A DNA stretch of 64,000 bases from Flavobacteriales bacterium (GCA_015075325.1 JABTUP010000003.1:124001-188000), one strand, 5' to 3'; shown: positions 1-64,000, counted from the first letter of the stretch. Translations and numbers: made by a program. The notes: generated by a model not told the origin, from the letters alone.

Positions 1-1
1 C

Positions 2-295
2 GAAAATCAATTAAACATCGAACTTTCGGAAGAAATTGCTGAAGGTATTTACTCGAATTTGGCTATCATAAGCCATTCCAATTCGGAATTTGTAATCGAT
101 TTTATAAAAGTAATGCCTGGTATGCCAAAGGCAAAAGTAAAATCGAGAGTTCTAATGACTCCCGAACATGCTAAACGTTTGTTACTTGCCTTGCAAGATA
201 ACATACACAAGTTTGAAGCAAAACATGGTAAAATAAAAGACATTGAAGCTGGAGGTATTCCACTTAACTTTGGTGGACCAACTGCTGAGGCTTAA
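2..295 (+). CDS. DUF3467 family protein (5' end outside window)
   Basis: The reading frame is open from the first bases of the window, so the start lies upstream; a TTG at 59 is internal. The visible 97 residues begin ENQLNIELSEEIAEG and contain VIDFIKVMPGMPKAKVKSR, then TPEHAKRLLLALQDN, and end in a short loop with NFGGPTAEA. This is the pattern of the small Bacteroidota DUF3467 family, which is normally about 100 residues, so only a few N-terminal residues are missing. The molecular function of the family is not known. In some genomes members lie near RNA polymerase subunit genes; the upstream neighbour cannot be seen here. Confidence 0.85.
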   Translation, partial: ENQLNIELSEEIAEGIYSNLAIISHSNSEFVIDFIKVMPGMPKAKVKSRVLMTPEHAKRLLLALQDNIHKFEAKHGKIKDIEAGGIPLNFGGPTAEA

Positions 296-314
296 ATATG
301 ATTAGATTTATTTG

Positions 315-839
315 ATGAAGGATATTATTAAAATAGAACATTATTCATCATCATTTCTTAGCAGAATTAAATATTTAATTATAATTCATCTAGGAATCTT
401 TTTACTATTTGGTTTTATTTCATTCTTAAAAAAAGGAATCGATATTATTGATTGGACTTTAATTATTATCACTTTATTTATTGTAATTTCTTTACTATTT
501 AACATAAAACAATCCCTTATATATCTTTCTGATTTTTATTCAGATAAACAAAAAGTAAAGGTTAAGTATTTTTATGGAAGAAGAGAAAAAATGATTGAAA
601 CTGATATTAATCAAATAAATATAATACTGAAAAATAAATCAAGAAAATCTGGTTTTAATTGTGAACTCTTGTTAGAAGTTAATCAAATTAAATTTGTTAT
701 TGATGATACATTTGATTGGTCATTAAAGGAAATGATGAATCTATATCTTTTTATAAAAAATTCAAAGGAAGAAATTCTTACAGAAAATGATAAAGATAAT
801 TTATCAAAATTAAAGGATAAAATAGATAGAGGTAAATAA
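315..839 (+). CDS. hypothetical two-helix membrane protein
   Basis: A 174-residue protein that I do not recognise. ATG at 315 is preferred over the TTG at 312 directly before it. Two hydrophobic segments lie near residues 20-37 and 48-67, followed by a short Tyr/Ser-rich stretch and a charged C-terminal cytosolic-type domain with KVKVKYFYGRREK and a lysine-rich tail. The codons are very AT-rich, more so than the neighbouring DUF3467 gene. It starts 19 bases after the DUF3467 stop, so the two may be cotranscribed, and a strong hairpin terminator follows immediately. It could be a small membrane-anchored sensor or an accessory protein; nothing in the sequence decides. Confidence 0.6.
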   Translation: MKDIIKIEHYSSSFLSRIKYLIIIHLGIFLLFGFISFLKKGIDIIDWTLIIITLFIVISLLFNIKQSLIYLSDFYSDKQKVKVKYFYGRREKMIETDINQINIILKNKSRKSGFNCELLLEVNQIKFVIDDTFDWSLKEMMNLYLFIKNSKEEILTENDKDNLSKLKDKIDRGK

Positions 840-840
840 T

Positions 841-877
841 AAAAAAGGGATTCAAATTGAATCCCCTTTTTGTTTTT
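841..877 (+). terminator. rho-independent terminator after the membrane protein gene
   Basis: Stem GGGATTC (847-853) and GAATCCC (859-865) around loop AAATT, preceded by six A and followed by CTTTTTGTTTTT. It begins one base after the stop codon at 839. The A-run on the left means it could also stop leftward transcription from the toxin-antitoxin operon. Confidence 0.85.
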
Positions 878-935
878 ATTTACTTACCGTTTCCACCCAT
901 TTACGAGCATTTACAAATGCTTCTAAATTAAATTT
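876..935 (-). pseudogene. possible C-terminal gene remnant downstream of the toxin
   Basis: On the minus strand the frame after a TGA reads KFNLEAFVNARKWVETVSK and then TAA at 876-878. There is no start codon and nothing upstream in frame, so this looks like the last 19 codons of a lost gene. Its final seven codons (WVETVSK) are the part duplicated at 1705-1727 on the other side of the toxin-antitoxin module, with one synonymous change (ACG to ACA). I do not recognise the parent family. Chance is possible for so short a stretch, but the repeat makes a gene-end remnant more likely. Confidence 0.3.
879..901. repeat. 23-bp direct repeat, left copy, flanking the toxin-antitoxin module
   Basis: TTTACTTACCGTTTCCACCC followed by ATT. 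It matches 1705-1727 at 22 of 23 positions in the same orientation. The two copies bracket the ParE-like toxin-antitoxin operon and its operator region, as expected for recombination sites or an insertion-generated duplication. Confidence 0.7.
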
Positions 936-941
936 TCAGTA

Positions 942-1289
942 CTAGCTCCTAATCTTTAATTTATTAGGCTGCATTAAAACTGGAAAAAAATCAGTGATGT
1001 AGATTTTACCTATTGATTTATTTACAAAATAAATAATCTTGATTTCGAAATTGCGAGTTTCTTTGTATAAAATAAATCTAAATTGCTGTGGATATACTTT
1101 TAAGTTTGGTTCAAGAGTTCCTTTTTCTGGCATTAATGAAAGAGTTGAAATTAACTCTATAATATTAGCATCTATTTCAAGAGCTCTTTTAATACTAAAA
1201 TTATCCACTAGATACGCTAAAATTTCTTCTTGATATCTCTTTTCTGCTGGGTAAGTTATTTCAATTTCGAAGCTTTGTTGTTTAGCCAT
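942..1289 (-). CDS. ParE/RelE-superfamily toxin
   Basis: A 115-residue protein with the length and pattern of ParE-type toxins: an N-terminal strand FEIEITYPAEKRYQEEILAY, two helices ending in ISTLSLMPEKGT, then strands with QFRFILYKETRNFEIKIIYF and a closing GKIYITDFFPVL. ParE toxins usually poison DNA gyrase and RelE toxins cut mRNA on the ribosome; the sequence does not tell which applies. The ATG at 1289 lies inside the upstream antitoxin gene, overlapping it by 34 bases, so translation is probably coupled. A family call is safer than a target call. Confidence 0.75.
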   Translation of the reverse strand: MAKQQSFEIEITYPAEKRYQEEILAYLVDNFSIKRALEIDANIIELISTLSLMPEKGTLEPNLKVYPQQFRFILYKETRNFEIKIIYFVNKSIGKIYITDFFPVLMQPNKLKIRS

Positions 1290-1477
1290 TCCGCATTGTT
1301 TGATTGAAATGAATTTAATGATATCAATTGTCCATCCTCAATTGCTTTAATTGATTCTTCTGCACGATATTGTAAATGAGCTTGTTTTAATAATTTCTCG
1401 TACTGCTGTAATATTCCCTCTTCTTTTATTTGCATTAATCTTTCAATCAATACCAATTTTTTGGTTTCTATGCTCAT
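1256..1477 (-). CDS. antitoxin partner of the ParE-like toxin
   Basis: A 73-residue, mostly helical protein (MSIETKKLVLIERLMQIKEE at the start) with a short polar C-terminal tail ending NNKASKLK. Its size, its position first in the operon and the 34-base overlap with the toxin gene are what type II antitoxins show. No clear ribbon-helix-helix or HTH motif can be read, so DNA binding by this protein is uncertain, although two dyad sites lie upstream. No similarity beyond small Bacteroidota antitoxins can be claimed from sight. Confidence 0.7.
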   Translation of the reverse strand: MSIETKKLVLIERLMQIKEEGILQQYEKLLKQAHLQYRAEESIKAIEDGQLISLNSFQSNNAEWLNNKASKLK

Positions 1478-1636
1478 GATGTCATTATTTAGAGTTCTAA
1501 CAAATTTAACGTATTATTCTTGTTTTCGTTCAACTTTCATCAAATTTTCAGAACAAAATCACGAAAATTATCTTTGTTTTATTACTGTAAAATAAGCGTT
1601 TATTTTAGAAGCTATTTTATACAAAACATTAATATT

Positions 1637-1686
1637 TAGCGAACCTATTCACCAAATATTAATATTTTTAGTGAATACATTCACCA
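1637..1686. promoter_or_regulatory. paired dyad operator-like sites upstream of the toxin-antitoxin operon
   Basis: Two 18-bp near-palindromes on the plus strand: TAGCGAACCTATTCACCA (1637-1654) and TAGTGAATACATTCACCA (1669-1686). The second has arms TAGTGAAT and ATTCACCA (7 of 8 paired). The sites start 32 bp apart, about three helical turns, each flanked by AATATT-type sequence. They sit 160-210 bp upstream of the antitoxin start. They may be autoregulatory operators, or belong to a regulator encoded elsewhere. Confidence 0.5.
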
Positions 1687-1704
1687 AAAATGAAATTTTA
1701 CAAG

Positions 1705-1727
1705 TTTACTTACTGTTTCCACCCATT
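1705..1727. repeat. 23-bp direct repeat, right copy
   Basis: TTTACTTACTGTTTCCACCC followed by ATT, the partner of 879-901 with a single C-to-T difference. It lies 24 bp beyond the acs stop codon, between acs and the dyad operators. Confidence 0.7.
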
Positions 1728-1751
1728 AATTTGTATTTAAAAGAAAAAAAA

Positions 1752-3644
1752 TTATAAAGCCCCTTTCTTTATATCATCCACAACCATTGGGTCAAGTAAC
1801 GTTGAAATGTCACCTAAGTTAGAGGTATCTCCTTCCGCAATTTTACGGAGAATTCTTCGCATAATTTTCCCAGAACGAGTTTTGGGCAACCCTTTTACCA
1901 CTTGTATTTTATCTGGTTTTGCAATAGGTCCAATTTCTTTGGTAACTTGTTCTAACAATTCTTTTCTTATTTCCTGTTCGTTAACTTCTTTATTGCAAAT
2001 TACATAAGCGTAAATTCCTTGCCCTTTTATATGGTGTGGAAATCCAACAACAGCCGATTCTACCACACATTCGTGTTCGTTTAGTGCATTTTCTACTTCT
2101 GCCGTTCCCATTCGGTGTCCTGAAACATTAATAACATCATCTACTCGCCCAGTTATTCTGTACATTCCATCTTCATCTCTTTTACAGCCATCACCTGTAA
2201 AGTATTTCCCTTTATAAGTCGAAAAATAGGTTTGTTTGCATCGTTCATGGTCGTTATACAATGTACGAAGCATCGATGGCCAAGGAAATTTAATACACAA
2301 GTTACCTTCAACATTATTGCCTTGTAATTCATTTCCATCGGTATCAACAATACATGGCTGAATTCCAGGAAGAGGTAATGTTGCAAATGCTGGTTTTAAA
2401 GGAGTAATTCCTGCCAAAGGAGAAATTAATATTCCACCAGTTTCGGTTTGCCACCAGGTATCTACAATAGGACAATTTTCTTTTCCTATATGTTGATGAT
2501 ACCATTCCCAAGCTTCTACATTTATAGGTTCTCCAACACTTCCTAACACACGAAGTGACGAAAGATGATGGTTGTTTACAAAGTTAATGTCTTGGGCTTC
2601 TAAAGCACGAATAGCTGTTGGTGCTGTGTAAAAAATATTCACTTGGTGTTTATCTACAATATCCCAAAAACGCCCTGCATCAGGATAAGTTGGAATTCCT
2701 TCAAACATTAATGTGGTTGCTCCTGATAATAATGGACCATAAACAATATATGAATGCCCAGTAATCCAACCAATATCGGCAGTACACCAGTAAATATCGT
2801 TTTCATTATACTGAAATACATTTTGGAAAGTGTATGCTGTGTAAACCATATAACCTCCAATGGTGTGTACAATGCCTTTTGGCTGTCCAGTTGAACCAGA
2901 TGTGTATAAAATAAATAAAGGGTCTTCCGCATCCATTGTTTCTGCTTCGCAAACCGAAGAAACTTTTACTAATTCATCATGCCACCAAACATCACGTTCT
3001 GATTTCATGTTTACAGTATTACCTGTTCGTTTTAATACAATGGTTTTATTTACTGAGGAACATTGCTCTAATGCTTCATCTACAATCGTTTTTATCGGAA
3101 TTATTTTGTCGCCACGAAATGATTCATCAGATGTTAAAACAATGTTGCAAGATGCATCATTAATTCTATCGGCTAACGCTTTTGCAGAAAACCCAGCAAA
3201 AACAACCGAATGTATTGCTCCAATTCGTGCACAAGCTAAAGTTGCAATAGCAAGTTCAGGAACCATTGGCATGTAAATACAAATTCGGTCGCCATTTTTT
3301 GCTCCATTGTTTTTAAGCACATTAGCAAATTGACAAACTTTTTCGTGAAGTTCTTTATAGGTTAATTTTATCGAATCTTCATTCGGGTTATTCGACTCCC
3401 ATATTATCGCTATTTTATTGGCATTTGTTTTTAAATGTCTATCTAAGCAATTTTCGGTAATGTTTACTTTTCCGTTGATAAACCATTTAATATTGGGCTC
3501 CTCAAAGTTCCATTCCAATGTTTTATCCCATTTTTTTCTCCACTGAAATGTTTGAGCAATGTTGTCCCAAAATTGTTCCGGATTAGTAACGCTTTCTGCA
3601 TATTTGGTGTAGTATTCTTGTAAAGATTTTATTTGAAGGTTCAT
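1752..3644 (-). CDS. acs: acetyl-CoA synthetase (AMP-forming)
   Basis: A 630-residue cytosolic enzyme that activates acetate with ATP and CoA through acetyl-AMP. Family motifs are in order: phosphate-binding [11 protein letters not shown] at 247-257, WWQTETGG at 397-404, the hinge region [11 protein letters not shown] at 501-511, and [11 protein letters not shown] at 587-597 with the conserved lysine K593 that is the usual acetylation switch. The N-terminal ACAS domain with [17 protein letters not shown] is present, so this is a true Acs and not a longer-chain acyl-CoA ligase. The length is slightly below the common 650. It is transcribed alone, with hairpins upstream in the 3683-3751 gap. 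Confidence 0.97.
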
Positions 3645-3682
3645 GTTTTTTTTAGCTAAAGTTAATTATTTCAATTGTTAAA

Positions 3683-3715
3683 AGAAGCAATGCTTTTTAG
3701 AAAAGCTTTGCTTCT
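3683..3715. repeat. 33-bp hairpin element, copy 1
   Basis: Arms AGAAGCAATGCTTTT (3683-3697) and AAAAGCTTTGCTTCT (3701-3715) around TAG, 14 of 15 paired. It matches the element at 31493-31525 at 31 of 33 bases. It lies upstream of acs and downstream of the T9SS protein gene, where it may add to termination. Confidence 0.75.
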
Positions 3716-3730
3716 ATATAAAATGAAAGA

Positions 3731-3751
3731 AGCTGTCCTTTTGAGACAGCT
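3731..3751 (-). terminator. terminator hairpin after the surface-locus operon
   Basis: Stem AGCTGTC (3731-3737) and GACAGCT (3745-3751) with a 7-base loop. It lies 29 bp beyond the stop of the leftward T9SS gene; on the minus strand it is followed by a T-rich stretch (TTCTTTCATTTTA). It probably ends the TonB receptor/DUF5689/T9SS operon. Confidence 0.65.
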
Positions 3752-3780
3752 CCTAAACTTAACTATTATGAAAACTAAAA

Positions 3781-5133
3781 CTATTTTGCTACAATAAATT
3801 TATTTGTAGTAATTGTATTTCCATTGTTACTAATGGTGTAGAAATAAATACCATTATTAAAATTTGTAGTATTTACTTTATGTTTGTTTGAAGTTGAAAC
3901 TGAATTGCTAACTGTTTTTCCAGTAATATCAACTATTCTAACACTATAGTTATTGATATTTAAATCAAAGTTGATAAAGTTTTGAACTGGATTTGGATAA
4001 ACGGCAACTTTTACGTTTTCAAATTCATTAATTGAAGTTGATATTTGAACATCATTCACATCTCTTGGCAATAACTTGAAATTGCTGAAAGAGAAATCTA
4101 CTACACCTGTTACATTATATATTGAACTAACTACAGCATTAAAGCTAAACATTTTGTTATCAACAATTAATGCTCCTGAGCCATCATTAATAGTCCATTC
4201 TCCATTTCCATTAGTTGCAGTATCTGCAGTACAAGTTGCACCCATTACTTTAACTAAAACGCCTTCGTATTGTTCATCGTTAACAGCTAATGTTGTTAGC
4301 GTTATTGCGGTAGGTAAAGTATTTCCTGATGAGTTTACTGTATAAGCTGATGGGTTTTCGATAGTTGTATAGTTAAAATATTCATCAACTGTACCTGTAA
4401 TAGTAATGTTATCACCAATAGTTGGGTCGTTAACATAATCTAAAACAAAAACACCGTTGTAAGCACCGTTACCATCTTGAATGTAGTATCCATTAAATTG
4501 AGTTGCAGTAACAATACCACTTGTTTCAACCAATTGACCCATGTATGGAGAATCAAAAGGTGGTGTTGTAGTGTTTTGAATTTGGTTAATTGTTACAGGT
4601 GTTCCAACTGGAGGAGTTGAAGATGAAATAGCAACTGAATCAACAATGATATCTGTTACACCATCAGTACTTCTAAATGATAAAATAAACTGAGCACTAT
4701 CAGTAGTAGAAGCAACAGTAACAAACTGAGAAATCATTACTAAACTACCAGCAGAAACTGTTGATAAATCAGCATAACTATTATAAGTTCCATAAGCACT
4801 AGTACTTACGTTATAGAAACCAGTTCTTAACTCTCCTGCACTTGCTTTTACCCACATTTTAATTTCATAAGTTTCACTTGGCACTACATCTAAAGTTGGA
4901 GTTGAAAATCTTTTGTGAGTTGTAGTAGTGTTTTTTAGAGCCGCAGCACTTGTTCCGTACATTACAGCAGGTACTTCTGTGATGTTTGATACAGTAGCAT
5001 TTGTTGTTGAACCCATCCAGTCGGTTGGTAAACCACCAGACCAAGAGCTTAAATTGCTTTGAAATACTACTTGTGCATTAGCAATACTACCTGCTACAAG
5101 CATTCCAATAAATAAAGTGTAGATTTTTTTCAT
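3781..5133 (-). CDS. secreted OB-fold-like protein with T9SS type A sorting domain
   Basis: A 450-residue secreted protein. Residues 1-20 are a signal peptide ending in ANA-Q. Residues 21-175 look like a beta-sandwich of the carbohydrate-binding/anchor type. Residues 180-365 contain an OB-fold-like module (ETSGIVTATQFNGYYIQDG) and a second related stretch (NGNGEWTINDGSGALIVD). From about 374 comes the type A sorting domain (VKVAVYPNPVQNF to the closing KFIVAK) that is removed on export through T9SS. Similar OB modules accompany secreted nucleases in other bacteria. It is last in the operon after the TonB receptor and two DUF5689 lipoproteins, and probably binds substrate at the cell surface. 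No catalytic motif is visible. Confidence 0.75.
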   Translation of the reverse strand: MKKIYTLFIGMLVAGSIANAQVVFQSNLSSWSGGLPTDWMGSTTNATVSNITEVPAVMYGTSAAALKNTTTTHKRFSTPTLDVVPSETYEIKMWVKASAGELRTGFYNVSTSAYGTYNSYADLSTVSAGSLVMISQFVTVASTTDSAQFILSFRSTDGVTDIIVDSVAISSSTPPVGTPVTINQIQNTTTPPFDSPYMGQLVETSGIVTATQFNGYYIQDGNGAYNGVFVLDYVNDPTIGDNITITGTVDEYFNYTTIENPSAYTVNSSGNTLPTAITLTTLAVNDEQYEGVLVKVMGATCTADTATNGNGEWTINDGSGALIVDNKMFSFNAVVSSIYNVTGVVDFSFSNFKLLPRDVNDVQISTSINEFENVKVAVYPNPVQNFINFDLNINNYSVRIVDITGKTVSNSVSTSNKHKVNTTNFNNGIYFYTISNNGNTITTNKFIVAK

Positions 5134-5163
5134 AGTTTATAGTTTTAAAATTTATATATAAAA

Positions 5164-6411
5164 TTAAGGATTTATTCCAATATCATCAATTTCCCAAGTG
5201 CCAACTCCAGATGCATTTATCCCAATGTGTTGAAATGCTATGTAAGTAGTTGCTGAAATGTAAGGAGTTAAGCTTAAATTTCCTGAGCTTGTCCAAGTAC
5301 TCCAAGAGTTTATGTCTGTGTCCCAAGTTGCTTGACTTGTTAAATCAACCCAAGTTGCTGTATTTGGATTACTTGTTCCATCATAGTTTGTAGAAACCAT
5401 TACTTTTAGTTGAGGATTTAATCCGTATCGTACCACGTTTCTAAAGTTAAAATACGGCGAAGTTGATGATGACAAATTAATAACTGGTGATATTAACCAC
5501 GATTCACTTGCTACACCACTACTTGTTCCTGAATTGTAACAAGATATTTTAGCCGCTGAATTTGTTGCTGCAAAAATACCCCATTCGGTGTATGATGGCC
5601 CTGATATGTGTTGAACAGTCCAGCCTCCAGAAGTTAAACTTTGGTCGTTAAAATCTTTAAAAATTGGTCTTGAACCAGTCATTTTTAATTCGTTAGGGTT
5701 TCTAATAATTAATTGTAAACCAGAATTATATTGAGCGACTACTCCAATAAAAGTTCCACTACCAGCTGGTAATGTGTCGTTTGCAAAATTTGCATAACCA
5801 CTCGTTCTAACATCAATTTGATTAGAACCTGCATCTTGTAAAATTCTGCTAACACTTTCTTTGTTTACACCATCGGCATAAGTTTTTGTTAAACCACCTT
5901 CTATAAAGAAAACACCATCTAACTGAACTAATTTCCCTTGGTAACTTTCCATGTTAGCTTTTAAAGTTGAAATAGATACCAATTCGGGAGTTCTAAACTG
6001 TTGAGTAGCAATTTTAGTTACGTTATTATCTGGATGAACCGAATCTACTTGAAGCATTTGATTATAACGAAGCAATTTTGTTTTGTTTAAATTAACACGA
6101 ATAGAATCGCCAATATAAACACCACTATTGGTCGTAAAACGTAAGTAAAGACCGCCTGTTTCATCTTGTATGTAGGTTTCTTTGTATAAATTACCAGTGC
6201 TTTCATCGGCAGTTACAACTCCATAAACAGTAATGTCTTGCGTAATTCTGGTTTCAGTTCCAGGAACATGAAGTGCTCTAACTTCAGCAATTGTAAGAAC
6301 ATTTCCAACAGGTATTGTTCTATTGGTTGGCGTATCATATTCTTTTGTGCAGCTAGTTAAAACAACTATTGTAGAAAAAAGAATTAAGCTATATTTTTGA
6401 ATACTTTTCAT
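5164..6411 (-). CDS. surface lipoprotein, DUF5689 plus choice-of-anchor J domain (paralogue 1)
   Basis: A 415-residue lipoprotein with lipobox LTSC (C21), followed by a Lys/Glu/Asp-containing start that may act as a surface-export signal. Residues 40-225 match DUF5689, with an OB-like core VYGVVTADESTGNLYKETYI and YQGKLVQLDGVFF. Residues 235-415 form a jelly-roll of the choice-of-anchor J/cleaved-adhesin type, ending TWEIDDIGINP. It is clearly a tandem duplicate of the next gene upstream, sharing the GGWT, SWLISP and TWEIDD landmarks. It follows a TonB receptor in the position that SusD-like proteins take in other loci, so a substrate-capture role at the outer membrane is a fair inference. 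Confidence 0.8.
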   Translation of the reverse strand: MKSIQKYSLILFSTIVVLTSCTKEYDTPTNRTIPVGNVLTIAEVRALHVPGTETRITQDITVYGVVTADESTGNLYKETYIQDETGGLYLRFTTNSGVYIGDSIRVNLNKTKLLRYNQMLQVDSVHPDNNVTKIATQQFRTPELVSISTLKANMESYQGKLVQLDGVFFIEGGLTKTYADGVNKESVSRILQDAGSNQIDVRTSGYANFANDTLPAGSGTFIGVVAQYNSGLQLIIRNPNELKMTGSRPIFKDFNDQSLTSGGWTVQHISGPSYTEWGIFAATNSAAKISCYNSGTSSGVASESWLISPVINLSSSTSPYFNFRNVVRYGLNPQLKVMVSTNYDGTSNPNTATWVDLTSQATWDTDINSWSTWTSSGNLSLTPYISATTYIAFQHIGINASGVGTWEIDDIGINP

Positions 6412-6420
6412 GTGTTTTGC

Positions 6421-7665
6421 TTATATATCGTTAATGGTAAAATCGTCTATTTCCCAAGTACTTCCGTTTGAATTGGTTCCAGTGTATTTAAATGCAAATC
6501 GAACTCCTGCTTGTTTGTAGCTACTAAGGTTAATATTACCCGATCCAGCCCAAATAAAATTACCTGTTGACCATGTTGCAGAAGAAGTAATATCTGTCCA
6601 AGTTGTGGTGGTTACATCTCCAGTATATGCAGTTGTTACATATAGTCTTAATGCATCTCCTGTATATTTATATGCCGACTGGAAATAAAGGATAGGATTA
6701 GTTAAATTGGTTAAATCAAAGCTAGGAGAAACTAACCATGTTTCGCAAGCAGTATTTGTTCCACTGTAATTAGAAATCATGGCATAATAAGTATTGTTTG
6801 AACCAACATCTGCAATACTCCAATTGATGTTACCAACTACATTTTGCTTAGTCCATCCACCAGACGTAATGCTTTGGTCTTCAAAGTTTTTTACATAAAC
6901 AGGGCATTTAATTTTTCTAGTTCCTGTTAAAGAAAGGTCTTCTAATTTTCTAATGGTTAACTGAACGGTTGTGTTGTATTGTGAAACAATTGCCACAAAA
7001 GAGCCTTTACCTTTTGCAAGAGTTGTTCCTGCAAAACTAGAATAACCACTTGAACGAACAATAATGGTGTTTCCTAACGTATCTCTTAAAGTTCTGTTTT
7101 GGTCGTATTGGGCAATAGGGTCGGCATAAGTACTCCAAATGTCATCGCAAATAAATTCCACATCGTTTAATTGAACTAACTGACCTTGAAAAGGAGAGTA
7201 AACACCTGAAATAGCTAAGTCTGCAATTGTAACCACTTTAGGAGCAATTTCTTCGCCTTTAGTTTGTTTTATGATTTGTTTTTCAGGGTCAACATTAATA
7301 ACTTTCAACATGTTGTTTTCACGAGCAACGGTTAGCCCTTTTAAAGCAACTCTAACTCGGTCTCCTTGAAAAAACAAACGAGAACTCGATGCTGTAAGTT
7401 CTAATTGAATAGCGTTTGTTGCATCTTGTATATACAATACTTTATATAAATTTCCGCTAATTTCATCAGCTGTAACTGTTCCATACACCGATAAATCTGC
7501 AGTAATGGTTGTATCAAAAGCGGTGTAAATTTTTCTGAGCGAATCAATGGTTATAATATTTCCTGCAGGTAAATCTGCTACAGGAGGTGTATCGAAATCT
7601 TTTTTACAACCAATTAAGGCTAAAGAGCCTATAAGTAGTGTTAAGATGGAATTTTTAATGTTCAT
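6421..7665 (-). CDS. surface lipoprotein, DUF5689 plus choice-of-anchor J domain (paralogue 2)
   Basis: A 414-residue lipoprotein with lipobox ALIGC (C20) and the charged residues KKDFD after it. The DUF5689 part (about 35-230) has VYGTVTADEISGNLYKVLYI and PFQGQLVQLNDVEF, the same landmarks as its neighbour. The C-terminal jelly-roll (about 240-414) has GGWTKQN, ETWLVSP and TWEIDDFTIND. It lies 9 bp before paralogue 1 and 24 bp after the TonB receptor gene, so all are on one transcript. Two diverged copies suggest either a heteromeric cap on the receptor or different ligand preferences. Confidence 0.8.
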   Translation of the reverse strand: MNIKNSILTLLIGSLALIGCKKDFDTPPVADLPAGNIITIDSLRKIYTAFDTTITADLSVYGTVTADEISGNLYKVLYIQDATNAIQLELTASSSRLFFQGDRVRVALKGLTVARENNMLKVINVDPEKQIIKQTKGEEIAPKVVTIADLAISGVYSPFQGQLVQLNDVEFICDDIWSTYADPIAQYDQNRTLRDTLGNTIIVRSSGYSSFAGTTLAKGKGSFVAIVSQYNTTVQLTIRKLEDLSLTGTRKIKCPVYVKNFEDQSITSGGWTKQNVVGNINWSIADVGSNNTYYAMISNYSGTNTACETWLVSPSFDLTNLTNPILYFQSAYKYTGDALRLYVTTAYTGDVTTTTWTDITSSATWSTGNFIWAGSGNINLSSYKQAGVRFAFKYTGTNSNGSTWEIDDFTINDI

Positions 7666-7689
7666 ATTCTTGGTTCGTTAAATTAGTTA

Positions 7690-10218
7690 TTAAAAAGAAA
7701 AGCTCACCATTGCAAAGTATGTTCTACCGTACATGTAGCCCACTTTTGGTGGAAATCTGTCAATGTTTTGTTTATCGTAACGCAATTGTTCAAAGCCACC
7801 AGTTGCGTAGTCTTTTTTATCTAATACATTGTTTACGTTTATGTTTATTCTTACAAAATATTTTCTTTTAATACGCCATGATTTTCCTCCAAACACATTA
7901 ATGGTATAACCATCGTCTAATTTGGTTTGTTCTAAAAGTTTTTCTACTTGAGGGTCGGTACTAACAAAGCCAGCTAAAGCTTCTTCAGTTCTTCTATCAG
8001 GATTTGCTTCCAAATAAGCATCCATAAAATAATTGAAATTAGCTCCAGCAAACCAAAATTTAGGTGAGCTGTATTTAAGACCTAGAGATGCAGCTGTTTG
8101 AGGCATTCCGCCAATTTTATAGTTTTCGAAGTACACAATTTTGTTTTCTGCTAAAAGTTTGGTTGAGTTGTCTTGAGAAATGGTAACAACTGGTCGTGAA
8201 TTGTATATGTAATCGCCCATGGTAAAAGCACCAGTAGCTTCAATGGTTGGGGTAATGTTAACTTCCGCACCCAATTCAATTCCTGTAAACAATTGGTCAA
8301 CACCTGTCATCATGTAATTGATAAAGGTATTGTATTCATCATTAAAAAAGCTTCTCGACCAAGTTTTGTCTTTTATGGAAGTATAGAAACCTGTTAAACG
8401 AGTTTTAACCTTTGGATAACGAACCATGTAGCTGATATCTCCTGTTGTATTAATTTCACTTTTTAGGTTGTCAACTATCTGGTTTCTGGTTCTTGGCGAA
8501 ACAAATGCATCTCTTGAGTTTGGAGCTACTGTTAAAAAAGCTAGGTTAATACCCACTAAATGACGACCTGTAATTTTGTATATTAAACCAGTTTTAATTC
8601 CATAATTAAGAAACGATTTTTTTTCAGAATCACCTTTTGAATTATCTTGAAACAAACCATTTTTAACATTTCCTGTTCTCCAAAAACTTGTATTAGAAAT
8701 AGTTAATCCAACATACCAATCAATTTTTTCGGTTTTACCTTCTGCTTGAGCAAAACTGTTAATTGTGTTAATGTTGATGTCGTAATCGTATCCAAATTTA
8801 TCGCCAACTTTAACAATTCTATTCGGAACTTCAACATTAGATTGTGCTGCTGTTTCATCAGCAAAGTCGCGTTCAGCAAAACGGTCAACATCTACCCAAT
8901 AATCGGCTCCCAACAAATCATTCATTACTTTAAAGTTCATGCTTTTATAAAAGCTTCCGTTTAAACCACCCGACAACATTATTTTTTCATTCAACTGGTG
9001 TGTAAAAGTTGAGTTAAATCCGTATTGGCTATGGTCAGTTCGGTATTCTTCGATAATATACTTTGCTCTGTTTCCGGTTACTGTATTGCCTTTTACTCCA
9101 TTTGCATCAACTACACTGTGTAAGTTTTTGCTGTTAGCAAAATACATTTGGTCGAAATTGAGTTGTTGTGTATTTACATCAGTTTGCCAAAGTTGGGTGT
9201 ATAACTCATAAAGTGCTTCATCGCCAGGATTACTATAATAGCTTGGCAAGTTTCTGTAATAGTCAGGTCTTGGGTCGGCAGCATCATACCAATTTAAACG
9301 AGTTTGACCGCCTCGTCCAAAAGAATAGAATAACGAAGAGTTTATTGTTGTTTTATCATTTAAAGTAAAATAATGATTTAACATCATCATTGGTTTGTGA
9401 GTGTTTCTAATTCGGCTGTTTCTTTTTTCGCCTGCTTGATAACCCCAAAATGAGTTGTATTGATTATTTCCTGTTAAATCATAAGCTTCTTGTACAGAAA
9501 TACTTTGCCCTCCAGAAACTGTTGGAGAACCATAACCAACAAAACCTAAGCTATGTTTATCGTTAAACTTTTTTTCTACCGATAGAAAGTAACTTGCTCC
9601 TCTATAAAAAGTACCTTCAACATAACCTTCGTTGGCATATCTCATCGAACCAGAAACAGTAACTGCTAAATTATTTTCCATCATTCCTGTTGAAGTAGTA
9701 AACATTAAACGATGGTCGTAAGTTTGATTTGCTAATGCATAAGATATTTTAGTGCCTTTTCTTTGTGATGATGCCCTCGCATTAATGTTTGAATATCCAC
9801 CTATTCCACCAAAAGTAAGTTGAGAAGCTGATATTCCTGATTTTGATTCTTGGTATCGAGTAATGTCATTTAAACCTCCCCAATAAGCCCAAATTGCTCT
9901 ACCCATTTCGGGGTCGTTAAGTGTAACACCATTCATCATGGCAGTAAAATTATCTGAGTCGTAACCTCTAATTCTGAAACGAGCAACACCAAAGTTAAAT
10001 CCTGCAATAGATGTATAAACATCACGAGAGGATTGTAAAAGTCCAGAAACATCTTGGTTTTCTGATTCATCATCTAACTGTTCGATAGTGGTACTAAACT
10101 GTGGTACAAATCTTGTTAGGGTGTCGTCGTCGATGGCTTGTAGCGTATCAGATTGAGCAAAACTTTGATTGATAACAACAACACCTAAAACGACCAAAAA
10201 TAACTTTAAACTTTTCAT
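7690..10218 (-). CDS. TonB-dependent outer-membrane receptor
   Basis: An 842-residue receptor with signal peptide (to about 22, ending QSFAQ), a short extension, a plug domain at about 50-165 containing RIRGYDSDNFTAMMNGV and LNDITRYQESK, then a long 22-strand-type beta barrel rich in alternating aromatic residues, ending in YFAMVSFSF with the C-terminal Phe expected for Bam-dependent assembly. It lacks the long N-terminal carboxypeptidase-like domain of SusC proteins and no SusD homologue is adjacent. Ligands of such receptors cannot be read from sequence; the two secreted nuclease-fold enzymes encoded divergently point to nucleic acid fragments, nucleotides or another phosphodiester product. 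Confidence 0.9.
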   Translation of the reverse strand: MKSLKLFLVVLGVVVINQSFAQSDTLQAIDDDTLTRFVPQFSTTIEQLDDESENQDVSGLLQSSRDVYTSIAGFNFGVARFRIRGYDSDNFTAMMNGVTLNDPEMGRAIWAYWGGLNDITRYQESKSGISASQLTFGGIGGYSNINARASSQRKGTKISYALANQTYDHRLMFTTSTGMMENNLAVTVSGSMRYANEGYVEGTFYRGASYFLSVEKKFNDKHSLGFVGYGSPTVSGGQSISVQEAYDLTGNNQYNSFWGYQAGEKRNSRIRNTHKPMMMLNHYFTLNDKTTINSSLFYSFGRGGQTRLNWYDAADPRPDYYRNLPSYYSNPGDEALYELYTQLWQTDVNTQQLNFDQMYFANSKNLHSVVDANGVKGNTVTGNRAKYIIEEYRTDHSQYGFNSTFTHQLNEKIMLSGGLNGSFYKSMNFKVMNDLLGADYWVDVDRFAERDFADETAAQSNVEVPNRIVKVGDKFGYDYDININTINSFAQAEGKTEKIDWYVGLTISNTSFWRTGNVKNGLFQDNSKGDSEKKSFLNYGIKTGLIYKITGRHLVGINLAFLTVAPNSRDAFVSPRTRNQIVDNLKSEINTTGDISYMVRYPKVKTRLTGFYTSIKDKTWSRSFFNDEYNTFINYMMTGVDQLFTGIELGAEVNITPTIEATGAFTMGDYIYNSRPVVTISQDNSTKLLAENKIVYFENYKIGGMPQTAASLGLKYSSPKFWFAGANFNYFMDAYLEANPDRRTEEALAGFVSTDPQVEKLLEQTKLDDGYTINVFGGKSWRIKRKYFVRININVNNVLDKKDYATGGFEQLRYDKQNIDRFPPKVGYMYGRTYFAMVSFSF

Positions 10219-10450
10219 TAACGAGTTAAGATTTTGAATGATTTAAAGCGGTTAGAAGTCTTATTGGAATGCTTCCTAGGGTGATCACTTTTTGTAAATT
10301 TTTTATATCGACAAAGGTAAATCAAATAAATTATAAATTATTCGTAATCATTAATTTGTTAATAATTTTTTAACACAACATTTACCTCAACACATTGATC
10401 AAAATAAAATTCCTAAACATAATTAATTAGCTTTGCCAAAAATTAGAATC

Positions 10451-11506
10451 ATGATTAATTTAACCAAAAACCTCCTATTACTTCTATTTGTAACAATTTC
10501 AGCTCAATTTGTTGCTCAAACAGATTCGACAAAACAATACCAAGTTACAGCTATTGGTTTTTACAATTTAGAAAATTTACACGACACTATTTTTGATGCC
10601 GACACCAACAAAATAATGCAGGATGACTATACTCCTGAAGGCGATAAAAAATGGAATACCGAAAAATACAAACACAAATTAGAAAATCTTTCAAAAGTAG
10701 TTGCTGAAATGGCAACAGAGGTTGTTCCTGATGGTTTGGCAATACTTGGTATAGCCGAAATTGAAAACAAAAATGTGGTGGAAGATTTGGTAAAAACAGA
10801 AAAATTAAAATCAAGAAACTATCAAATTGTTCACTACGAATCGCCTGATAAAAGAGGAATAGACGTTGGATTAATTTATAATCCAAATTACTTTAAATTA
10901 AAATCGAGTAAATCGTTTCCTTTAAAGATTGATGGTGATTCAACATTCTTTACCAGAGACCAATTACTTGTTAGTGGTTTGTTAAACGGTGAAATGATTC
11001 ATGTAATTGTTGCTCACTGGCCTTCGAGAAGTGGTGGCGAAAAAAAAAGTGCTCCAAAAAGAATTGCTGCCGCTAATTTAGGCAGAACAATAATCGATTC
11101 ATTATTAACTTACGATTCAACTGCTAAAATTATTTACATGGGCGATTTAAACGACGACCCAACAAATACGAGTGTAAAAAAACATTTAAAAACTGTTGAT
11201 AAACCAGAATTAGCAAAAGGTAGTGTGTTGTACAACCCCATGGAATCCTTTTACAAAAAAGGAATTGGAACATTAGCTTACCGCGATGTATGGAATCTAT
11301 TTGACCAGTTAATTGTTTCGTCGGCTTTAGTAGGAAAAGATTATTCTTCATTAAAGTTATACAATGCCAAAGTGTTTAATAAAAACTACTTAAAACAAAC
11401 CACAGGGCAATATGCTGGCTATCCACTTAGAACACACGCGGGCGGAGCTTATACAGGAGGATACAGCGACCATTTTCCGGTATATTTGTATTTAATTAAG
11501 GAATAA
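10451..11506 (+). CDS. secreted endonuclease/exonuclease/phosphatase family enzyme
   Basis: A 351-residue DNase I-fold enzyme. The ATG at 10451 is chosen over the TTG at 10433 because it gives a compact signal peptide (hydrophobic 8-19, VAQ at 21-23). Catalytic landmarks are in order: N39 in FYNLEN, E103 in IAEIEN, H189 in AHWPSR, the pair GDLND at 231-235, and D340-H341 in SDHFPVY. All active-site residues of the Mg-dependent phosphodiesterase fold are therefore present. There is no T9SS tail, so it may stay periplasmic. Known members cut DNA, RNA or phosphoinositides; substrate is not fixed here. It is divergent from the TonB receptor operon. A TAGCTTTG at 10428-10435 resembles a Bacteroidota -7 box, without a good -33 partner. 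Confidence 0.88.
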   Translation: MINLTKNLLLLLFVTISAQFVAQTDSTKQYQVTAIGFYNLENLHDTIFDADTNKIMQDDYTPEGDKKWNTEKYKHKLENLSKVVAEMATEVVPDGLAILGIAEIENKNVVEDLVKTEKLKSRNYQIVHYESPDKRGIDVGLIYNPNYFKLKSSKSFPLKIDGDSTFFTRDQLLVSGLLNGEMIHVIVAHWPSRSGGEKKSAPKRIAAANLGRTIIDSLLTYDSTAKIIYMGDLNDDPTNTSVKKHLKTVDKPELAKGSVLYNPMESFYKKGIGTLAYRDVWNLFDQLIVSSALVGKDYSSLKLYNAKVFNKNYLKQTTGQYAGYPLRTHAGGAYTGGYSDHFPVYLYLIKE

Positions 11507-11590
11507 AGAGATTTGAGGATTTGAAAATGAAACTAAATCCTAAAGACTAACTCCTTTAACGACTGATGCCTAACTCCTAACTCAAAAAAA

Positions 11591-12844
11591 ATGATGAATA
11601 AAGCACATAAAATATTTTTTCTTACGGTTGTTGTAACTTTAAACTTTGAACTTTTATCCTTTAACTGTTCAGCACAAGATACTATTTCTGTAATGTCTTA
11701 CAACATTTTAAACTACCCATTATCAAATTCTACAAAAGCCGATACATTAAAAGCCATCATAAAACATTCTCAGCCCGATATTTTTATGATAACGGAGTTA
11801 ACCAGTTCTACTGGAGTTTCATTAATTCTTAACAATGCTTTAAATGTTGATGGAATAACACATTATTCATCAGCGACATATGTAAATGGACCTGATACCG
11901 ACAACATGTTGTTTTATAACAGCCAAAAATTCGGATTAAAATCTCAAAACGAAATACCTACCGTTTTACGAAACATTAGCGAATATGTATTGTATTACAA
12001 ATCGCCCAATTTAGCTACAACGCTAGATACCACTTTTATACACTGCTATATGGCACACTTAAAAGCAAGTAATACTCCTGCCGATTCTATTCAAAGAAAC
12101 CAAGAAGCAGTTACGTTTAAAAACTATTTAGACAACAAAAATCAACCTGTAAAAAACATAATTTTAGGTGGCGATTTTAATGTTTATACCAGCAACGAAG
12201 CTGCTTACAACACCATTTTAAATGGAGGCTCTGTTTCGCTAAAAGACCCCATTAATACACCTGGAAATTGGCAGGCAAACAGTTCATTTTCAGCCGTTCA
12301 CACACAAAGTACCCGAACATCTATTTTGCCCGATGGAGGCTCAACCGGTGGGTTAGACGATCGTTTTGATTTTATTTTTGTTGGCGATGATGTAATGCAA
12401 GGAACCAATAAATTAAAATACATTGCTGGAACGTATAAAGCTTTAGGCAACGATGGTCTTCATTATAACAAATCGTTGTTGGCTTCACCAACAAACACTA
12501 GCGTTCCGTTTAATGTTTTACAAGCATTGTATTACATGTCTGACCACCTACCAATTGTTATGAAAGCTTATATCGACGAAGCTGTTTCTGTTAATGAAAA
12601 TACTTCAAAAGAAAATTGGAGAGGTTATTTTTCGGACAATAAATTTGTGTTTAAGTCGGATAAAGTAGAGCAACAACTCAACGTTCAATTAATTGATATT
12701 TTAGGAAAACCAATACAAAAGAAATTATACCAAAACCAACATTCGTTTGAGTTTGATTACAACCACTTAACAAATGGTTTATATTTTGTAAAAGTTTGGA
12801 ACAACCAACAATTACTAAAAACATATCGAATAGTTAAGCAATAA
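11591..12844 (+). CDS. secreted endonuclease/exonuclease/phosphatase enzyme with T9SS type A tail
   Basis: A 417-residue exported enzyme. After a signal peptide (to about 29, FNCSAQ) comes a DNase I-fold domain with SYNILNYP, ITELTSSTG (catalytic Glu), CYMAHLKAS, GGDFNVY (Asp/Asn pair) and MSDHLPIVM (Asp-His). From about residue 345 a type A sorting domain follows, with LNVQLIDILGKP and LTNGLYFVKVW, so it should be displayed or released by T9SS. It lies 84 bp after the first enzyme gene, and the gap holds short reiterated words such as CTAACTCC. The two enzymes are only distantly similar, which suggests successive steps of degradation at the surface and in the periplasm. Confidence 0.87.
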   Translation: MMNKAHKIFFLTVVVTLNFELLSFNCSAQDTISVMSYNILNYPLSNSTKADTLKAIIKHSQPDIFMITELTSSTGVSLILNNALNVDGITHYSSATYVNGPDTDNMLFYNSQKFGLKSQNEIPTVLRNISEYVLYYKSPNLATTLDTTFIHCYMAHLKASNTPADSIQRNQEAVTFKNYLDNKNQPVKNIILGGDFNVYTSNEAAYNTILNGGSVSLKDPINTPGNWQANSSFSAVHTQSTRTSILPDGGSTGGLDDRFDFIFVGDDVMQGTNKLKYIAGTYKALGNDGLHYNKSLLASPTNTSVPFNVLQALYYMSDHLPIVMKAYIDEAVSVNENTSKENWRGYFSDNKFVFKSDKVEQQLNVQLIDILGKPIQKKLYQNQHSFEFDYNHLTNGLYFVKVWNNQQLLKTYRIVKQ

Positions 12845-12860
12845 AGATTAATTACTACTT

Positions 12861-14918
12861 CTACCTCAACAAACTAACACTACCCTTCAAACTCTCTTTT
12901 TCCCTGGTTAATTTGGTGTAAGTAATCACATAAAAGTATGTACCTTCGGGTACTTCTTTTCCTGTATTTGTAGTTCCGTCCCAAAGAACAAAAGCCCCCA
13001 ACCCCGAAGGGGAGCTAACCATCGCACTTACCAAACTTTGAACATCAAACTCGGAACTTTGAACCAACATACCCCAACGGTTAAAAATCTCTACCTCAAT
13101 TTTTTCTAACAAATGAGCACTTTGCACTTGCAATACAAAATTATCGTTGCTGCCATCGCCATTTGGGCTAAAAACATTAGGAACTATTAATACCAAACTA
13201 TCAGGAGCAGGAGCTATAACAATGGTTTTACACACCGTATCGCCACAAGTAACCATGTTGTTGTACGCAAACAAACAAACATCATAAGTTCCACCATTTT
13301 CAAAAGAGTGAGAAATGTTAAATGTTGAATGTTGTGCAATAGTATCTTGAGAACTGCCAACTGAAGATTGCTGACTGATTGTCCACTGAAAACTATTAGC
13401 ATTAACACTCCCATTTTGCGTATAAACCGTAAGCGGAGCAGTACCTAAAGGGTTAGGCTCGGGAAAAACCAAAGGCAAGGTATAAACACTAAAATTTACC
13501 GTAATATCGTTAATTTCAGCAACTACAAGCGTGTCGCTTTGCCATTGGCAGTTGTTACTGTCGGTAATGGTAATTTGGTAGTTTCCTGCTATTAAATTGT
13601 TGAATGTGGCTAGTTGCTGGTTACTGGTTGCTAATGTTTGTAAATTGGTAAGTGTATAAGTAAAAGGTGCTGTGCCTTTGGATATGTTACCTACAGCAAT
13701 ACTGCCATTGGCACTACCGCAGCGTTGTGGGCTTGTGGTTATCGTATCTGGTTTTGGTGTTGGGTTTACCCAAACTTTTACATGCTCTGTTTTTACACAA
13801 CCGCTATCGTTTTTTATGGTTACAATATACGTGGTGGTTTGGCTAGGTGTTGCCACAGGGTTAGCCAGCGTACTATCGTTAAAGGTACTAAATGCACTAA
13901 ACCAACTGTAAGTTGCCCCACCTGTGGCGTTTAGTTGTATGCTTTCTCCTGCACACACCGTATCTTGGTTGGTGGTGGCGGTGGTGGTAAAGGTGTCGCA
14001 AGGGGGGGAAGGAGTGTAGATCAAAAACCATGCATTATACCAATTTGTATTATCATTAACCCTCTGAGTTTTTATTCTGTAATTAAAAGAAGTAGCATTA
14101 TTAACAATATAACTATTTACATTTGCTAAACCATCAGTATTATTCATTAAACTGTCGGAGGTATCATCGTCCAACCCAAAGAGTTGATTGTTTTGGTAAT
14201 AAAAATGCCCTTTTACTGCTGCTCCTGACCATGAACTATTTACCGCATCACTACCTCCTATAACACCTAAAAAATTAGTATTGAAATAAACAAGCGAACC
14301 ATCATTAATCGAGGGACTTCCTATTCTATCAGAAAAAATAGAAAATCCAATAGGGTAGCTTGTATTAATTGGACTGATGTTATTCGCAAAATAACTAATA
14401 TCATCTCTGATTTCTTCATCATTTATTAACACAACAGCGTGATGAATAGGTAATATGTTGTTCTCGTACAAAACAACTATGTAAACAGCACTGTACCACC
14501 AACATGCTGAATTACCAATAATATTTGGTGGAATAGTTACATTATAATTTGTAATCAAAGGGTTTATATTGTTTGTTATGTCTAAAATATGTAAACCAAG
14601 TTTATGGCAAGTGGTGTTTCCATTTGCTCTTGGATATTCAATAAATGAATTAGAACTATCAATGACATAGTTAATTCCATTAATAGGAATTTGAATGGAA
14701 GGAGGAAATCCTTGCTTTTGAACCATTAACCAAGCTTTTCTTATAGTACTTCCAGGTTCAATATAAATATCAAAACTGCCACTGCCACTACCCATGCCAG
14801 TTGAGAAACCAGCACCAGTTGTCCCTCCCCTAAATGTTTCCTGATGAAAAATAACTTGACTATAGAAATTACAAGAAATTAATATACTAATAATAAATGT
14901 AGTAAGCTTAAATTTCAT
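12861..14918 (-). CDS. surface protein with PKD-like domain and T9SS type B sorting domain
   Basis: A 685-residue exported protein. The signal peptide ends near residue 20. Residues 21-300 form an unrecognised extracellular domain with an alanine/tyrosine core. Ig/PKD-like repeats follow (CAGESIQLNATGGATYSW, then CGSANGSIAV, then a PKD-like stretch ending TVCKTIVIAP). The gliding-motility-type B sorting domain closes it (VPNVFSPNGDGSNDNF to GSVSLLR). Inside that domain, FDVQSLVSAMVSSPSGLGAF separates RWGMLVQSS from LWDGT, where relatives are usually short; it is encoded by repeat DNA at 12991-13020. A C7 tract (G7 at 14002-14008) is also present. It starts 3 bp after the XRE regulator gene, so the two are cotranscribed. 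Confidence 0.85.
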   Translation of the reverse strand: MKFKLTTFIISILISCNFYSQVIFHQETFRGGTTGAGFSTGMGSGSGSFDIYIEPGSTIRKAWLMVQKQGFPPSIQIPINGINYVIDSSNSFIEYPRANGNTTCHKLGLHILDITNNINPLITNYNVTIPPNIIGNSACWWYSAVYIVVLYENNILPIHHAVVLINDEEIRDDISYFANNISPINTSYPIGFSIFSDRIGSPSINDGSLVYFNTNFLGVIGGSDAVNSSWSGAAVKGHFYYQNNQLFGLDDDTSDSLMNNTDGLANVNSYIVNNATSFNYRIKTQRVNDNTNWYNAWFLIYTPSPPCDTFTTTATTNQDTVCAGESIQLNATGGATYSWFSAFSTFNDSTLANPVATPSQTTTYIVTIKNDSGCVKTEHVKVWVNPTPKPDTITTSPQRCGSANGSIAVGNISKGTAPFTYTLTNLQTLATSNQQLATFNNLIAGNYQITITDSNNCQWQSDTLVVAEINDITVNFSVYTLPLVFPEPNPLGTAPLTVYTQNGSVNANSFQWTISQQSSVGSSQDTIAQHSTFNISHSFENGGTYDVCLFAYNNMVTCGDTVCKTIVIAPAPDSLVLIVPNVFSPNGDGSNDNFVLQVQSAHLLEKIEVEIFNRWGMLVQSSEFDVQSLVSAMVSSPSGLGAFVLWDGTTNTGKEVPEGTYFYVITYTKLTREKESLKGSVSLLR
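12991..13020. repeat. palindromic repeat inside the type B surface protein gene
   Basis: AGCCCCCAACCCCGAAGGGG then AGCT, with hairpin CCCC-GAA-GGGG. It resembles the GC-rich palindromic elements at 38257-38310 and 42681-42710, but here lies in an open reading frame and codes VSSPSGLGAF. It stands out in an otherwise AT-rich gene. Confidence 0.6.
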
Positions 14919-14921
14919 AAA

Positions 14922-15269
14922 TTATTTTTCTTTTTCAATTTTCCGTTTTACTGATATTATCTCCTCTTGAATATGAGATAAAATGTCGATAATATTACCA
15001 TTGTTGTTTTGAGTGCCAATACTTCCTGTTATGATTGAATTATTATTATTACATTGATTGAAAATATTTTTTGGATCAAAACTTAAAATAGTACTCAAAT
15101 CTGTTTCCAAAATTTCAGCAATTTGCTGTATTTTAGATAAAGTAACGTCAGTTTGTCCAGATTCTATCTTACTATAACCTCCAATACTCATGTTTAATCT
15201 TTCAGCAATATAACCTTGTGTTAAATTTTTAAGTTCTCGTATTTGTTTAATATTTTTTCCTACTTCCAT
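14922..15269 (-). CDS. XRE-family HTH transcriptional regulator
   Basis: A 115-residue protein. Residues 5-62 are a Cro/C1-type helix-turn-helix (IKQIRELKNLTQGYIAERLN, then SIGGYSKIESGQTDVTLSKI). A 25-residue Asn/Gly-rich linker follows (around NQCNNNNSIITGS), then an amphipathic C-terminal helix (about 92-115) that could dimerise. It is the first gene of a two-gene unit with the type B surface protein, only 3 bp apart, so it may control its own operon. An 8-bp inverted repeat AATATTTT/AAAATATT lies 28 bp upstream of the start. The same architecture is seen in regulators of unknown target in Bacteroidota. Confidence 0.85.
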   Translation of the reverse strand: MEVGKNIKQIRELKNLTQGYIAERLNMSIGGYSKIESGQTDVTLSKIQQIAEILETDLSTILSFDPKNIFNQCNNNNSIITGSIGTQNNNGNIIDILSHIQEEIISVKRKIEKEK

Positions 15270-15296
15270 AATTTTAAATTTATTTCCTCAAAGTTA

Positions 15297-15316
15297 AATA
15301 TTTTACTTAAAATATT
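15297..15316. promoter_or_regulatory. palindrome upstream of the XRE regulator
   Basis: AATATTTT (15297-15304), spacer ACTT, AAAATATT (15309-15316). A perfect 8-bp dyad 28 bp before the regulator start is where an autoregulatory operator would sit, but AT-rich dyads arise easily in this genome. Confidence 0.35.
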
Positions 15317-15621
15317 ATTTTTTACCGCGAATTAAATATTATTATTGCCGAATAACGGAAAATAGACATTTTCATTTTGTTTAGATGTAACAAAAATATA
15401 GATAAAATAATTAATGTATAATCAAAAATGAGTAGTTAATTACGATTAAATAACCGTTGGTTTATCACTGCTTATCATTTTCAAGTTAAAAGTAACCGTT
15501 AATAAATTAGTCATGAATTCAAACTATAAACCTAATACTTTTGTTCCATCACTCATCAAGGCACAAGATAAACACGATAAACTTACAAAAAAAAATACTA
15601 ACCTCTAAAAACTGACATATT
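15317..15621. other. intergenic region before the beta-helix protein gene
   Basis: With the palindrome above, the gene-free stretch is 352 bp and separates the leftward XRE regulator from the rightward 1254-residue surface protein, so both promoters must lie in it. I see no small gene, RNA or strong hairpin. AACCGTT occurs twice, at about 15450 and 15496, and could be a regulator half-site. No convincing TAnnTTTG/-33 pair stands out. Confidence 0.4.
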
Positions 15622-18600
15622 ATGAAAAAACTAACCTTAATCATTTTTACTATTGTAGCAATGATATCCATCAGTCCGTTTGCAAACGGACAAAACAACG
15701 TATGGAGCTTGCCTCCGAATTATAAAATAGGAACTGTTATTGACCCCCTACCCAAGCCAACAGAGGCTAATCATATAGGTAGTGGATTTACAAACGATCC
15801 AACCGATCCTGAAGATGGCTATGATTGGCAAATACCAGAATATGGGCATAATGCGATGCAAGATGTAAATGGAGATTTATTGTTTTTTATCGTTGATGGT
15901 TATATTTACAACAAAGACGGTCATTTAATTTTTATAATAGAACAAGATTATAGCTACTACAGACCAGAACTCGCAGGTGCAAATGAATTACTAGTTTTAC
16001 CCGACCCTGAAGATTGTAATAAATATTATCTTTTTGGAGACCAACCTGTTGTTGTGCCAGGTTCAAATGCATGTTATCCGATGTGGGGTATGTTTGATTT
16101 ATCTGTCGCTGACCCCGTAAATTTAGGAGCTCAATGGATATATCCTCAGAGTATTTTAGGAATAATGCCATCTTCACCGCCATCTTATCATTTGTTTTAT
16201 AGAAACATACATCACAAATATGCTGCTACTCAAATTAGAACCGATAATAGTAGGTTGGTTTTTATAAATTCATTTAACGCTCTTCATGTTTATAAAATAG
16301 ACAATAATGGGCTATCATTTGTAAAAAGCCTTTATCCTATAGGAACTGAAAGTGCTAGTGAAATAATAAATAATAGATCTGAATTAGAAATTATTGAACT
16401 TACCAATTCAGCTAATCAGAAAATTTATCGAACTGCATATTCATTTTTAAACGATGATGGTGATTGGGTAATTATTAATTACGATATCGATTATAATTCG
16501 TTAAATATTGATAATAGCACAATAGAATACACATTATTGCCAACCCAAACAACACCAACTACAAAAGAAGCGTTACCTCATGGAATAGAATTTTCAGTAG
16601 ATGGAAATACACTTTACTTTACACACGAAACCAATAGTTTAAATACAAATCCAATTGAATATCATGTGATAGGTTCTGGAAACAACAATAAACAACCTCT
16701 ACTTGTTGCTAATGCACAAGATTTTCAGTTTACTCAAATTGAACTAGATAAAAATGGAGAAATGATGTTTGTTGGAGAACAAAGTAATGTAGGCAATAGA
16801 TTGGCTAAATTATCTAACACTAATTCTCCATCACCATCCAATTGGTTAGATTATTCACAATCTATAAGTTACAACTATTCTATTGCAGGAGGTAGCTTAA
16901 ATGGTAATCCAGCTAAGAAATTATATCTACTCCCCGACCAAATCGACGGAATGAATTACGCCGACCATTTTACTGCAAACACGGAGTGTTGTATAGAAAA
17001 CACGACGTTTAGCACCACCACCTATAGCAATGAACAAAGCGGCACACAAACTTGGACAACAAGCTCAAACCCATTTGGAAATGCCACCACCATAACCGTA
17101 AAAGACGAATTAATCATTAAAACAGGAGCAAACATAACTGCTACAGGCTTACGCTTTGAATTTGCCCCCGATGCCAAATTGGTAATAGAACAAGGAGCTA
17201 GATTTACTGCTAATAGTTGTATATTTACTGTAAACACCGAATGCGAAAACGCTCCCATGTGGAACGGAATTGAAGTTCATGGACCATCTGCCAACAAACA
17301 ATGGTTCGATGCAGGTCGGTTTATTGCAAACAGCTCTACCATTGAACACTCGTATTTAGGAGTACATAATTTTGCAACTGTAAAAAGCGGCACACCGGGC
17401 GTATTTTGGGAAGATTACACTTTTAAAAGAGGGGGAGTAATACAAGCTACCAATACCACGTTTAAAAACAACCATAGAGGAACCGTATTCTTTGGCTTTC
17501 AGAATAAAAGTATTTTAAATTTACCAATAAATGACGAATCGAAATTTGACAATTGTATATTTCAAACCAGTACCCAATTAAACAAACCCAGCCTAACACC
17601 AACAGTAATTATGGCTCACCTATTTGATGTACAAGGAGTAAACTTTTACGGTTGCGATTTTAAAAATACTGCAAGTTATGCTGCAATACCTTATATTGAC
17701 AGAGGTATGGGTATCTCTGCCAACAATTGTTTAATAACCGTAACCAAAAAATGTAATGTTGTAAATTGTACAAATCCAGATAAAGGAAACTTTATAAACT
17801 TATTAAGAGGAATAGAATCGATTGCAACGTCAACCAAAACAACAGAGGTTAGTTATACCAATTTTTACAACAATTGGAGAAGCATTTATTTAGAAGAAGT
17901 TGATTTAGCAAAAATAACCCAAAACTATGTTAATGTTGGAGCAGATAGCTACTGGGGTAGTTCTTATGGATTATACCTCAACACTTGTGATGGATATACT
18001 GTTGAAAACAACACGTTTAATACCAACACCACCACACAAAACGGTTATGTTGGAGTGTATGTGCTCAACTCAGGAACTGAAAACAATGAAATTTACAGAA
18101 ATACTTTTGACAAGTTTTACATTGGCTCACAAGCTGTAGATGTAAATGGAAATGGAGTGTTTGGCTCTGGTTCAAAAGGATTAGAATTTAGATGTAATAC
18201 CTATATCAATGGTAGAGACCATGATATCTTAATTTCAAGCGGTTCTATTAATCAAACGCACGGTACTTGCGTAAGTGCAACCAGTCCATCAAATAATAGA
18301 TTCTCATACACAACCCAGTATGGCGATTTTTGGCAGGTAGATTTAACTAAAAACATAAGTTACCAATTTAGCCAACCAAATGGATATAACTTAGCGCCTA
18401 GAAACTACCCTATTGCAACTCATTACAACAATGCAAACACCTTTCCAACCATTTGTGGTAGCTATAATTTTAACCCATCAACAAGTTGTCCTGATAGAAT
18501 AAATACAGGCGGAGGAAGTTCGAGCATGAGTTTTGGTGGCAGCTCAACCAATTTAATGATCGAAATGGAAGCCAATCAAGTGGTAATTGAAGATTTGGAA

Positions 18601-19386
18601 GATGAATTAGCTCAAATGAATACAAACGACACCACTGCAATTAAAGAGAAAAAAGAAACCATTGCCTACTTTAAAAATCAAAAAGAAAAAGCAAAAAATA
18701 ATTTATTGCAACATTATTTATTAAGCGAAGATGTAGAAAATCGTTTTGAAGAGATGCTGCCAATTATTGAAAAAGAGGCAAATCCTCACAAAAAAATGAG
18801 ATTTTACCTTGCTGCTAAAAAATTCGATAAAGCACAAGAATTGCTTGATAAGGTAGCAAACAAAAAAACATTTGGCTCATTTATCAAATTATACAGCAGT
18901 TTATTAGCATTAGAGCAAAGTGCTAATTTTGATGAAGAATTAAGAACCAATGCAACTTTGCTTCAAAAAATTACCGAACTTGCTGATGCAACAGATGATT
19001 CTTACGAAAAATCATTTGCAAAAACAATATTAAAAAGAGCAGGCTTAAGAAACGATTTAGAAACTATTGAAATGATAAACCTAAGCTCAGCAAGATTGAT
19101 GAATCACAATGAAGAAACCCAAAACTCAACATTCATCACCCAACACTCTATAGCTGTTTTCCCAAACCCAACAAGTGGAGAGGTTAACATTACTCATAAC
19201 CTAAACTTAGAAAATGGTAAAGTAAACTTTAAAGTTTACAACATGTTAGGAGTTGAAGTGTTAAACGAAAATTTAACGTCAACCAACAACGAGGTGCAAC
19301 TTAACAACCTAAAATCGGGTATTTATTTTTACACCATTACTCAAAATAACCAAACCATTAAAACGGATAAGTTAATGGTGAAGTAG
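15622..19386 (+). CDS. large beta-helix surface protein with T9SS type A sorting domain
   Basis: A 1254-residue secreted protein. Signal peptide 1-24 (FANGQ). Residues 25-450 form an N-terminal region of the lactonase/beta-propeller type with recurring INSFNALHVYKID and FSVDGNTLYFTHE stretches. Residues about 455-990 read as a right-handed parallel beta helix (EFAPDAKLVIEQGARFTANS, YTVENNTFNTNTTT, NNEIYRNTFDKF). Residues 1015-1160 are helical and coiled-coil-like (EANQVVIEDLEDELAQM and onward). The type A sorting tail starts near 1177 (IAVFPNPTSGE). Beta helices of this kind serve in adhesins and polysaccharide lyases; no catalytic site can be read. It stands alone between a long promoter region and a strong terminator. 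Confidence 0.85.
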   Translation: MKKLTLIIFTIVAMISISPFANGQNNVWSLPPNYKIGTVIDPLPKPTEANHIGSGFTNDPTDPEDGYDWQIPEYGHNAMQDVNGDLLFFIVDGYIYNKDGHLIFIIEQDYSYYRPELAGANELLVLPDPEDCNKYYLFGDQPVVVPGSNACYPMWGMFDLSVADPVNLGAQWIYPQSILGIMPSSPPSYHLFYRNIHHKYAATQIRTDNSRLVFINSFNALHVYKIDNNGLSFVKSLYPIGTESASEIINNRSELEIIELTNSANQKIYRTAYSFLNDDGDWVIINYDIDYNSLNIDNSTIEYTLLPTQTTPTTKEALPHGIEFSVDGNTLYFTHETNSLNTNPIEYHVIGSGNNNKQPLLVANAQDFQFTQIELDKNGEMMFVGEQSNVGNRLAKLSNTNSPSPSNWLDYSQSISYNYSIAGGSLNGNPAKKLYLLPDQIDGMNYADHFTANTECCIENTTFSTTTYSNEQSGTQTWTTSSNPFGNATTITVKDELIIKTGANITATGLRFEFAPDAKLVIEQGARFTANSCIFTVNTECENAPMWNGIEVHGPSANKQWFDAGRFIANSSTIEHSYLGVHNFATVKSGTPGVFWEDYTFKRGGVIQATNTTFKNNHRGTVFFGFQNKSILNLPINDESKFDNCIFQTSTQLNKPSLTPTVIMAHLFDVQGVNFYGCDFKNTASYAAIPYIDRGMGISANNCLITVTKKCNVVNCTNPDKGNFINLLRGIESIATSTKTTEVSYTNFYNNWRSIYLEEVDLAKITQNYVNVGADSYWGSSYGLYLNTCDGYTVENNTFNTNTTTQNGYVGVYVLNSGTENNEIYRNTFDKFYIGSQAVDVNGNGVFGSGSKGLEFRCNTYINGRDHDILISSGSINQTHGTCVSATSPSNNRFSYTTQYGDFWQVDLTKNISYQFSQPNGYNLAPRNYPIATHYNNANTFPTICGSYNFNPSTSCPDRINTGGGSSSMSFGGSSTNLMIEMEANQVVIEDLEDELAQMNTNDTTAIKEKKETIAYFKNQKEKAKNNLLQHYLLSEDVENRFEEMLPIIEKEANPHKKMRFYLAAKKFDKAQELLDKVANKKTFGSFIKLYSSLLALEQSANFDEELRTNATLLQKITELADATDDSYEKSFAKTILKRAGLRNDLETIEMINLSSARLMNHNEETQNSTFITQHSIAVFPNPTSGEVNITHNLNLENGKVNFKVYNMLGVEVLNENLTSTNNEVQLNNLKSGIYFYTITQNNQTIKTDKLMVK

Positions 19387-19411
19387 AGGAAAATTAAATC
19401 TTACTAGTTTT

Positions 19412-19446
19412 GAAGCCGAATAATTTATTGTTCGGCTTCTTTTTGT
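19412..19446 (+). terminator. rho-independent terminator after the beta-helix protein gene
   Basis: Perfect 9-bp stem GAAGCCGAA (19412-19420) and TTCGGCTTC (19431-19439), 10-base loop, followed by TTTTTTG. It lies 26 bp past the stop codon. Confidence 0.93.
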
Positions 19447-19520
19447 TACTCAACTTTCTTTTTTATACAACTATTTGTTAATTTCACGCGTCTTTTTTCG
19501 ACAAAGCTAAACGAATAGAT

Positions 19521-21035
19521 TTGAACATTTACAATCAAAAACAACGGTGGAAATTATTTTTAGCAGCCCTTGCATCGCTAATTGTAATTGCATCGCTTTG
19601 GTACACCAACATATTGGTTAAAAAAATTGCCGATGAAGAGCGAGTAAAAGTTCAATTGTGGGCAGAGGCTATTCAAAAAAAAGCCAAATTGGTAAACTAT
19701 ACCAGCGAATTGTTTGAAAAACTTTCCAGCGAAGAACGTAATAAAATTGAAATTTGGGCTGGAGCTAGCAAAAGATTAATTACTTCAGAAAACAACAACG
19801 ATATTTCGTTTTATTTAGAAATTATTTCGCGTAACACTAATATTCCTGTAATTGTTGTCGACGATAAAGACAATATTGTAAACCACAGAAATTTTGATGA
19901 AGAATTGATTAAAAATCCCGATTACTTAACAAAAGAATTTGAAGAAATTAAAAAGAAAAATCCACCAATCGATTTAGAAATTAAAATTTCTCGCAATTAC
20001 GTATTGAAACAGAAGCTTTATTACAAAGACTCAAAAATATTTTCGGAGTTAAAACTGGTGTTAGATGATTTAATAGAATCGTTTATTTCTGAAATAGTGA
20101 TTAATTCGGCTGCCGTTCCTGTAATTTATACCGACAGCACACAACAAAAAGTTATTGAGTACGGAAATTTAAATCCTGAAAAAGTAAAAAATCCTGATTA
20201 TTTACTAAAAACCATTGAAGAAATGCGTTTGCAAAACAAACCAATTGCGGTAAATATGGATAAAAATACCGTAAACTACATTTTTTATAAAGATTCTGAT
20301 TTGCTCACTCAACTTAAATACTACCCCTATTTTCAATTTTTTATTATAGGTTTGTTTTTACTTATTGCCTATTACTTGTTTAGTACATCTCGTAAAGTTG
20401 AACAAAATCAGGTTTGGGTTGGAATGGCAAAAGAAACCGCACATCAATTGGGAACACCGTTGTCGTCGTTAATGGCTTGGGTTGAATACTTAAAACTTAA
20501 AAATGTTGACGAAAACACTATTTTTGAACTTTCAAAAGACATTGAACGCTTAGAAACCATTACCGAAAGGTTTTCAAAAATTGGCTCAACTCCAAAACTA
20601 GAAAATGAAAATTTAGTCGAAGTTATTCAAAAAACAATTGATTATTTAAAGGTTCGAATTTCGAAAAATGTTGTCATAGAACTTCATTCACCATCAAACA
20701 GTTTGTTGGCAAAACTTAACCCATCGCTATTTAGTTGGGTACTCGAAAATATTATAAAAAACGCAGTAGATGCCATGAAAGGCGAAGGACAAATTACCAT
20801 TACCATAACCGATCAATCGCAATACGTTTATATTGACGTTGCTGATACCGGAACCGGAATACCACGAGCAAAACACAAAACCATTTTTGAGCCTGGTTAT
20901 ACCACCAAACAACGCGGATGGGGATTAGGGTTATCGTTGGTAAAACGTATTGTAGAAAATTATCATTCGGGAAAGATTTTTGTAAAACAATCGGACGCCA
21001 TGGGAACCACCTTTAGAATTGTGTTGAACAAGTAA
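19521..21035 (+). CDS. membrane sensor histidine kinase with duplicated sensor domain
   Basis: A 504-residue kinase. The start is TTG at 19521; no ATG lies upstream in frame and the MNIYNQKQRWK beginning fits the family. TM helices at 12-30 and 270-288 enclose a periplasmic region made of two related halves: 98-178 (IPVIVVDD, KNPDYL, YYKDSKIFSELK) and 190-268 (VPVIYTD, KNPDYL, FYKDSDLLTQLK). The cytosolic part has H308 in MAKETAHQLGTPLSSL, the N-box around N414, DTGTGIP at 442-448 and GWGLGLSL at 466-473. There is no HAMP and no neighbouring response regulator, so its partner is elsewhere. The signal sensed is unknown. Confidence 0.92.
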   Translation: MNIYNQKQRWKLFLAALASLIVIASLWYTNILVKKIADEERVKVQLWAEAIQKKAKLVNYTSELFEKLSSEERNKIEIWAGASKRLITSENNNDISFYLEIISRNTNIPVIVVDDKDNIVNHRNFDEELIKNPDYLTKEFEEIKKKNPPIDLEIKISRNYVLKQKLYYKDSKIFSELKLVLDDLIESFISEIVINSAAVPVIYTDSTQQKVIEYGNLNPEKVKNPDYLLKTIEEMRLQNKPIAVNMDKNTVNYIFYKDSDLLTQLKYYPYFQFFIIGLFLLIAYYLFSTSRKVEQNQVWVGMAKETAHQLGTPLSSLMAWVEYLKLKNVDENTIFELSKDIERLETITERFSKIGSTPKLENENLVEVIQKTIDYLKVRISKNVVIELHSPSNSLLAKLNPSLFSWVLENIIKNAVDAMKGEGQITITITDQSQYVYIDVADTGTGIPRAKHKTIFEPGYTTKQRGWGLGLSLVKRIVENYHSGKIFVKQSDAMGTTFRIVLNK

Positions 21036-21041
21036 TTGGTT

Positions 21042-21494
21042 TTAATTACAATTTGTTGTTCTTCTAGTATCCACAATAGAAATAATTTTCCAGCCGTTGT
21101 TTGTTTTCATTAACTGAAAAGAATTTACTCCGCAATGGATGAATTTATCATCGACAAAAAACTCATAGTTAGTCCAAGCATGAGCCAAAGCTCCATCTAT
21201 TTGAATATGGATTTTGATAATTTTTTCGTTCCAAACGCCATCGTGTGGTGTACCAACTGCTTTTGCAAATTCGCTTATTTGCTCTTCATGTAATTTGGTT
21301 TCACCCGTTTTGGTTGTAAACACCGTTTGCAGTGTTGCATCTTTGTAAAATACACTTTTAACCAAATTACTGTCGCTTGTTCTCATGCCATCAAACAATT
21401 GAGTTATTGTTTGGTTAATAGATAACGTATCGTTCTGAGCTTTTATGTTGTTTGAGAAAAGTATTATAATGAATAGTAATAGGAAATTTTTCAT
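21042..21494 (-). CDS. secreted NTF2-like (SnoaL/DUF4440-type) protein
   Basis: A 150-residue exported protein with signal peptide 1-19 (NNIKAQ) and one NTF2-like cone domain: an N-terminal helix (INQTITQLFDGMRTSDSNLV), then AHAWTNYEFFVDDKFIHCGV and the closing strand NGWKIISIVDTRR. Members of this fold act as small-molecule binders, isomerases or accessory domains, and many secreted Bacteroidota copies have no assigned role. The gene converges on the histidine kinase gene (6 bp apart) and follows a small secreted protein gene with the same direction. Confidence 0.8.
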   Translation of the reverse strand: MKNFLLLFIIILFSNNIKAQNDTLSINQTITQLFDGMRTSDSNLVKSVFYKDATLQTVFTTKTGETKLHEEQISEFAKAVGTPHDGVWNEKIIKIHIQIDGALAHAWTNYEFFVDDKFIHCGVNSFQLMKTNNGWKIISIVDTRRTTNCN

Positions 21495-21509
21495 AGTTAA
21501 AGTAGGATG

Positions 21510-21914
21510 TTAAGGATGAGTAATATTAAGATAATAACTTGTAATATTAAGTTTGTTTTTTCTGTCTATTCGGACAATGTTACTATTGTCAGTATGAAAA
21601 AAATATTTTCTACTTAATGAGATAAACCTTGAAATCTCATCACCAAAATCATCATATTGTATAAAACTTCTTTTTATGCGATATTTTTTATAGGTTGATA
21701 ATCCATCGAATTTATTATTAATAAATATAATTTCATACAGATTCTTATTTCCAATAATTATTTTTATATGATTATTTGTAACAGTGTCTATTAAGAAGTA
21801 TGTAGAATAAATTTCTTCCTGCTTTAATTTTGAATATTCAGGTATCTGAGAAAATACTAACGAAGGGTAGGCAAGTATTATAATTAATTTAATAGTCCAA
21901 ATTATTTTACCCAT
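21510..21914 (-). CDS. hypothetical secreted protein
   Basis: A 134-residue protein that I do not recognise. The ATG at 21914 (MGKIIWTIKLIIILA) is preferred over one 33 bases upstream because it gives a normal signal peptide ending LVFSQ and avoids overlap with the serine hydrolase gene. The mature part is beta-rich (HIKIIIGNKNLYEIIFINNK) with KYRIKRSFIQYDDFGDEISR. It sits 10 bp after the serine hydrolase gene and 15 bp before the NTF2-like gene, which suggests one transcript of three exported proteins. Confidence 0.6.
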   Translation of the reverse strand: MGKIIWTIKLIIILAYPSLVFSQIPEYSKLKQEEIYSTYFLIDTVTNNHIKIIIGNKNLYEIIFINNKFDGLSTYKKYRIKRSFIQYDDFGDEISRFISLSRKYFFHTDNSNIVRIDRKNKLNITSYYLNITHP

Positions 21915-21924
21915 GTTATAAAAT

Positions 21925-23073
21925 TTACTGCTCCAAAGCGAAATCAATATAAGTGTAAAGGTCGCTTGGGTTGTTGTTTACAAATTCTGTTGAGCGTTCG
22001 TGTCCTAGTCGAACAATTACCAATTTCTTATCGGGTATCACAATAGTGTATTGTCCTTTAATACCTCTAAAGAAGAAAATATCGAGGTCTTTGTAGTAAG
22101 TTGACCAAATTTGGTAGCCGTAATAATCAACCAAATTGCCGTTACCATCTTTTAAATAATAAGCTGGGCAAGTACTTTCCAAAATATAATCTTCAGAAAT
22201 GATGCGTTGGTTGTTCCATAAACCGTTGTTGAGGTAAAGCTGTCCAATTTTAGCAAAATCGCGAGCATTAGAGTAAAAACAGCAATAGGCTTTTTCTTTA
22301 CCTTCTTTTTTGTCGAGATTCCACAATGCTGGGTTAACCGCACCAATAGGTTTCCAAACTTTTTCGCTCATGTATTCCGAAATAGTTTGTCCAGTAACTT
22401 TTTGTAAAATAAAAGATAGAATAATGGTGTTTCCACCCAAGTAGCGAAAGGTTTCTCCGGGTGTTTCTGTAACAGTGTAATTCTCGTTTAATTTTTCGAT
22501 GTCTTTACCATAATATGCTTTTGCCATGTGTCCGAACGGATTGCCATAACTTTCGTCGAAATTTATTCCCGAACTCATGGTGAGTAAGTGCTTTATTGTT
22601 AACTCTGGGTGGTCGGAATACTGCGGTAAATAATTCATTACGGGGTCGTCCACACTGTTAATTTTGCCTTCATCTAAAGCAATTCCAATTAGTAAACCAA
22701 TATAGCTTTTTGCCATTGAAAACGAGTTGGTTAAGGAGTATTCGTTGTACTCATCCCAATATTCTTCGTAAATTATCGAATCGTTTTTAACAATTAAAAA
22801 TGCTGCTGGTTCTAATTTTTCAATTTCGGCAAGTAAATTTTTATTGGATTTTTTGTTGTAGTTGGTGCTAATGTTCCAGGGTTGTGGAGTTCCAACTTCA
22901 ACAGTTCTGTTTTCAAAAATATCATATTCATCAATGCTTGGGCCAGTTTTTCCAACCAAATAAGTAGTAGCAATGGCTTTAAAAAGGTGTTTGTTCCCAG
23001 TTAAGAAAATAATGGACGAAGCTGTGGCTAAAAATATAAGGAAGCCAACAAGTATTTTTTTTAGGGTTTTCAT
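21925..23073 (-). CDS. serine hydrolase, beta-lactamase class C/penicillin-binding-protein-like
   Basis: A 382-residue exported or membrane-anchored enzyme with an N-terminal hydrophobic segment (8-25). The SxxK motif is in SMAKSYIGLL (about residue 118-127), preceded by EEYWDEYNEYSLTNSF; the tyrosine motif is the variant FRYLGGN, and the third landmark is in the region FFRGIKGQYTIVIPD. The family includes esterases, D-aminopeptidases and PBP-like proteins, and resistance to beta-lactams should not be assumed. LTIKHLLTMSSGINF is typical of the group. It heads a likely three-gene unit of exported proteins. Confidence 0.88.
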   Translation of the reverse strand: MKTLKKILVGFLIFLATASSIIFLTGNKHLFKAIATTYLVGKTGPSIDEYDIFENRTVEVGTPQPWNISTNYNKKSNKNLLAEIEKLEPAAFLIVKNDSIIYEEYWDEYNEYSLTNSFSMAKSYIGLLIGIALDEGKINSVDDPVMNYLPQYSDHPELTIKHLLTMSSGINFDESYGNPFGHMAKAYYGKDIEKLNENYTVTETPGETFRYLGGNTIILSFILQKVTGQTISEYMSEKVWKPIGAVNPALWNLDKKEGKEKAYCCFYSNARDFAKIGQLYLNNGLWNNQRIISEDYILESTCPAYYLKDGNGNLVDYYGYQIWSTYYKDLDIFFFRGIKGQYTIVIPDKKLVIVRLGHERSTEFVNNNPSDLYTYIDFALEQ

Positions 23074-23137
23074 AAGTAATTGAAATAGTTTAAATCAAAC
23101 TAAAAGTACATAATTAAAACATTGACTCACTATTTTT

Positions 23138-23229
23138 TGACACTAATTACACGAAAAGTAGGTAAAACTTAATGTGTAACCCATTTTCACTAATTTAAAA
23201 ATGAAAACAAATTAGTGAAATTCGTGTCA
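23138..23229. repeat. intergenic palindromic repeat overlapping the lipB stop
   Basis: An inner perfect 12-bp inverted repeat TTTCACTAATTT (23185-23196) and AAATTAGTGAAA (23209-23220), enclosed by TGACAC...ACGAA (23138-23155) and TTCGTGTCA (23221-23229). The last arm supplies the lipB stop codon TGA (23227-23229 on the minus strand). The wording resembles the CACGAATT/CACTAATT intergenic repeats common in Bacteroidota. It may also serve as the lipB terminator. Confidence 0.65.
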
Positions 23230-23925
23230 TATTAACATAGTTTCGAACAAATTACAAAAGTGTTTTTTTAATTTTTCTTTTACTTCTTCTAGGTCAATCT
23301 CGCGGTTAAGCTCTTTCTGTAATGAAGTTACTTGCTTGTCGGTTATTCCGCAAGGCACAATGTTATTAAAGTAATCTAAATTGGCATTGATATTAAAAGC
23401 AAATCCGTGCATGGTTACCCAGCGACTGCAACGAACGCCCATCGCACAAATTTTACGTGCTTTTAGCGGATTGTCGGCATCTAACCAAACTCCAGTATAG
23501 CCTTCATATCTTCCTGCTTCAATTCCATATTCGGCTAAGGTTAAGATAATCATTTCCTCTAAAAAACGAAGGTATTTGTGTATATCGGTAAAGAAAAAAT
23601 CTAAATCTAAAATGGGGTAACCTACAATTTGTCCAGGTCCGTGATAGGTAATATCGCCTCCCCTATTAATTTTGTAATAGGTTGCTCCTTTTTGTTTGAG
23701 CATTGCTTCCGACAAAAGCAGGTGGGTTTCATCGCCACTTTTACCTAATGTGTAAACGTGTGGATGCTCACAAAAAAGTAAATAATTTTTTGTTGGAGTT
23801 ATTGTTTTGTCTGCTTTTCGGTTTTCAATTTTTGCATCAACATTGGCTTTAAAAAGCTCTTCTTGATAATCCCAAGCTTTTTTGTAGTCGATTAAACCTA
23901 AATCCTGAAAAAGTACTTGTGGCAT
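23227..23925 (-). CDS. lipB: lipoyl(octanoyl) transferase
   Basis: A 232-residue cytosolic enzyme that moves the octanoyl group from acyl carrier protein to lipoyl domains of 2-oxoacid dehydrogenases and the glycine cleavage H protein. The family signature RGGDITYHGPGQ is at 88-99, HGFAFN at 173-178, the invariant lysine in KICAMG is K158, and the acyl-accepting cysteine is C192 in PCGI. The length is typical for Bacteroidota. Its start overlaps the stop of the isomerase gene by one base, so the two are translationally coupled. The 3' end runs into a palindromic repeat. Confidence 0.95.
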   Translation of the reverse strand: MPQVLFQDLGLIDYKKAWDYQEELFKANVDAKIENRKADKTITPTKNYLLFCEHPHVYTLGKSGDETHLLLSEAMLKQKGATYYKINRGGDITYHGPGQIVGYPILDLDFFFTDIHKYLRFLEEMIILTLAEYGIEAGRYEGYTGVWLDADNPLKARKICAMGVRCSRWVTMHGFAFNINANLDYFNNIVPCGITDKQVTSLQKELNREIDLEEVKEKLKKHFCNLFETMLI

Positions 23926-24908
23926 TATATTTTCGACAACTCGTTTTTTAAATGAGTAATAACATCAACCTCTGTTACATCAATTCCTTTTTTTTCTGCC
24001 AAGAAATAAGAAATCCAATCGCCCAAGTGAATCAAATATAGCGATTGCTCTAATCTTGAAGCTCCTTTTGAGTAAACCTCTAGAATTGTTGAAGTGTATT
24101 TTTCAAAAACAGTTTTGTTTATTTCCATACGTTTTTGGGTACGGAAGTAATCGTCAGTATTTCTAAAAATAATAACGGCTAAATTGTCGTTTTTGGTAGT
24201 CCAGCCCACTAATTCATTGTGGTTCATTTCCGGAATAACATGATGCCAGCACAACATTTTAGCGTTTTCATTAATTTGCTGACGGAAACGAATGCTAACT
24301 CCTTCAAACCAAGCATCGGAATATATTACAGGAATTTTTCCAAATAATTTTTCGGTAATGATTTTTGCTTCGTCTTTAATCGCTGTTTCGTTATTGTCAA
24401 TATTTGCTATGCTTTTTGTAAAAGCATCTGCAAACGAATTTTTAATAACATTATAATGATGCAACAATTTAAATAATGGTGGTAGTGAAAAACCAAATGC
24501 TGCTCGCGGTGGATGACCTCCAGGTATGGAAATTAAATTATATCCTTTTGTTTTAGCAATTTCTTCTAATTTACCACCAGATGTTACACAAGCAATTTCA
24601 GCACCTTTTGCTTCTGCTAAAGCTAACATTTCTAATGTTTCTTCGGTATTTCCAGAATATGAACTGCAAATAACTAAGGTATTTTTATTTACAAAAGCTG
24701 GTATTTTATAATCTTTATTAATTACAATTGGAGTATTAGCATCATCGGCAACAATTTGTGAAACAACAGTTCCACCAATTCCTGAGCCACCAAGTCCGCA
24801 AATTAAAACCGATTGAATATTTTTATCTGTTTTTTTAAGGTTAGCTTTAGTTCCTATTTCAATAGATTCTGCTAAATGTTTGGTAAAATCTTCAATTAAT
24901 TTTTTCAT
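23925..24908 (-). CDS. bifunctional phosphoglucose/phosphomannose isomerase
   Basis: A 327-residue protein with two SIS folds. Landmarks are LICGLGGSGIGG near residue 40, the phosphosugar loop CSSYSGNTEETL near 85, GHPPRAAFGFSLPPLF near 130, and a C-terminal helix with SLYLIHLGDWISYF and the invariant Glu-Lys-rich ending. This layout matches the archaeal/Bacteroidota isomerase that interconverts fructose-6-phosphate with glucose-6-phosphate or mannose-6-phosphate. It is the first gene of a unit with lipB. It gives the cell mannose precursors for surface glycans, which fits the glycosyltransferase encoded divergently. Confidence 0.9.
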   Translation of the reverse strand: MKKLIEDFTKHLAESIEIGTKANLKKTDKNIQSVLICGLGGSGIGGTVVSQIVADDANTPIVINKDYKIPAFVNKNTLVICSSYSGNTEETLEMLALAEAKGAEIACVTSGGKLEEIAKTKGYNLISIPGGHPPRAAFGFSLPPLFKLLHHYNVIKNSFADAFTKSIANIDNNETAIKDEAKIITEKLFGKIPVIYSDAWFEGVSIRFRQQINENAKMLCWHHVIPEMNHNELVGWTTKNDNLAVIIFRNTDDYFRTQKRMEINKTVFEKYTSTILEVYSKGASRLEQSLYLIHLGDWISYFLAEKKGIDVTEVDVITHLKNELSKI

Positions 24909-24982
24909 TTTTTAATTATAGGTTTTTTGTCAAGTCGTAAAAGTAATAAAAACTAGCATTATACTCAATTCGTTTATATCAC

Positions 24983-24990
24983 TATATTTG
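24983..24990 (+). promoter_or_regulatory. possible Bacteroidota -7 promoter box
   Basis: TATATTTG fits the TAnnTTTG element used by the Bacteroidota primary sigma factor. It lies 7 bp before the ATG of the glycosyltransferase gene and would give a nearly leaderless transcript. The -33 element is not clear. Confidence 0.35.
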
Positions 24991-24997
24991 CTAATTC

Positions 24998-26002
24998 ATG
25001 GATAAAACGGTAAAAATATTAATTATTCGGTTTAGTTCTATTGGTGATATTGTACTTACAACACCAGTTATAAGGTGCTTGAAGCAACAACTAGATGGAG
25101 ATATTGAAATTCATTATTTAACTAAAAATCAATACAAAGGAATTTTAACTTCTAACCCACATGTTGATAAAGTTTTTGGAATAGACAAATCGACCAATGA
25201 AATTATAAATGAGTTGGTTGATGAACATTACGATTATGTTATCGATTTACATAAAAATTTACGCTCGAAAAGAGTTACTAAAAAACTGAAAGCACTTTCT
25301 TTTACTTTTGATAAATTAAACTACCAAAAGTGGTTAATTACTACTTTTAAGGTAGATAAACTACCCAGAGTACATATTGTTGAGCGATATTTAGCTGCAA
25401 CAAAAATTCTAGGAATAGAAAACGACGGTTTAGGTTTGGAGTATTTTATTCCTGAACAAGATGTAGTCGATTTAAAAAGTTTACCTGAAACACACCAACA
25501 TGGTTATGTTAGCTTTGCTATTGGAGCTCAGCACAACACCAAACGACTACCTGTTGAAAAAATGATTTCGATACTAAAGGAACTTAATTTACCAGTAGTT
25601 TTACTTGGCGGAAAAGAAGATATAGCTGATGCTGAAATTATTCAACAGTCGGTTGGCGAAAAGGTTTATATTGGTTGTGGAAAATACAATTTAAATCAAT
25701 CGGCCTCTTTGGTTAAGCAAAGTAAAGTGCTGCTAACACACGATACTGGTTTAATGCACATTGGAGCAGCTTTAGGTGTAAATATTGTTTCGGTTTGGGG
25801 AAACACCATTCCTGAATTTGGAATGTATCCTTATTTTCCAAATCATCCCGAAAAATATGTGATTATTGAAAACAAAGAATTGAAATGCAGACCTTGCTCA
25901 AAAATTGGTTATGATAAATGCCCTAAGAAACACTTCAACTGTATGAATGAGCTTAGTAATAATGCAATAATTAATGCTGTAAAAACATTTTTTTTGAAAT
26001 AG
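24998..26002 (+). CDS. glycosyltransferase family 9 (heptosyltransferase-like)
   Basis: A 334-residue GT-B enzyme. It opens with KILIIRFSSIGDIVLTTPVI (the GT9 nucleotide-sugar fold start), has the linker RVHIVERYLAATKILG near 125, the C-terminal donor-site motifs PVVLLGGKEDIADAE and LTHDTGLMHIGAALG, and a Cys-rich C-terminus (CRPCSKIGYDKCPKKHFNC) that is common in this subgroup. GT9 enzymes add heptose or related sugars to the lipopolysaccharide core from the cytosolic face. It is monocistronic and convergent with upp. The exact sugar is not readable. Confidence 0.9.
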   Translation: MDKTVKILIIRFSSIGDIVLTTPVIRCLKQQLDGDIEIHYLTKNQYKGILTSNPHVDKVFGIDKSTNEIINELVDEHYDYVIDLHKNLRSKRVTKKLKALSFTFDKLNYQKWLITTFKVDKLPRVHIVERYLAATKILGIENDGLGLEYFIPEQDVVDLKSLPETHQHGYVSFAIGAQHNTKRLPVEKMISILKELNLPVVLLGGKEDIADAEIIQQSVGEKVYIGCGKYNLNQSASLVKQSKVLLTHDTGLMHIGAALGVNIVSVWGNTIPEFGMYPYFPNHPEKYVIIENKELKCRPCSKIGYDKCPKKHFNCMNELSNNAIINAVKTFFLK

Positions 26003-26013
26003 AATATTGTGAT

Positions 26014-26664
26014 TTATTCTTTCGAACCAAAAGCCAAATCTCCAGCATCGCCCAATCCAGGAACAATATACGATTGAGCAGTTAATTCTTCATCAATTGC
26101 ACCAACCCAAATGGTAGTGTTTTCTGGTAAAAATCGTTTAACATAATCTAAACCTAAGGTGCTGGCAATTAACACTACAACGTGTAATTTTTTTGGCATT
26201 CCCTTTTGCAGCAATGCTCTATAGGTAACCACCATTGATGCCCCCGATGCTAACATTGGGTCAGATAAAATAACTATTCTATCCGTTAAATCGGGGCTTG
26301 CCAAATATTCTAATTCAATATCAAAACTTCCGTCTTTATGGTGTTTCCGATAAGCCGAAACAAACGCATTATCAGCTTTATCAAAATAATTTAATAAACC
26401 CTGATGAACCGGTAATCCTGCTCTTAAAATGGTTGACAACACTGGTTCTTCTTTAATTAATGGAACAATGGTTGAGCCAAGTGGCGTGGTAATTTCACGG
26501 TTTTCATACTCCATTTTTTTACTTATTTCGTAAGCAAAAATTTCTCCCATACGTTCGCAGTTTCTTCTAAAACGCATGCTGTCTTTTTGTACTTTTTCGT
26601 CTCTAATCTCTGCAATAAACTGATTAAAAATTGAGTTTCCTGCACCTAAGTTGATTATTTCCAT
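26014..26664 (-). CDS. upp: uracil phosphoribosyltransferase
   Basis: A 216-residue cytosolic salvage enzyme making UMP from uracil and PRPP. Landmarks: TILRAGLPVHQGLLNYF, DNAFVSAYRKHH, the PRPP loop ILSDPMLASGAS at 132-143, and the uracil-binding GLGDAGD at 202-208. The length is typical for UPRT. It sits alone between convergent waaC-like glycosyltransferase and the deacetylase gene upstream. If the surface locus at 3.8-12.8 kb does degrade nucleic acids, this enzyme would take up part of the products, but nothing in sequence links their control. Confidence 0.96.
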   Translation of the reverse strand: MEIINLGAGNSIFNQFIAEIRDEKVQKDSMRFRRNCERMGEIFAYEISKKMEYENREITTPLGSTIVPLIKEEPVLSTILRAGLPVHQGLLNYFDKADNAFVSAYRKHHKDGSFDIELEYLASPDLTDRIVILSDPMLASGASMVVTYRALLQKGMPKKLHVVVLIASTLGLDYVKRFLPENTTIWVGAIDEELTAQSYIVPGLGDAGDLAFGSKE

Positions 26665-26728
26665 TTTTTTAGTTTATTTGTTTAGAGGTTTATGAGTTTA
26701 GACTTATTAAGATGTAAAAATAGCTTTT

Positions 26729-28039
26729 TTATGCATTGATTGGTTGAGATACTTTTTCTAACAATTTCAGGTAAACTTCTTTCCATCCTTCCCAATTTCC
26801 TTCGTCCGATAACGATTCGTTGTGCCATACGCTTACAAAAGTACCATTAACCGATTTAACAGCTTCTAACAATTCGTTTATTTCTTTATTGGCTTCCTCG
26901 GGCGACGATTTTAAGTAATATTTAAATGTGGCTTCCATAACTGCAAAAGGAATAATTTGTAGGTTGGTTACCGTTTCGGTATCTAAATCGTAAAAATAAA
27001 AAGGCGAACAAATGCTTGCTCTAAAACCTGGCTGACCAGAATATCCCATTGTAAAATCGTGGGTAATGTCGTTGTCGATTAAGTTACGGTAGGTTTCGGG
27101 CAAGGTTAATTTTAAAAAATGTTGTCGACTTTTTGTTACATCACGGTGCATAATGTTTTTAAGTCGGTTAATTTCTTTGGTTAAAATTGTTACATCGCTA
27201 TTTGAAGCATACGATGGATGAATGCCCACCTCGTAATAATCAGCAATAGATTTAATTAACGATTGAAATTTTCTATTTTTTACTGATATATTTTTGTCGT
27301 TAAAACCATAATCGCCTAATAGGAAGAAATAAATGGGTTTAATGTTGAATTTTTTATGAATTTGATATTGTAATTCAAACGTATCGTAAGGGTCGTGAGC
27401 TAAATTCAGCAACACTTTTACTCGTTTGCTAAAATCATTTCCTTTTATAATCGCTTTTAGCATTCCTGCGGTAATTCTTAAAATACCTTTGTGCTTATAT
27501 GCGTAAGCATTATCAATATCAATGGTAGAAATGTAGTTGAATTTTTTTTCAGGAAAAACCATCTGAGGATAATGTTCATTTACAATAGCAGCAATTTCGT
27601 TTGCCCAAATGTTGATTAACGGTTTTTTCAAAAATTTCTGCTGAAAAGCTAAACTTTCAACGGCAGTAAATCGGTCAAACTGATCACGAATTTGAGGTAA
27701 ATATTCCTCGTAACGAGTAACCAAATAAAAACTAGCTGCAAATACATCAAAAGGCAATGCCGATTCGTTCGATACTCTAAAAAAACACTTGTTTTGGTTG
27801 TGTTCAAAAACCTCAATATCTTGTTCTTTTATTCCGTTTTCAAACAAAAGATACGACGGTTTAAAAAATATTCCTGTTTCGGTTTTGTGGTGGCTGTAAT
27901 TTATTTTAGGGAAATTACTTTTCTCAAACTCCTCTTTATTGTCTGTGAATGCTACATCACTTTTAAGTACATCAGTAAAAATTAATTTAAAGCTGTACTT
28001 TATTCGGTTGGTAATTTTATGTGAGTAAACTAAAATCAT
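26729..28039 (-). CDS. polysaccharide deacetylase family protein
   Basis: A 436-residue protein. The N-terminal 130 residues form the extra domain often found ahead of the NodB fold in this Bacteroidota family. The catalytic fold shows motif 1 as STIDIDNAYAY (about 168-178), motif 2 as EVGIHPSYAS (near residue 270; the His binds metal), and a C-terminal HNESLSDEGNWEGW. These are variants, not the classical TFDDG and HSxxH, so enzymatic activity is likely but the sugar is unknown. There is no signal peptide. It follows radC with zero bases between stop and start, so the two are cotranscribed. Confidence 0.82.
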   Translation of the reverse strand: MILVYSHKITNRIKYSFKLIFTDVLKSDVAFTDNKEEFEKSNFPKINYSHHKTETGIFFKPSYLLFENGIKEQDIEVFEHNQNKCFFRVSNESALPFDVFAASFYLVTRYEEYLPQIRDQFDRFTAVESLAFQQKFLKKPLINIWANEIAAIVNEHYPQMVFPEKKFNYISTIDIDNAYAYKHKGILRITAGMLKAIIKGNDFSKRVKVLLNLAHDPYDTFELQYQIHKKFNIKPIYFFLLGDYGFNDKNISVKNRKFQSLIKSIADYYEVGIHPSYASNSDVTILTKEINRLKNIMHRDVTKSRQHFLKLTLPETYRNLIDNDITHDFTMGYSGQPGFRASICSPFYFYDLDTETVTNLQIIPFAVMEATFKYYLKSSPEEANKEINELLEAVKSVNGTFVSVWHNESLSDEGNWEGWKEVYLKLLEKVSQPINA

Positions 28040-28732
28040 TTACAGCAGGTTTTCGTCGGCAAAGCTAAAATAATTATTGTTACCAACGATAATATGGTCG
28101 ATAACTGGCGTATCCATCAGCACACCAATACCTTTCATTTTTTTGGTAAGTTCTATGTCAGCTTGGCTAGGGTTAAGGTTTCCGCTTGGGTGGTTGTGGC
28201 ACAGTACAACTGCTGAAGCCAAAGCATTAATTGCGTTTTTAAAAATTATTTTTCCGTCGGCAACAGTTCCTGTAACGCCACCTTTACTGATGTTTTCGCG
28301 TTTTATAACTTCATTTTTTCGATTGAGGTAAAGCACCCAAAATTCTTCGTGAGGTAAATCGCTCAGCACATCGCTAATGGCTTCGTAGGCATTTTTACTT
28401 GAGCTAATTTTAATCTTTTTTTCTTCGGTGCTTTCTTTTCGTCGCCTTCCAAGTTCTAACGCAGCAGCAATGCTAATGGCTTTTGCTTCACCAATACCAT
28501 TAAACTGCATTAAATCGGTTAAGTTGAGTTTTGCTAACTGGTTGAGGTCGTTGTTTACACTTGCTAATATTCGTTTTGAAAGCTCAACAGCCGTTTCTGT
28601 TTTGTTGCCCGAACCAATTAAAATAGCAATCAACTCGGCATCCGACAACGCATTTTTGCCTTTTAACAACAGCTTTTCGCGAGGGCGGTCTTCCTCTGCC
28701 CAACTTTTAATGTTTAGTTTCTCGGGTTGCAT
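28040..28732 (-). CDS. radC: RadC family JAB-domain protein
   Basis: A 230-residue protein with the two helix-hairpin-helix segments near the N-terminus (DAELIAILIGSGNKTETAVE; LMQFNGIGEAKA) and a C-terminal JAB/MPN domain. Metal-ligand pattern HNHPSGNLNPSQAD starts at 179, so H179, H181 and D192 are present. RadC was once linked with repair but its biochemical role is unsettled. The gene lies back to back with the truncated copy of the radA head at 28779-28839, which implies that radC and radA were originally divergent neighbours. Confidence 0.93.
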   Translation of the reverse strand: MQPEKLNIKSWAEEDRPREKLLLKGKNALSDAELIAILIGSGNKTETAVELSKRILASVNNDLNQLAKLNLTDLMQFNGIGEAKAISIAAALELGRRRKESTEEKKIKISSSKNAYEAISDVLSDLPHEEFWVLYLNRKNEVIKRENISKGGVTGTVADGKIIFKNAINALASAVVLCHNHPSGNLNPSQADIELTKKMKGIGVLMDTPVIDHIIVGNNNYFSFADENLL

Positions 28733-28778
28733 AGGGTAAAGATAGGAATAAGTAAAACTAGTTTTATTGAAACCAATG

Positions 28779-28839
28779 TTTTTGTTTAATTTGGCTTTTT
28801 AAAAATTTACTGTGGCGAAGTCCAACCTAAAAACAGCTT
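28779..28839 (+). repeat. truncated duplicate of the radA start region
   Basis: Matches 30080-30140 at 56 of 61 positions in the same orientation. It includes the leader TTTTTGTTTAATTTGG, a GTG start codon at 28812 and codons for MAKSNLKTA followed at once by TAA. The last bases are also the stop codon of the ATPase gene on the other strand. This is a decapitated radA head left where the ATPase gene joins. Confidence 0.9.
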
Positions 28840-29989
28840 AAATAGTTGCGTTTTTCCAATTTTTAACTACAATTCCATTTTCAGTTTCAAATTCTAATTT
28901 TCCATCATAAATAACCCATCCGTTATTATTATAGGAATAGGAATTAAATTTTTTAATATTGGATAAGAAATCGTTGTTAAATGTTTGTGCCGATTTTATT
29001 TCAATTGGGAGTAATTTGTTGCCATAATCAATTAAAATATCAACCTCTACACCATTGTTGTCTCTCCAATAATATATACTTTCAGAAGCACCTTTGTTCT
29101 TTATTTTTTTTACTAATTCTACTAATAGGTAGTTTTCCACTAATGAACCTCTGAAATGAGAAAAGGATAGTTCGTCGGTATTTTTTATATTGAGCAATGA
29201 GCAAACCAAACCAGTATCATAAAAATAGAGTTTTGGAGTTTTTACTAGTCTTTTGTTAAAGCTTTTATAATAGGGTTGTAATAGTTTTATTACATAAGTA
29301 TTTTCTAAAACCGAAATCCAAGAATTTACTGTTTTTACGTCTATACCACATTCATTACTAATTGCCGATACATTAACTTGCTGACCAACTCTTCCTGCAC
29401 ATATTTTTAAAAACTTGGTAAACAAAAGAGTGTTTTCTATATTTTTTATTAATCGAACATCACGTTCAACGTAAGTTCTAATATATGCTGGGTACCATAA
29501 TGTGGGATTTCTATTTTTGTCGTAAATTTCCGGGTACGAACCCTTGAATATTAATTCATTAAGTGAATAATCGGTTTTACCAAATTTTTCTATTTCTTGA
29601 AAAGTTAAAGGTAATAAATCTATTACTCCAACTCTTCCTGCTAATGATTGGCTAATGTTGCTTTGCAGCAATAAATTATTACTTCCTGTTAAAATAAATA
29701 AACCATCTTCATCACTGTTGTCTATAATTTCTTGTAAATAATTAAATAGTAAAGGTGTTCGTTGTACCTCATCTAAAATTGCTCCTTTTGGAAAACGATA
29801 TAGAAAAGCACGAGGATCATTTTCAGCTAAAAGTCGCTCATCTGGGTTCTCTAACGAAACATAGGGTTTGTTTGGAAATACCTTTTTTACTAAAGTTGAC
29901 TTTCCTGTTTGCCGAGGACCAACAACTAGCAATGAACGGAATTGTTTACTATATTCCTTAATCAAAGATTCAATTTCTCTTGTTATCAT
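28838..29989 (-). CDS. AAA-family ATPase with DUF4143 C-terminal domain
   Basis: A 383-residue P-loop protein. Walker A GPRQTGKS at 24-31, Walker B AILDEVQ at 70-76, then LTGSNNLLLQSNISQSLAGR (sensor region). The C-terminal DUF4143 region carries a winged-helix-like stretch and a nuclease-like signature: VEVD at 314-317 and PIEIKSA from 328, the D...ExK arrangement of PD-(D/E)xK folds. The family is widespread, patchily distributed and of unknown role. The gene lies exactly between two copies of the radA start and is more AT-rich than radC or radA, which suggests acquisition. It is oriented away from radA. Confidence 0.9.
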   Translation of the reverse strand: MITREIESLIKEYSKQFRSLLVVGPRQTGKSTLVKKVFPNKPYVSLENPDERLLAENDPRAFLYRFPKGAILDEVQRTPLLFNYLQEIIDNSDEDGLFILTGSNNLLLQSNISQSLAGRVGVIDLLPLTFQEIEKFGKTDYSLNELIFKGSYPEIYDKNRNPTLWYPAYIRTYVERDVRLIKNIENTLLFTKFLKICAGRVGQQVNVSAISNECGIDVKTVNSWISVLENTYVIKLLQPYYKSFNKRLVKTPKLYFYDTGLVCSLLNIKNTDELSFSHFRGSLVENYLLVELVKKIKNKGASESIYYWRDNNGVEVDILIDYGNKLLPIEIKSAQTFNNDFLSNIKKFNSYSYNNNGWVIYDGKLEFETENGIVVKNWKNATI

Positions 29990-30068
29990 GTTAAATATTT
30001 ATACAAATATAGTAATTAACTACCACATTTGTATAACATTTAATAAATAAAAAAATAAGACTTTTCCA

Positions 30069-30081
30069 AAAAGCTTTGCTT
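30069..30081. repeat. half copy of the 33-bp hairpin element
   Basis: AAAAGCTTTGCTT equals the right arm of the elements at 3683-3715 and 31493-31525. It abuts the start of the second radA-head repeat at 30080, so the border of the duplication coincides with the repeat. Confidence 0.5.
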
Positions 30082-30140
30082 TTTGTTTAATTTGGCTTCT
30101 TAAATTTTTACCGTGGCAAAGTCCAACCTAAAAACAGCTT
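30080..30140 (+). repeat. intact copy of the duplicated radA start region
   Basis: Functional partner of 28779-28839. It carries the leader, the GTG start codon at 30113 and the first nine codons of radA. The five differences from the truncated copy are T/C, A/T, A/T, T/C and G/A, the last being synonymous (GCG/GCA). Confidence 0.9.
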
Positions 30141-31486
30141 TTTTTTGTCAGAATTGTGGTGCACAATACCCCAAGTGGATGGGTAAGTGCAATGCATGTA
30201 ACCAATGGAATACCATTGCCGAAGAAATTATTGCAAAACCAGAAAAATCTGATTTTGGAGCAGTTTTTAACATCAACAAAAGCAGTAAACCCAAGCTAAT
30301 TGAAGAAATTGAATTGGCTGATGTTCCTCGAATTAAACTGCCTGGAACAGAACTCAACAGAGTGTTGGGTGGTGGTTTAGTGCCGGGTTCATTGGTGCTT
30401 TTTGGTGGCGACCCAGGTATAGGTAAATCTACCTTAATGCTGCAAATGGCATTGCGTTTAAAAGGTAAGAAAACCTTGTATGTTTCGGGCGAAGAAAGCG
30501 AACAACAAATAAAAATGCGTGCCGAACGTATTGGTAACAAAAACCCCGATTGCTACATTTTAACCGAAACCTCAACACAACATATTTTTCAGCACATTAA
30601 GGAATTACATCCTGATGTGTTGGTCATAGATTCGATTCAAACCTTGCATACTTCAACCATTGATTCGTCGCCCGGAAGTATATCTCAAGTAAGAGAATGT
30701 ACTGCAGAATTGATGAAATTTGCTAAAGAAACTCACACACCAGTATTTTTAGTTGGACACATCACCAAAGACGGCACCATTGCCGGACCAAAGATTTTGG
30801 AACACATGGTAGATGTAGTATTGCAATTTGAAGGCGATAGAAACCACATTTACCGTTTGCTGCGTTCCATCAAAAACCGTTTTGGTTCAACCAACGAGTT
30901 GGGCATTTACGAAATGTATGGCGAAGGATTGAAGGAGGTTGAAAATCCATCAGAAATACTAATCAGTAACAAAGAAGAGCAATTGAGTGGCTCTGCAATT
31001 TCTGCAACCATGGAAGGAAATCGCCCATTATTGATTGAAGTTCAGGCATTGGTTAGCACGGCTGCTTATGGAAATCCGCAACGCTCTTCCACAGGTTTCG
31101 ATAGCCGAAGATTAAACATGCTTTTAGCTGTTTTGGAAAAACGCTGTGGTTTTCGCTTGTCGCAAAAAGATGTGTTTTTAAACATTGCCGGAGGTATAAA
31201 AGTGGACGACCCAGCTATTGATTTGGCGGTAATTAGTGCTGTATTATCAAGTGGAGAAGATATGTATATTCCGTCCACAGTTAGTTTTGCAGCTGAGGTT
31301 GGTTTAAGTGGCGAAATTCGTCCAGTGAGTAGAATCGATCAACGCATTTCGGAAGCAGAAAAATTGGGTTTCGAACGTATTTTTATTTCAAAATACAACC
31401 AAAAAGGGTTAAACCTTAAAAATCATAAAATTCAAGTGATTTTTGTATCGAGAGTTGATGAGGTTTTTACTGCTTTGTTTGGTTAA
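30113..31486 (+). CDS. radA: DNA recombination/repair ATPase RadA
   Basis: A 457-residue RecA-like protein that drives branch migration in recombination. It starts at GTG 30113. The Zn finger has C12, C15, C26 and C29 (CQNCG and CNAC), Walker A is GGDPGIGKST at 98-107, and the RadA signature KNRFGSTNELGIYEM is near 256. The C-terminal half is the Lon-like domain with FLNIAGGIKVDDPAIDLAV. All landmarks are intact, so the duplicated head did not damage the gene. A bidirectional hairpin follows the stop at 31486. Confidence 0.97.
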   Translation: MAKSNLKTAFFCQNCGAQYPKWMGKCNACNQWNTIAEEIIAKPEKSDFGAVFNINKSSKPKLIEEIELADVPRIKLPGTELNRVLGGGLVPGSLVLFGGDPGIGKSTLMLQMALRLKGKKTLYVSGEESEQQIKMRAERIGNKNPDCYILTETSTQHIFQHIKELHPDVLVIDSIQTLHTSTIDSSPGSISQVRECTAELMKFAKETHTPVFLVGHITKDGTIAGPKILEHMVDVVLQFEGDRNHIYRLLRSIKNRFGSTNELGIYEMYGEGLKEVENPSEILISNKEEQLSGSAISATMEGNRPLLIEVQALVSTAAYGNPQRSSTGFDSRRLNMLLAVLEKRCGFRLSQKDVFLNIAGGIKVDDPAIDLAVISAVLSSGEDMYIPSTVSFAAEVGLSGEIRPVSRIDQRISEAEKLGFERIFISKYNQKGLNLKNHKIQVIFVSRVDEVFTALFG

Positions 31487-31492
31487 TTCTAA

Positions 31493-31525
31493 AGAAGCAA
31501 AGCTTTTTAAAAAAGCTTTGCTTCT
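31493..31525. terminator. 33-bp hairpin element, copy 2, as bidirectional terminator
   Basis: Perfect 15-bp arms AGAAGCAAAGCTTTT (31493-31507) and AAAAGCTTTGCTTCT (31511-31525) around TAA. It lies between convergent radA and the anti-sigma gene and includes part of the latter's TAG stop. T-rich tracts occur on either side of the loop rather than after the stem. Confidence 0.75.
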
Positions 31526-32708
31526 AAAATTCCTTCAATTTTGCCTCTGCTTTTTTGCTAAACGGATTATTAACATAAGTTAATTCTAACAACAATTTTT
31601 TAGCGGTGGTTTTATCATTTAGCCCAATAAAACAAAGAGCCTTGTACCATTTAGCTTCATAAGTTCTGTTGGTAGTTTTGGTTTCTGCAAGCACCAAATC
31701 GAAATGATGAATAGCCGTAACATAATCCTTTAAGTTGTAACTAGCCTTTCCTTCTTCTAAATGATTTTCTTCACTTGACGATGAAGCTGAAGTAAGCCCT
31801 CCAGTAGTTGTGTTAGAAAATGCTGTATTTTCCGAACGGATATTTTCTTCTTCATCGGCAATCATTACTGATTGTTGTTCCTTTTTTTCCAATTCAACTA
31901 CTTCTGTTGCATAAGTTGCAGGGCTTGGTGCCTCTGTTTGTTTGGCTCGAGCTTTATTTTTATTGGGTTTTTCCGCCTTTTTATCCAAAGAAAGTGCAAC
32001 AGGCATATTGGCATCCATATCCATTTCTTTTTCGGCATCTTTTTTTGTTGCAACGGTGGTTTCTTCAAAAAGAATATTGTCGGCTACCGATTCTTCGGCT
32101 TCTGCTATATCGGATGCTATTCTTTCTTTGGTAGAAAATGTTTGAGTAATAGCATTTCCACTAGCCATTTCTTTATTGTTAGAAAACGACTGTACTTGTT
32201 CGCTACTAACTTTTTGTTGCATTGGTGCTTCTGATTTTTCGGCAGAAATTCCTTGTTGATTTGTGGAAGAAACAGAACTTATTGCTGGAGCCAGATTAAC
32301 AAGGGTTTCCATTTCAACTTCTTCAACTGCTTGTTCTACTTCTTCATCAATGGGCTGTTCATAAGCCAATTCTGATTCTTTGATGGCAGCATTATTAAAA
32401 TTGGTAACGGTGTAATAACCTGCAGTTACAATTAACAATAACGATGCAGCAACTAAAATAATTTTTGAAAAAGGAGTAGTATTTTGTTGTGTTCGTGAAG
32501 CAATTTTATGATCGATGTTAAACAACACCGATGAATTTTTGGCGTACTTCAATCCTTCCAACGCTTCGCTACAGAAATCACAATCAATTAAGTGTTTCTG
32601 AACATCGTAAAGCTCTTTTTGCGAAAGTTGTTTATTGATAAACTTTAACATAGTTTCCTTTGAGATGCAAGTCGTTTCCGAAAATATGTGATGGTGCAAG
32701 TTTTTCAT
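31524..32708 (-). CDS. zinc-finger anti-sigma factor with TPR-like tail
   Basis: A 394-residue single-pass membrane protein. The cytosolic head has the ZAS motif H39, C43, C46 (HLIDCDFC) which binds ECF sigma factors. A membrane segment is at 82-101 (KIILVAASLLLIVTAGYYTV). The periplasmic part has a long low-complexity Glu/Ser/Thr/Lys-rich spacer (about 110-310) and a C-terminal tetratricopeptide-like region (YNLKDYVTAIHHFDLVLAET to the end) that could bind the signal or a partner. It lies 65 bp after the sigma gene and is the likely cognate inhibitor. Confidence 0.85.
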   Translation of the reverse strand: MKNLHHHIFSETTCISKETMLKFINKQLSQKELYDVQKHLIDCDFCSEALEGLKYAKNSSVLFNIDHKIASRTQQNTTPFSKIILVAASLLLIVTAGYYTVTNFNNAAIKESELAYEQPIDEEVEQAVEEVEMETLVNLAPAISSVSSTNQQGISAEKSEAPMQQKVSSEQVQSFSNNKEMASGNAITQTFSTKERIASDIAEAEESVADNILFEETTVATKKDAEKEMDMDANMPVALSLDKKAEKPNKNKARAKQTEAPSPATYATEVVELEKKEQQSVMIADEEENIRSENTAFSNTTTGGLTSASSSSEENHLEEGKASYNLKDYVTAIHHFDLVLAETKTTNRTYEAKWYKALCFIGLNDKTTAKKLLLELTYVNNPFSKKAEAKLKEF

Positions 32709-32773
32709 TTTATTTAGTCAATTCATAAAGTTTGTAAAGTTGAAAGTTTATAAAGTTTTTTTATTCTCCATTT

Positions 32774-33355
32774 TCAATTATCAATTAATTTTAAGCTAAG
32801 GTTTCGTTTTCCGTTTTGTATGTAACTTTTTACTTGGTTCATGGTGTATCCTGTTATTTCAGCAACTTCCTCGTAACATTTTTCTTTCAGAAAAAACAAT
32901 TCAATACAGACTCGTTGTTCTTCTTTAAGTTCTAAAAGTGCCTTTTCTAAATCAGTTAACTGCGTTTCTTGTACTTGTTTTTCATGTATTTGAAAAGGTT
33001 GTTCTGTTGTGCCATCTTGTTCTACAGCATATTGATATTCGTTCACTCGTTTTTGTTGAGTTTGTTCTTTTCTCAACTGCATCAAACAATGGTTACGAGT
33101 AACGCTGTGTAACCACGATTTAAAATTCACAATGTCGTGTTTTAATAAGTCGGTAATCAATTGCTCAAAAATCTCCAAAACAGCATCTTTACTTTCATCT
33201 TCATCTTTCAAATATTTTAAACAAACCCCATAAACCAAATGCGAATAACGTGTGTATAATTCACCAACAACAGCATTGTCGCCTTTCTTTTTGTATTCGG
33301 CAATCAACTCGTTATCGGTATAGTTTGAAATATTTTTCGACTTAAAAAATAGCAT
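32774..33355 (-). CDS. ECF-type RNA polymerase sigma factor
   Basis: A 193-residue sigma-70 family protein. The ATG at 33355 (MLFFKSKNISNYTDNELIA) is preferred over one 42 bases upstream, as relatives start in this way. Region 2 runs through VGELYTRYSHLVYGVCLKYL and FKSWLHSVTRNHCLMQLRK; region 4 has LKEEQRVCIELFFLKEKCYE and the HTH ending YTMNQVKSYIQNGKRNL. Downstream is its probable anti-sigma factor. Target promoters cannot be read from the window. The divergent M13 peptidase gene starts 131 bp away and could be one of them. Confidence 0.9.
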   Translation of the reverse strand: MLFFKSKNISNYTDNELIAEYKKKGDNAVVGELYTRYSHLVYGVCLKYLKDEDESKDAVLEIFEQLITDLLKHDIVNFKSWLHSVTRNHCLMQLRKEQTQQKRVNEYQYAVEQDGTTEQPFQIHEKQVQETQLTDLEKALLELKEEQRVCIELFFLKEKCYEEVAEITGYTMNQVKSYIQNGKRNLSLKLIDN

Positions 33356-33486
33356 CAAGTAAAAATAAGTATTTAACTTTTGATAGTTAGATAGCAATCC
33401 AATATAAATTCCATAAAAGTTTTTAGAAAAAGTTTAAATAAATTTTTTTAAGTACTTTTAAACCGACTAACTAACCTAATTTAACG

Positions 33487-35538
33487 ATGAATTTTAAAAC
33501 AACTCTTTTCGGACTAACAGCACTAACCATTTTTATTGGTTGTGGAGATAAAAGCAACAATGAAGAACCTAAAAAAAATGTAATTCCAGCATTTGATTTA
33601 GCAAATATTGATTCTACTGCATTGCCCTGCGAAGATTTTTACCAATACGCCATAGGAAATTGGCAAAAAAACAATCCAGTTCCTGAAACAGAAGGTCGTT
33701 GGGGAAGTTTTAACATTTTAAACGAAGCAAACAATTTAAAATTAAAAGCAATTATTGAAGAAGCTTCTGCTGCTAATGCAAAAAAAGGAACACCTCAACA
33801 ACAAGTTGGCGATTTTTATATCGCAGCCTTCGATTCAACTAATGCAGATAAATTAGGAATTACTCCAATAACTGATTTACTTAAAAAAATTGACGAAGTA
33901 AAAGATGCTCAAAGTTTAGTAGAAACCATGGCTTTTCTTAAAGTAAAAGGCTCGGGTTCTATTTTTGGATATTACGTTTATATTGATGCAAAAAACAGTT
34001 CGCAAAACGCATTTTATTTATCGCAAGGTGGCTTAGGTTTACCAGATAGAGATTATTATTTTCCTACAGATGATAGAGGTAAGAATATATTAGCTGAATA
34101 CGAAAAACACATTGAGGCAACATTTAAATTGACTAAAGAATCAGAAGAAGTAGCAAAAGCAAATGCAAAAACCATTGTTTCATTAGAATCGGATTTAGCA
34201 AAAGTGTCGATGACCAAAGTAGAAAGAAGAGATCCGATTGCTACTTACAACAAAATGACGGTTGATGAATTACAAAAATTAACACCTGTTTTCGATTGGA
34301 AATCATTTTTTGCATCGGCACAAATTAATGGAGTTAACGAATTGATTGTTGGTCAGCCAAAATATTTTACTACATTAAACAACATTATAAAAAAATACAC
34401 CATCGACCAATGGAAAATATATTTAAGATGGCATTTGTTGAACGATTTTTCGCCGTATTTAAGTAGCGATTTTGAAAAACAAAATTTTGCGTTTTACTCA
34501 ACAACTTTAAGAGGTGTAAAAGAAATGAAGCCTCGCTGGAAAAGAGCTTTAGAAAATTCGAATAATTTTGTGGGCGAACAAATTGGTAAATTGTTTGTAG
34601 AAAAACATTTTCCTGAAGAACAGAAAAAAAGAGTGTTGGGTTACATTCACAACATTGGTGAAGTTTTTAAGGAAAGAGTTGCCAAATTAGAATGGATGAG
34701 CGATTCTACCAAAACTAAAGCATTGGATAAATTGAGCAAGTTTACCTACAAAATTGGCTATCCTGATAAATGGAAAGACTACAGTTCAATTGAAATTGTG
34801 AAAGACAACTTTGTTCAAAACATGATGAACGTAAGAGCTTTTGAATATGCCGAAATGATGGGTAAATTAGGTAAACCTGTTGATAAAACCGAATGGGGAA
34901 TGACACCTCAAACTATTAATGCCTATTACAATCCAACCATGAACGAGATTGTATTCCCAGCAGCAATTTTACAACCACCATTTTTTAACCCCGATGCTGA
35001 TGATGCTGTTAATTATGGTGGAATTGGTGGTGTTATTGGTCATGAGTTTTCTCATGGATTTGACGACCAAGGAAGCCAGTTTGATGGTGATGGAAACTTA
35101 AAAAATTGGTGGAGTGATGAAGATAGAAAAAACTTTGACCATTTAACTGGTAAACTGGTTGACCAATTCAATAAATTTAAAGTTATTGATGATACCTATG
35201 TAAACGGACAACTTACTTTAGGAGAAAATATTGCTGATTTAGCTGGGATTACGCTTTCTTACTACGCATTATTAAAATCATACGAAGGAAAAGCAGAGCC
35301 AAAACCAATAGATGGATTTACTTACAAACAACGATTCTTTTTGGGTTGGGCACAAGTTTGGGCATCTAACGTAAAAGATGAAGAAGCTGTTCGTTTAGCT
35401 AATGTTGATCCACATTCACCAACAAAATACCGCGTGTTGGGGCCGTTAACTAATTTGGTAGAGTTCGACGAAGCTTTTGGTTGCAAACATGGTGATAAAA
35501 TGGTCGCTGAAGATAGTTTGAGAGTTAAAATTTGGTAG
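33487..35538 (+). CDS. M13 family (neprilysin-like) zinc metallopeptidase lipoprotein
   Basis: A 683-residue oligopeptidase. A lipobox is seen in FIGCGDK (C19), so it is anchored in a membrane. The M13 N-terminal half (YQYAIGNWQKNNPVPETEG) is followed by the catalytic domain: NPTMNEIVFPAAILQPPFF, zinc motif HEFSH at 519-523, and ENIADLAG from 580 with the third zinc ligand E580. The end has CKHGDKM and VKIW as in the family, whose members cut peptides of up to about 40 residues. It is followed after 3 bp by the DNA alkylation repair gene, likely cotranscribed. Confidence 0.95.
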   Translation: MNFKTTLFGLTALTIFIGCGDKSNNEEPKKNVIPAFDLANIDSTALPCEDFYQYAIGNWQKNNPVPETEGRWGSFNILNEANNLKLKAIIEEASAANAKKGTPQQQVGDFYIAAFDSTNADKLGITPITDLLKKIDEVKDAQSLVETMAFLKVKGSGSIFGYYVYIDAKNSSQNAFYLSQGGLGLPDRDYYFPTDDRGKNILAEYEKHIEATFKLTKESEEVAKANAKTIVSLESDLAKVSMTKVERRDPIATYNKMTVDELQKLTPVFDWKSFFASAQINGVNELIVGQPKYFTTLNNIIKKYTIDQWKIYLRWHLLNDFSPYLSSDFEKQNFAFYSTTLRGVKEMKPRWKRALENSNNFVGEQIGKLFVEKHFPEEQKKRVLGYIHNIGEVFKERVAKLEWMSDSTKTKALDKLSKFTYKIGYPDKWKDYSSIEIVKDNFVQNMMNVRAFEYAEMMGKLGKPVDKTEWGMTPQTINAYYNPTMNEIVFPAAILQPPFFNPDADDAVNYGGIGGVIGHEFSHGFDDQGSQFDGDGNLKNWWSDEDRKNFDHLTGKLVDQFNKFKVIDDTYVNGQLTLGENIADLAGITLSYYALLKSYEGKAEPKPIDGFTYKQRFFLGWAQVWASNVKDEEAVRLANVDPHSPTKYRVLGPLTNLVEFDEAFGCKHGDKMVAEDSLRVKIW

Positions 35539-35541
35539 TAA

Positions 35542-36618
35542 ATGAACTTAAAAGAATATTTTAATAAAGAATTCATCAGTCTTTTGGCTGATGAATTTTT
35601 TTTAGTACACCAATCGTTTAACAAGAATGCATTTGTTAATGAGATTATTTCAGCAGAATGGAAAAATTTTGAATTAAAAGAACGAATGCGTTTAATAACC
35701 AATAAAATGCACGATTTTTTGCCATTCGATTATGCTAAACAAATACAAATTATTCAAAAAGTAGCACCAAAATTTTCTGGAATACAAGGTTTTGTTTTCC
35801 CTGATTTTGTTCAGGTGTATGGCTTAGCTGATTTCAAAACTTCTATAAAAGCATTGGAATTTCTAACCGAATTCTCAACCAGCGAATTTGCTGTTCGTCC
35901 ATTTATTGAAAAGTACCCAAAGGAAAGCATAAAACAATTGTTGGAATGGAGCAAAAGTAAAAATCACCATATTCGACGCTTATCAAGCGAAGGTTCACGA
36001 CCAAAATTACCTTGGGCACCACCGTTGCGTGAGTTTATTAAAAATCCGAAACCAATGTTGCCCATTTTAGAAAACTTAAAAAACGACGAATCACTTTATG
36101 TTAGGAAAAGTGTTGCCAACCATTTAAACGATATCAGTAAAAACCATCCTGAATTGGTATTAGAAATAGCTAAAAAATGGTATGGCAAAACCAAAAATAC
36201 CGATTGGATTGTAAAACAAGCCTTGCGAACCTTACTGAAAAAAGGAAATAAAGAAGCTTTAGCCATTTTTGGAACTTCTAATGCCGATAAAATTGATGTA
36301 AAAAACTTAAAACTTTCCAAAAGCAAGTTAAATATAGGCGAAGGTTTTACGTTTACTTTTGAGTTGCAAAACACTGATAAAACAAATCTAACCTTGCGTC
36401 TGGAATACATCATTCATTTCATGAAATCGAACGGAACAACATCGCCTAAAATTTTTAAGATAAGTGAAACTGTTCTGCCTGCCCAAACTAAGAAACAATT
36501 GGTTCGAAAACATCAATTTGCTAACTTTACTACCCGAAAACATTATGCAGGAAAACATCAGTTGGCGATTGTGGTAAATGGTGATGTGAAGCAGCTATTG
36601 GATTTTGAGTTAGTATAA
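35542..36618 (+). CDS. DNA alkylation repair (AlkD/HEAT-like) family protein
   Basis: A 358-residue protein of HEAT-like helical repeats (KSIKQLLEWSKSKNHHIRRL, then the family signature RRLSSEGSRPKLPWAPPL near 148-165, then ESLYVRKSVANHLNDISKNH and TDWIVKQALRTLLKKGN). A beta-rich tail from about 265 (LNIGEGFTFTFELQNTDKTN, HYAGKHQLAIVVNGD) is typical of the longer DNA alkylation repair group. AlkD-type proteins remove N-alkylated bases by trapping DNA; activity here is inferred. It shares a transcript with the M13 peptidase gene. Confidence 0.87.
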   Translation: MNLKEYFNKEFISLLADEFFLVHQSFNKNAFVNEIISAEWKNFELKERMRLITNKMHDFLPFDYAKQIQIIQKVAPKFSGIQGFVFPDFVQVYGLADFKTSIKALEFLTEFSTSEFAVRPFIEKYPKESIKQLLEWSKSKNHHIRRLSSEGSRPKLPWAPPLREFIKNPKPMLPILENLKNDESLYVRKSVANHLNDISKNHPELVLEIAKKWYGKTKNTDWIVKQALRTLLKKGNKEALAIFGTSNADKIDVKNLKLSKSKLNIGEGFTFTFELQNTDKTNLTLRLEYIIHFMKSNGTTSPKIFKISETVLPAQTKKQLVRKHQFANFTTRKHYAGKHQLAIVVNGDVKQLLDFELV

Positions 36619-36626
36619 ATATATAA

Positions 36627-36657
36627 TTTTAGTATATACTTTTTTTATATACTAAAA
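36627..36657. promoter_or_regulatory. 12-bp inverted repeat operator of the MazF-type module
   Basis: Arms TTTTAGTATATA (36627-36638) and TATATACTAAAA (36646-36657) around CTTTTTT. It covers the place of the -33 element ahead of TACCTTTG at 36663, as an autoregulatory toxin-antitoxin operator would. It could also act as a weak terminator for the alkylation repair gene. Confidence 0.55.
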
Positions 36658-36662
36658 AACCA

Positions 36663-36670
36663 TACCTTTG
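36663..36670 (+). promoter_or_regulatory. -7 promoter box of the MazF-type operon
   Basis: TACCTTTG matches TAnnTTTG, 22 bp before the antitoxin ATG at 36693. The -33 region is T-rich and lies within the inverted repeat. Confidence 0.5.
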
Positions 36671-36692
36671 TATTGTTTAAAACTTAAAAAAA

Positions 36693-36923
36693 ATGAAAAC
36701 AATTTCATTAAAAATAGACGATTCCATATTTGGAGAAACAGAAAAAATACTTTCAAATATTAAAAAACCTAGAAATAGGTATATTAATGAGGCATTAGAA
36801 TTCTATAACCGATTTCAACAAAGGTTGATATTAGAAAAAAAACTAAAAAAAGAATCTACCTTAGTGGGCGATGATTCAATAGATGTTCTTAAAGAATTTG
36901 AGGGGTTAGATGATGCAAATTAA
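36693..36923 (+). CDS. antitoxin of the MazF-type pair
   Basis: A 76-residue protein. The N-terminal MKTISLKIDDSIFGETEKIL followed by RNRYINEALEFYNRFQ has the strand-helix-helix pattern of ribbon-helix-helix antitoxins; the acidic tail (DDSIDVLKEFEGLDDAN) would occupy the toxin. It overlaps the toxin start by 14 bases. The dyad at 36627-36657 is its likely binding site. Confidence 0.8.
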   Translation: MKTISLKIDDSIFGETEKILSNIKKPRNRYINEALEFYNRFQQRLILEKKLKKESTLVGDDSIDVLKEFEGLDDAN

Positions 36924-37260
36924 ACAGTATGAAATATGGATTGCTGATTTAAACCCACAAATAGGAACAGAGCCTGGTAAAACTCGCCCAGTTTTGGTTG
37001 TTCAATCGAACTTATTGAACAAAATTCCACATCCATCTACCATTGTTTGTCCAATAACTACCAACATAAAAAAGAGTGCAGAAATTTTAAGGGTTCACCT
37101 AAAAAAAGGAGTGGCTAATTTACATCAGGATTGTGATGTAATGATAGACCAAATTCGAGCAATAGATAATAAACGGTTAATTAATAAAGTTGGCGATTTG
37201 CCTAGTAATTTGAGAAATTTGGTTAAAGAAAATATTCAAATAGTTTTAGATTTGAATTAA
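36910..37260 (+). CDS. MazF/PemK family toxin (endoribonuclease)
   Basis: A 116-residue toxin. It opens QYEIWIADLNPQIGTEPGKT followed by RPVLVVQSNLLNK, the MazF/PemK signature, then HPSTIVCPITTNIKK and DCDVMIDQIRAIDNKRL. MazF toxins are sequence-specific mRNA interferases. Two in-frame ATGs (36910 and 36913) compete; either overlaps the antitoxin gene. Next to it lie a decayed recombinase and a small orphan gene, so this is an accessory patch. Confidence 0.9.
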   Translation: MMQIKQYEIWIADLNPQIGTEPGKTRPVLVVQSNLLNKIPHPSTIVCPITTNIKKSAEILRVHLKKGVANLHQDCDVMIDQIRAIDNKRLINKVGDLPSNLRNLVKENIQIVLDLN

Positions 37261-37280
37261 TCAGTTTTTAAGATGAAGAA

Positions 37281-37484
37281 ATGGGTGAATTTAGAAAAAC
37301 AATACCACCACACATACTCCGACACCGTTTCGCTACCCAATTGTTAGAAAACTGAACCGATTTACGCTACATACAAGTATTGTTTGGTCATAATAGCACC
37401 AGAACTACTTAGGTTTTCACGCAAGTTGCAATTAATAACATTAAAGCAATAAAAAGTCCAATTGAATTACTAAATTTGAAGTAA
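37281..37484 (+). pseudogene. tyrosine recombinase (Xer/integrase) C-terminal remnant
   Basis: One frame reads MGEFRKTIPPHILRHRFATQ, then LLEN, a TGA, TDLRYIQVLFGHNSTRTT, a TAG, and VFTQVAINNIKAIKSPIELL. This is the C-terminal catalytic part of a Xer-type integrase, normally HxLRHxFATHLLENGTDLR, LGHxxxxTT and IYTHV. The HxxR and GH landmarks survive, but Gly is now a stop, a Glu codon is a stop, and the active Tyr position reads Phe. The N-terminal three quarters are missing. It is clearly dead. Confidence 0.88.
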
Positions 37485-37549
37485 ACGTATATGGCGGATA
37501 TGTGTATTAGTAGACATTCTGCTTGTTATACTTCATTATAATCATAAAC

Positions 37550-37846
37550 ATGAATGTGAGATTTTTTTTAGCTGCAGAAGTTTTAAATAATGGATTTAAT
37601 ACCTGGAAAAAACTTTTCGTATTGACCCCTGATAATATACTATATTGTGAATACCTTGAATTTAACGAACCTACTATTATCAATGAAAACTTTGACTATG
37701 TATCTTTCAAAGATTCAGATTATTCATGGGGAAGAGGAAAATTTCAACACTTAAGAGAAATTGACTATGAAACTGCCAGAACTGAAAAACTAAGAAATCA
37801 AAGCAATTGGATTGATGAATATTTAACAAAAAAAGGAATAATTTAA
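37550..37846 (+). CDS. hypothetical small protein
   Basis: A 98-residue protein that I do not recognise. The ATG at 37550 (MNVRFFLAAEVLNNGFNTWK) is preferred over the TTG at 37523. It has a beta-rich start, an aromatic/acidic middle (DNILYCEYLEFNEPTIINEN; SDYSWGRGKFQHLREIDYET) and a basic/helical end. There is no signal peptide or membrane segment. It follows the recombinase remnant by 65 bp and could be a gene brought in by the same element. Confidence 0.5.
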   Translation: MNVRFFLAAEVLNNGFNTWKKLFVLTPDNILYCEYLEFNEPTIINENFDYVSFKDSDYSWGRGKFQHLREIDYETARTEKLRNQSNWIDEYLTKKGII

Positions 37847-37888
37847 TCATCCTATTTCTTACAGGTATCTATTTGTGAGTTAAAAAAA

Positions 37889-38164
37889 CTACTTCACTTC
37901 TTCGTAATCAACATAATCGCCTAAACCATCGGTTTCGGGTTTGTTGTTTTTGGTGGTCGATTGTATTTTTACTTCGCCTTCGTGTTGTTTTACAAACTGC
38001 TTGGCTTGTTCTTCGCTTTTAAATTGGTGTTGTGCTTGTTGTTGAAATTCCTGCATTTTTTTATTTGCCCAACGAGTAATCAAAAAAGGAAATATTACAC
38101 GAAAAAAGAACTTAAAACCGTAATAAACGATTAGTATTATTAATATGGTTCGTAGTAAATTCAA
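37889..38164 (-). CDS. DUF4834 family small membrane protein
   Basis: A 91-residue protein with one N-terminal membrane helix (LLRTILIILIVYYGFKFFFR and onward), a helical Gln/Lys-rich middle (KKMQEFQQQAQHQF) and an acidic end DGLGDYVDYEEVK. This is the shape of Bacteroidota DUF4834; its role is unknown. It lies downstream of carB, separated by a palindromic repeat. Confidence 0.8.
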   Translation of the reverse strand: MNLLRTILIILIVYYGFKFFFRVIFPFLITRWANKKMQEFQQQAQHQFKSEEQAKQFVKQHEGEVKIQSTTKNNKPETDGLGDYVDYEEVK

Positions 38165-38256
38165 AAGTCAGTTAAAAGTTGAAAATTTATAAAGTTTATT
38201 TAGTTGATAGTTTGTACAGTTAAAAATTTCGCATGTGTAATTTCGTCCGTCAATTT

Positions 38257-38310
38257 AGCCCCTCCTTCGGAGGGAGCCTGTCCCGAATTTATTTCGGGAT
38301 TGGGGAGGCT
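38257..38310. repeat. composite GC-rich palindromic repeat after carB
   Basis: Two nested hairpins: CCCTCC-TTCG-GAGGG near 38260-38274, and TCCCGAA-TTTATT-TCGGGA around 38281-38299, the whole bounded by AGCCCC and GGGGAGGCT. It resembles the repeat inside the type B protein gene (12991-13020). Lying two bases after carB, it may also end that transcript. Confidence 0.65.
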
Positions 38311-38311
38311 T

Positions 38312-41131
38312 TTATCTGCTCAAATACAAGTTTCGTTCGGCATAAATGTTTCTAAAAAACTTGTCTTTTAAGCTGTCGATAAAATAAATAGCTTCGCCAG
38401 TCGATTTCATTTCTGGACCTAATTCTTTATCCACATCAGGGAACTTGCTAAACGAAAATACAGGTATTTTAATAGCATATCCTTGTTTGTGTGGTCTAAA
38501 ATTAAAGTCTTTCACTTTGTTTTCGCCCAACATTACTTTGGTAGCATATTTTACATACGGCTCGCGGTAAGCTTTTGCAATAAATGGAACGGTTCGCGAT
38601 GCTCTTGGGTTGGCTTCAATAACATAAACTACATCGTCTTTAATAGCAAACTGAATGTTTATTAAACCCACTGTTTTTAAAGCCACTGCAATTTTTTTGG
38701 TTATTTCTTCAATTTGAGTAATAATTAAATCGCCCAAATTGTATGGAGGAAGCACAGCATATGAATCGCCAGAGTGAATTCCAGCAGGCTCAATGTGTTG
38801 CATGATTCCAATAATATAAGTGTCTTTTCCATCGCAAATGGCATCCGATTCTGCTTCTATTGCCCCACCTAAAAAGTGGTCTAACAAAATTTGGTTGTTC
38901 GGCATGGCTTTAAGTATGTCCACCACGTGATGTTCCAACTCCTCTTCGTTAATAACGATTTTCATTTTCTGTCCGCCCAATACATAAGATGGTCGAACAA
39001 GCAAAGGAAATCCCAAAGTTTTAGAAAGTTGTATGGCTTGTTCGGCACTTTCAACAACTCCATATTTTGGAAATGGAATTTTCAACTCTTCTAATACTTT
39101 AGAGAAACGACCTCTATCTTCGGCTATATCAAGAGCTTCAAACGATGTTCCTAATATTTTGATGCCATATTTCTCAAGTTTTTCAGCCAGTTTCAATGCT
39201 GTTTGTCCACCCAATTGCACAATAACTCCTTCGGGTTTTTCGTGTCGAATAATGTCATAAATGTGTTCCCAAAATACTGGTTCGAAATACAACTTATCAG
39301 CAGTATCTGAGTCGGTTGAAACTGTTTCGGGATTGCAATTAATCATAATCGTTTCATAACCTGCTTCTTTAGCAGCCATTACTCCGTGAACACAACTGTA
39401 ATCGAACTCAATACCTTGCCCAATTCGGTTTGGACCAGAACCCAACACCACCACTTTTTTTCTATCGGAAACTATCGATTCGTTTTCATCTTCAAAAGTA
39501 GAATAGTAATAAGGCGTTTCGGCAGGAAACTCAGCTGCACAAGTATCAACAAGTTTATACACCCTGTTAATTTTCATTTCAGTACGTTTGGCATACACCT
39601 CACTTTCTAAACATTTTAGTAAATGAGCAATTTGGCGATCGGCATATCCTTTTTGTTTTGCTTCATACATCAAATCTTTTGGGATTGTATCAAGCGTGTA
39701 TTGTTGAATTCGTTTTTCAATTTTTATTAAGTCTTCTATTTGACGTAAAAACCAGTAATCAATTTTTGTTTTTTCATAAATGGTTTTAAACGGAATACCC
39801 ATTTTTATAGCGTCGTAAACATGGAACAACCTATCCCAACTTGGATTTTCTAAACTGTGTAAAATTTGGTCTTGGTTGGTTAATTCTCTCCCATCAGCAC
39901 CTAATCCGTTACGGCTAATCTCTAAACTCTGACAAGCCTTTTGTAATGCTTCTTGAAACGAACGCCCAATACCCATTACCTCTCCAACCGATTTCATCGA
40001 AAAACCTAATCTGCGATTAGCTCCTTTAAACTTATCAAAATTGAATCGAGGAATTTTTACAATTACATAATCTAAAGTAGGTTCAAATAACGCTGAAGTT
40101 GTTCCTGTTATAGGGTTTTTTAATTCATCAAGGGTGTAACCAATAGCAAGTTTCGATGCAATTTTAGCAATTGGATAACCTGTTGCTTTTGATGCCAATG
40201 CCGATGAACGAGAAACCCTAGGGTTAATTTCAATGGCAATAATATCCTCTTTTTCATCATTACTTACCGAGAACTGAACATTACAACCTCCGGCAAAATT
40301 TCCAATAGAGCGTATCATTTTAATTGACATGTCTCTCATTTTTTGGAAAGTTGTATCAGAAAGTGTCATGGCTGGAGCAACAGTAATGGAATCTCCAGTA
40401 TGAATACCCATTGGGTCAAAATTCTCGATTGAACAAATGATAACCACGTTATCGTTTTTATCTCTTAACAACTCTAATTCGTATTCTTTCCAGCCAATAA
40501 CCGCTTTATCAATCATTACTTCGTGTATTGGAGAAGCTTGTAAACCAACGTGTAAAGCTTCTTCAAAATCGTCAGGATTATAAATAACAGCTCCACCAGT
40601 TCCACCCAAAGTAAACGAAGGACGAATAACCAAAGGAAATCCTATTTTTTGAGCAATTTCTTTACCAGCCAAATATGATTTTGCTGTTTCTGAAGGAGCC
40701 ATAGGAATTCCTATTTCCTCCATTTTCTGACGAAACAACTCTCTGTCTTCTGTAACATCAATGGCTTTCGTGTCTACACCAATCATTCTCACATTATGCT
40801 CTTCCCAAACTCCCATTTTATCGCACTCCATAGCTAAATTAAGAGCCGTTTGCCCTCCCATCGAAGGCAAAACAGCATCAATATCTGGATGTTCTTCTAA
40901 AATTTTAATAATAGAAGAACTCTCCAAAGGCAGCAAATACACATTATCAGCAGTAACTTCATCAGTCATTATGGTTGCAGGATTAGAGTTAATAAGCGTA
41001 ACCTTAATACCTTCACTTCTTAATGAACGAGATGCTTGAGAGCCCGAATAATCAAATTCGCAAGCTTGACCAATAACAATGGGTCCACTTCCAATTAATA
41101 AAATATGTTTGATGCTATTGTCTTTTGGCAT
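38312..41131 (-). CDS. carB: carbamoyl-phosphate synthase large subunit, without allosteric domain
   Basis: A 939-residue protein that makes carbamoyl phosphate from bicarbonate, ammonia (delivered by CarA) and ATP, for pyrimidines and arginine. Two ATP-grasp halves are seen: GSGPIVIGQACEFDYSGSQA at the N-terminus and GSGPNRIGQGIEFDYSCVHG in the second half, each with FALGG/LGG nucleotide-loop regions. The chain ends at KFFRNIYAERNLYLSR, about 130 residues short of the E. coli length, because the C-terminal MGS-like regulatory domain is absent. This is normal for many Flavobacteriia. carA is not in the window. Confidence 0.96.
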   Translation of the reverse strand: MPKDNSIKHILLIGSGPIVIGQACEFDYSGSQASRSLRSEGIKVTLINSNPATIMTDEVTADNVYLLPLESSSIIKILEEHPDIDAVLPSMGGQTALNLAMECDKMGVWEEHNVRMIGVDTKAIDVTEDRELFRQKMEEIGIPMAPSETAKSYLAGKEIAQKIGFPLVIRPSFTLGGTGGAVIYNPDDFEEALHVGLQASPIHEVMIDKAVIGWKEYELELLRDKNDNVVIICSIENFDPMGIHTGDSITVAPAMTLSDTTFQKMRDMSIKMIRSIGNFAGGCNVQFSVSNDEKEDIIAIEINPRVSRSSALASKATGYPIAKIASKLAIGYTLDELKNPITGTTSALFEPTLDYVIVKIPRFNFDKFKGANRRLGFSMKSVGEVMGIGRSFQEALQKACQSLEISRNGLGADGRELTNQDQILHSLENPSWDRLFHVYDAIKMGIPFKTIYEKTKIDYWFLRQIEDLIKIEKRIQQYTLDTIPKDLMYEAKQKGYADRQIAHLLKCLESEVYAKRTEMKINRVYKLVDTCAAEFPAETPYYYSTFEDENESIVSDRKKVVVLGSGPNRIGQGIEFDYSCVHGVMAAKEAGYETIMINCNPETVSTDSDTADKLYFEPVFWEHIYDIIRHEKPEGVIVQLGGQTALKLAEKLEKYGIKILGTSFEALDIAEDRGRFSKVLEELKIPFPKYGVVESAEQAIQLSKTLGFPLLVRPSYVLGGQKMKIVINEEELEHHVVDILKAMPNNQILLDHFLGGAIEAESDAICDGKDTYIIGIMQHIEPAGIHSGDSYAVLPPYNLGDLIITQIEEITKKIAVALKTVGLINIQFAIKDDVVYVIEANPRASRTVPFIAKAYREPYVKYATKVMLGENKVKDFNFRPHKQGYAIKIPVFSFSKFPDVDKELGPEMKSTGEAIYFIDSLKDKFFRNIYAERNLYLSR

Positions 41132-41230
41132 GGTGTGATAGAGTTTTTTGTGCTAATTTATTACTGCGAAGTTAGTTTAAATGGTCTTATTTTTCTGGTT
41201 AACTTTTCAACAAAACGTAGAATTTTGTTC

Positions 41231-41260
41231 AAAAAAAAGGGAAGCTATTGCTTCCCTTTT
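41231..41260 (-). terminator. rho-independent terminator of rpmH
   Basis: Stem GGGAAGC (41239-41245) and GCTTCCC (41250-41256) around TATT, with eight A before it on the plus strand, hence a U-tract on the rpmH transcript. It starts 18 bp beyond the rpmH stop. Confidence 0.9.
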
Positions 41261-41277
41261 AAACTTAACCTATATAA

Positions 41278-41439
41278 TTACTTTCTGTGTTTGAATTCGT
41301 CAGACACAGTTAGTTTCTTTCTGCCTTTTGCTCTTCTACGTGCTAAAACTTTTCTGCCATTAGCAGTTTCCATTCTACTTCTGAAACCATGTTTGTTTCT
41401 TCTTTTTCTTACTGATGGTTGAAATGTTCTTTTCGTCAT
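41278..41439 (-). CDS. rpmH: 50S ribosomal protein L34
   Basis: A 53-residue basic protein, [20 protein letters not shown] at the start and [11 protein letters not shown] at the end, with the L34 hallmark [10 protein letters not shown]. It belongs to the large ribosomal subunit near the exit tunnel. In many bacteria rpmH lies beside dnaA and oriC, but neither is in this window. It is followed by its own hairpin terminator, and the preceding 185 bp carries its promoter along with that of the divergent radical SAM gene. Confidence 0.97.
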
Positions 41440-41624
41440 GATTCAATGTTTTTAGTCTTTCCTCAAAAAATTGGACTGCAAAAATATACTTTTTTTATTT
41501 ATCCACAAATTAAATGTAAAATATTTTAAAATATTCTTAATCCCTGTTTAGTATGACAAATATCATTATAAACTTTCAGATTTTGGAAGTACTTTAGCAT
41601 TTTAATTTCTCATAATATTAATTG

Positions 41625-42650
41625 ATGTTAATAGCTGCTCGCGATTTTTTTGTAAGAAACCTGAATAAGGGCACATTTTTGTGGAAAGTGCTTGAGTTTT
41701 TGCAAGGAATGTTTTATGTAAAAAACTACTTGTTTTATTACAAATGGAACTTTATACGTTCTTCTACAACTACCCGTGAAATAAACATTGAGTTTATTAG
41801 CTATTGTAATTTGAGGTGTTCATTTTGTTCGCTCGACCATGAAAAACCAAAAGTTAGGATTACTCCTGAGTTATTGGATAAATTTTTAAAAAATCTTACC
41901 GACGACAAAAGATTTAAGAAAGTTGAAGTAATTCATTTGCACAATGCTGGCGAAACACTTTTACATCCAGAAATTGGAACTCTTTTAGAAATCATAAAAA
42001 AATACAAAGACCTCAACCATAAAAAGAACCAAAGATTTCCAACTGTTCATTTATTAACCAATGGAACTCCATTAAATGAGAAAAAAGCATTGGAAATACT
42101 CGATAGTAAAGCTGTAGATGTAATGGAATTTAGCATGGATGGCGGTAGCCCTCAACGATTTGAGGAAATGAGGATTAGAGCAAAATGGGAGCAATTTTAT
42201 AGCAACATCAAGTTTTTTTGTGATGAAAACAAAAAAAGAGGTTCGGCAATTAAAACCAATATTATTTCAGTAATTGATTCTAAAAATCCATTAAAAACAG
42301 ATTGGATGGATAAGCAATTTGTTGAAGTACTTAACATGGTTGATCGTTATGAATTACGTCATCCTCACACTTGGGCTGGCGAAGTTAATATCGAAGGCGA
42401 TTCTTCAAACAATAAAAACAAACCTCATAAAATTGGGTGCGGACTACTCATGCATCAATTGGTTTTGTTGCCAAATGGCGATGTTAGTGTTTGCTGTGTC
42501 GATTTAAACTCAAAAGGTGTTGTTGGAAACATCAACAACGATAATTTATTTGACATCTATAACTCTAAACTACGAAGAAGTTGGTTGGAATTGATGTTTA
42601 AACGACAAAAATCGCAAATCGACTTGTGTAAAAACTGCGATACGTTTTAG
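41625..42650 (+). CDS. radical SAM/SPASM domain protein
   Basis: A 341-residue iron-sulfur enzyme. The ATG at 41625 is preferred over the TTG at 41622. The radical SAM cluster is in CNLRCSFCS (CxxxCxxC, about 64-71), with the glycine-rich VIHLHNAGETLLHPEIG, and a C-terminal SPASM-type Cys set (GCGLLMHQ, SVCCVDLNSKG, and KNCDTF at the very end). Members modify peptides or sugars; no short precursor gene is visible nearby, and related proteins in surface-glycan clusters are also known. Substrate unknown. Confidence 0.88.
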   Translation: MLIAARDFFVRNLNKGTFLWKVLEFLQGMFYVKNYLFYYKWNFIRSSTTTREINIEFISYCNLRCSFCSLDHEKPKVRITPELLDKFLKNLTDDKRFKKVEVIHLHNAGETLLHPEIGTLLEIIKKYKDLNHKKNQRFPTVHLLTNGTPLNEKKALEILDSKAVDVMEFSMDGGSPQRFEEMRIRAKWEQFYSNIKFFCDENKKRGSAIKTNIISVIDSKNPLKTDWMDKQFVEVLNMVDRYELRHPHTWAGEVNIEGDSSNNKNKPHKIGCGLLMHQLVLLPNGDVSVCCVDLNSKGVVGNINNDNLFDIYNSKLRRSWLELMFKRQKSQIDLCKNCDTF

Positions 42651-42680
42651 GTGAGTTCTAAAAATAGTGTTTTTTATTTA

Positions 42681-42710
42681 CACACCCCCACCCCTCTTAA
42701 TAGAGAGGAA
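42681..42710. repeat. GC-rich palindromic repeat between convergent genes
   Basis: CACACCCCCACCCCTCTTAA followed by TAGAGAGG, with hairpin CCTCT-TAAT-AGAGG. It lies between the convergent radical SAM and patatin genes and is a third member of the family seen at 12991 and 38257. It may act as a terminator for one or both. Confidence 0.5.
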
Positions 42711-42736
42711 GTAAAATGTTAATTTTTATCCCCCAC

Positions 42737-45031
42737 TTAATCTAAACTTTTCTTGTTGAAGATAATAAACCCGAAATGGAACATCACACTCCATTTTTCT
42801 TCGTTATTGTCGTAATAATTTGCATTTAATGCAATGGGACCTACAGGTGTATAATAAACCAAAGAAGCAGAACCAATGTACTGAGTATTTGACCAAATAG
42901 GACTAAAACTAGCTTTTTGGTTTATATCGGCTAAAATGGTTTGGTGTGGTTGAAAAGCATACGCTTCAAGCCTTAATTGAAATTTATTAAAAATTGCATA
43001 AATATTTTTTATACCAGCAGCAACATATGTATAAGCTCTTAAATTAGGTTGAAACAATGTGCGTGTTTCGGGTATTGGCTGAAAAGCTGGAGCTGCCAAA
43101 ACTGAAGCTGAGTAATTACTAAAAAATGGTTGAACAGAATATAAACCTTCAACAGTTAAACCAAATTTTACTTTTCTTTTTGAATTAAAATATTGATCGT
43201 AACGGAGTTTTATCTGCGACCATTCTAATGAATTTTTATAGTTGATGGTATCACTAGAAGTACTTCCTAATCTTGTATCTTCATTTCCTTTAATGTATCT
43301 ATATCGCAAAGAAAACAAACTACCTTGTGATGCGTATTGAGGTTTATTTAGTGAATTTCTTTCATAAAACACCCCTCCTATCATGTTTGTAAAAAAAGTT
43401 TTATCTGGCTCATCGGTAGAAATAAATGTTTTGGTTTGGTAATATTCATTAATTAACTCACCTGCACTTCCTTCAAAAACTAATTTGCCTTTATAAAAAA
43501 CAGGCAAACCTAGTTCTGCTTTTACATATTTATCTCGAACAACCAAAAATGATGGTTTTATGTCTTCGAAAAAAACATTGTTACTTTTAAAATAATCCCA
43601 AACCCCTTGATTATATGTTGCTTGAAAATAAAATGGAATTTTTAAAGGCAAATCTATTCTGGCACCTCCCATAACGGAATTATGCAATCGACCAAAATAG
43701 CTATTTGCCATAAGTGTAACAGCAGCTTGATCGAGAATATTGTATTTTAACCCAATAAAACCTTCATCAATAGGTCGAGTAGAAAACAATCCACCAAATG
43801 AAATAAACAAATCTTTTTCTTTTTTGGCTTTGAGTTTAAGTGTAAAATATTTGGTTGAATCATTAAACTCGGCATCGGGATAAAGTGATTTCACCTTATC
43901 ATCAGAAAGAATTTTAATGTATTCGTGTTGAATTTCATCTATACCAAAGGTATCTTTATTAATTCTAATCGAATTTTCGATGTAATTATTTTGAGATTTG
44001 TTTAACCCCGAAACTTCTATTTTGTCGAATACTAATTTTGGAAGGGTTGCTTTAAAATTTCTTCGTTTATTTTCAACAGCTTCTTTAGACACAAAAGTTC
44101 GGATGTTGTTTTTTATTGAATCTATAACAGCTATTGTAGCATCGTAACCAATTTTTATAAGTTCTTTGTTGTAGTTAAAATTAAAAGTGGCGTAATCTCC
44201 TGCATTGGGTTCAATAATAATACCTTCTTCACAAGGGATACTATAATCGGTTTCGTTAGCAATAATTGATTTTAATTGAGAAAGTATATTATCTTCATTG
44301 GGTAAATCAAAGTTGTAGGAAACATTACTACCAATGATATAATCGGGTAAAAAATCGTTGTATATCACATTCGATGGAAAATTATTGTACAAACCTCCAT
44401 CAAAAAGCAACATGTTGTTGTAAGAAACAGGCTTAACATACAATGGATATGCCATAGAAGCTCTTACAGCAATTGGCAATTTCCCCGATTTAAATATTAC
44501 TTCTTTTTTTGAAATGATATCGGAAGCTACACAACGAAAAGGAACAAACAAACTATCAAAATTACCTTTAGCAACTGTATTTGATGGAAGTAAATACGAC
44601 ATTAAACCAAAGTTTATTGATTCGGACGAAATAAAACTCGATGGTAAATTTGCTTCCCAAATAGTATCAGTATCAATCTTAAACGTAATCATTGATGCGT
44701 CATCATCTTTTTTTCTCAAATGATATTTAAAATCGTCGTTTAATTCACCAGAAGCCCAACGCTTAAATTCTTCTGAAGTAAAAATAACTTCCATTTCTTC
44801 TGGTGAATAACCAGATGCATAAAAAGCTCCAACCACAGCACCAATTGATGTTCCTGTAATAAAATCAATGGGAATATCGTGCTCTTCTAGTGCCTTTAAC
44901 ACACCAATGTGGGTTATTCCACTTGCTCCGCCCCCACTCATTACCACTCCTATTTTTTGGGCAGTAACATTCCACGACATTAGTATGCAGAAAATTTGAA
45001 GTACTATTTTAACTGAAAGTCGGATAAACAA
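42737..45031 (-). CDS. patatin-like phospholipase fused to an Omp85-type barrel
   Basis: A 764-residue exported protein with signal peptide to about residue 24. The patatin domain has the oxyanion loop MSGGGASGITHIG (31-43), nucleophile S62 in GTSIG (60-64) and the partner D211 in DGG (211-213). A POTRA-like segment follows around 340-420 (FDKIEVSGLNKSQNNYIENS), and the last 350 residues are a 16-strand-type barrel ending FHFGFIIFNKKSLD. This is the layout of type Vd/PlpD-like patatins, in which the barrel displays or releases the lipase. Catalytic residues are intact, so phospholipase A activity is plausible. It is transcribed from its own start. Confidence 0.92.
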   Translation of the reverse strand: MFIRLSVKIVLQIFCILMSWNVTAQKIGVVMSGGGASGITHIGVLKALEEHDIPIDFITGTSIGAVVGAFYASGYSPEEMEVIFTSEEFKRWASGELNDDFKYHLRKKDDDASMITFKIDTDTIWEANLPSSFISSESINFGLMSYLLPSNTVAKGNFDSLFVPFRCVASDIISKKEVIFKSGKLPIAVRASMAYPLYVKPVSYNNMLLFDGGLYNNFPSNVIYNDFLPDYIIGSNVSYNFDLPNEDNILSQLKSIIANETDYSIPCEEGIIIEPNAGDYATFNFNYNKELIKIGYDATIAVIDSIKNNIRTFVSKEAVENKRRNFKATLPKLVFDKIEVSGLNKSQNNYIENSIRINKDTFGIDEIQHEYIKILSDDKVKSLYPDAEFNDSTKYFTLKLKAKKEKDLFISFGGLFSTRPIDEGFIGLKYNILDQAAVTLMANSYFGRLHNSVMGGARIDLPLKIPFYFQATYNQGVWDYFKSNNVFFEDIKPSFLVVRDKYVKAELGLPVFYKGKLVFEGSAGELINEYYQTKTFISTDEPDKTFFTNMIGGVFYERNSLNKPQYASQGSLFSLRYRYIKGNEDTRLGSTSSDTINYKNSLEWSQIKLRYDQYFNSKRKVKFGLTVEGLYSVQPFFSNYSASVLAAPAFQPIPETRTLFQPNLRAYTYVAAGIKNIYAIFNKFQLRLEAYAFQPHQTILADINQKASFSPIWSNTQYIGSASLVYYTPVGPIALNANYYDNNEEKWSVMFHFGFIIFNKKSLD

Positions 45032-45047
45032 ATATTTTTCTCCGAAA

Positions 45048-45833
45048 TTACTTGATTTTAGTTAACAAGTCAATAAGATAGTGTACTGTTTTTGTTAATC
45101 GCGAACCATACCACGAAAATAATTCGCCATCAACAAGCAATATTTGAGCATTTTTACTTAGCATTTTAAACTCTTTTATATGCTTTTCTTTAAATGGATA
45201 AGGTTCTGATGAAAGTAAAATTAGTTGAGGATTTATTGATTTAATTTGTTCTGAAGTTACTATTGGATAATTTTCACTGGTTTCTATAGCATTAACAAAA
45301 CCTGCTCTTTCCATCACATCATGAATAAAAGTTGAAGAACCCACACTCATAAAGGGCTCTCTCCAAATAAAATACAAGGTTGACTTGGATTGTTTTTTTA
45401 TTGAAGTTAACAACTTAAAATCTTGTTCAATTTTTGCAATAATTTCTTCAGCTTTAACATTTGTTTTAGTTATTAAACCAATTTGTTTAATCATTTCTAA
45501 ACTTTCTGAAAGATTTCGAATATTACTTGTCCAAACAGGAAACAATTGCTGCAATTCTTCTATTTGTTGTTTGGTATTTTCTTCTTTATTGGCAATAATT
45601 AAATCAGGTTTTAACTGTTTAATTTTATTTATATTCAGTGTTTTAGTCCCACCAATTCTTGTTTTATTTTTAAACCAACTGTTTGGATGAATACAGAATT
45701 TGGTAATCCCAACCACTTCATTTTCCAAGCCTAAATCGAACAACAATTCGGTTTGTGAAGGAACAACAGAAATGATACGTTTTGGAGTTGTTTCAATGTT
45801 AATTTGATGTCCTATTTGGTCAATAAAAATCAT
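45048..45833 (-). CDS. BtuF-like helical-backbone metal receptor without signal peptide
   Basis: A 261-residue two-lobe periplasmic-binding-protein fold linked by a helix. Landmarks: TPKRIISVVPSQTELLFDLG, then IGGTKTLNINKIKQLKPDLI and YPIVTSEQIKSINPQLILLS. The family binds cobalamin or ferric siderophores. There is no signal peptide and no ABC permease or ATPase gene alongside, so it may be a cytosolic chaperone or sensor. Its start overlaps the tilS stop by 4 bases (ATGA), so it is the last gene of the pabB-like/tilS operon. Confidence 0.85.
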   Translation of the reverse strand: MIFIDQIGHQINIETTPKRIISVVPSQTELLFDLGLENEVVGITKFCIHPNSWFKNKTRIGGTKTLNINKIKQLKPDLIIANKEENTKQQIEELQQLFPVWTSNIRNLSESLEMIKQIGLITKTNVKAEEIIAKIEQDFKLLTSIKKQSKSTLYFIWREPFMSVGSSTFIHDVMERAGFVNAIETSENYPIVTSEQIKSINPQLILLSSEPYPFKEKHIKEFKMLSKNAQILLVDGELFSWYGSRLTKTVHYLIDLLTKIK

Positions 45834-47155
45834 TGAACTGCGAGTTGTAAAATGGTTTTGGTTTTTTCTGATATTTTAAAATCATCGTCGATGCGATGTC
45901 CAATTAACCATATAATTTTGTTGGTTGCAGCTAAAATCCAAGTATTTTCTTTTTCTACTAATGAAAATTTTTCGTCAATAAAAAAATCACTGATTTTTTT
46001 TGTTCCTTTCATTCCAAAAGGCTTGAATTTATCACCTTTTTTCCATTTTCTTACAACCAATGGAAATGTTATTTTTTCTGCATTTAGATATGCAATTTTT
46101 TTATTTTTTTTAATGGTTTTCAATTGTTCTTTTGGAACTAGTTGCACATTTAAAACAAAAGGTAGGATATTAAAATCATCCATTTTTTCTAAAATAAACT
46201 CCTGCTTATCGTTTGTTTTAATTTCGGTAAGAATAAGTGTAGCTCTATCTTTAATTAGTTGATGAGTTGAACTGTAAAATTGCTTTCCCGATTGTTTATT
46301 TAATGAATTCATCACATCAACAACATCTTCATCATTAAATCCATAAGGTTTAAGAAAATAATACAAATAGGTTCGCAAAGGTTTTAAATTCAATAATTTA
46401 TCGATTTTAATTTCAATAGTTCCGTCTTTTAATACCTTCCAACACAATTTTTTATCTTCATTTATTTTTGCTTCAAGTAATTGCTCTAGTTCGTTAAAAT
46501 GTTGCGTTTCATTAAAAATAGTTTCAATAAACGAAGGGTTTATTTTTTCCAGTTCTGGAATAACTTTATGCCTTATTTTATTGCGAACGTATTTCGTCTC
46601 TGCATTAGATTGGTCTTCTCGAAAGGGCAGTTTATTTCCTTCAATAAAAGCATCTATTTCTGTTCGATTAAAACAAAGTAATGGACGAATAACATCTCCC
46701 GCTTTACTTTTTATACCGTGTAAACCAGATAATCCTGTTCCTTTAGTAAGATTAATCAGCAAGGTTTCTGCAACATCATTTTTATGATGAGCAGTAGCAA
46801 TGTAGTTATAATTGTTTTTTTCTTTTATTTCGGCAAACCATGTATAACGTAACTCTCGTGCCGCCATTTGGGTAGATTGTTTATTCTTTTTTGCGTAAGT
46901 TTTGGTATCAAAACTAGTAGTGTAAAACGGTACTTTTAGTTCTTTTGCTAAATCGCAAACATACTGTTCGTCTTTATCAGATTCTTTTCCTCTAAGTTTA
47001 AAATTACAATGTGCTATTCCAAAATTGAGTTTTGCTTGATAAAACAAATAAACCATTGCAACAGAATCTCTTCCTCCACTTACAGCAAGTAGAATTTTGT
47101 CAGTTTTAGAAAACAAACGCTCTTCGTTGTAATATTTTTCAAATTTTTTAATCAT
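45830..47155 (-). CDS. tilS: tRNA(Ile)-lysidine synthetase
   Basis: A 441-residue enzyme that turns C34 of tRNA-Ile(CAU) into lysidine so that it reads AUA. The PP-loop SGGRDS is at 26-31, followed by FGIAHCNFKLRGKESDKDEQ, AATAHHKND (nucleotide site) and the RPLLCFNRTEIDAF stretch. The C-terminal domain has KPFGMKGTKKISDFFIDEK. The gene is essential in bacteria, so it should be intact, and it is. It overlaps the neighbours on both sides (8 bp and 4 bp). Confidence 0.97.
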   Translation of the reverse strand: MIKKFEKYYNEERLFSKTDKILLAVSGGRDSVAMVYLFYQAKLNFGIAHCNFKLRGKESDKDEQYVCDLAKELKVPFYTTSFDTKTYAKKNKQSTQMAARELRYTWFAEIKEKNNYNYIATAHHKNDVAETLLINLTKGTGLSGLHGIKSKAGDVIRPLLCFNRTEIDAFIEGNKLPFREDQSNAETKYVRNKIRHKVIPELEKINPSFIETIFNETQHFNELEQLLEAKINEDKKLCWKVLKDGTIEIKIDKLLNLKPLRTYLYYFLKPYGFNDEDVVDVMNSLNKQSGKQFYSSTHQLIKDRATLILTEIKTNDKQEFILEKMDDFNILPFVLNVQLVPKEQLKTIKKNKKIAYLNAEKITFPLVVRKWKKGDKFKPFGMKGTKKISDFFIDEKFSLVEKENTWILAATNKIIWLIGHRIDDDFKISEKTKTILQLAVQ

Positions 47156-48380
47156 TCAAACTCAATACCTCATTAATAGCTTTTGCTTTTAATAAACACT
47201 CTTCGTATTCTTTTTCGGGAACAGATAAACTGGTAATTGCACTGCCAACAAAATACGATATTTTTTTTGAGGAGGCATTATATAAAATACTACGAATCAC
47301 TACATTAAAATCAAAATCGCTAGTTGGTTTTATAAATCCTACAGTTCCAGAATACAAACCACGTTTGCTTTTTTCGTATTGTTCTATCAGCTCCATTGCT
47401 CTAATTTTTGGAGCTCCAGTCATCGAACCCATTGGAAATAACGCATGAATTATTTGCTTAAAATCAACTTCTTTTTTAAGCTCTGCACTAATAGTCGAAA
47501 TCATTTGATGAACCTGAGGAAAAGTATAAATTCCACACAACTCATCTACTTTTACACTATTTCGTTCTGCAATTTTTGCTAAATCGTTTCGAACCAAATC
47601 AACAATCATGATGTTCTCACTTCGCTCTTTTGGGTCGTTTTGGAGTTGTATTTTTAGTTGCTCATCTTCTGCTAAAGTAGCTCCTCTTTTTATCGTTCCT
47701 TTAATGGGTTGAGAGCTAATTTTATTCCCAACTTTTTTGATAAAGCGTTCTGGAGAAGCACAAAGCAGGTATTTATCATTAAACTTTACAAAACACGAAA
47801 ATGGTGTTGGTGATTTTTTATTGAGTTTAAAATAAGTTTCAATAGGATTTATTTCTATTTGGTTTGCAAAAAATTCCTGGCAGTAATTTACCTCATAAAT
47901 ATCACCTTGTTGAATGTGCTGCTTTAATTTACATACATTTTCTAAATACTCTTCTTTAGAAATTCGAGGAGAAATTACCACAGTATTTGCTTGGTGATTT
48001 TTTCGTTGATGTTTTTCTAAATCAGCAAATAATATTAGTAAATCGGTTTCATTATACACCTTACTACTGTAGCTTATTTCAAGAGCTGACTCGCTAATTT
48101 CAATAATGAGTTGTGGAGTAAAAAAAAACTCATCAGGAAACCCAATTTCATCAATTCCGTTTGAGGTTAACTGCTCTATGTTGTTTTTGTAATCGTACGA
48201 GATAAAACCTATTTTCCAATTGTTATCTTCTACTTTTTCACTATTCGAAATTGCTAATATATTCTTCTCGTTTTGATTATTTGAATTAAAGAAAAAAACA
48301 TATTTAGCATCCTTAAAATGGTTGATTAAGTGTTCTTGAAGAACGCTTCTATTATTAATATAAAGTGATATTTTTTTCAC
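47148..48380 (-). CDS. pabB: aminodeoxychorismate/anthranilate synthase component I-like protein
   Basis: A 410-residue chorismate-binding enzyme. The conserved core has PIKGTIKRGATLAEDEQL, DLVRNDLAKIAERN, FPQVHQMISTISAEL and FPMGSMTGAPKIRAMELIEQ, then SKRGLYSGTVGFI. The N-terminal part is shorter than in TrpE and lacks the tryptophan-binding LLES motif, which favours PabB (folate synthesis) over TrpE. No glutamine amidotransferase partner (pabA) or pabC is in the window. It leads an overlapping unit with tilS and the BtuF-like gene. Confidence 0.85.
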   Translation of the reverse strand: MKKISLYINNRSVLQEHLINHFKDAKYVFFFNSNNQNEKNILAISNSEKVEDNNWKIGFISYDYKNNIEQLTSNGIDEIGFPDEFFFTPQLIIEISESALEISYSSKVYNETDLLILFADLEKHQRKNHQANTVVISPRISKEEYLENVCKLKQHIQQGDIYEVNYCQEFFANQIEINPIETYFKLNKKSPTPFSCFVKFNDKYLLCASPERFIKKVGNKISSQPIKGTIKRGATLAEDEQLKIQLQNDPKERSENIMIVDLVRNDLAKIAERNSVKVDELCGIYTFPQVHQMISTISAELKKEVDFKQIIHALFPMGSMTGAPKIRAMELIEQYEKSKRGLYSGTVGFIKPTSDFDFNVVIRSILYNASSKKISYFVGSAITSLSVPEKEYEECLLKAKAINEVLSLND

Positions 48381-48507
48381 ATTGCAAATGTATTCTTTTT
48401 AGCCATTGTTTGTTTCTCCATAAACAAACGGATAAATAAACAATAGCAACTTATATTCACAAAATTGGACTAAATACATCTTCAAAAATAAGTTGCCATT
48501 TTTACAA

Positions 48508-49266
48508 CTACCGAAAAAGAATATACCAAAACATAGAAACAATAATCATTATAATTCCAAACAAAATGAAACCTAATACAACTATTATAAATGATTTAAA
48601 AATGATGTGTAATTTGTTTAGCTTATAAAGGTATATCATTACCCATGGAAAATAAATAAAGCTAAAAATTAGATTTGCGAAAATAGATAATTTGGCATTA
48701 ACTAACACCAACAACGTTGATATCACTCCAAAAATTAGTACCTGAGCTGTAACATATAAACTAACTACAAGACTCTCTGTAAAGGAATGTTTTTTTTTAC
48801 GTCCAAAAAACAACCAAATCAACCAAGCGTAAATTGGAACCTGTAGAAAAGTAAAAAGACGCATGTGTTTATTTAGAAATTCGGTAAACTCAAGCTGAAA
48901 ATTATTTAATTCTTCAATTGAAGCGGTGGTATTGGTATTTGCTCCAAAATCAGAAAAAATCGACATCAATTCATTTCCCCATAGATAAAAAAACAGAAAA
49001 TAGATCGTAGTAGCTAAAAGATAGTACTGAAATGGCTTATAATAAATTTTTCTTTTACCATTTAAGTAATTATCAATCATTATTCCAGGTCTCAACGAAA
49101 GATCTATTATGGTACGAAGTATTGGATTTTCAATTGCAATTAGGTTAGATAAAAAATCACCAACAACATCTTTCATATTGATACGTTTATATTTTTTCTC
49201 ACCACAATTAGAACAATATTCTTTAATGGTTATTTCTCCACAATTCCTGCATTGATTATTTTCCAT
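48508..49266 (-). CDS. DUF3667 domain membrane protein
   Basis: A 252-residue protein. The head has two Zn-ribbon CxxC pairs (CRNCGEITIKEYCSNCGEKK), followed by the DUF3667 signature LRTIIDLSLRPGIMIDNYLN and GKRKIYYKPFQYYLLATTIY. Five or so membrane helices follow to the end (FLQVPIYAWLIWLFFG; VTAQVLIFGVISTLLVLVNA; the closing WYILFR). The function of the family is unknown; the cytosolic Zn-ribbon suggests binding of a protein or nucleic acid. It is flanked by gaps of about 125 bp, probably monocistronic. Confidence 0.85.
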   Translation of the reverse strand: MENNQCRNCGEITIKEYCSNCGEKKYKRINMKDVVGDFLSNLIAIENPILRTIIDLSLRPGIMIDNYLNGKRKIYYKPFQYYLLATTIYFLFFYLWGNELMSIFSDFGANTNTTASIEELNNFQLEFTEFLNKHMRLFTFLQVPIYAWLIWLFFGRKKKHSFTESLVVSLYVTAQVLIFGVISTLLVLVNAKLSIFANLIFSFIYFPWVMIYLYKLNKLHIIFKSFIIVVLGFILFGIIMIIVSMFWYILFR

Positions 49267-49392
49267 AAATATCCTATTAAATAATTCCTCTATATTAGTA
49301 AAAAATTAAACTGAGTAAATTTAAACAAACTATTACGCAATTTTGGGTCACAAACGAGGGCGTAATTTTAAAAGTAAACGACTTCACTACTA

Positions 49393-50298
49393 TTAATTTT
49401 GTGCTTTTAACTGCTCAGTAACAATCCCCAAACCTTCTTCAAAAGAGCAAGGAGAATATTCCAATTCTTTGTACGCTTTATCTAAAACAAATCCTGTTTT
49501 TGGAGGACGTTTTGCAGCCTGATTTAATGATGATGATTTAATTGGAGAAATGATTGATTTATCATAACCATAAAAATCGGCTACTCTGTTTACCAATTCT
49601 AAAACACTCATAAAATCTTTACCACATATATGATAAATTCCAGTGGCTGATTTTTCGGCAATTAACCAACAAGCATAAGCCAAATCTTCAGCTAAAGTGG
49701 GCATACGGAACTGGTCGTTTACAATAGTTAACGGATTACCTTTCTCTAAAGCTTGTTTTGCCCAAAGCACAATGTTTGAACGACTCATGTCTTCCACCAC
49801 GCCATATACAATAATGGTTCTAACAATACTCCATTTAGTTTTTGCTTGTTGAACCAATTTTTCTGCTTCGTATTTTGATTCTCCGTAATAACTCAACGGA
49901 TTCGGTTTATCTTCTTCTTTGTAAGGACCATTTTCACCATCAAAAATAAAATCGGTTGAAAGATGAATGAGATGCGTTTGATGTTTTTCTGAGGCTTCAA
50001 TTAAATATTTAACTGCATTCACATTTAAATTCCAACATTCTTCTTTTTTATCTTCACAGGCATCAACACTGGTCATTGCGGCAGTATTGATTACCACATT
50101 GGGTTTAAACTGATTAAAAACTTGTTCAACTTGAGTTTTATTGGTGATGTCTAAACTAATGTAGTCAAATCCAGTTATGGCTTTTATTCTGTTTTCGCCA
50201 GTAGAAGTGGCTAAAAGATTAATACCTTCTTTATTTGCTAAAAGTTTAACCAACTTCTGTCCTAAAAGCCCATTGCTTCCTGTAATTAAAATTTTCAT
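49393..50298 (-). CDS. NAD-dependent sugar-nucleotide reductase (RmlD-like)
   Basis: A 301-residue extended short-chain dehydrogenase. GxxGxxG is GSNGLLG at 7-13, the catalytic pair is Y138 and K142 in YYGESK, and the substrate region has VDACEDKKEECWNLNVNAVK and IYHICGKDFMSVLELVNRVA. It resembles dTDP-4-dehydrorhamnose reductase, but rmlA, rmlB and rmlC are not near, so the substrate is open. It ends the long pyrF operon and overlaps the antiporter gene by 4 bases. Confidence 0.85.
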   Translation of the reverse strand: MKILITGSNGLLGQKLVKLLANKEGINLLATSTGENRIKAITGFDYISLDITNKTQVEQVFNQFKPNVVINTAAMTSVDACEDKKEECWNLNVNAVKYLIEASEKHQTHLIHLSTDFIFDGENGPYKEEDKPNPLSYYGESKYEAEKLVQQAKTKWSIVRTIIVYGVVEDMSRSNIVLWAKQALEKGNPLTIVNDQFRMPTLAEDLAYACWLIAEKSATGIYHICGKDFMSVLELVNRVADFYGYDKSIISPIKSSSLNQAAKRPPKTGFVLDKAYKELEYSPCSFEEGLGIVTEQLKAQN

Positions 50299-52301
50299 TT
50301 AATAAATTTTAAAAATGAGTTTACTTTGATAATATTATCTGGACTTCCAAAAATATACAACACATCATCTTGTTTAATAATTGTATCTGGTGTAATTTCC
50401 GAAATATACCTATTATCTCTTTTTATCGCCAACACGGTTACTCCAAATTTATTTCTAAAGTTAGATTCTTTTATTGTTTTTCCTACTATTTGATTATTTC
50501 CTTGCTGGACAGAAAGTGTTGCAATTTCCATATTTGGCAAACTGAGTTGAATGTTAGATTTATCAAAAGAATCCATACTTCTCAACATATCATAATTATC
50601 AGAACGTATATTATTGATAAACATTTGAATTTCATCTTGAGGAACAAGATATTTCTTTAAAACTCGTGTGAAAATTTCTATTGATGTTTCAAACTCTTCA
50701 GGAATAACCTCATCTGCACCTAATTTTAGATTGCCTTCTATTTCGCTAACGTACCTGGTTCGAACAATTATATAAGTTGTTTTGGAATATTCTCTAACAC
50801 TTTTTACAATTTTTTTAGTTGTTTCTGGCGATGATATAGCAACAACAACAACACGAGCTTCGTGTACATGAACATGCTTTAGAATAGTTTCGTCTGCTGC
50901 ATCACCGTATATCATTGGTTCATTTTGAAGCTGACCTTTTTTTACGGCTTCTGCATCTAAATCAACAATAAGATAAGGTATGTTAGCAGTTTTTGCTGCC
51001 TTAGCAACATTCTCGCCATTTAATCCATATCCAATAATTACAATATGATCGTGATAACTAGTTTCCTCAATGGTTGAATTTTTTGCTCTATTTTTGGTTA
51101 TCTCTCTTAACCTATATCTCACTTTAGCAGGAATAGGAATTCTTAAAAAATAATCGGTAATTGGGCTAGCATATTTTATAATAAAAGGTGTTGCTCCCAT
51201 CGATATAATAGAAATTGCTAAAAAGTGTTGATATGTGTTATCTGAAAGCAGTTTGTATTCCATTCCTTTGGCGGAAAGTAAAAATGCAAATTCTCCAACC
51301 TGAAATAAGCTCAACGAAGTAATTAAAACTGTGCGAGAAGGATATCTAAGTATTATAACTGTTGCTATTACCACAATTATTTTTAAAAGTATAACAACTA
51401 TTGCTAAGATATGAATTGAAAAAATGTGTTGTATGAAAAAATTTAAATCCAACAACATACCCACCGAAACAAAGAAAAAACTAATAAAAATTTCTCTAAA
51501 AGGAAGAATGTTTGCTGTGGCTTGATGACTATAATCTGATTCAGAAATAATTAACCCTGCAAAAAAAGCTCCTAAAGCTAGAGACAACCCCACAACTGAA
51601 GTCATCCATGCTGTAGCAAAACAAATAACTACTGTGGTAAGAATAAAAAGTTCTCTACTTTTAGATTTAACTACCAATCGGAACAAATTAGGAATTGCAT
51701 ATTTTCCTAAAGCAAATAAAACCACCAAAATAGCTGCTAATTTCAGAAAAAGAATACCCAACTCTATTAACGGACTTTCTGATTGGTTTGCTAAGAGTGG
51801 AGTTAACAACATCATTAATACTACTATAATATCTTGAAAAATTAATATAGCAACCGTAACTCGTCCATGAGGGGACGTAATTTCTCCTTTTTCTTGAAGC
51901 ATTTTTAACACAATGGCTGTACTACTTAATGCTAATAAAAATCCAAGAAAAATGGACGTTTGATAAGTAAGATCAAAGAAATAATAAGCACCAAAAAAAG
52001 TTAGTGCAATTGTGCCACCAACTTGCATTAGTCCACCCCAAATAACTGTATTTTTAATAGAAACTAATCCCTTTAACGAAAACTCAATTCCGATAACAAA
52101 AAGAAGAAAGATGATTCCAATTTCTGATAACAACTCCACTTCATGGCTAGCATTTATTAAATTTAAACCATTTGGACCAGCAACAACGCCTGTTATTAAA
52201 AACCCTAATATTTCGGGTAGTTTTAATCGTTGGAAAAGTAAAATTATAAGAACCGAGAGACCAAGTATTATTACAATGTCTTTTAATAATGGAATCTCCA
52301 T
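50295..52301 (-). CDS. CPA2 cation:proton antiporter with RCK domains (KefB-like)
   Basis: A 668-residue integral membrane transporter. About 12 membrane helices (1-380) carry the CPA2 hallmarks GVVAGPNGLNL, LLFVIGIEF and LSLALGAFFAGLIISES. A cytosolic TrkA-N domain follows at about 410-530 with HIVIIGYGLNGENVAKAAKT, and a TrkA-C domain at about 585-668 (TIKESNFRNKFGVTVLAIKR). The RCK domains sense nucleotides such as NAD. Substrate is K+ or Na+ in exchange for H+. It overlaps the reductase gene and follows the PspC-like gene by 25 bp. Confidence 0.93.
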   Translation of the reverse strand: MEIPLLKDIVIILGLSVLIILLFQRLKLPEILGFLITGVVAGPNGLNLINASHEVELLSEIGIIFLLFVIGIEFSLKGLVSIKNTVIWGGLMQVGGTIALTFFGAYYFFDLTYQTSIFLGFLLALSSTAIVLKMLQEKGEITSPHGRVTVAILIFQDIIVVLMMLLTPLLANQSESPLIELGILFLKLAAILVVLFALGKYAIPNLFRLVVKSKSRELFILTTVVICFATAWMTSVVGLSLALGAFFAGLIISESDYSHQATANILPFREIFISFFFVSVGMLLDLNFFIQHIFSIHILAIVVILLKIIVVIATVIILRYPSRTVLITSLSLFQVGEFAFLLSAKGMEYKLLSDNTYQHFLAISIISMGATPFIIKYASPITDYFLRIPIPAKVRYRLREITKNRAKNSTIEETSYHDHIVIIGYGLNGENVAKAAKTANIPYLIVDLDAEAVKKGQLQNEPMIYGDAADETILKHVHVHEARVVVVAISSPETTKKIVKSVREYSKTTYIIVRTRYVSEIEGNLKLGADEVIPEEFETSIEIFTRVLKKYLVPQDEIQMFINNIRSDNYDMLRSMDSFDKSNIQLSLPNMEIATLSVQQGNNQIVGKTIKESNFRNKFGVTVLAIKRDNRYISEITPDTIIKQDDVLYIFGSPDNIIKVNSFLKFIK

Positions 52302-52326
52302 AAACGATTAATGTATTTTAAATGGA

Positions 52327-52551
52327 TTAAATATCCCAAACGGTTTTTCTTTTCTCAAACTTAAAATACTCTTTATGTTTAAGAATAAAAGCCATAATTA
52401 GATAAATTATAATAGGAGAACCTACCGTTAAAAACGAAAGGTAAATAAACGATAAACGAACTTGTGACGATTTTAACTGAAGTTTTTCGCCCCACCAACT
52501 ACAAACTCCAAAGGCTTGTTTTTCAAAATAAGCTAAAATTTTATTTATCAT
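52327..52551 (-). CDS. PspC domain small membrane protein
   Basis: A 74-residue protein with the PspC fold: FGVCSWWGEKLQLKSSQVRL, then a membrane helix SFIYLSFLTVGSPIIIYLIM and a basic end. PspC proteins sense envelope stress in proteobacteria; Bacteroidota copies like this are of unknown function. The gene is 4 bp after the DUF2851 gene, in the pyrF operon beside an SPFH-family gene, a combination consistent with a membrane-quality role. Confidence 0.82.
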   Translation of the reverse strand: MINKILAYFEKQAFGVCSWWGEKLQLKSSQVRLSFIYLSFLTVGSPIIIYLIMAFILKHKEYFKFEKRKTVWDI

Positions 52552-52555
52552 ATTT

Positions 52556-53830
52556 TTAATTTTTTAAAAGATGGTTTCCAATACTGCAATTTAAACATTT
52601 TTTATGAGAACAATAATTAGTTTTAAGCTCTATTAATGCTTGCGACTGCAGTGCATTTTTTGATTTTATACCCAATTTTTCAAAGTTAAGAATAATCGTA
52701 TTTTTTTCGGTATTCAATTGTTCTAAAAAACGAATGGCTTTATTTTTTAATTCGTCATTTTGAATTGATGAAGCATAAACAAACAAGATGGGTACAACTA
52801 CATTAACAATTAAACCATCAATCATTATTTTACCTGTTCGTTTAATAGTGTTTATTTTTTGAGTATTTCCAAATTGATAATGAGAATTCCAATAACTGGA
52901 AGCTGTAACCGAAAATATTTTTTGAAACTCCTGTACTGAATTTATTTCCAAAATTTTAGAAAACAATCGTGGTTCTTGAGCTACTAAATTGGCTAATTGA
53001 GAAATTCTTAATGTTGGAAAATTAGCTGGTCGCAGTCTTAAAAACTTCCATAGACTTGCATCTAAAGGTTTTAAGTTAAATTTAGCTGATAAAAATTGAT
53101 ACTCTTTTTTTAGTTTTAAATAATATTCATCATCAACATCATTATTCAAAAAACCAGCTTGCCCAAACAATAAAGCCTCAATTGAAAGCAAATTTTTGTG
53201 TTTATCAATAATTTTTAAAGGAGTGTTTTTTGCCAATAAAAGAAATGGTTGTGAATTAACTTTCAACCCAAAATACTTGAATAATGTTTGATAAAAGGTT
53301 TCTTCCCAATCGTTTTTGTTCAATAAAAGTGTTTGATTAATTTCAATTGATTTTCGTTCCAGCCGTTCAAAAATCAAACGCTCCAACCAGTTTTGCAAAA
53401 CAAATTGATCAACCTGTTTGATTTGATTACTACAAGCAATCCAGTTTTTACTACCAATTAATTGCTTGTAATTAGAAATGAGTTTAGTGTCTATCAGATT
53501 TTTCAATTCAATGGTTGGAATATGATTTCCTGTAGCATTTCTAATATCAACATCATGATGATAAACAACATGAAGCACCACATTGTTGTATGCATTATCC
53601 TTTTCGTGATGATGTTTTATCCAATCGGATGAATTGATGTGTATTTCAACATTTCCTGCCCAAATTGTTTCTCCTATTTTAATTTGAGCATTAAAAAAAT
53701 CGGGACCAGCATCTGTATTGTGCTGTCCCGATTTTAAAATAGTAATTGGTTCGTTTTGAACCGTTTTTAATTCTTTGGTATTGAATAACTTAAAATTCCA
53801 GATGTAGTGAAGAAAATCTTCTGTAAACAT
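52556..53830 (-). CDS. DUF2851 family protein
   Basis: A 424-residue soluble protein. The start MFTEDFLHYIWNFKLFNTKE, then NTDAGPDFFNAQIKIGETIW and GNVEIHINSSDWIKH, are the family's landmarks; the DAGPDFFNA/GNVEIH pair recalls a nuclease-like fold. The C-terminus carries a four-cysteine cluster (CSHKKCLNCSIGNHLL) that could bind metal or an Fe-S cluster. Function is unknown. It is a conserved Bacteroidota gene, 3 bp after the SPFH gene. Confidence 0.87.
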   Translation of the reverse strand: MFTEDFLHYIWNFKLFNTKELKTVQNEPITILKSGQHNTDAGPDFFNAQIKIGETIWAGNVEIHINSSDWIKHHHEKDNAYNNVVLHVVYHHDVDIRNATGNHIPTIELKNLIDTKLISNYKQLIGSKNWIACSNQIKQVDQFVLQNWLERLIFERLERKSIEINQTLLLNKNDWEETFYQTLFKYFGLKVNSQPFLLLAKNTPLKIIDKHKNLLSIEALLFGQAGFLNNDVDDEYYLKLKKEYQFLSAKFNLKPLDASLWKFLRLRPANFPTLRISQLANLVAQEPRLFSKILEINSVQEFQKIFSVTASSYWNSHYQFGNTQKINTIKRTGKIMIDGLIVNVVVPILFVYASSIQNDELKNKAIRFLEQLNTEKNTIILNFEKLGIKSKNALQSQALIELKTNYCSHKKCLNCSIGNHLLKN

Positions 53831-53833
53831 AAC

Positions 53834-54829
53834 CTAGCCAATGTTTGCTTCATTTGGATTATCACCATATTTTGCCGCAGGTTTCTTTTTAACAAAATCA
53901 CTTGGTCTGGTAGACTTTGCAATCGTATCGGCTGCTATTAAACTCGATTGAATTTGTGTTTGCAAATCGCCAACCGTACTTGGCGAATAAGGCATAAAAA
54001 TAGTGTTTACTCCCTGTTCAGCAAGTTTTCCAACAGTTTCATAATGTTGAGTCATAAACAACATATTCATTACTTCTTGTCCAGTTACTCCTTCTTCCAT
54101 AGCTCCTTTAACTTCCTCAACAGATTGTTTTATACCATTAGCAATAGCAATACGTTGGTTAGCAATACCTTCTCCTTGAAGTTTTTTTCCTTCAGCTTCG
54201 GCTTGAGCTGCTGCTACCACTTTAATTTTTTCAGCTTCTGCATATTCTCGTGCTGCTTCTTTTAATCTTTTTGCAGCGTTAATTTCATTCATTGCATGTT
54301 TCACTTTTGCATCTGGATCAATATCAGTTATTAACGCCTTAATTATGGCATAACCATATTCTTCCATGGTATCTGCCAATTCCATCTGAACAGCTTTTGC
54401 AATTTTATCTTTCTCACTAAAGACATCATCTAACAACATGTTTGGCACTTCCGAACGAATAGAATCGAATACATACGATTGAATTTGACGAGCAGGATTA
54501 TCAAACTTATAAAATGAAGTTTGAATTCCTTCGGGAGTTTCCACTACATAATATTGAACAGATACAATTAAACGAACAAAAACATCGTCTTTTGTTTTGG
54601 TTTCTACCTCAACAGGTAACTCCATTACTCTTAGGTTAACAACTCCTGCTTTTTTATCGATAAACGGAATTTTAAAATTAAAACCAGATTTTGCTACTCG
54701 ATTAAACTTACCAAATCGTTCGATAATAATTGCTGTTTTTTGTTTTACAATAAAAAATGCACCAAAAACAAAGGAAAGTGCAAAGATGATAAATACTATT
54801 TTACTAACTGAAAAAGGGATTTGTTCCAT
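53834..54829 (-). CDS. SPFH/band 7 (stomatin/paraslipin-like) protein
   Basis: A 331-residue membrane-anchored protein: an N-terminal helix (IVFIIFALSFVFGAFFIV, 11-28), the band 7 domain (KTAIIIERFGKFNRVAKSGF to IDPDAKVKHAMNEINAAKRL) and a long Ala/Glu-rich coiled coil (AREYAEAEKIKVVAAAQAEA), with a short tail PAAKYGDNPNEANIG. Such proteins oligomerise into membrane rings, often with a NfeD or FtsH-like partner, which is not present here. It is 2 bp after pyrF and 3 bp before the DUF2851 gene. Confidence 0.92.
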   Translation of the reverse strand: MEQIPFSVSKIVFIIFALSFVFGAFFIVKQKTAIIIERFGKFNRVAKSGFNFKIPFIDKKAGVVNLRVMELPVEVETKTKDDVFVRLIVSVQYYVVETPEGIQTSFYKFDNPARQIQSYVFDSIRSEVPNMLLDDVFSEKDKIAKAVQMELADTMEEYGYAIIKALITDIDPDAKVKHAMNEINAAKRLKEAAREYAEAEKIKVVAAAQAEAEGKKLQGEGIANQRIAIANGIKQSVEEVKGAMEEGVTGQEVMNMLFMTQHYETVGKLAEQGVNTIFMPYSPSTVGDLQTQIQSSLIAADTIAKSTRPSDFVKKKPAAKYGDNPNEANIG

Positions 54830-54831
54830 AA

Positions 54832-55656
54832 TTATATTATTTTAAATTTGTTTAACAAGATAGCCATTTCTTTTTGAATTTTGATGGCTTCTTCTCTAGA
54901 TTTTTTTGCAAAATTTTCGTCGTTTCCTGCATAAATAATTCCTCTTGAAGAATTTACCAATAAACCACAATCTTTGTTCATTCCATATTTACAAACCTCA
55001 CTCAGTTCTCCTCCTTGTGCTCCAACACCAGGAACTAATAAAAAACTATCTGGCACTAATTTTCTAATTTCAGTAAACATTTCGGGGCGGGTAGCTCCAA
55101 CAACGTACATTAAATTTTCGTCGTTACCCCAATTTTTCGATTGTTTCAATACTTTTTCGAATAATTTTTCATCAACACTTTCAAAAAACTGAAAATCGTC
55201 GGCTCCTTTATTTGATGTTAAGGCTAAAAGTATAACCCACTTGTTTTTAAATGCTAAAAATGGTTCAACAGAATCTGCTCCCATGTATGGTGCAACAGTA
55301 ACAGAATCAAAATTTAAATTCTCAAAAAATGCTTTGGCATACATACTCGAAGTATTACCAATATCACCACGTTTGGCATCGGCAATGGTAAAAATGTCAT
55401 CAGGAATGTATTCGATGGTTTTTTGTAAACTCTCCCAACCTTTAGAGCCATAAACCTCATAAAATGCCAAATTTGGTTTATATGAAACACATAAATCGTG
55501 AGTAGCATCAATTATTTGCTTATTGAACTCAAAAACAGGGTCTTTTTCTTTTAAAAGATGAGTAGGAATTTTCGACAAATCCGTATCTAAACCTACACAA
55601 AGAAAGGACTGTTTAAGTTTAATTTGATGGATGATTTCTTGTTTGGTCATTGACAT
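54832..55656 (-). CDS. pyrF: orotidine 5'-phosphate decarboxylase (type 2)
   Basis: A 274-residue enzyme for the last step of UMP synthesis. The signature [15 protein letters not shown] (with the catalytic Lys/Asp pattern DxKxxD) is near residue 90, preceded by [17 protein letters not shown]; later [12 protein letters not shown] and SSRGIIY complete the phosphate site. The length points to the long type 2 subfamily. Two ATGs are possible (55656 and 55650). It leads a tightly spaced operon pyrF, SPFH, DUF2851, PspC, antiporter, reductase. Confidence 0.95.
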
Positions 55657-55751
55657 TTTATCTCTTTTGCGAAAATACTGTTTTTAAGAAGATAATACAA
55701 TTGGTTTTAAATTAACTCAAAAATATTTTCTAATAAAAAACAAAAAAAAGA

Positions 55752-56417
55752 CTAGAACTTATAATTTAACCCTATTAACCCTCCATAAGATATTGGATTG
55801 AACTCCATTAAATCATTACTGATTTTATTTAAACCGTAACGTACATAAGGGGAAATGTTTAATTCAACTTTATCATTAAATTGATACCCAAACCCAAAAT
55901 TAAGCTGTGCAGTTAAAAAGAATTTAGCTATTTTTTTTGATACATTATTTGATTCCTTAATAGAATCATCTTCAAAAGTTGAAGTTTCAGAAATATCAAA
56001 TACAATTTCGTTAAGAAACCCCACGGAAGTATAAAAATTAAGTTTGTCACTTTTTTTAATGTTATAACCTAACATTATTGGAACTCCCAAACTTCTTAAT
56101 TTTACTGTACTTTTTTTGGGTATAAATGGATCGTTTGGGTCAATAAAAATAAAATGATAATCTACTTTATAACCCTTATCTGCATATAACAAACCACTCT
56201 CAATAAACAACTGATTGGTTGTTTGATAACGAAAATCAATCCCAAGAGCATATGCAGAAATTATATCAAAAGTATAAACATTGCTTCCAAAACTTTCTAA
56301 AGTTTGAATTGAATAATTATCGTAAGAACCTACTACACCAAGCGAAAACTCGTTTTCTTGGCTAATAGCAAAGCCACAAGTTAAAAAGAAGATGATTGTT
56401 ATAAAGTTTTTTTTCAC
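55752..56417 (-). CDS. outer-membrane beta-barrel protein (porin-type)
   Basis: A 221-residue exported protein with signal peptide to about 19 (CGFAISQ) and an 8-strand-type barrel: LGVVGSYDNYSIQTL, FIESGLLYADKGYKVDYHFI, GFLNEIVFDIS, FFLTAQLNFGFGYQFND and a final YGGLIGLNYKF with the C-terminal Phe. It matches the PF13568-type small barrel of Bacteroidota, for which no transported solute is known. It overlaps the upstream lipoprotein gene by 4 bases. Confidence 0.8.
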   Translation of the reverse strand: MKKNFITIIFFLTCGFAISQENEFSLGVVGSYDNYSIQTLESFGSNVYTFDIISAYALGIDFRYQTTNQLFIESGLLYADKGYKVDYHFIFIDPNDPFIPKKSTVKLRSLGVPIMLGYNIKKSDKLNFYTSVGFLNEIVFDISETSTFEDDSIKESNNVSKKIAKFFLTAQLNFGFGYQFNDKVELNISPYVRYGLNKISNDLMEFNPISYGGLIGLNYKF

Positions 56418-56926
56418 TGTTTTACGGCTACATGTTTACATTCACAATAATAATAAGGTTGGGCTTCATTAATGTAATATTTAATATTTGTTTGTTTAAA
56501 GTAAATTATTATAGTATCATTAACTAAATAATTTTCTTTAACAGAAGTAGAAAGGTCATCTGACAGACTCCAAAGTCCACATGTTTTATTATTTCTATCA
56601 ACTATGGAATCATGAAAACCAATATCTAAAAAATTTACAGTTTCTGGTGTATGGAAAGAGAATTGAAATTTCAAATCAAAAGTATCGGCAAAGTTTTGAA
56701 TTAAAATACTATCTATCATATTACTAGAGATCGCACTAACTCCCTTAAAATGATAAATTTCCATATCATACTTATAATTTCCTAAAGTATCATACACTTT
56801 GTAAAAACCTATAAATTTTTCCCATTGTTCTGGTATGCGTGGAGGAGTTACGGGTATAGCTTCTCTTTCTTTTGAGCAACTCGAAAGAAAAAGCACAGTT
56901 AATATTACAAAAAGTACTGATTTCAT
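56414..56926 (-). CDS. hypothetical lipoprotein
   Basis: A 170-residue lipoprotein with lipobox FLSSC (C17) followed by SKEREAIPVTPPRIPEQW. The mature part has a beta-sandwich look (YKVYDTLGNYKYDMEIYHFK; FDLKFQFSFHTPETVNFLDI) and no recognisable catalytic motif. Its stop and the next start overlap (ATGA), so it is made together with the small barrel protein and probably partners it at the outer membrane. Confidence 0.7.
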   Translation of the reverse strand: MKSVLFVILTVLFLSSCSKEREAIPVTPPRIPEQWEKFIGFYKVYDTLGNYKYDMEIYHFKGVSAISSNMIDSILIQNFADTFDLKFQFSFHTPETVNFLDIGFHDSIVDRNNKTCGLWSLSDDLSTSVKENYLVNDTIIIYFKQTNIKYYINEAQPYYYCECKHVAVKQ

Positions 56927-56975
56927 TTTTACAGTTTAAAGTTACTCATCTTTTTCACGAGCTCTTTTTCAATAA

Positions 56976-58058
56976 CTACTCCGTCAATCCAGCTTGTAAT
57001 TTTTCTGTATTCTCAGCAATTTTCAAGGAATTAATGATCTCATCAATATCACCTTCCATTGCTGCACCTAAGTTGTATAGTGTTAAGCCAATTCGATGGT
57101 CGGTTATTCTTCCTTGTGGGTAATTATAAGTTCTAATTTTTGCCGATCTATCACCTGTTGAAACTTGCGATTTTCTTTCAGCTGCTCTTTCTTTCTCACG
57201 TTTAATAACCTCAGCTTCGTAAAGTCTCGAACGTAAAATTTTCATCGCAAGCTCTGCATTTTTAATTTGAGAACGACCTTCTTGACACTCAACAACAACA
57301 CCTGTCGGAATGTGTGTTAAACGAACTGCCGAATCGGTAGTATTTACGTGCTGACCTCCAGCTCCTGACGAACGAAATACATCTCTTTTAATATCATCTT
57401 TTCTTATTTCAATATCTACTTCTTCCGCTTCAGGTAAAACCGCCACTGTAACAGCCGAAGTATGAACTCTACCCTGAGATTCTGTTGCAGGAACCCGTTG
57501 AACTCGATGAACTCCTGATTCAAATTTCAAAACACCATAAACGCTATCTCCTTCAACCGAAAAACTAACTTCTTTATATCCTCCAGCAGTTCCTTCATTC
57601 ATCGTTAATACTTCTGTTTTCCATCCTCGTTTATCCATGTATTTTGAGTACATTCTAAATAAATCTCCAACAAATATACAAGCTTCATCACCACCTGTAC
57701 CCGCTCTTAACTCCACAATTACGTTTTTACTATCCTCTTCATCTTTAGGAATTAACAAAACTTTAATTTCTTCATCCATTTTGTTTTTTTCTTGAATCAA
57801 ATCATCTAATTCAGCTTTAGCCATTTCTAGAAATTCCTTATCTGTTTCCGTCTTAATTATTTCTTTTGACGACTCAATATTTCCAATAACATTTTTATAT
57901 TTTTTATATACTTCGTGAATAACCTGTAATTCCTTGTATTCTTTATTCAACTTCACATATCGATTCATATCAGAAACTACTTCTGGGTCGGTAATCTGCT
58001 CACTAACCTGATCGAATCTTAAATTAATTTGTTCTAATTTTTTAAATAAATCACTCAT
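56976..58058 (-). CDS. prfA: peptide chain release factor 1
   Basis: A 360-residue factor that ends translation at UAA and UAG. GGQ is at 234-236 in [15 protein letters not shown], domain 2 has the recognition region with [12 protein letters not shown] (tripeptide PAT), and the C-terminal basic helix [17 protein letters not shown] is in place. The length is normal. It begins 3 bp after purM, so the two form an operon. Confidence 0.97.
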
Positions 58059-58061
58059 ATT

Positions 58062-59252
58062 CTAATTATAAATAAACTCTCCAAATTCACTTTTTATGGT
58101 TAATTTTTTTTCTCCTTTACTTTCTACTCTTCCAATAATTTTGGCATCCACATCAAACGATTTAGAAATTAAAATGATGTCTTCGGCAATAGATTCATCA
58201 ACATACAATTCCATTCGGTGTCCCATGTTAAACACTTTATACATTTCTTTCCAATCAGTTCCTGATTCTTCTTTTATTAATTTAAACAATGGTGGTACAT
58301 CAAATAAATTATCTTTTACAATATGCAAATCATCAACAAAATGTAAAATTTTGGTTTGTGCTCCACCACTGCAATGAACCATACCATCAATTCTTCCTTT
58401 ATGTTTTTCAATTATTTTTTTAATAATTGGAGCATAGGTTCTTGTAGGTGATAAAACCAATTTACCCACATTTGGTAGAGACGGATAATTATCCGTCTCT
58501 ACATCAATTTTGTCTGTTAAATTGTATTTTCCTGAATAAACTAAATCCGAAGGAACATTGTTGTCATAAGTTTCAGGATATTTACTTGCTAAGGTCTTAT
58601 TAAAAACATCATGTCGAGCAGATGTTAATCCGTTGCTTCCCATTCCTCCATTATACTCTTCTTCATAGGTAGCTTTTCCAAAAGATGCTAATCCAACAAT
58701 AACATTACCAACTTTAATGTTAGCATTATTAATTACGTCAGTTCTTTTCATTCTACAAGTTACTGTAGAATCAACAATGATGGTTTTAACCAAATCGCCA
58801 ACATCAGCTGTTTCTCCTCCTGTAGAATAAATACCAATACCTAAATCTCTTAAATTCTCTAAAATTTGTTCAGAACCGTTTATAATTTCAGATAATACTT
58901 CTCCTGGTATTAAATTTTTATTTCTACCAATAGTTGAAGAAACCAAAATATGGTCGATAGCACCTACACAAAGTAAATCATCTATATTCATTATAAGTGC
59001 ATCTTGTGCAATACCTTTCCAAACGGATAAATCCCCAGTTTCTTTCCAATAAGCATAAGCTAAAGATGATTTTGTTCCAGCACCATCGGCATGCATTACA
59101 ACACAATGTTCCTCACTACCTGTTAAATAATCGGGGATAATCTTACAAAATGCTTTTGGATACAATCCTTTATCTATTTTTTTTATTGCATTATGAACAT
59201 CTTCTTTTGATGCGGAAACTCCTCTTTGTAAATATCTTTCGTTTGAACTCAT
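58062..59252 (-). CDS. purM: phosphoribosylformylglycinamidine cyclo-ligase (AIR synthase)
   Basis: A 396-residue ATP-dependent enzyme of purine synthesis that closes the AIR ring. Landmarks: HADGAGTKSSLAYAYWKETG, ALIMNIDDLLCVGAIDHILV, STGGETADVGDLVK and GLASFGKATYEEEYNGGMGS; PTRTYAPIIKKI and DGMVHCSGGAQTKI close the fold. The protein is of the longer Bacteroidota form. Between DKID and NVGKLVLSP it carries VETDNYPSLP, encoded by a perfect 28-bp palindrome (58475-58502), which appears to be an in-frame insertion into a surface loop. The core motifs are intact, so the enzyme should work. Confidence 0.95.
   Translation of the reverse strand: MSSNERYLQRGVSASKEDVHNAIKKIDKGLYPKAFCKIIPDYLTGSEEHCVVMHADGAGTKSSLAYAYWKETGDLSVWKGIAQDALIMNIDDLLCVGAIDHILVSSTIGRNKNLIPGEVLSEIINGSEQILENLRDLGIGIYSTGGETADVGDLVKTIIVDSTVTCRMKRTDVINNANIKVGNVIVGLASFGKATYEEEYNGGMGSNGLTSARHDVFNKTLASKYPETYDNNVPSDLVYSGKYNLTDKIDVETDNYPSLPNVGKLVLSPTRTYAPIIKKIIEKHKGRIDGMVHCSGGAQTKILHFVDDLHIVKDNLFDVPPLFKLIKEESGTDWKEMYKVFNMGHRMELYVDESIAEDIILISKSFDVDAKIIGRVESKGEKKLTIKSEFGEFIYN
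58475..58502. repeat. perfect 28-bp palindrome inside purM
   Basis: GTAGAGACGGATAA and its exact reverse complement, with no spacer. On the coding strand it reads VETDNYPSL and the first base of a Pro codon. GTAGAGACG-type palindromes are known as dispersed intergenic repeats in Bacteroidota and cyanobacteria; here one is in a housekeeping gene. Confidence 0.9.
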
Positions 59253-59278
59253 TATTTTTATATATAAATTGTATAAAC

Positions 59279-59318
59279 AAAAAAAGCACCCCGTTTAACA
59301 GGATGCTTTTTTTTTTAT
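59279..59318 (-). terminator. rho-independent terminator after the OmpA-family gene
   Basis: Stem AAAAAGCACCCC...GGATGCTTTTT (pairing AAAAAGCA with TGCTTTTT) around CGTTTAACA, with a run of A before it on the plus strand and thus a U-tract for the leftward transcript. It lies 10 bp beyond the stop at 59328. Confidence 0.8.
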
Positions 59319-59327
59319 GTAAAATAC

Positions 59328-61325
59328 CTAATTAGTAGATGACTCAGGAGTTTTTGCTACATAATCATCTCTAAGAACTTTAAAGTCTGTACGTCTATTT
59401 TTTTGATGTGCAGCTTCTTTTTCTTCTTCAGATTTTAAAGAGTTGATGTATTTTTCATCTAATAATGTTCCATCTGGCATTTTTAATGGTTCCATTTCTC
59501 CCATACCTTTAGCTACGATTCTATCAGCAGGAATTCCTTTTTCATTAACTAAGTAATCCACACAAGATTGAGCTCTTCGTTGAGACAGCTTTTCATTATA
59601 AGCATCTTTACCTCTAAAGTCAGTATGTGATCTTAATTGAATAACAATATTAGGGTTATCAATCATAATGTTATACAAGTAATTTAATGAATCTTTAGAT
59701 TCTGGCAATAAATCTGCTTTGTTATACGCGTAAAGAATTTGTGGTAATTTAATTGGACCTTGCATTGGTTGCAACTCATATTCGTGGAAGAAATTTTTAG
59801 ATGATTCATGACCAACAGTAGTTTCTTTTCCTTTTGCTGATAAATATTTTTCTTTTTCAACAACTAAAGAGTATGAAGTGTTTGGGTTTATGTAACGATT
59901 GCTACCATTTTCTTTAAATGCAAATGCACCATTATCATCAGTAAGAACTTCGGCAGATAAACCATCAGTACCAATTAATTTAATTTTTGCTCCAGCAATT
60001 GGTTTTTGAGTTTCAATATCACGAACAACGCCCTCCAATGCAAAAATAATTTCTGGTGTATAAAACTCCCAAATATCATCGCCTCCTTTACCACCAGTTC
60101 TACTGGTTGTAAACATCCCTCTATTTTTTTCATCTTCAAACACAATACCGAAGTCATTAGCTTCAGAATTCATTGGATATTTTAGATTTTGTGGATTTCC
60201 CCATTGGTTTATACCTTTACTTTTAGCCATAAAAATATCTAAACCACCCATTCCTGGCAATCCATTAGAAGAGAAGTACAAATCGCCATTATCTCTAATA
60301 AAAGGGAACATTTCATCACCAGAGGTATTAATTTCTGTTCCTAAATTTATTGCTTCTGACCATTTTTTTGCTTTTGCATCATAAGTCATATACCATAAAT
60401 CTTTACCTCCTTGTCCGCCTGGCATATTTGACGAAAAAACCAATGTTTTATCATCTTGAGAGATAGCTGGATGACCAACAGTAAAAGTATCATTGGTTAC
60501 AGGAATTAATTCTGGTTCTCCCCAGTTTTGACCTGATTTATTTGCTGTAAAAATACTACAACCCATTACGCCTTTTGCTTGAACACCGCAACGTGTAAAA
60601 TAAATAGTAGTTTTTTTAGAATTTAAACAAGCTGAACCTTCACTTGCAGGAGAGTTTACTGTTGCATTTAATAATGCTGGAGTACTCCATTTACCTTTAT
60701 TATCCCTTTTAGAAAAATACAAGTCATCAAAATTCATACCTGTAACATCAGAAACTGCTGTACCTGTAGAGCCTTGTCTTGTTGATGTAAAATAAATTTC
60801 GTTTCCTTTTTTATCAGAAAAAATTGGTGAAAAATCATAATCTTCTGAGTTTAAAAGTGGAAGTGGGTTTACTACAACCTTTGTTGGATTTTCTTTCCAG
60901 TCTTTTGCATCTGTTGCAGATTTTATTCCTTCATCTGCTTTTTTATCACTTGGGTTTGCAGCTTTATATTTGTTATATTCAACAATAGCTTCTTCGTATT
61001 TTCCTTGTGATTTATAAATATTAGCTAAATGTAAGATAGCTATTGGATCATCATATTTTGCTGTAATAGCTTTACTGTACCATACAGCAGCTTGTGTTCC
61101 ATCTTCTTTTAATCGATAACATTCTGCGATTTTAAATAGAATTTCAGATTTTACTTCTTTACTATTTTCTTTGGTATAAGCTTTTTTATACAAATCAATT
61201 GCTTGATAGTATTTGTATCCACTAAAAGCCACGTCAGCATCAAGCTTATAATTTTTTTGTGCATTAGCAGATAAACTAACTATAAAAATTAAAGCTAATA
61301 AACTTAATATTTTGTTTGTTTTCAT
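59328..61325 (-). CDS. OmpA-family protein with TPR, PD40 and CarboxypepD-like domains
   Basis: A 665-residue envelope protein. Signal peptide 1-22 (SANAQ). TPR-like helices span about 25-130 (YYQAIDLYKKAYTKENSKEV; AILHLANIYKSQGKYEEAIV). PD40/beta-propeller repeats fill 155-420 (IYFTSTRQG; LVFSSNMPGGQGGKDLWYMT; LYFSSNGLPGMGGLDIFMAK). A carboxypeptidase regulatory-like domain lies at 430-500 and the peptidoglycan-binding OmpA-C domain at 540-650 (RSHTDFRGKDAYNEKLSQRR). The same domain order is found in PorE, a T9SS component linking to peptidoglycan, but many paralogues share it. Confidence 0.9.
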   Translation of the reverse strand: MKTNKILSLLALIFIVSLSANAQKNYKLDADVAFSGYKYYQAIDLYKKAYTKENSKEVKSEILFKIAECYRLKEDGTQAAVWYSKAITAKYDDPIAILHLANIYKSQGKYEEAIVEYNKYKAANPSDKKADEGIKSATDAKDWKENPTKVVVNPLPLLNSEDYDFSPIFSDKKGNEIYFTSTRQGSTGTAVSDVTGMNFDDLYFSKRDNKGKWSTPALLNATVNSPASEGSACLNSKKTTIYFTRCGVQAKGVMGCSIFTANKSGQNWGEPELIPVTNDTFTVGHPAISQDDKTLVFSSNMPGGQGGKDLWYMTYDAKAKKWSEAINLGTEINTSGDEMFPFIRDNGDLYFSSNGLPGMGGLDIFMAKSKGINQWGNPQNLKYPMNSEANDFGIVFEDEKNRGMFTTSRTGGKGGDDIWEFYTPEIIFALEGVVRDIETQKPIAGAKIKLIGTDGLSAEVLTDDNGAFAFKENGSNRYINPNTSYSLVVEKEKYLSAKGKETTVGHESSKNFFHEYELQPMQGPIKLPQILYAYNKADLLPESKDSLNYLYNIMIDNPNIVIQLRSHTDFRGKDAYNEKLSQRRAQSCVDYLVNEKGIPADRIVAKGMGEMEPLKMPDGTLLDEKYINSLKSEEEKEAAHQKNRRTDFKVLRDDYVAKTPESSTN

Positions 61326-61389
61326 ATATCTCTTTATCTTTTTTTACAAATGAATTTGGCTAAAGTAAAATATTTCTTTCAATTAATCA

Positions 61390-61430
61390 AAAAAAGTTGG
61401 GTTATTTTTAACCAACTTTTGTATTTTTTA
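61390..61430 (-). terminator. rho-independent terminator after glnN
   Basis: Stem AAAGTTGGGTTA and TAACCAACTTT around a T-rich loop, with an A-run on the plus-strand left side, giving a U-tract for the leftward transcript. It lies about 25 bp beyond the stop at 61450. Confidence 0.85.
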
Positions 61431-61449
61431 AATAAAACTCAAAAAAACA

Positions 61450-63636
61450 CTATTTTGTAAACAATAATTCTCTTAATTTAGGTAAAGGCCACAATTCATC
61501 TTCAATTAATAATTCAAGTTTATCAGAATGGTATTTTATTTCTTGAAAATAGGGTTTTACATTATCACAATAAGCAAATGCTTTTTGTTCTGCATCTTCT
61601 AATTTGTTCGCTTTTTTTCTTTCTTCCAACATTAAGTCACAGAATTTTTTCAATTCATTCAAATGGAATGACAACGATTCTATAATTTTATATTGTGTTG
61701 ATGCCATTTTCTTAGCATCTTTTCCAAAAATTTCATTCATACCTTTAATGTTTTCAATAATCGTATTTTGATACTTTATTGCTGTTGGTATGATATGATT
61801 TTGAGCTAAATCACCAAGAACCCTCGACTCTATTTGTAGTTTTAAAATGTAATTTTCTAATTCAATTTCATGTCTAGCTTCCATTTCTATTGGAGATAAA
61901 ACGCCTAATTCATTAAATAAATCAATGGTTTTTTTATCTTTCATTACAGCTAAAGCTCTTGGCGTATCTTTTAAATTAGACAATCCTCTCTTTTTAGCTT
62001 CTTGCACCCATTCCTCTCCATAGCCGTTTCCTTCAAAACGAATTTTTTTTGATTCTTTAATTAATTTTTGAAGCTCTTTTAAAATCGCTTCATCTTTTTT
62101 CTCTCCTTTATCTATTCTAGCATCAACAGCTTTTTTGAATAACATCAATTGTTTTGCAACAATTACATTTAAAGCTATCATTGCCGAACCGCAGTTTGCC
62201 GATGAACCTACAGCTCTAAACTCGAATTTGTTTCCTGTAAATGCAAAAGGAGATGTTCTATTTCTATCTGTGTTATCTAATAAGATTTGTGGAATTTTTC
62301 CTATGCTTAGCTTCAATTCTGTTTTATCTTCTGGAGTCATTTTTCCTGCTTTTACACTTTTCTCCAAGTTATCTAACATTTGTGTTAATTGACTTCCAAT
62401 AAAAACCGAGACAATAGCTGGAGGAGCTTCATTTGCTCCTAATCTATGATCATTTCCTGCAGAAGCAATACTAGCTCTTATAATATCTGCATTATCATGT
62501 ATTGCTTTTATTGTGTTTACAAAAAAGGTTAAAAATCTTAAATTAGTTTTTGGGTTTTTTCCTGGTGCTAATAAGTTAATCCCTGTATTTGTACTTAGCG
62601 ACCAGTTATTGTGTTTACCAGAGCCATTTAATGATGAAAAAGGTTTTTCATGCAATAAAACTCTTAAATCATGTTTTCTTGCAATTTTTTCCATTAAATC
62701 CATTAACAATAAATTATGGTCGTTTGCAAGATTGGTTTCTTCAAACATAGGTGCACACTCAAATTGATTTGGAGCAACTTCATTGTGTCTAGTTGTAACT
62801 GGTATTCCTAATTTATGTGATTCGATTTCATATTCTCTCATAAAAGCACTTACTCTATCTGGAATTGACCCGAAATAATGGTCATCTAATTGCTGTCCTT
62901 TTGCTGGATTATGACCTACTAAAGCACGTCCCGTCATCATAATATCTGGACGAGCATAAAACAATGCTTTATCAATTAAAAAATATTCTTGTTCCCAACC
63001 AAGTGTAGCATTAACTTTGGCTACATCTTTTTCGAAGTATTGACAAACATCGGTTGCTGCTTTATCAATTGCATTTAGAGCTTTTAATAATGGCATTTTA
63101 AAATCTAAGGCCTCTCCAGTATAAGCAATAAATATAGTTGGTATACAAAGCGTTCCAGAAATAATAAATGCAGGAGATGTTGGATCCCAAGCTGTATAAC
63201 CCCTAGCTTCAAATGTATTTCTAATTCCTCCATTCGGAAAACTAGAAGCATCTGGTTCTTGTTGTATTAAATTATCTCCATCAAATCGTTCTATTGCTCT
63301 ACCATCGCTTATTGGAGTAAAAAATGAGTCGTGTTTTTCGGCTGTACTACCCGTTAATGGTTGAAACCAGTGAGTATAATGTGTAACTCCTTTGGTTAGT
63401 GCCCAATCTTTCATAGCCGATGCAACTTGACTTGCTAATTGTCTTTCTAAAGGTGCTCCTTCATTAATTGTTCTTAGTAAACTTTTATACGCATCGCTAG
63501 GCAAATATTCCCTCATTACATCTTGAGTAAATACATTTGACGCAAAATACATTGATGCTTTTGAAGCAGGGTACTCTACTGCCTTAGGAGTTCTTGATAA
63601 TGCTTCTGAGAGTGCTTGAAAACGAAAAGTTGCCAT
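61450..63636 (-). CDS. glnN: type III glutamine synthetase
   Basis: A 728-residue enzyme of the GSIII class, distinct from the 450-residue GlnA. It makes glutamine from glutamate, ammonia and ATP. Landmarks: GVTHYTHWFQPLTGSTAEKH near residue 80, the catalytic LGWEQEYFLID near 215, TRHNEVAPNQFECAPMFEET near 290, GSGKHNNWSLST near 337, and NRTSPFAFTGNKFEFRAVGS near 470. The chain ends with a helical tail to LRELLFTK. GSIII is the usual form in Bacteroidota. It stands alone with a terminator behind and a 205-bp intergenic stretch ahead. Confidence 0.97.
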   Translation of the reverse strand: MATFRFQALSEALSRTPKAVEYPASKASMYFASNVFTQDVMREYLPSDAYKSLLRTINEGAPLERQLASQVASAMKDWALTKGVTHYTHWFQPLTGSTAEKHDSFFTPISDGRAIERFDGDNLIQQEPDASSFPNGGIRNTFEARGYTAWDPTSPAFIISGTLCIPTIFIAYTGEALDFKMPLLKALNAIDKAATDVCQYFEKDVAKVNATLGWEQEYFLIDKALFYARPDIMMTGRALVGHNPAKGQQLDDHYFGSIPDRVSAFMREYEIESHKLGIPVTTRHNEVAPNQFECAPMFEETNLANDHNLLLMDLMEKIARKHDLRVLLHEKPFSSLNGSGKHNNWSLSTNTGINLLAPGKNPKTNLRFLTFFVNTIKAIHDNADIIRASIASAGNDHRLGANEAPPAIVSVFIGSQLTQMLDNLEKSVKAGKMTPEDKTELKLSIGKIPQILLDNTDRNRTSPFAFTGNKFEFRAVGSSANCGSAMIALNVIVAKQLMLFKKAVDARIDKGEKKDEAILKELQKLIKESKKIRFEGNGYGEEWVQEAKKRGLSNLKDTPRALAVMKDKKTIDLFNELGVLSPIEMEARHEIELENYILKLQIESRVLGDLAQNHIIPTAIKYQNTIIENIKGMNEIFGKDAKKMASTQYKIIESLSFHLNELKKFCDLMLEERKKANKLEDAEQKAFAYCDNVKPYFQEIKYHSDKLELLIEDELWPLPKLRELLFTK

Positions 63637-63778
63637 ATTGGATTAAATTTTTAATATTTTTTTTGCGAAAATACATTAAAAATCATCTTTTTTACAATTT
63701 TTATGTATTTATTTTATAAACACCCCCATAAAAAAGCAAGGGTATTTATAATTTTTTTATTTTTATTCAACAACATGA

Positions 63779-63818
63779 TAAAAAAAAGACCCTTATTTGA
63801 AATAAGAGTCTTTTTTTA
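63779..63818. terminator. hairpin terminator before the window-edge gene
   Basis: AAAAAAAGACCCTTATTT paired with AATAAGAGTCTTTTTTT (63801-63817), one mismatch, tiny loop. It carries T-runs for both directions and lies 24 bp beyond the stop of the partial gene at 63842. Confidence 0.85.
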
Positions 63819-63841
63819 AATAAAATGATACTACAAAAATA

Positions 63842-64000
63842 TTACTTGATTATTTTAACTTCAACTTTCATGTTTTTAGCTACATCTTTTTGTGCACCTT
63901 CAGTACCTTTTATTTCTCTTAAAACATTTTCTTTTACCACTCCTTTTGAAACAATGTATTTATAAACTGCTCCAACTCTTCTTCCATCAAGTTTATCTTC
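63842..64000 (-). CDS. C-terminal fragment of an envelope protein, OmpA-like (start outside window)
   Basis: The last 52 residues of a leftward gene: EDKLDGRRVGAVYKYIVSKG, then VVKENVLREIKGTEG and a closing NMKVEVKIIK before TAA at 63842. The RRVxAVYxYIVSKGV turn resembles the RAQAVVxYLxxKGI helix of OmpA-C domains. The rest of the gene is off the window, so domain and length cannot be confirmed. Confidence 0.55.
   Translation of the reverse strand, partial: EDKLDGRRVGAVYKYIVSKGVVKENVLREIKGTEGAQKDVAKNMKVEVKIIK

Follow-up and report, generated by a model that had tools for sequence, protein, structure and literature searches.

A candidate DNA-uptake locus of the Riemerella anatipestifer transformation type in a member of the Flavobacteriales

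The locus at positions 3781–12844 of the window (the whole stretch of 64,000 nucleotides that was analyzed) is probably, judging from comparison of its genes, an outer-membrane DNA-uptake module, and most likely one of the type used for natural transformation by Riemerella anatipestifer. It would serve as a DNA importer feeding the periplasm and ComEC, because the same trio (enzyme, receptor and DUF5689 protein) is found near comEC and recA in R. anatipestifer, where loss of either the receptor gene or the DUF5689 gene abolishes transformation. The first-pass annotation had proposed a nucleic-acid harvesting locus in which DUF5689 lipoproteins replace SusD. From that proposal we keep the nucleic acid and the SusD-like place of the lipoproteins, but not the nutritional purpose, since the sole genetics on an orthologous locus concerns transformation (PMC8459023).

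Results

ORF calling and family profile matches bear out the six open reading frames described earlier, in both coordinates and families. On the minus strand, a TonB-dependent receptor (TBDR) of 842 amino acids (7690–10218), which is our proposed DNA channel and has only a sub-threshold match to the Plug family, is followed by two surface lipoproteins, a (6421–7665) and b (5164–6411), and by a T9SS-secreted OB-fold-like protein (3781–5133). The lipoproteins are tandem paralogues, 40% identical, each carrying DUF5689 plus a choice-of-anchor J/DUF5017 domain; a search of the 3.3 Mb source genome found no further DUF5689 genes, and the receptor/lipoprotein pair is single copy there. Lipoprotein a (lipobox IGC-KKDFD) is the orthologue of R. 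anatipestifer RA0C_RS04920. Acidic residues follow both lipoboxes (KKDFD in a, TKEYD in b), as suits export to the surface. The OB-fold-like protein has a T9SS tail; its region 204–311 matches the N-terminal part of ExeM/NucH nucleases and its region 200–366 is related to DUF5689 (hhalign E 1.4e-6), and a profile search found no nuclease domain in it. On the plus strand, divergent from the receptor, lie a first DNase I-fold enzyme (10433–11506; Exo_endo_phos_3, PF19580, E 9e-128) and a second (11591–12844; Exo_endo_phos, PF03372) with a T9SS tail that places it at the cell surface. Elsewhere in the window, a small ORF at 942–1289 (minus strand) gives a ParE-toxin-like match below threshold.

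As the first-pass annotation had noted, a profile search of the six proteins gave no match to SusD or to glycan enzymes, so that the SusD-like lipoprotein beside the receptor by which a SusCD-type utilisation locus is recognized is absent from the set scanned. The locus shares with SusCD polysaccharide utilisation loci (PULs) and with the PusCD phosphate systems of Flavobacterium (PMC8115612) a receptor, a surface lipoprotein and secreted or periplasmic hydrolases, but DUF5689 stands in the place of SusD/PusD and the enzymes have nuclease folds, in contrast to glycan hydrolases or phosphatases. Similarly, the T9SS proteins of these loci have OB-like or LTD domains in common with ExeM/NucH and the LTD-endonuclease I extracellular nucleases, whereas those are single secreted enzymes and not part of a receptor-based import module.

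The first enzyme probably starts at an ATG near 10451 rather than at the TTG at 10433, to judge from its signal peptide. Since it has neither a lipobox nor a T9SS tail, it is probably periplasmic. Its residues N45, E109/E111, H195, D238, N240, D291, D346 and H347 are invariant in all 32 aligned orthologues, that of R. anatipestifer included, while E69, H156, D195, N197, D260 and D318-H319 of the second enzyme are kept in 7 of 7 aligned members, in an alignment where the first Asn region precedes the truncated start of one member. The complete catalytic sets claimed earlier are thus found for the first enzyme and, as far as the listed residues go, for the second, and both proteins are candidate nucleases with intact active sites. 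A sequence search of solved structures returned nothing useful for the receptor or either enzyme, and AlphaFold models made from one or two sequences reached mean pLDDT values of 38 and 46, too poor for comparison.

In a transposon screen for natural transformation in R. anatipestifer, the TBDR RA0C_RS04915 and the DUF5689 protein RA0C_RS04920 proved essential, and markerless deletion of RS04915 or RS04920 lowered transformation from 5.4e-5 to below about 4e-10, i.e., below detection (PMC8459023; Huang et al. 2021). Neither protein resembles known competence machinery, the uptake model includes a nuclease without an assigned gene, and RS04910 is mentioned merely as an upstream gene whose transcription is unchanged (PMC8459023). 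Mutations in tonBA and tonBB also inhibit transformation, the effect of tonBB being ascribed to iron (PMC8383284). Among the papers searched, PMC8459023 alone mentions either DUF5689 or the RA0C locus tags; NCBIfam names the DUF5689 lipoproteins after an R. anatipestifer gene.

An R. anatipestifer genome was located via the published comEC primer and the locus was then read from it. The order is recA, dinB, sdhB, sdhA, sdhC, comEC, a small gene, a carboxylase, a PF19580 enzyme (minus strand), the TBDR (plus) and the DUF5689 gene (plus). These 11 genes fit the tags RA0C_RS04870 to RS04920 one-to-one, from which we infer that the enzyme is RA0C_RS04910. Aligned identity between the window and R. 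anatipestifer is 36% for the TBDR (817 columns), 43% for the enzyme and 32% for DUF5689. The best match of the window TBDR in that genome scores 434 bits and the next 118, and in a tree the R. anatipestifer TBDR is nested in the window's clade (support 0.90/0.996), with a second R. anatipestifer TBDR and the receptors of a sister module (described below) outside it. In both loci, therefore, an orthologous TBDR is followed directly, as the definition of the module requires, by an orthologous DUF5689/DUF5017 lipoprotein, and the same DNase I-fold gene is divergent beside the receptor, a feature that we add to that definition. They differ in that only the window has a second DUF5689 gene, the T9SS OB-like protein, the T9SS nuclease and a leader RNA, that the window receptor does not have the N-terminal carboxypeptidase-like domain of its R. 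anatipestifer counterpart, and that comEC and recA do not adjoin the window locus. Near its locus this R. anatipestifer strain also encodes a Cas9-type protein, along with two cas-like genes (L077:9211-14653). Fjoh_3841, a phosphate-induced orphan receptor of F. johnsoniae (PMC8115612), is possibly an orthologue of the window receptor.

The earlier proposal called for a neighbourhood search across genomes, and the families are indeed co-located elsewhere. Among 197 Bacteroidia genomes, counting as strong matches those above 100 bits for DUF5689, above 300 bits for the TBDR and above 255 bits (or split matches) for the first-enzyme clade, the TBDR/DUF5689 pair occurs in 44, the source genome included, and in 42 of the other 43 DUF5689 directly follows the TBDR gene. 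The first-enzyme clade is present in 44 of 44 pair-bearing genomes and in 0 of the remaining 153, where only weaker paralogues occur. Its distance from the pair is at most 15 kb in 34 of 43 genomes and greater in 9; against a null of 1.8% per genome this gives P about 3e-51, an order of magnitude only because the surveyed genomes are related. In most cases it is the divergent neighbour of the receptor, as it is here, though in several genomes it stands at the opposite end of the module. Five families include genomes with the locus and genomes without it, and within these the enzyme and the receptor always come or go as a pair. Of 40 related loci, about 14 have a T9SS OB-like protein after DUF5689 and 6 have the T9SS enzyme. 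Because the T9SS proteins are found in a minority of loci, the conserved core is the enzyme, the TBDR and DUF5689, and both T9SS proteins are accessory. In one genome a PF19580 enzyme unlinked from the receptor locus adjoins another protein with a weak DUF5689 domain (L116, G165:C13).

Genomes with weak DUF5689 matches carry DUF5689-like proteins, many of them about 730–800 aa long with T9SS tails. When 41 such proteins were scanned, PLD was found in 18, endonuclease I in 3, EEP in 1 and an annotated OB nucleic-acid-binding domain in 6. In eight genomes the DUF5689-like protein stands behind a TBDR of about 910–1000 aa that is preceded by a protein of 310–350 aa, an LTD protein where scanned. 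This sister module (L092-L099), made up of the LTD-type protein, the TBDR and an OB-fold T9SS protein with a fused PLD or endonuclease I domain, has no EEP enzyme. PLD fusions also occur within window-type loci (L033, L042, L054, L055). Since three unrelated nuclease folds are tied to the same binding domain and to related receptors, these associations support nucleic acid, rather than lipids or phospho-sugars, as the likely substrate.

The 5′ UTR of the TBDR gene contains a structured leader RNA supported by covariation (10240–10298, minus strand). It is about 60 nt long and consists of P1 (AAAGUG/CGCUUU), a conserved GANCAYCCUA, a variable hairpin P2 and AAC; Rfam scans matched it to no family. 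A first model, from six upstream sequences, led to more copies in relatives, and a second, from 36 sequences, to further copies across the class. The E-values from these models are rough, and one antisense match within the enzyme gene of L066, probably spurious, entered the second. P1 pairs in 97–99% of the cells of the 36-sequence set, and the whole structure has 58 double-sided changes compared with 21 in shuffles, and 0 of 500 shuffles reach 58. A set of 19 sequences outside the training, itself picked by the model, keeps P1 in all cells. A DNA-pattern search of the 197 genomes returned three family-f1 loci plus three chance matches in coding sequence.

The leader precedes window-type TBDR genes in six class genomes (G000, G032, G156, G023, G136, G160) and in further relatives, and in another setting the LTD gene at the start of the sister module, again in six genomes (G015, G056, G061, G073, G119, G195). 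In two genomes it stands before a gene that reads, by its sequence, as deoC, deoxyribose-phosphate aldolase (L179, G015:C50:29350-29432; L193, G119:C229:14311-14392), and in G119 this copy is about 8 kb from a sister module. Large secreted proteins are also preceded by it, in one case by two copies in direct tandem before a single gene (L202, G174:C27:153027-153168). The source genome has four copies (the window copy, G000:C1:167237-167294, C12:21081-21129 and C23:74354-74406); the model search gave no match in R. anatipestifer. Taken with the three nuclease folds and the orthology to a DNA-uptake locus, the leader held in common with deoC makes both a nucleic-acid substrate and a SusD-like place for the DUF5689 lipoprotein well supported as predictions.

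Discussion

In the mechanism that we propose, the DUF5689 lipoproteins, with a presumed OB-like fold, would catch DNA at the cell surface, where the surface nuclease may cut it and so make ends, and the TonB-powered receptor would draw the DNA across the outer membrane. In the periplasm the first DNase I-fold enzyme, a candidate for the nuclease lacking from the R. anatipestifer model, would then process the DNA, which would pass to a helix-hairpin-helix (HHH) protein and ComEC. What we infer from the comparison is that DNA is bound and crosses through the barrel, what each nuclease does, and that the source organism transforms. The source genome does have a ComEC homologue (G000:C1:192126-192926) and, on the window's contig about 27 kb before the window, an HHH protein with an N-terminal membrane segment (G000:C23:96328-97257; L088:2329-3261), which resembles the one essential for R. 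anatipestifer transformation. However, ComEC and HHH are near-universal in the class (193 and 191 of 197 genomes), so their presence does not discriminate.

Several points count against uptake as the function. The window proteins are only 32–43% identical to their R. anatipestifer counterparts, the enzyme gene has no reported role in transformation, and F. johnsoniae, which has homologues, failed to transform in the conditions that were tried (PMC7965970). A surface nuclease could also destroy transforming DNA, and that the leader also precedes deoC suggests catabolism. Partial use of the imported DNA as food would nevertheless be compatible with an uptake module, and may occur, because Bacteroidota consume DNA (PMC8289736) and because of that same deoC leader.

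If nutrition were the whole purpose, surface nucleases would cut DNA or RNA, the DUF5689 lipoproteins and the receptor would import oligonucleotides, and the periplasmic enzyme would finish them for carbon, nitrogen or phosphorus, transformation not being the purpose here. The surface nuclease, the leader common to deoC and the sister modules, and the incorporation of DNA carbon by Bacteroidota such as Lutibacter, which carry extracellular nucleases (PMC8289736), all fit such a utilisation locus, but we consider it unlikely: the minimal core of R. anatipestifer, consisting only of the enzyme, the TBDR and DUF5689, has no surface nucleases and is essential for transformation there, and in the source genome the pair is single copy, with no PUL-type regulator seen adjacent to it. 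Far less probable is organic-phosphate scavenging, in which the enzymes would act on phosphoinositides or phospholipid head groups that the receptor imports. EEP-fold enzymes do include lipid and inositol phosphatases. F. johnsoniae also has phosphate-regulated receptor loci with phosphodiesterases, PusCD systems included (PMC8115612). Against this, in related loci PLD and endonuclease I domains replace the EEP enzyme or accompany it, and the orthologous locus is one of DNA uptake. That the pair and the enzymes are unrelated neighbours is hardly credible, for although the enzyme is more than 15 kb away in 9 of 43 genomes, co-location in the other 34, in more than one orientation, and perfect clade co-occurrence in effect refute it.

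With DNA uptake as the preferred reading of the locus, a broader one can be offered tentatively, as possible rather than probable: TonB-dependent DNA importers may be widespread in Bacteroidia, in a DUF5689/DNase I-fold type and a sister type with LTD and OB-PLD or OB-endonuclease I proteins, and in several families both types would stand under the same new structured leader, which may sense a DNA-derived or second-messenger ligand.

As regards how DNA crosses the outer membrane in Bacteroidota, the survey connects the R. anatipestifer locus with a conserved nuclease-fold partner, with related modules whose nuclease folds differ, and with a candidate regulatory RNA. This bears on both gene transfer and DNA recycling by an abundant phylum.
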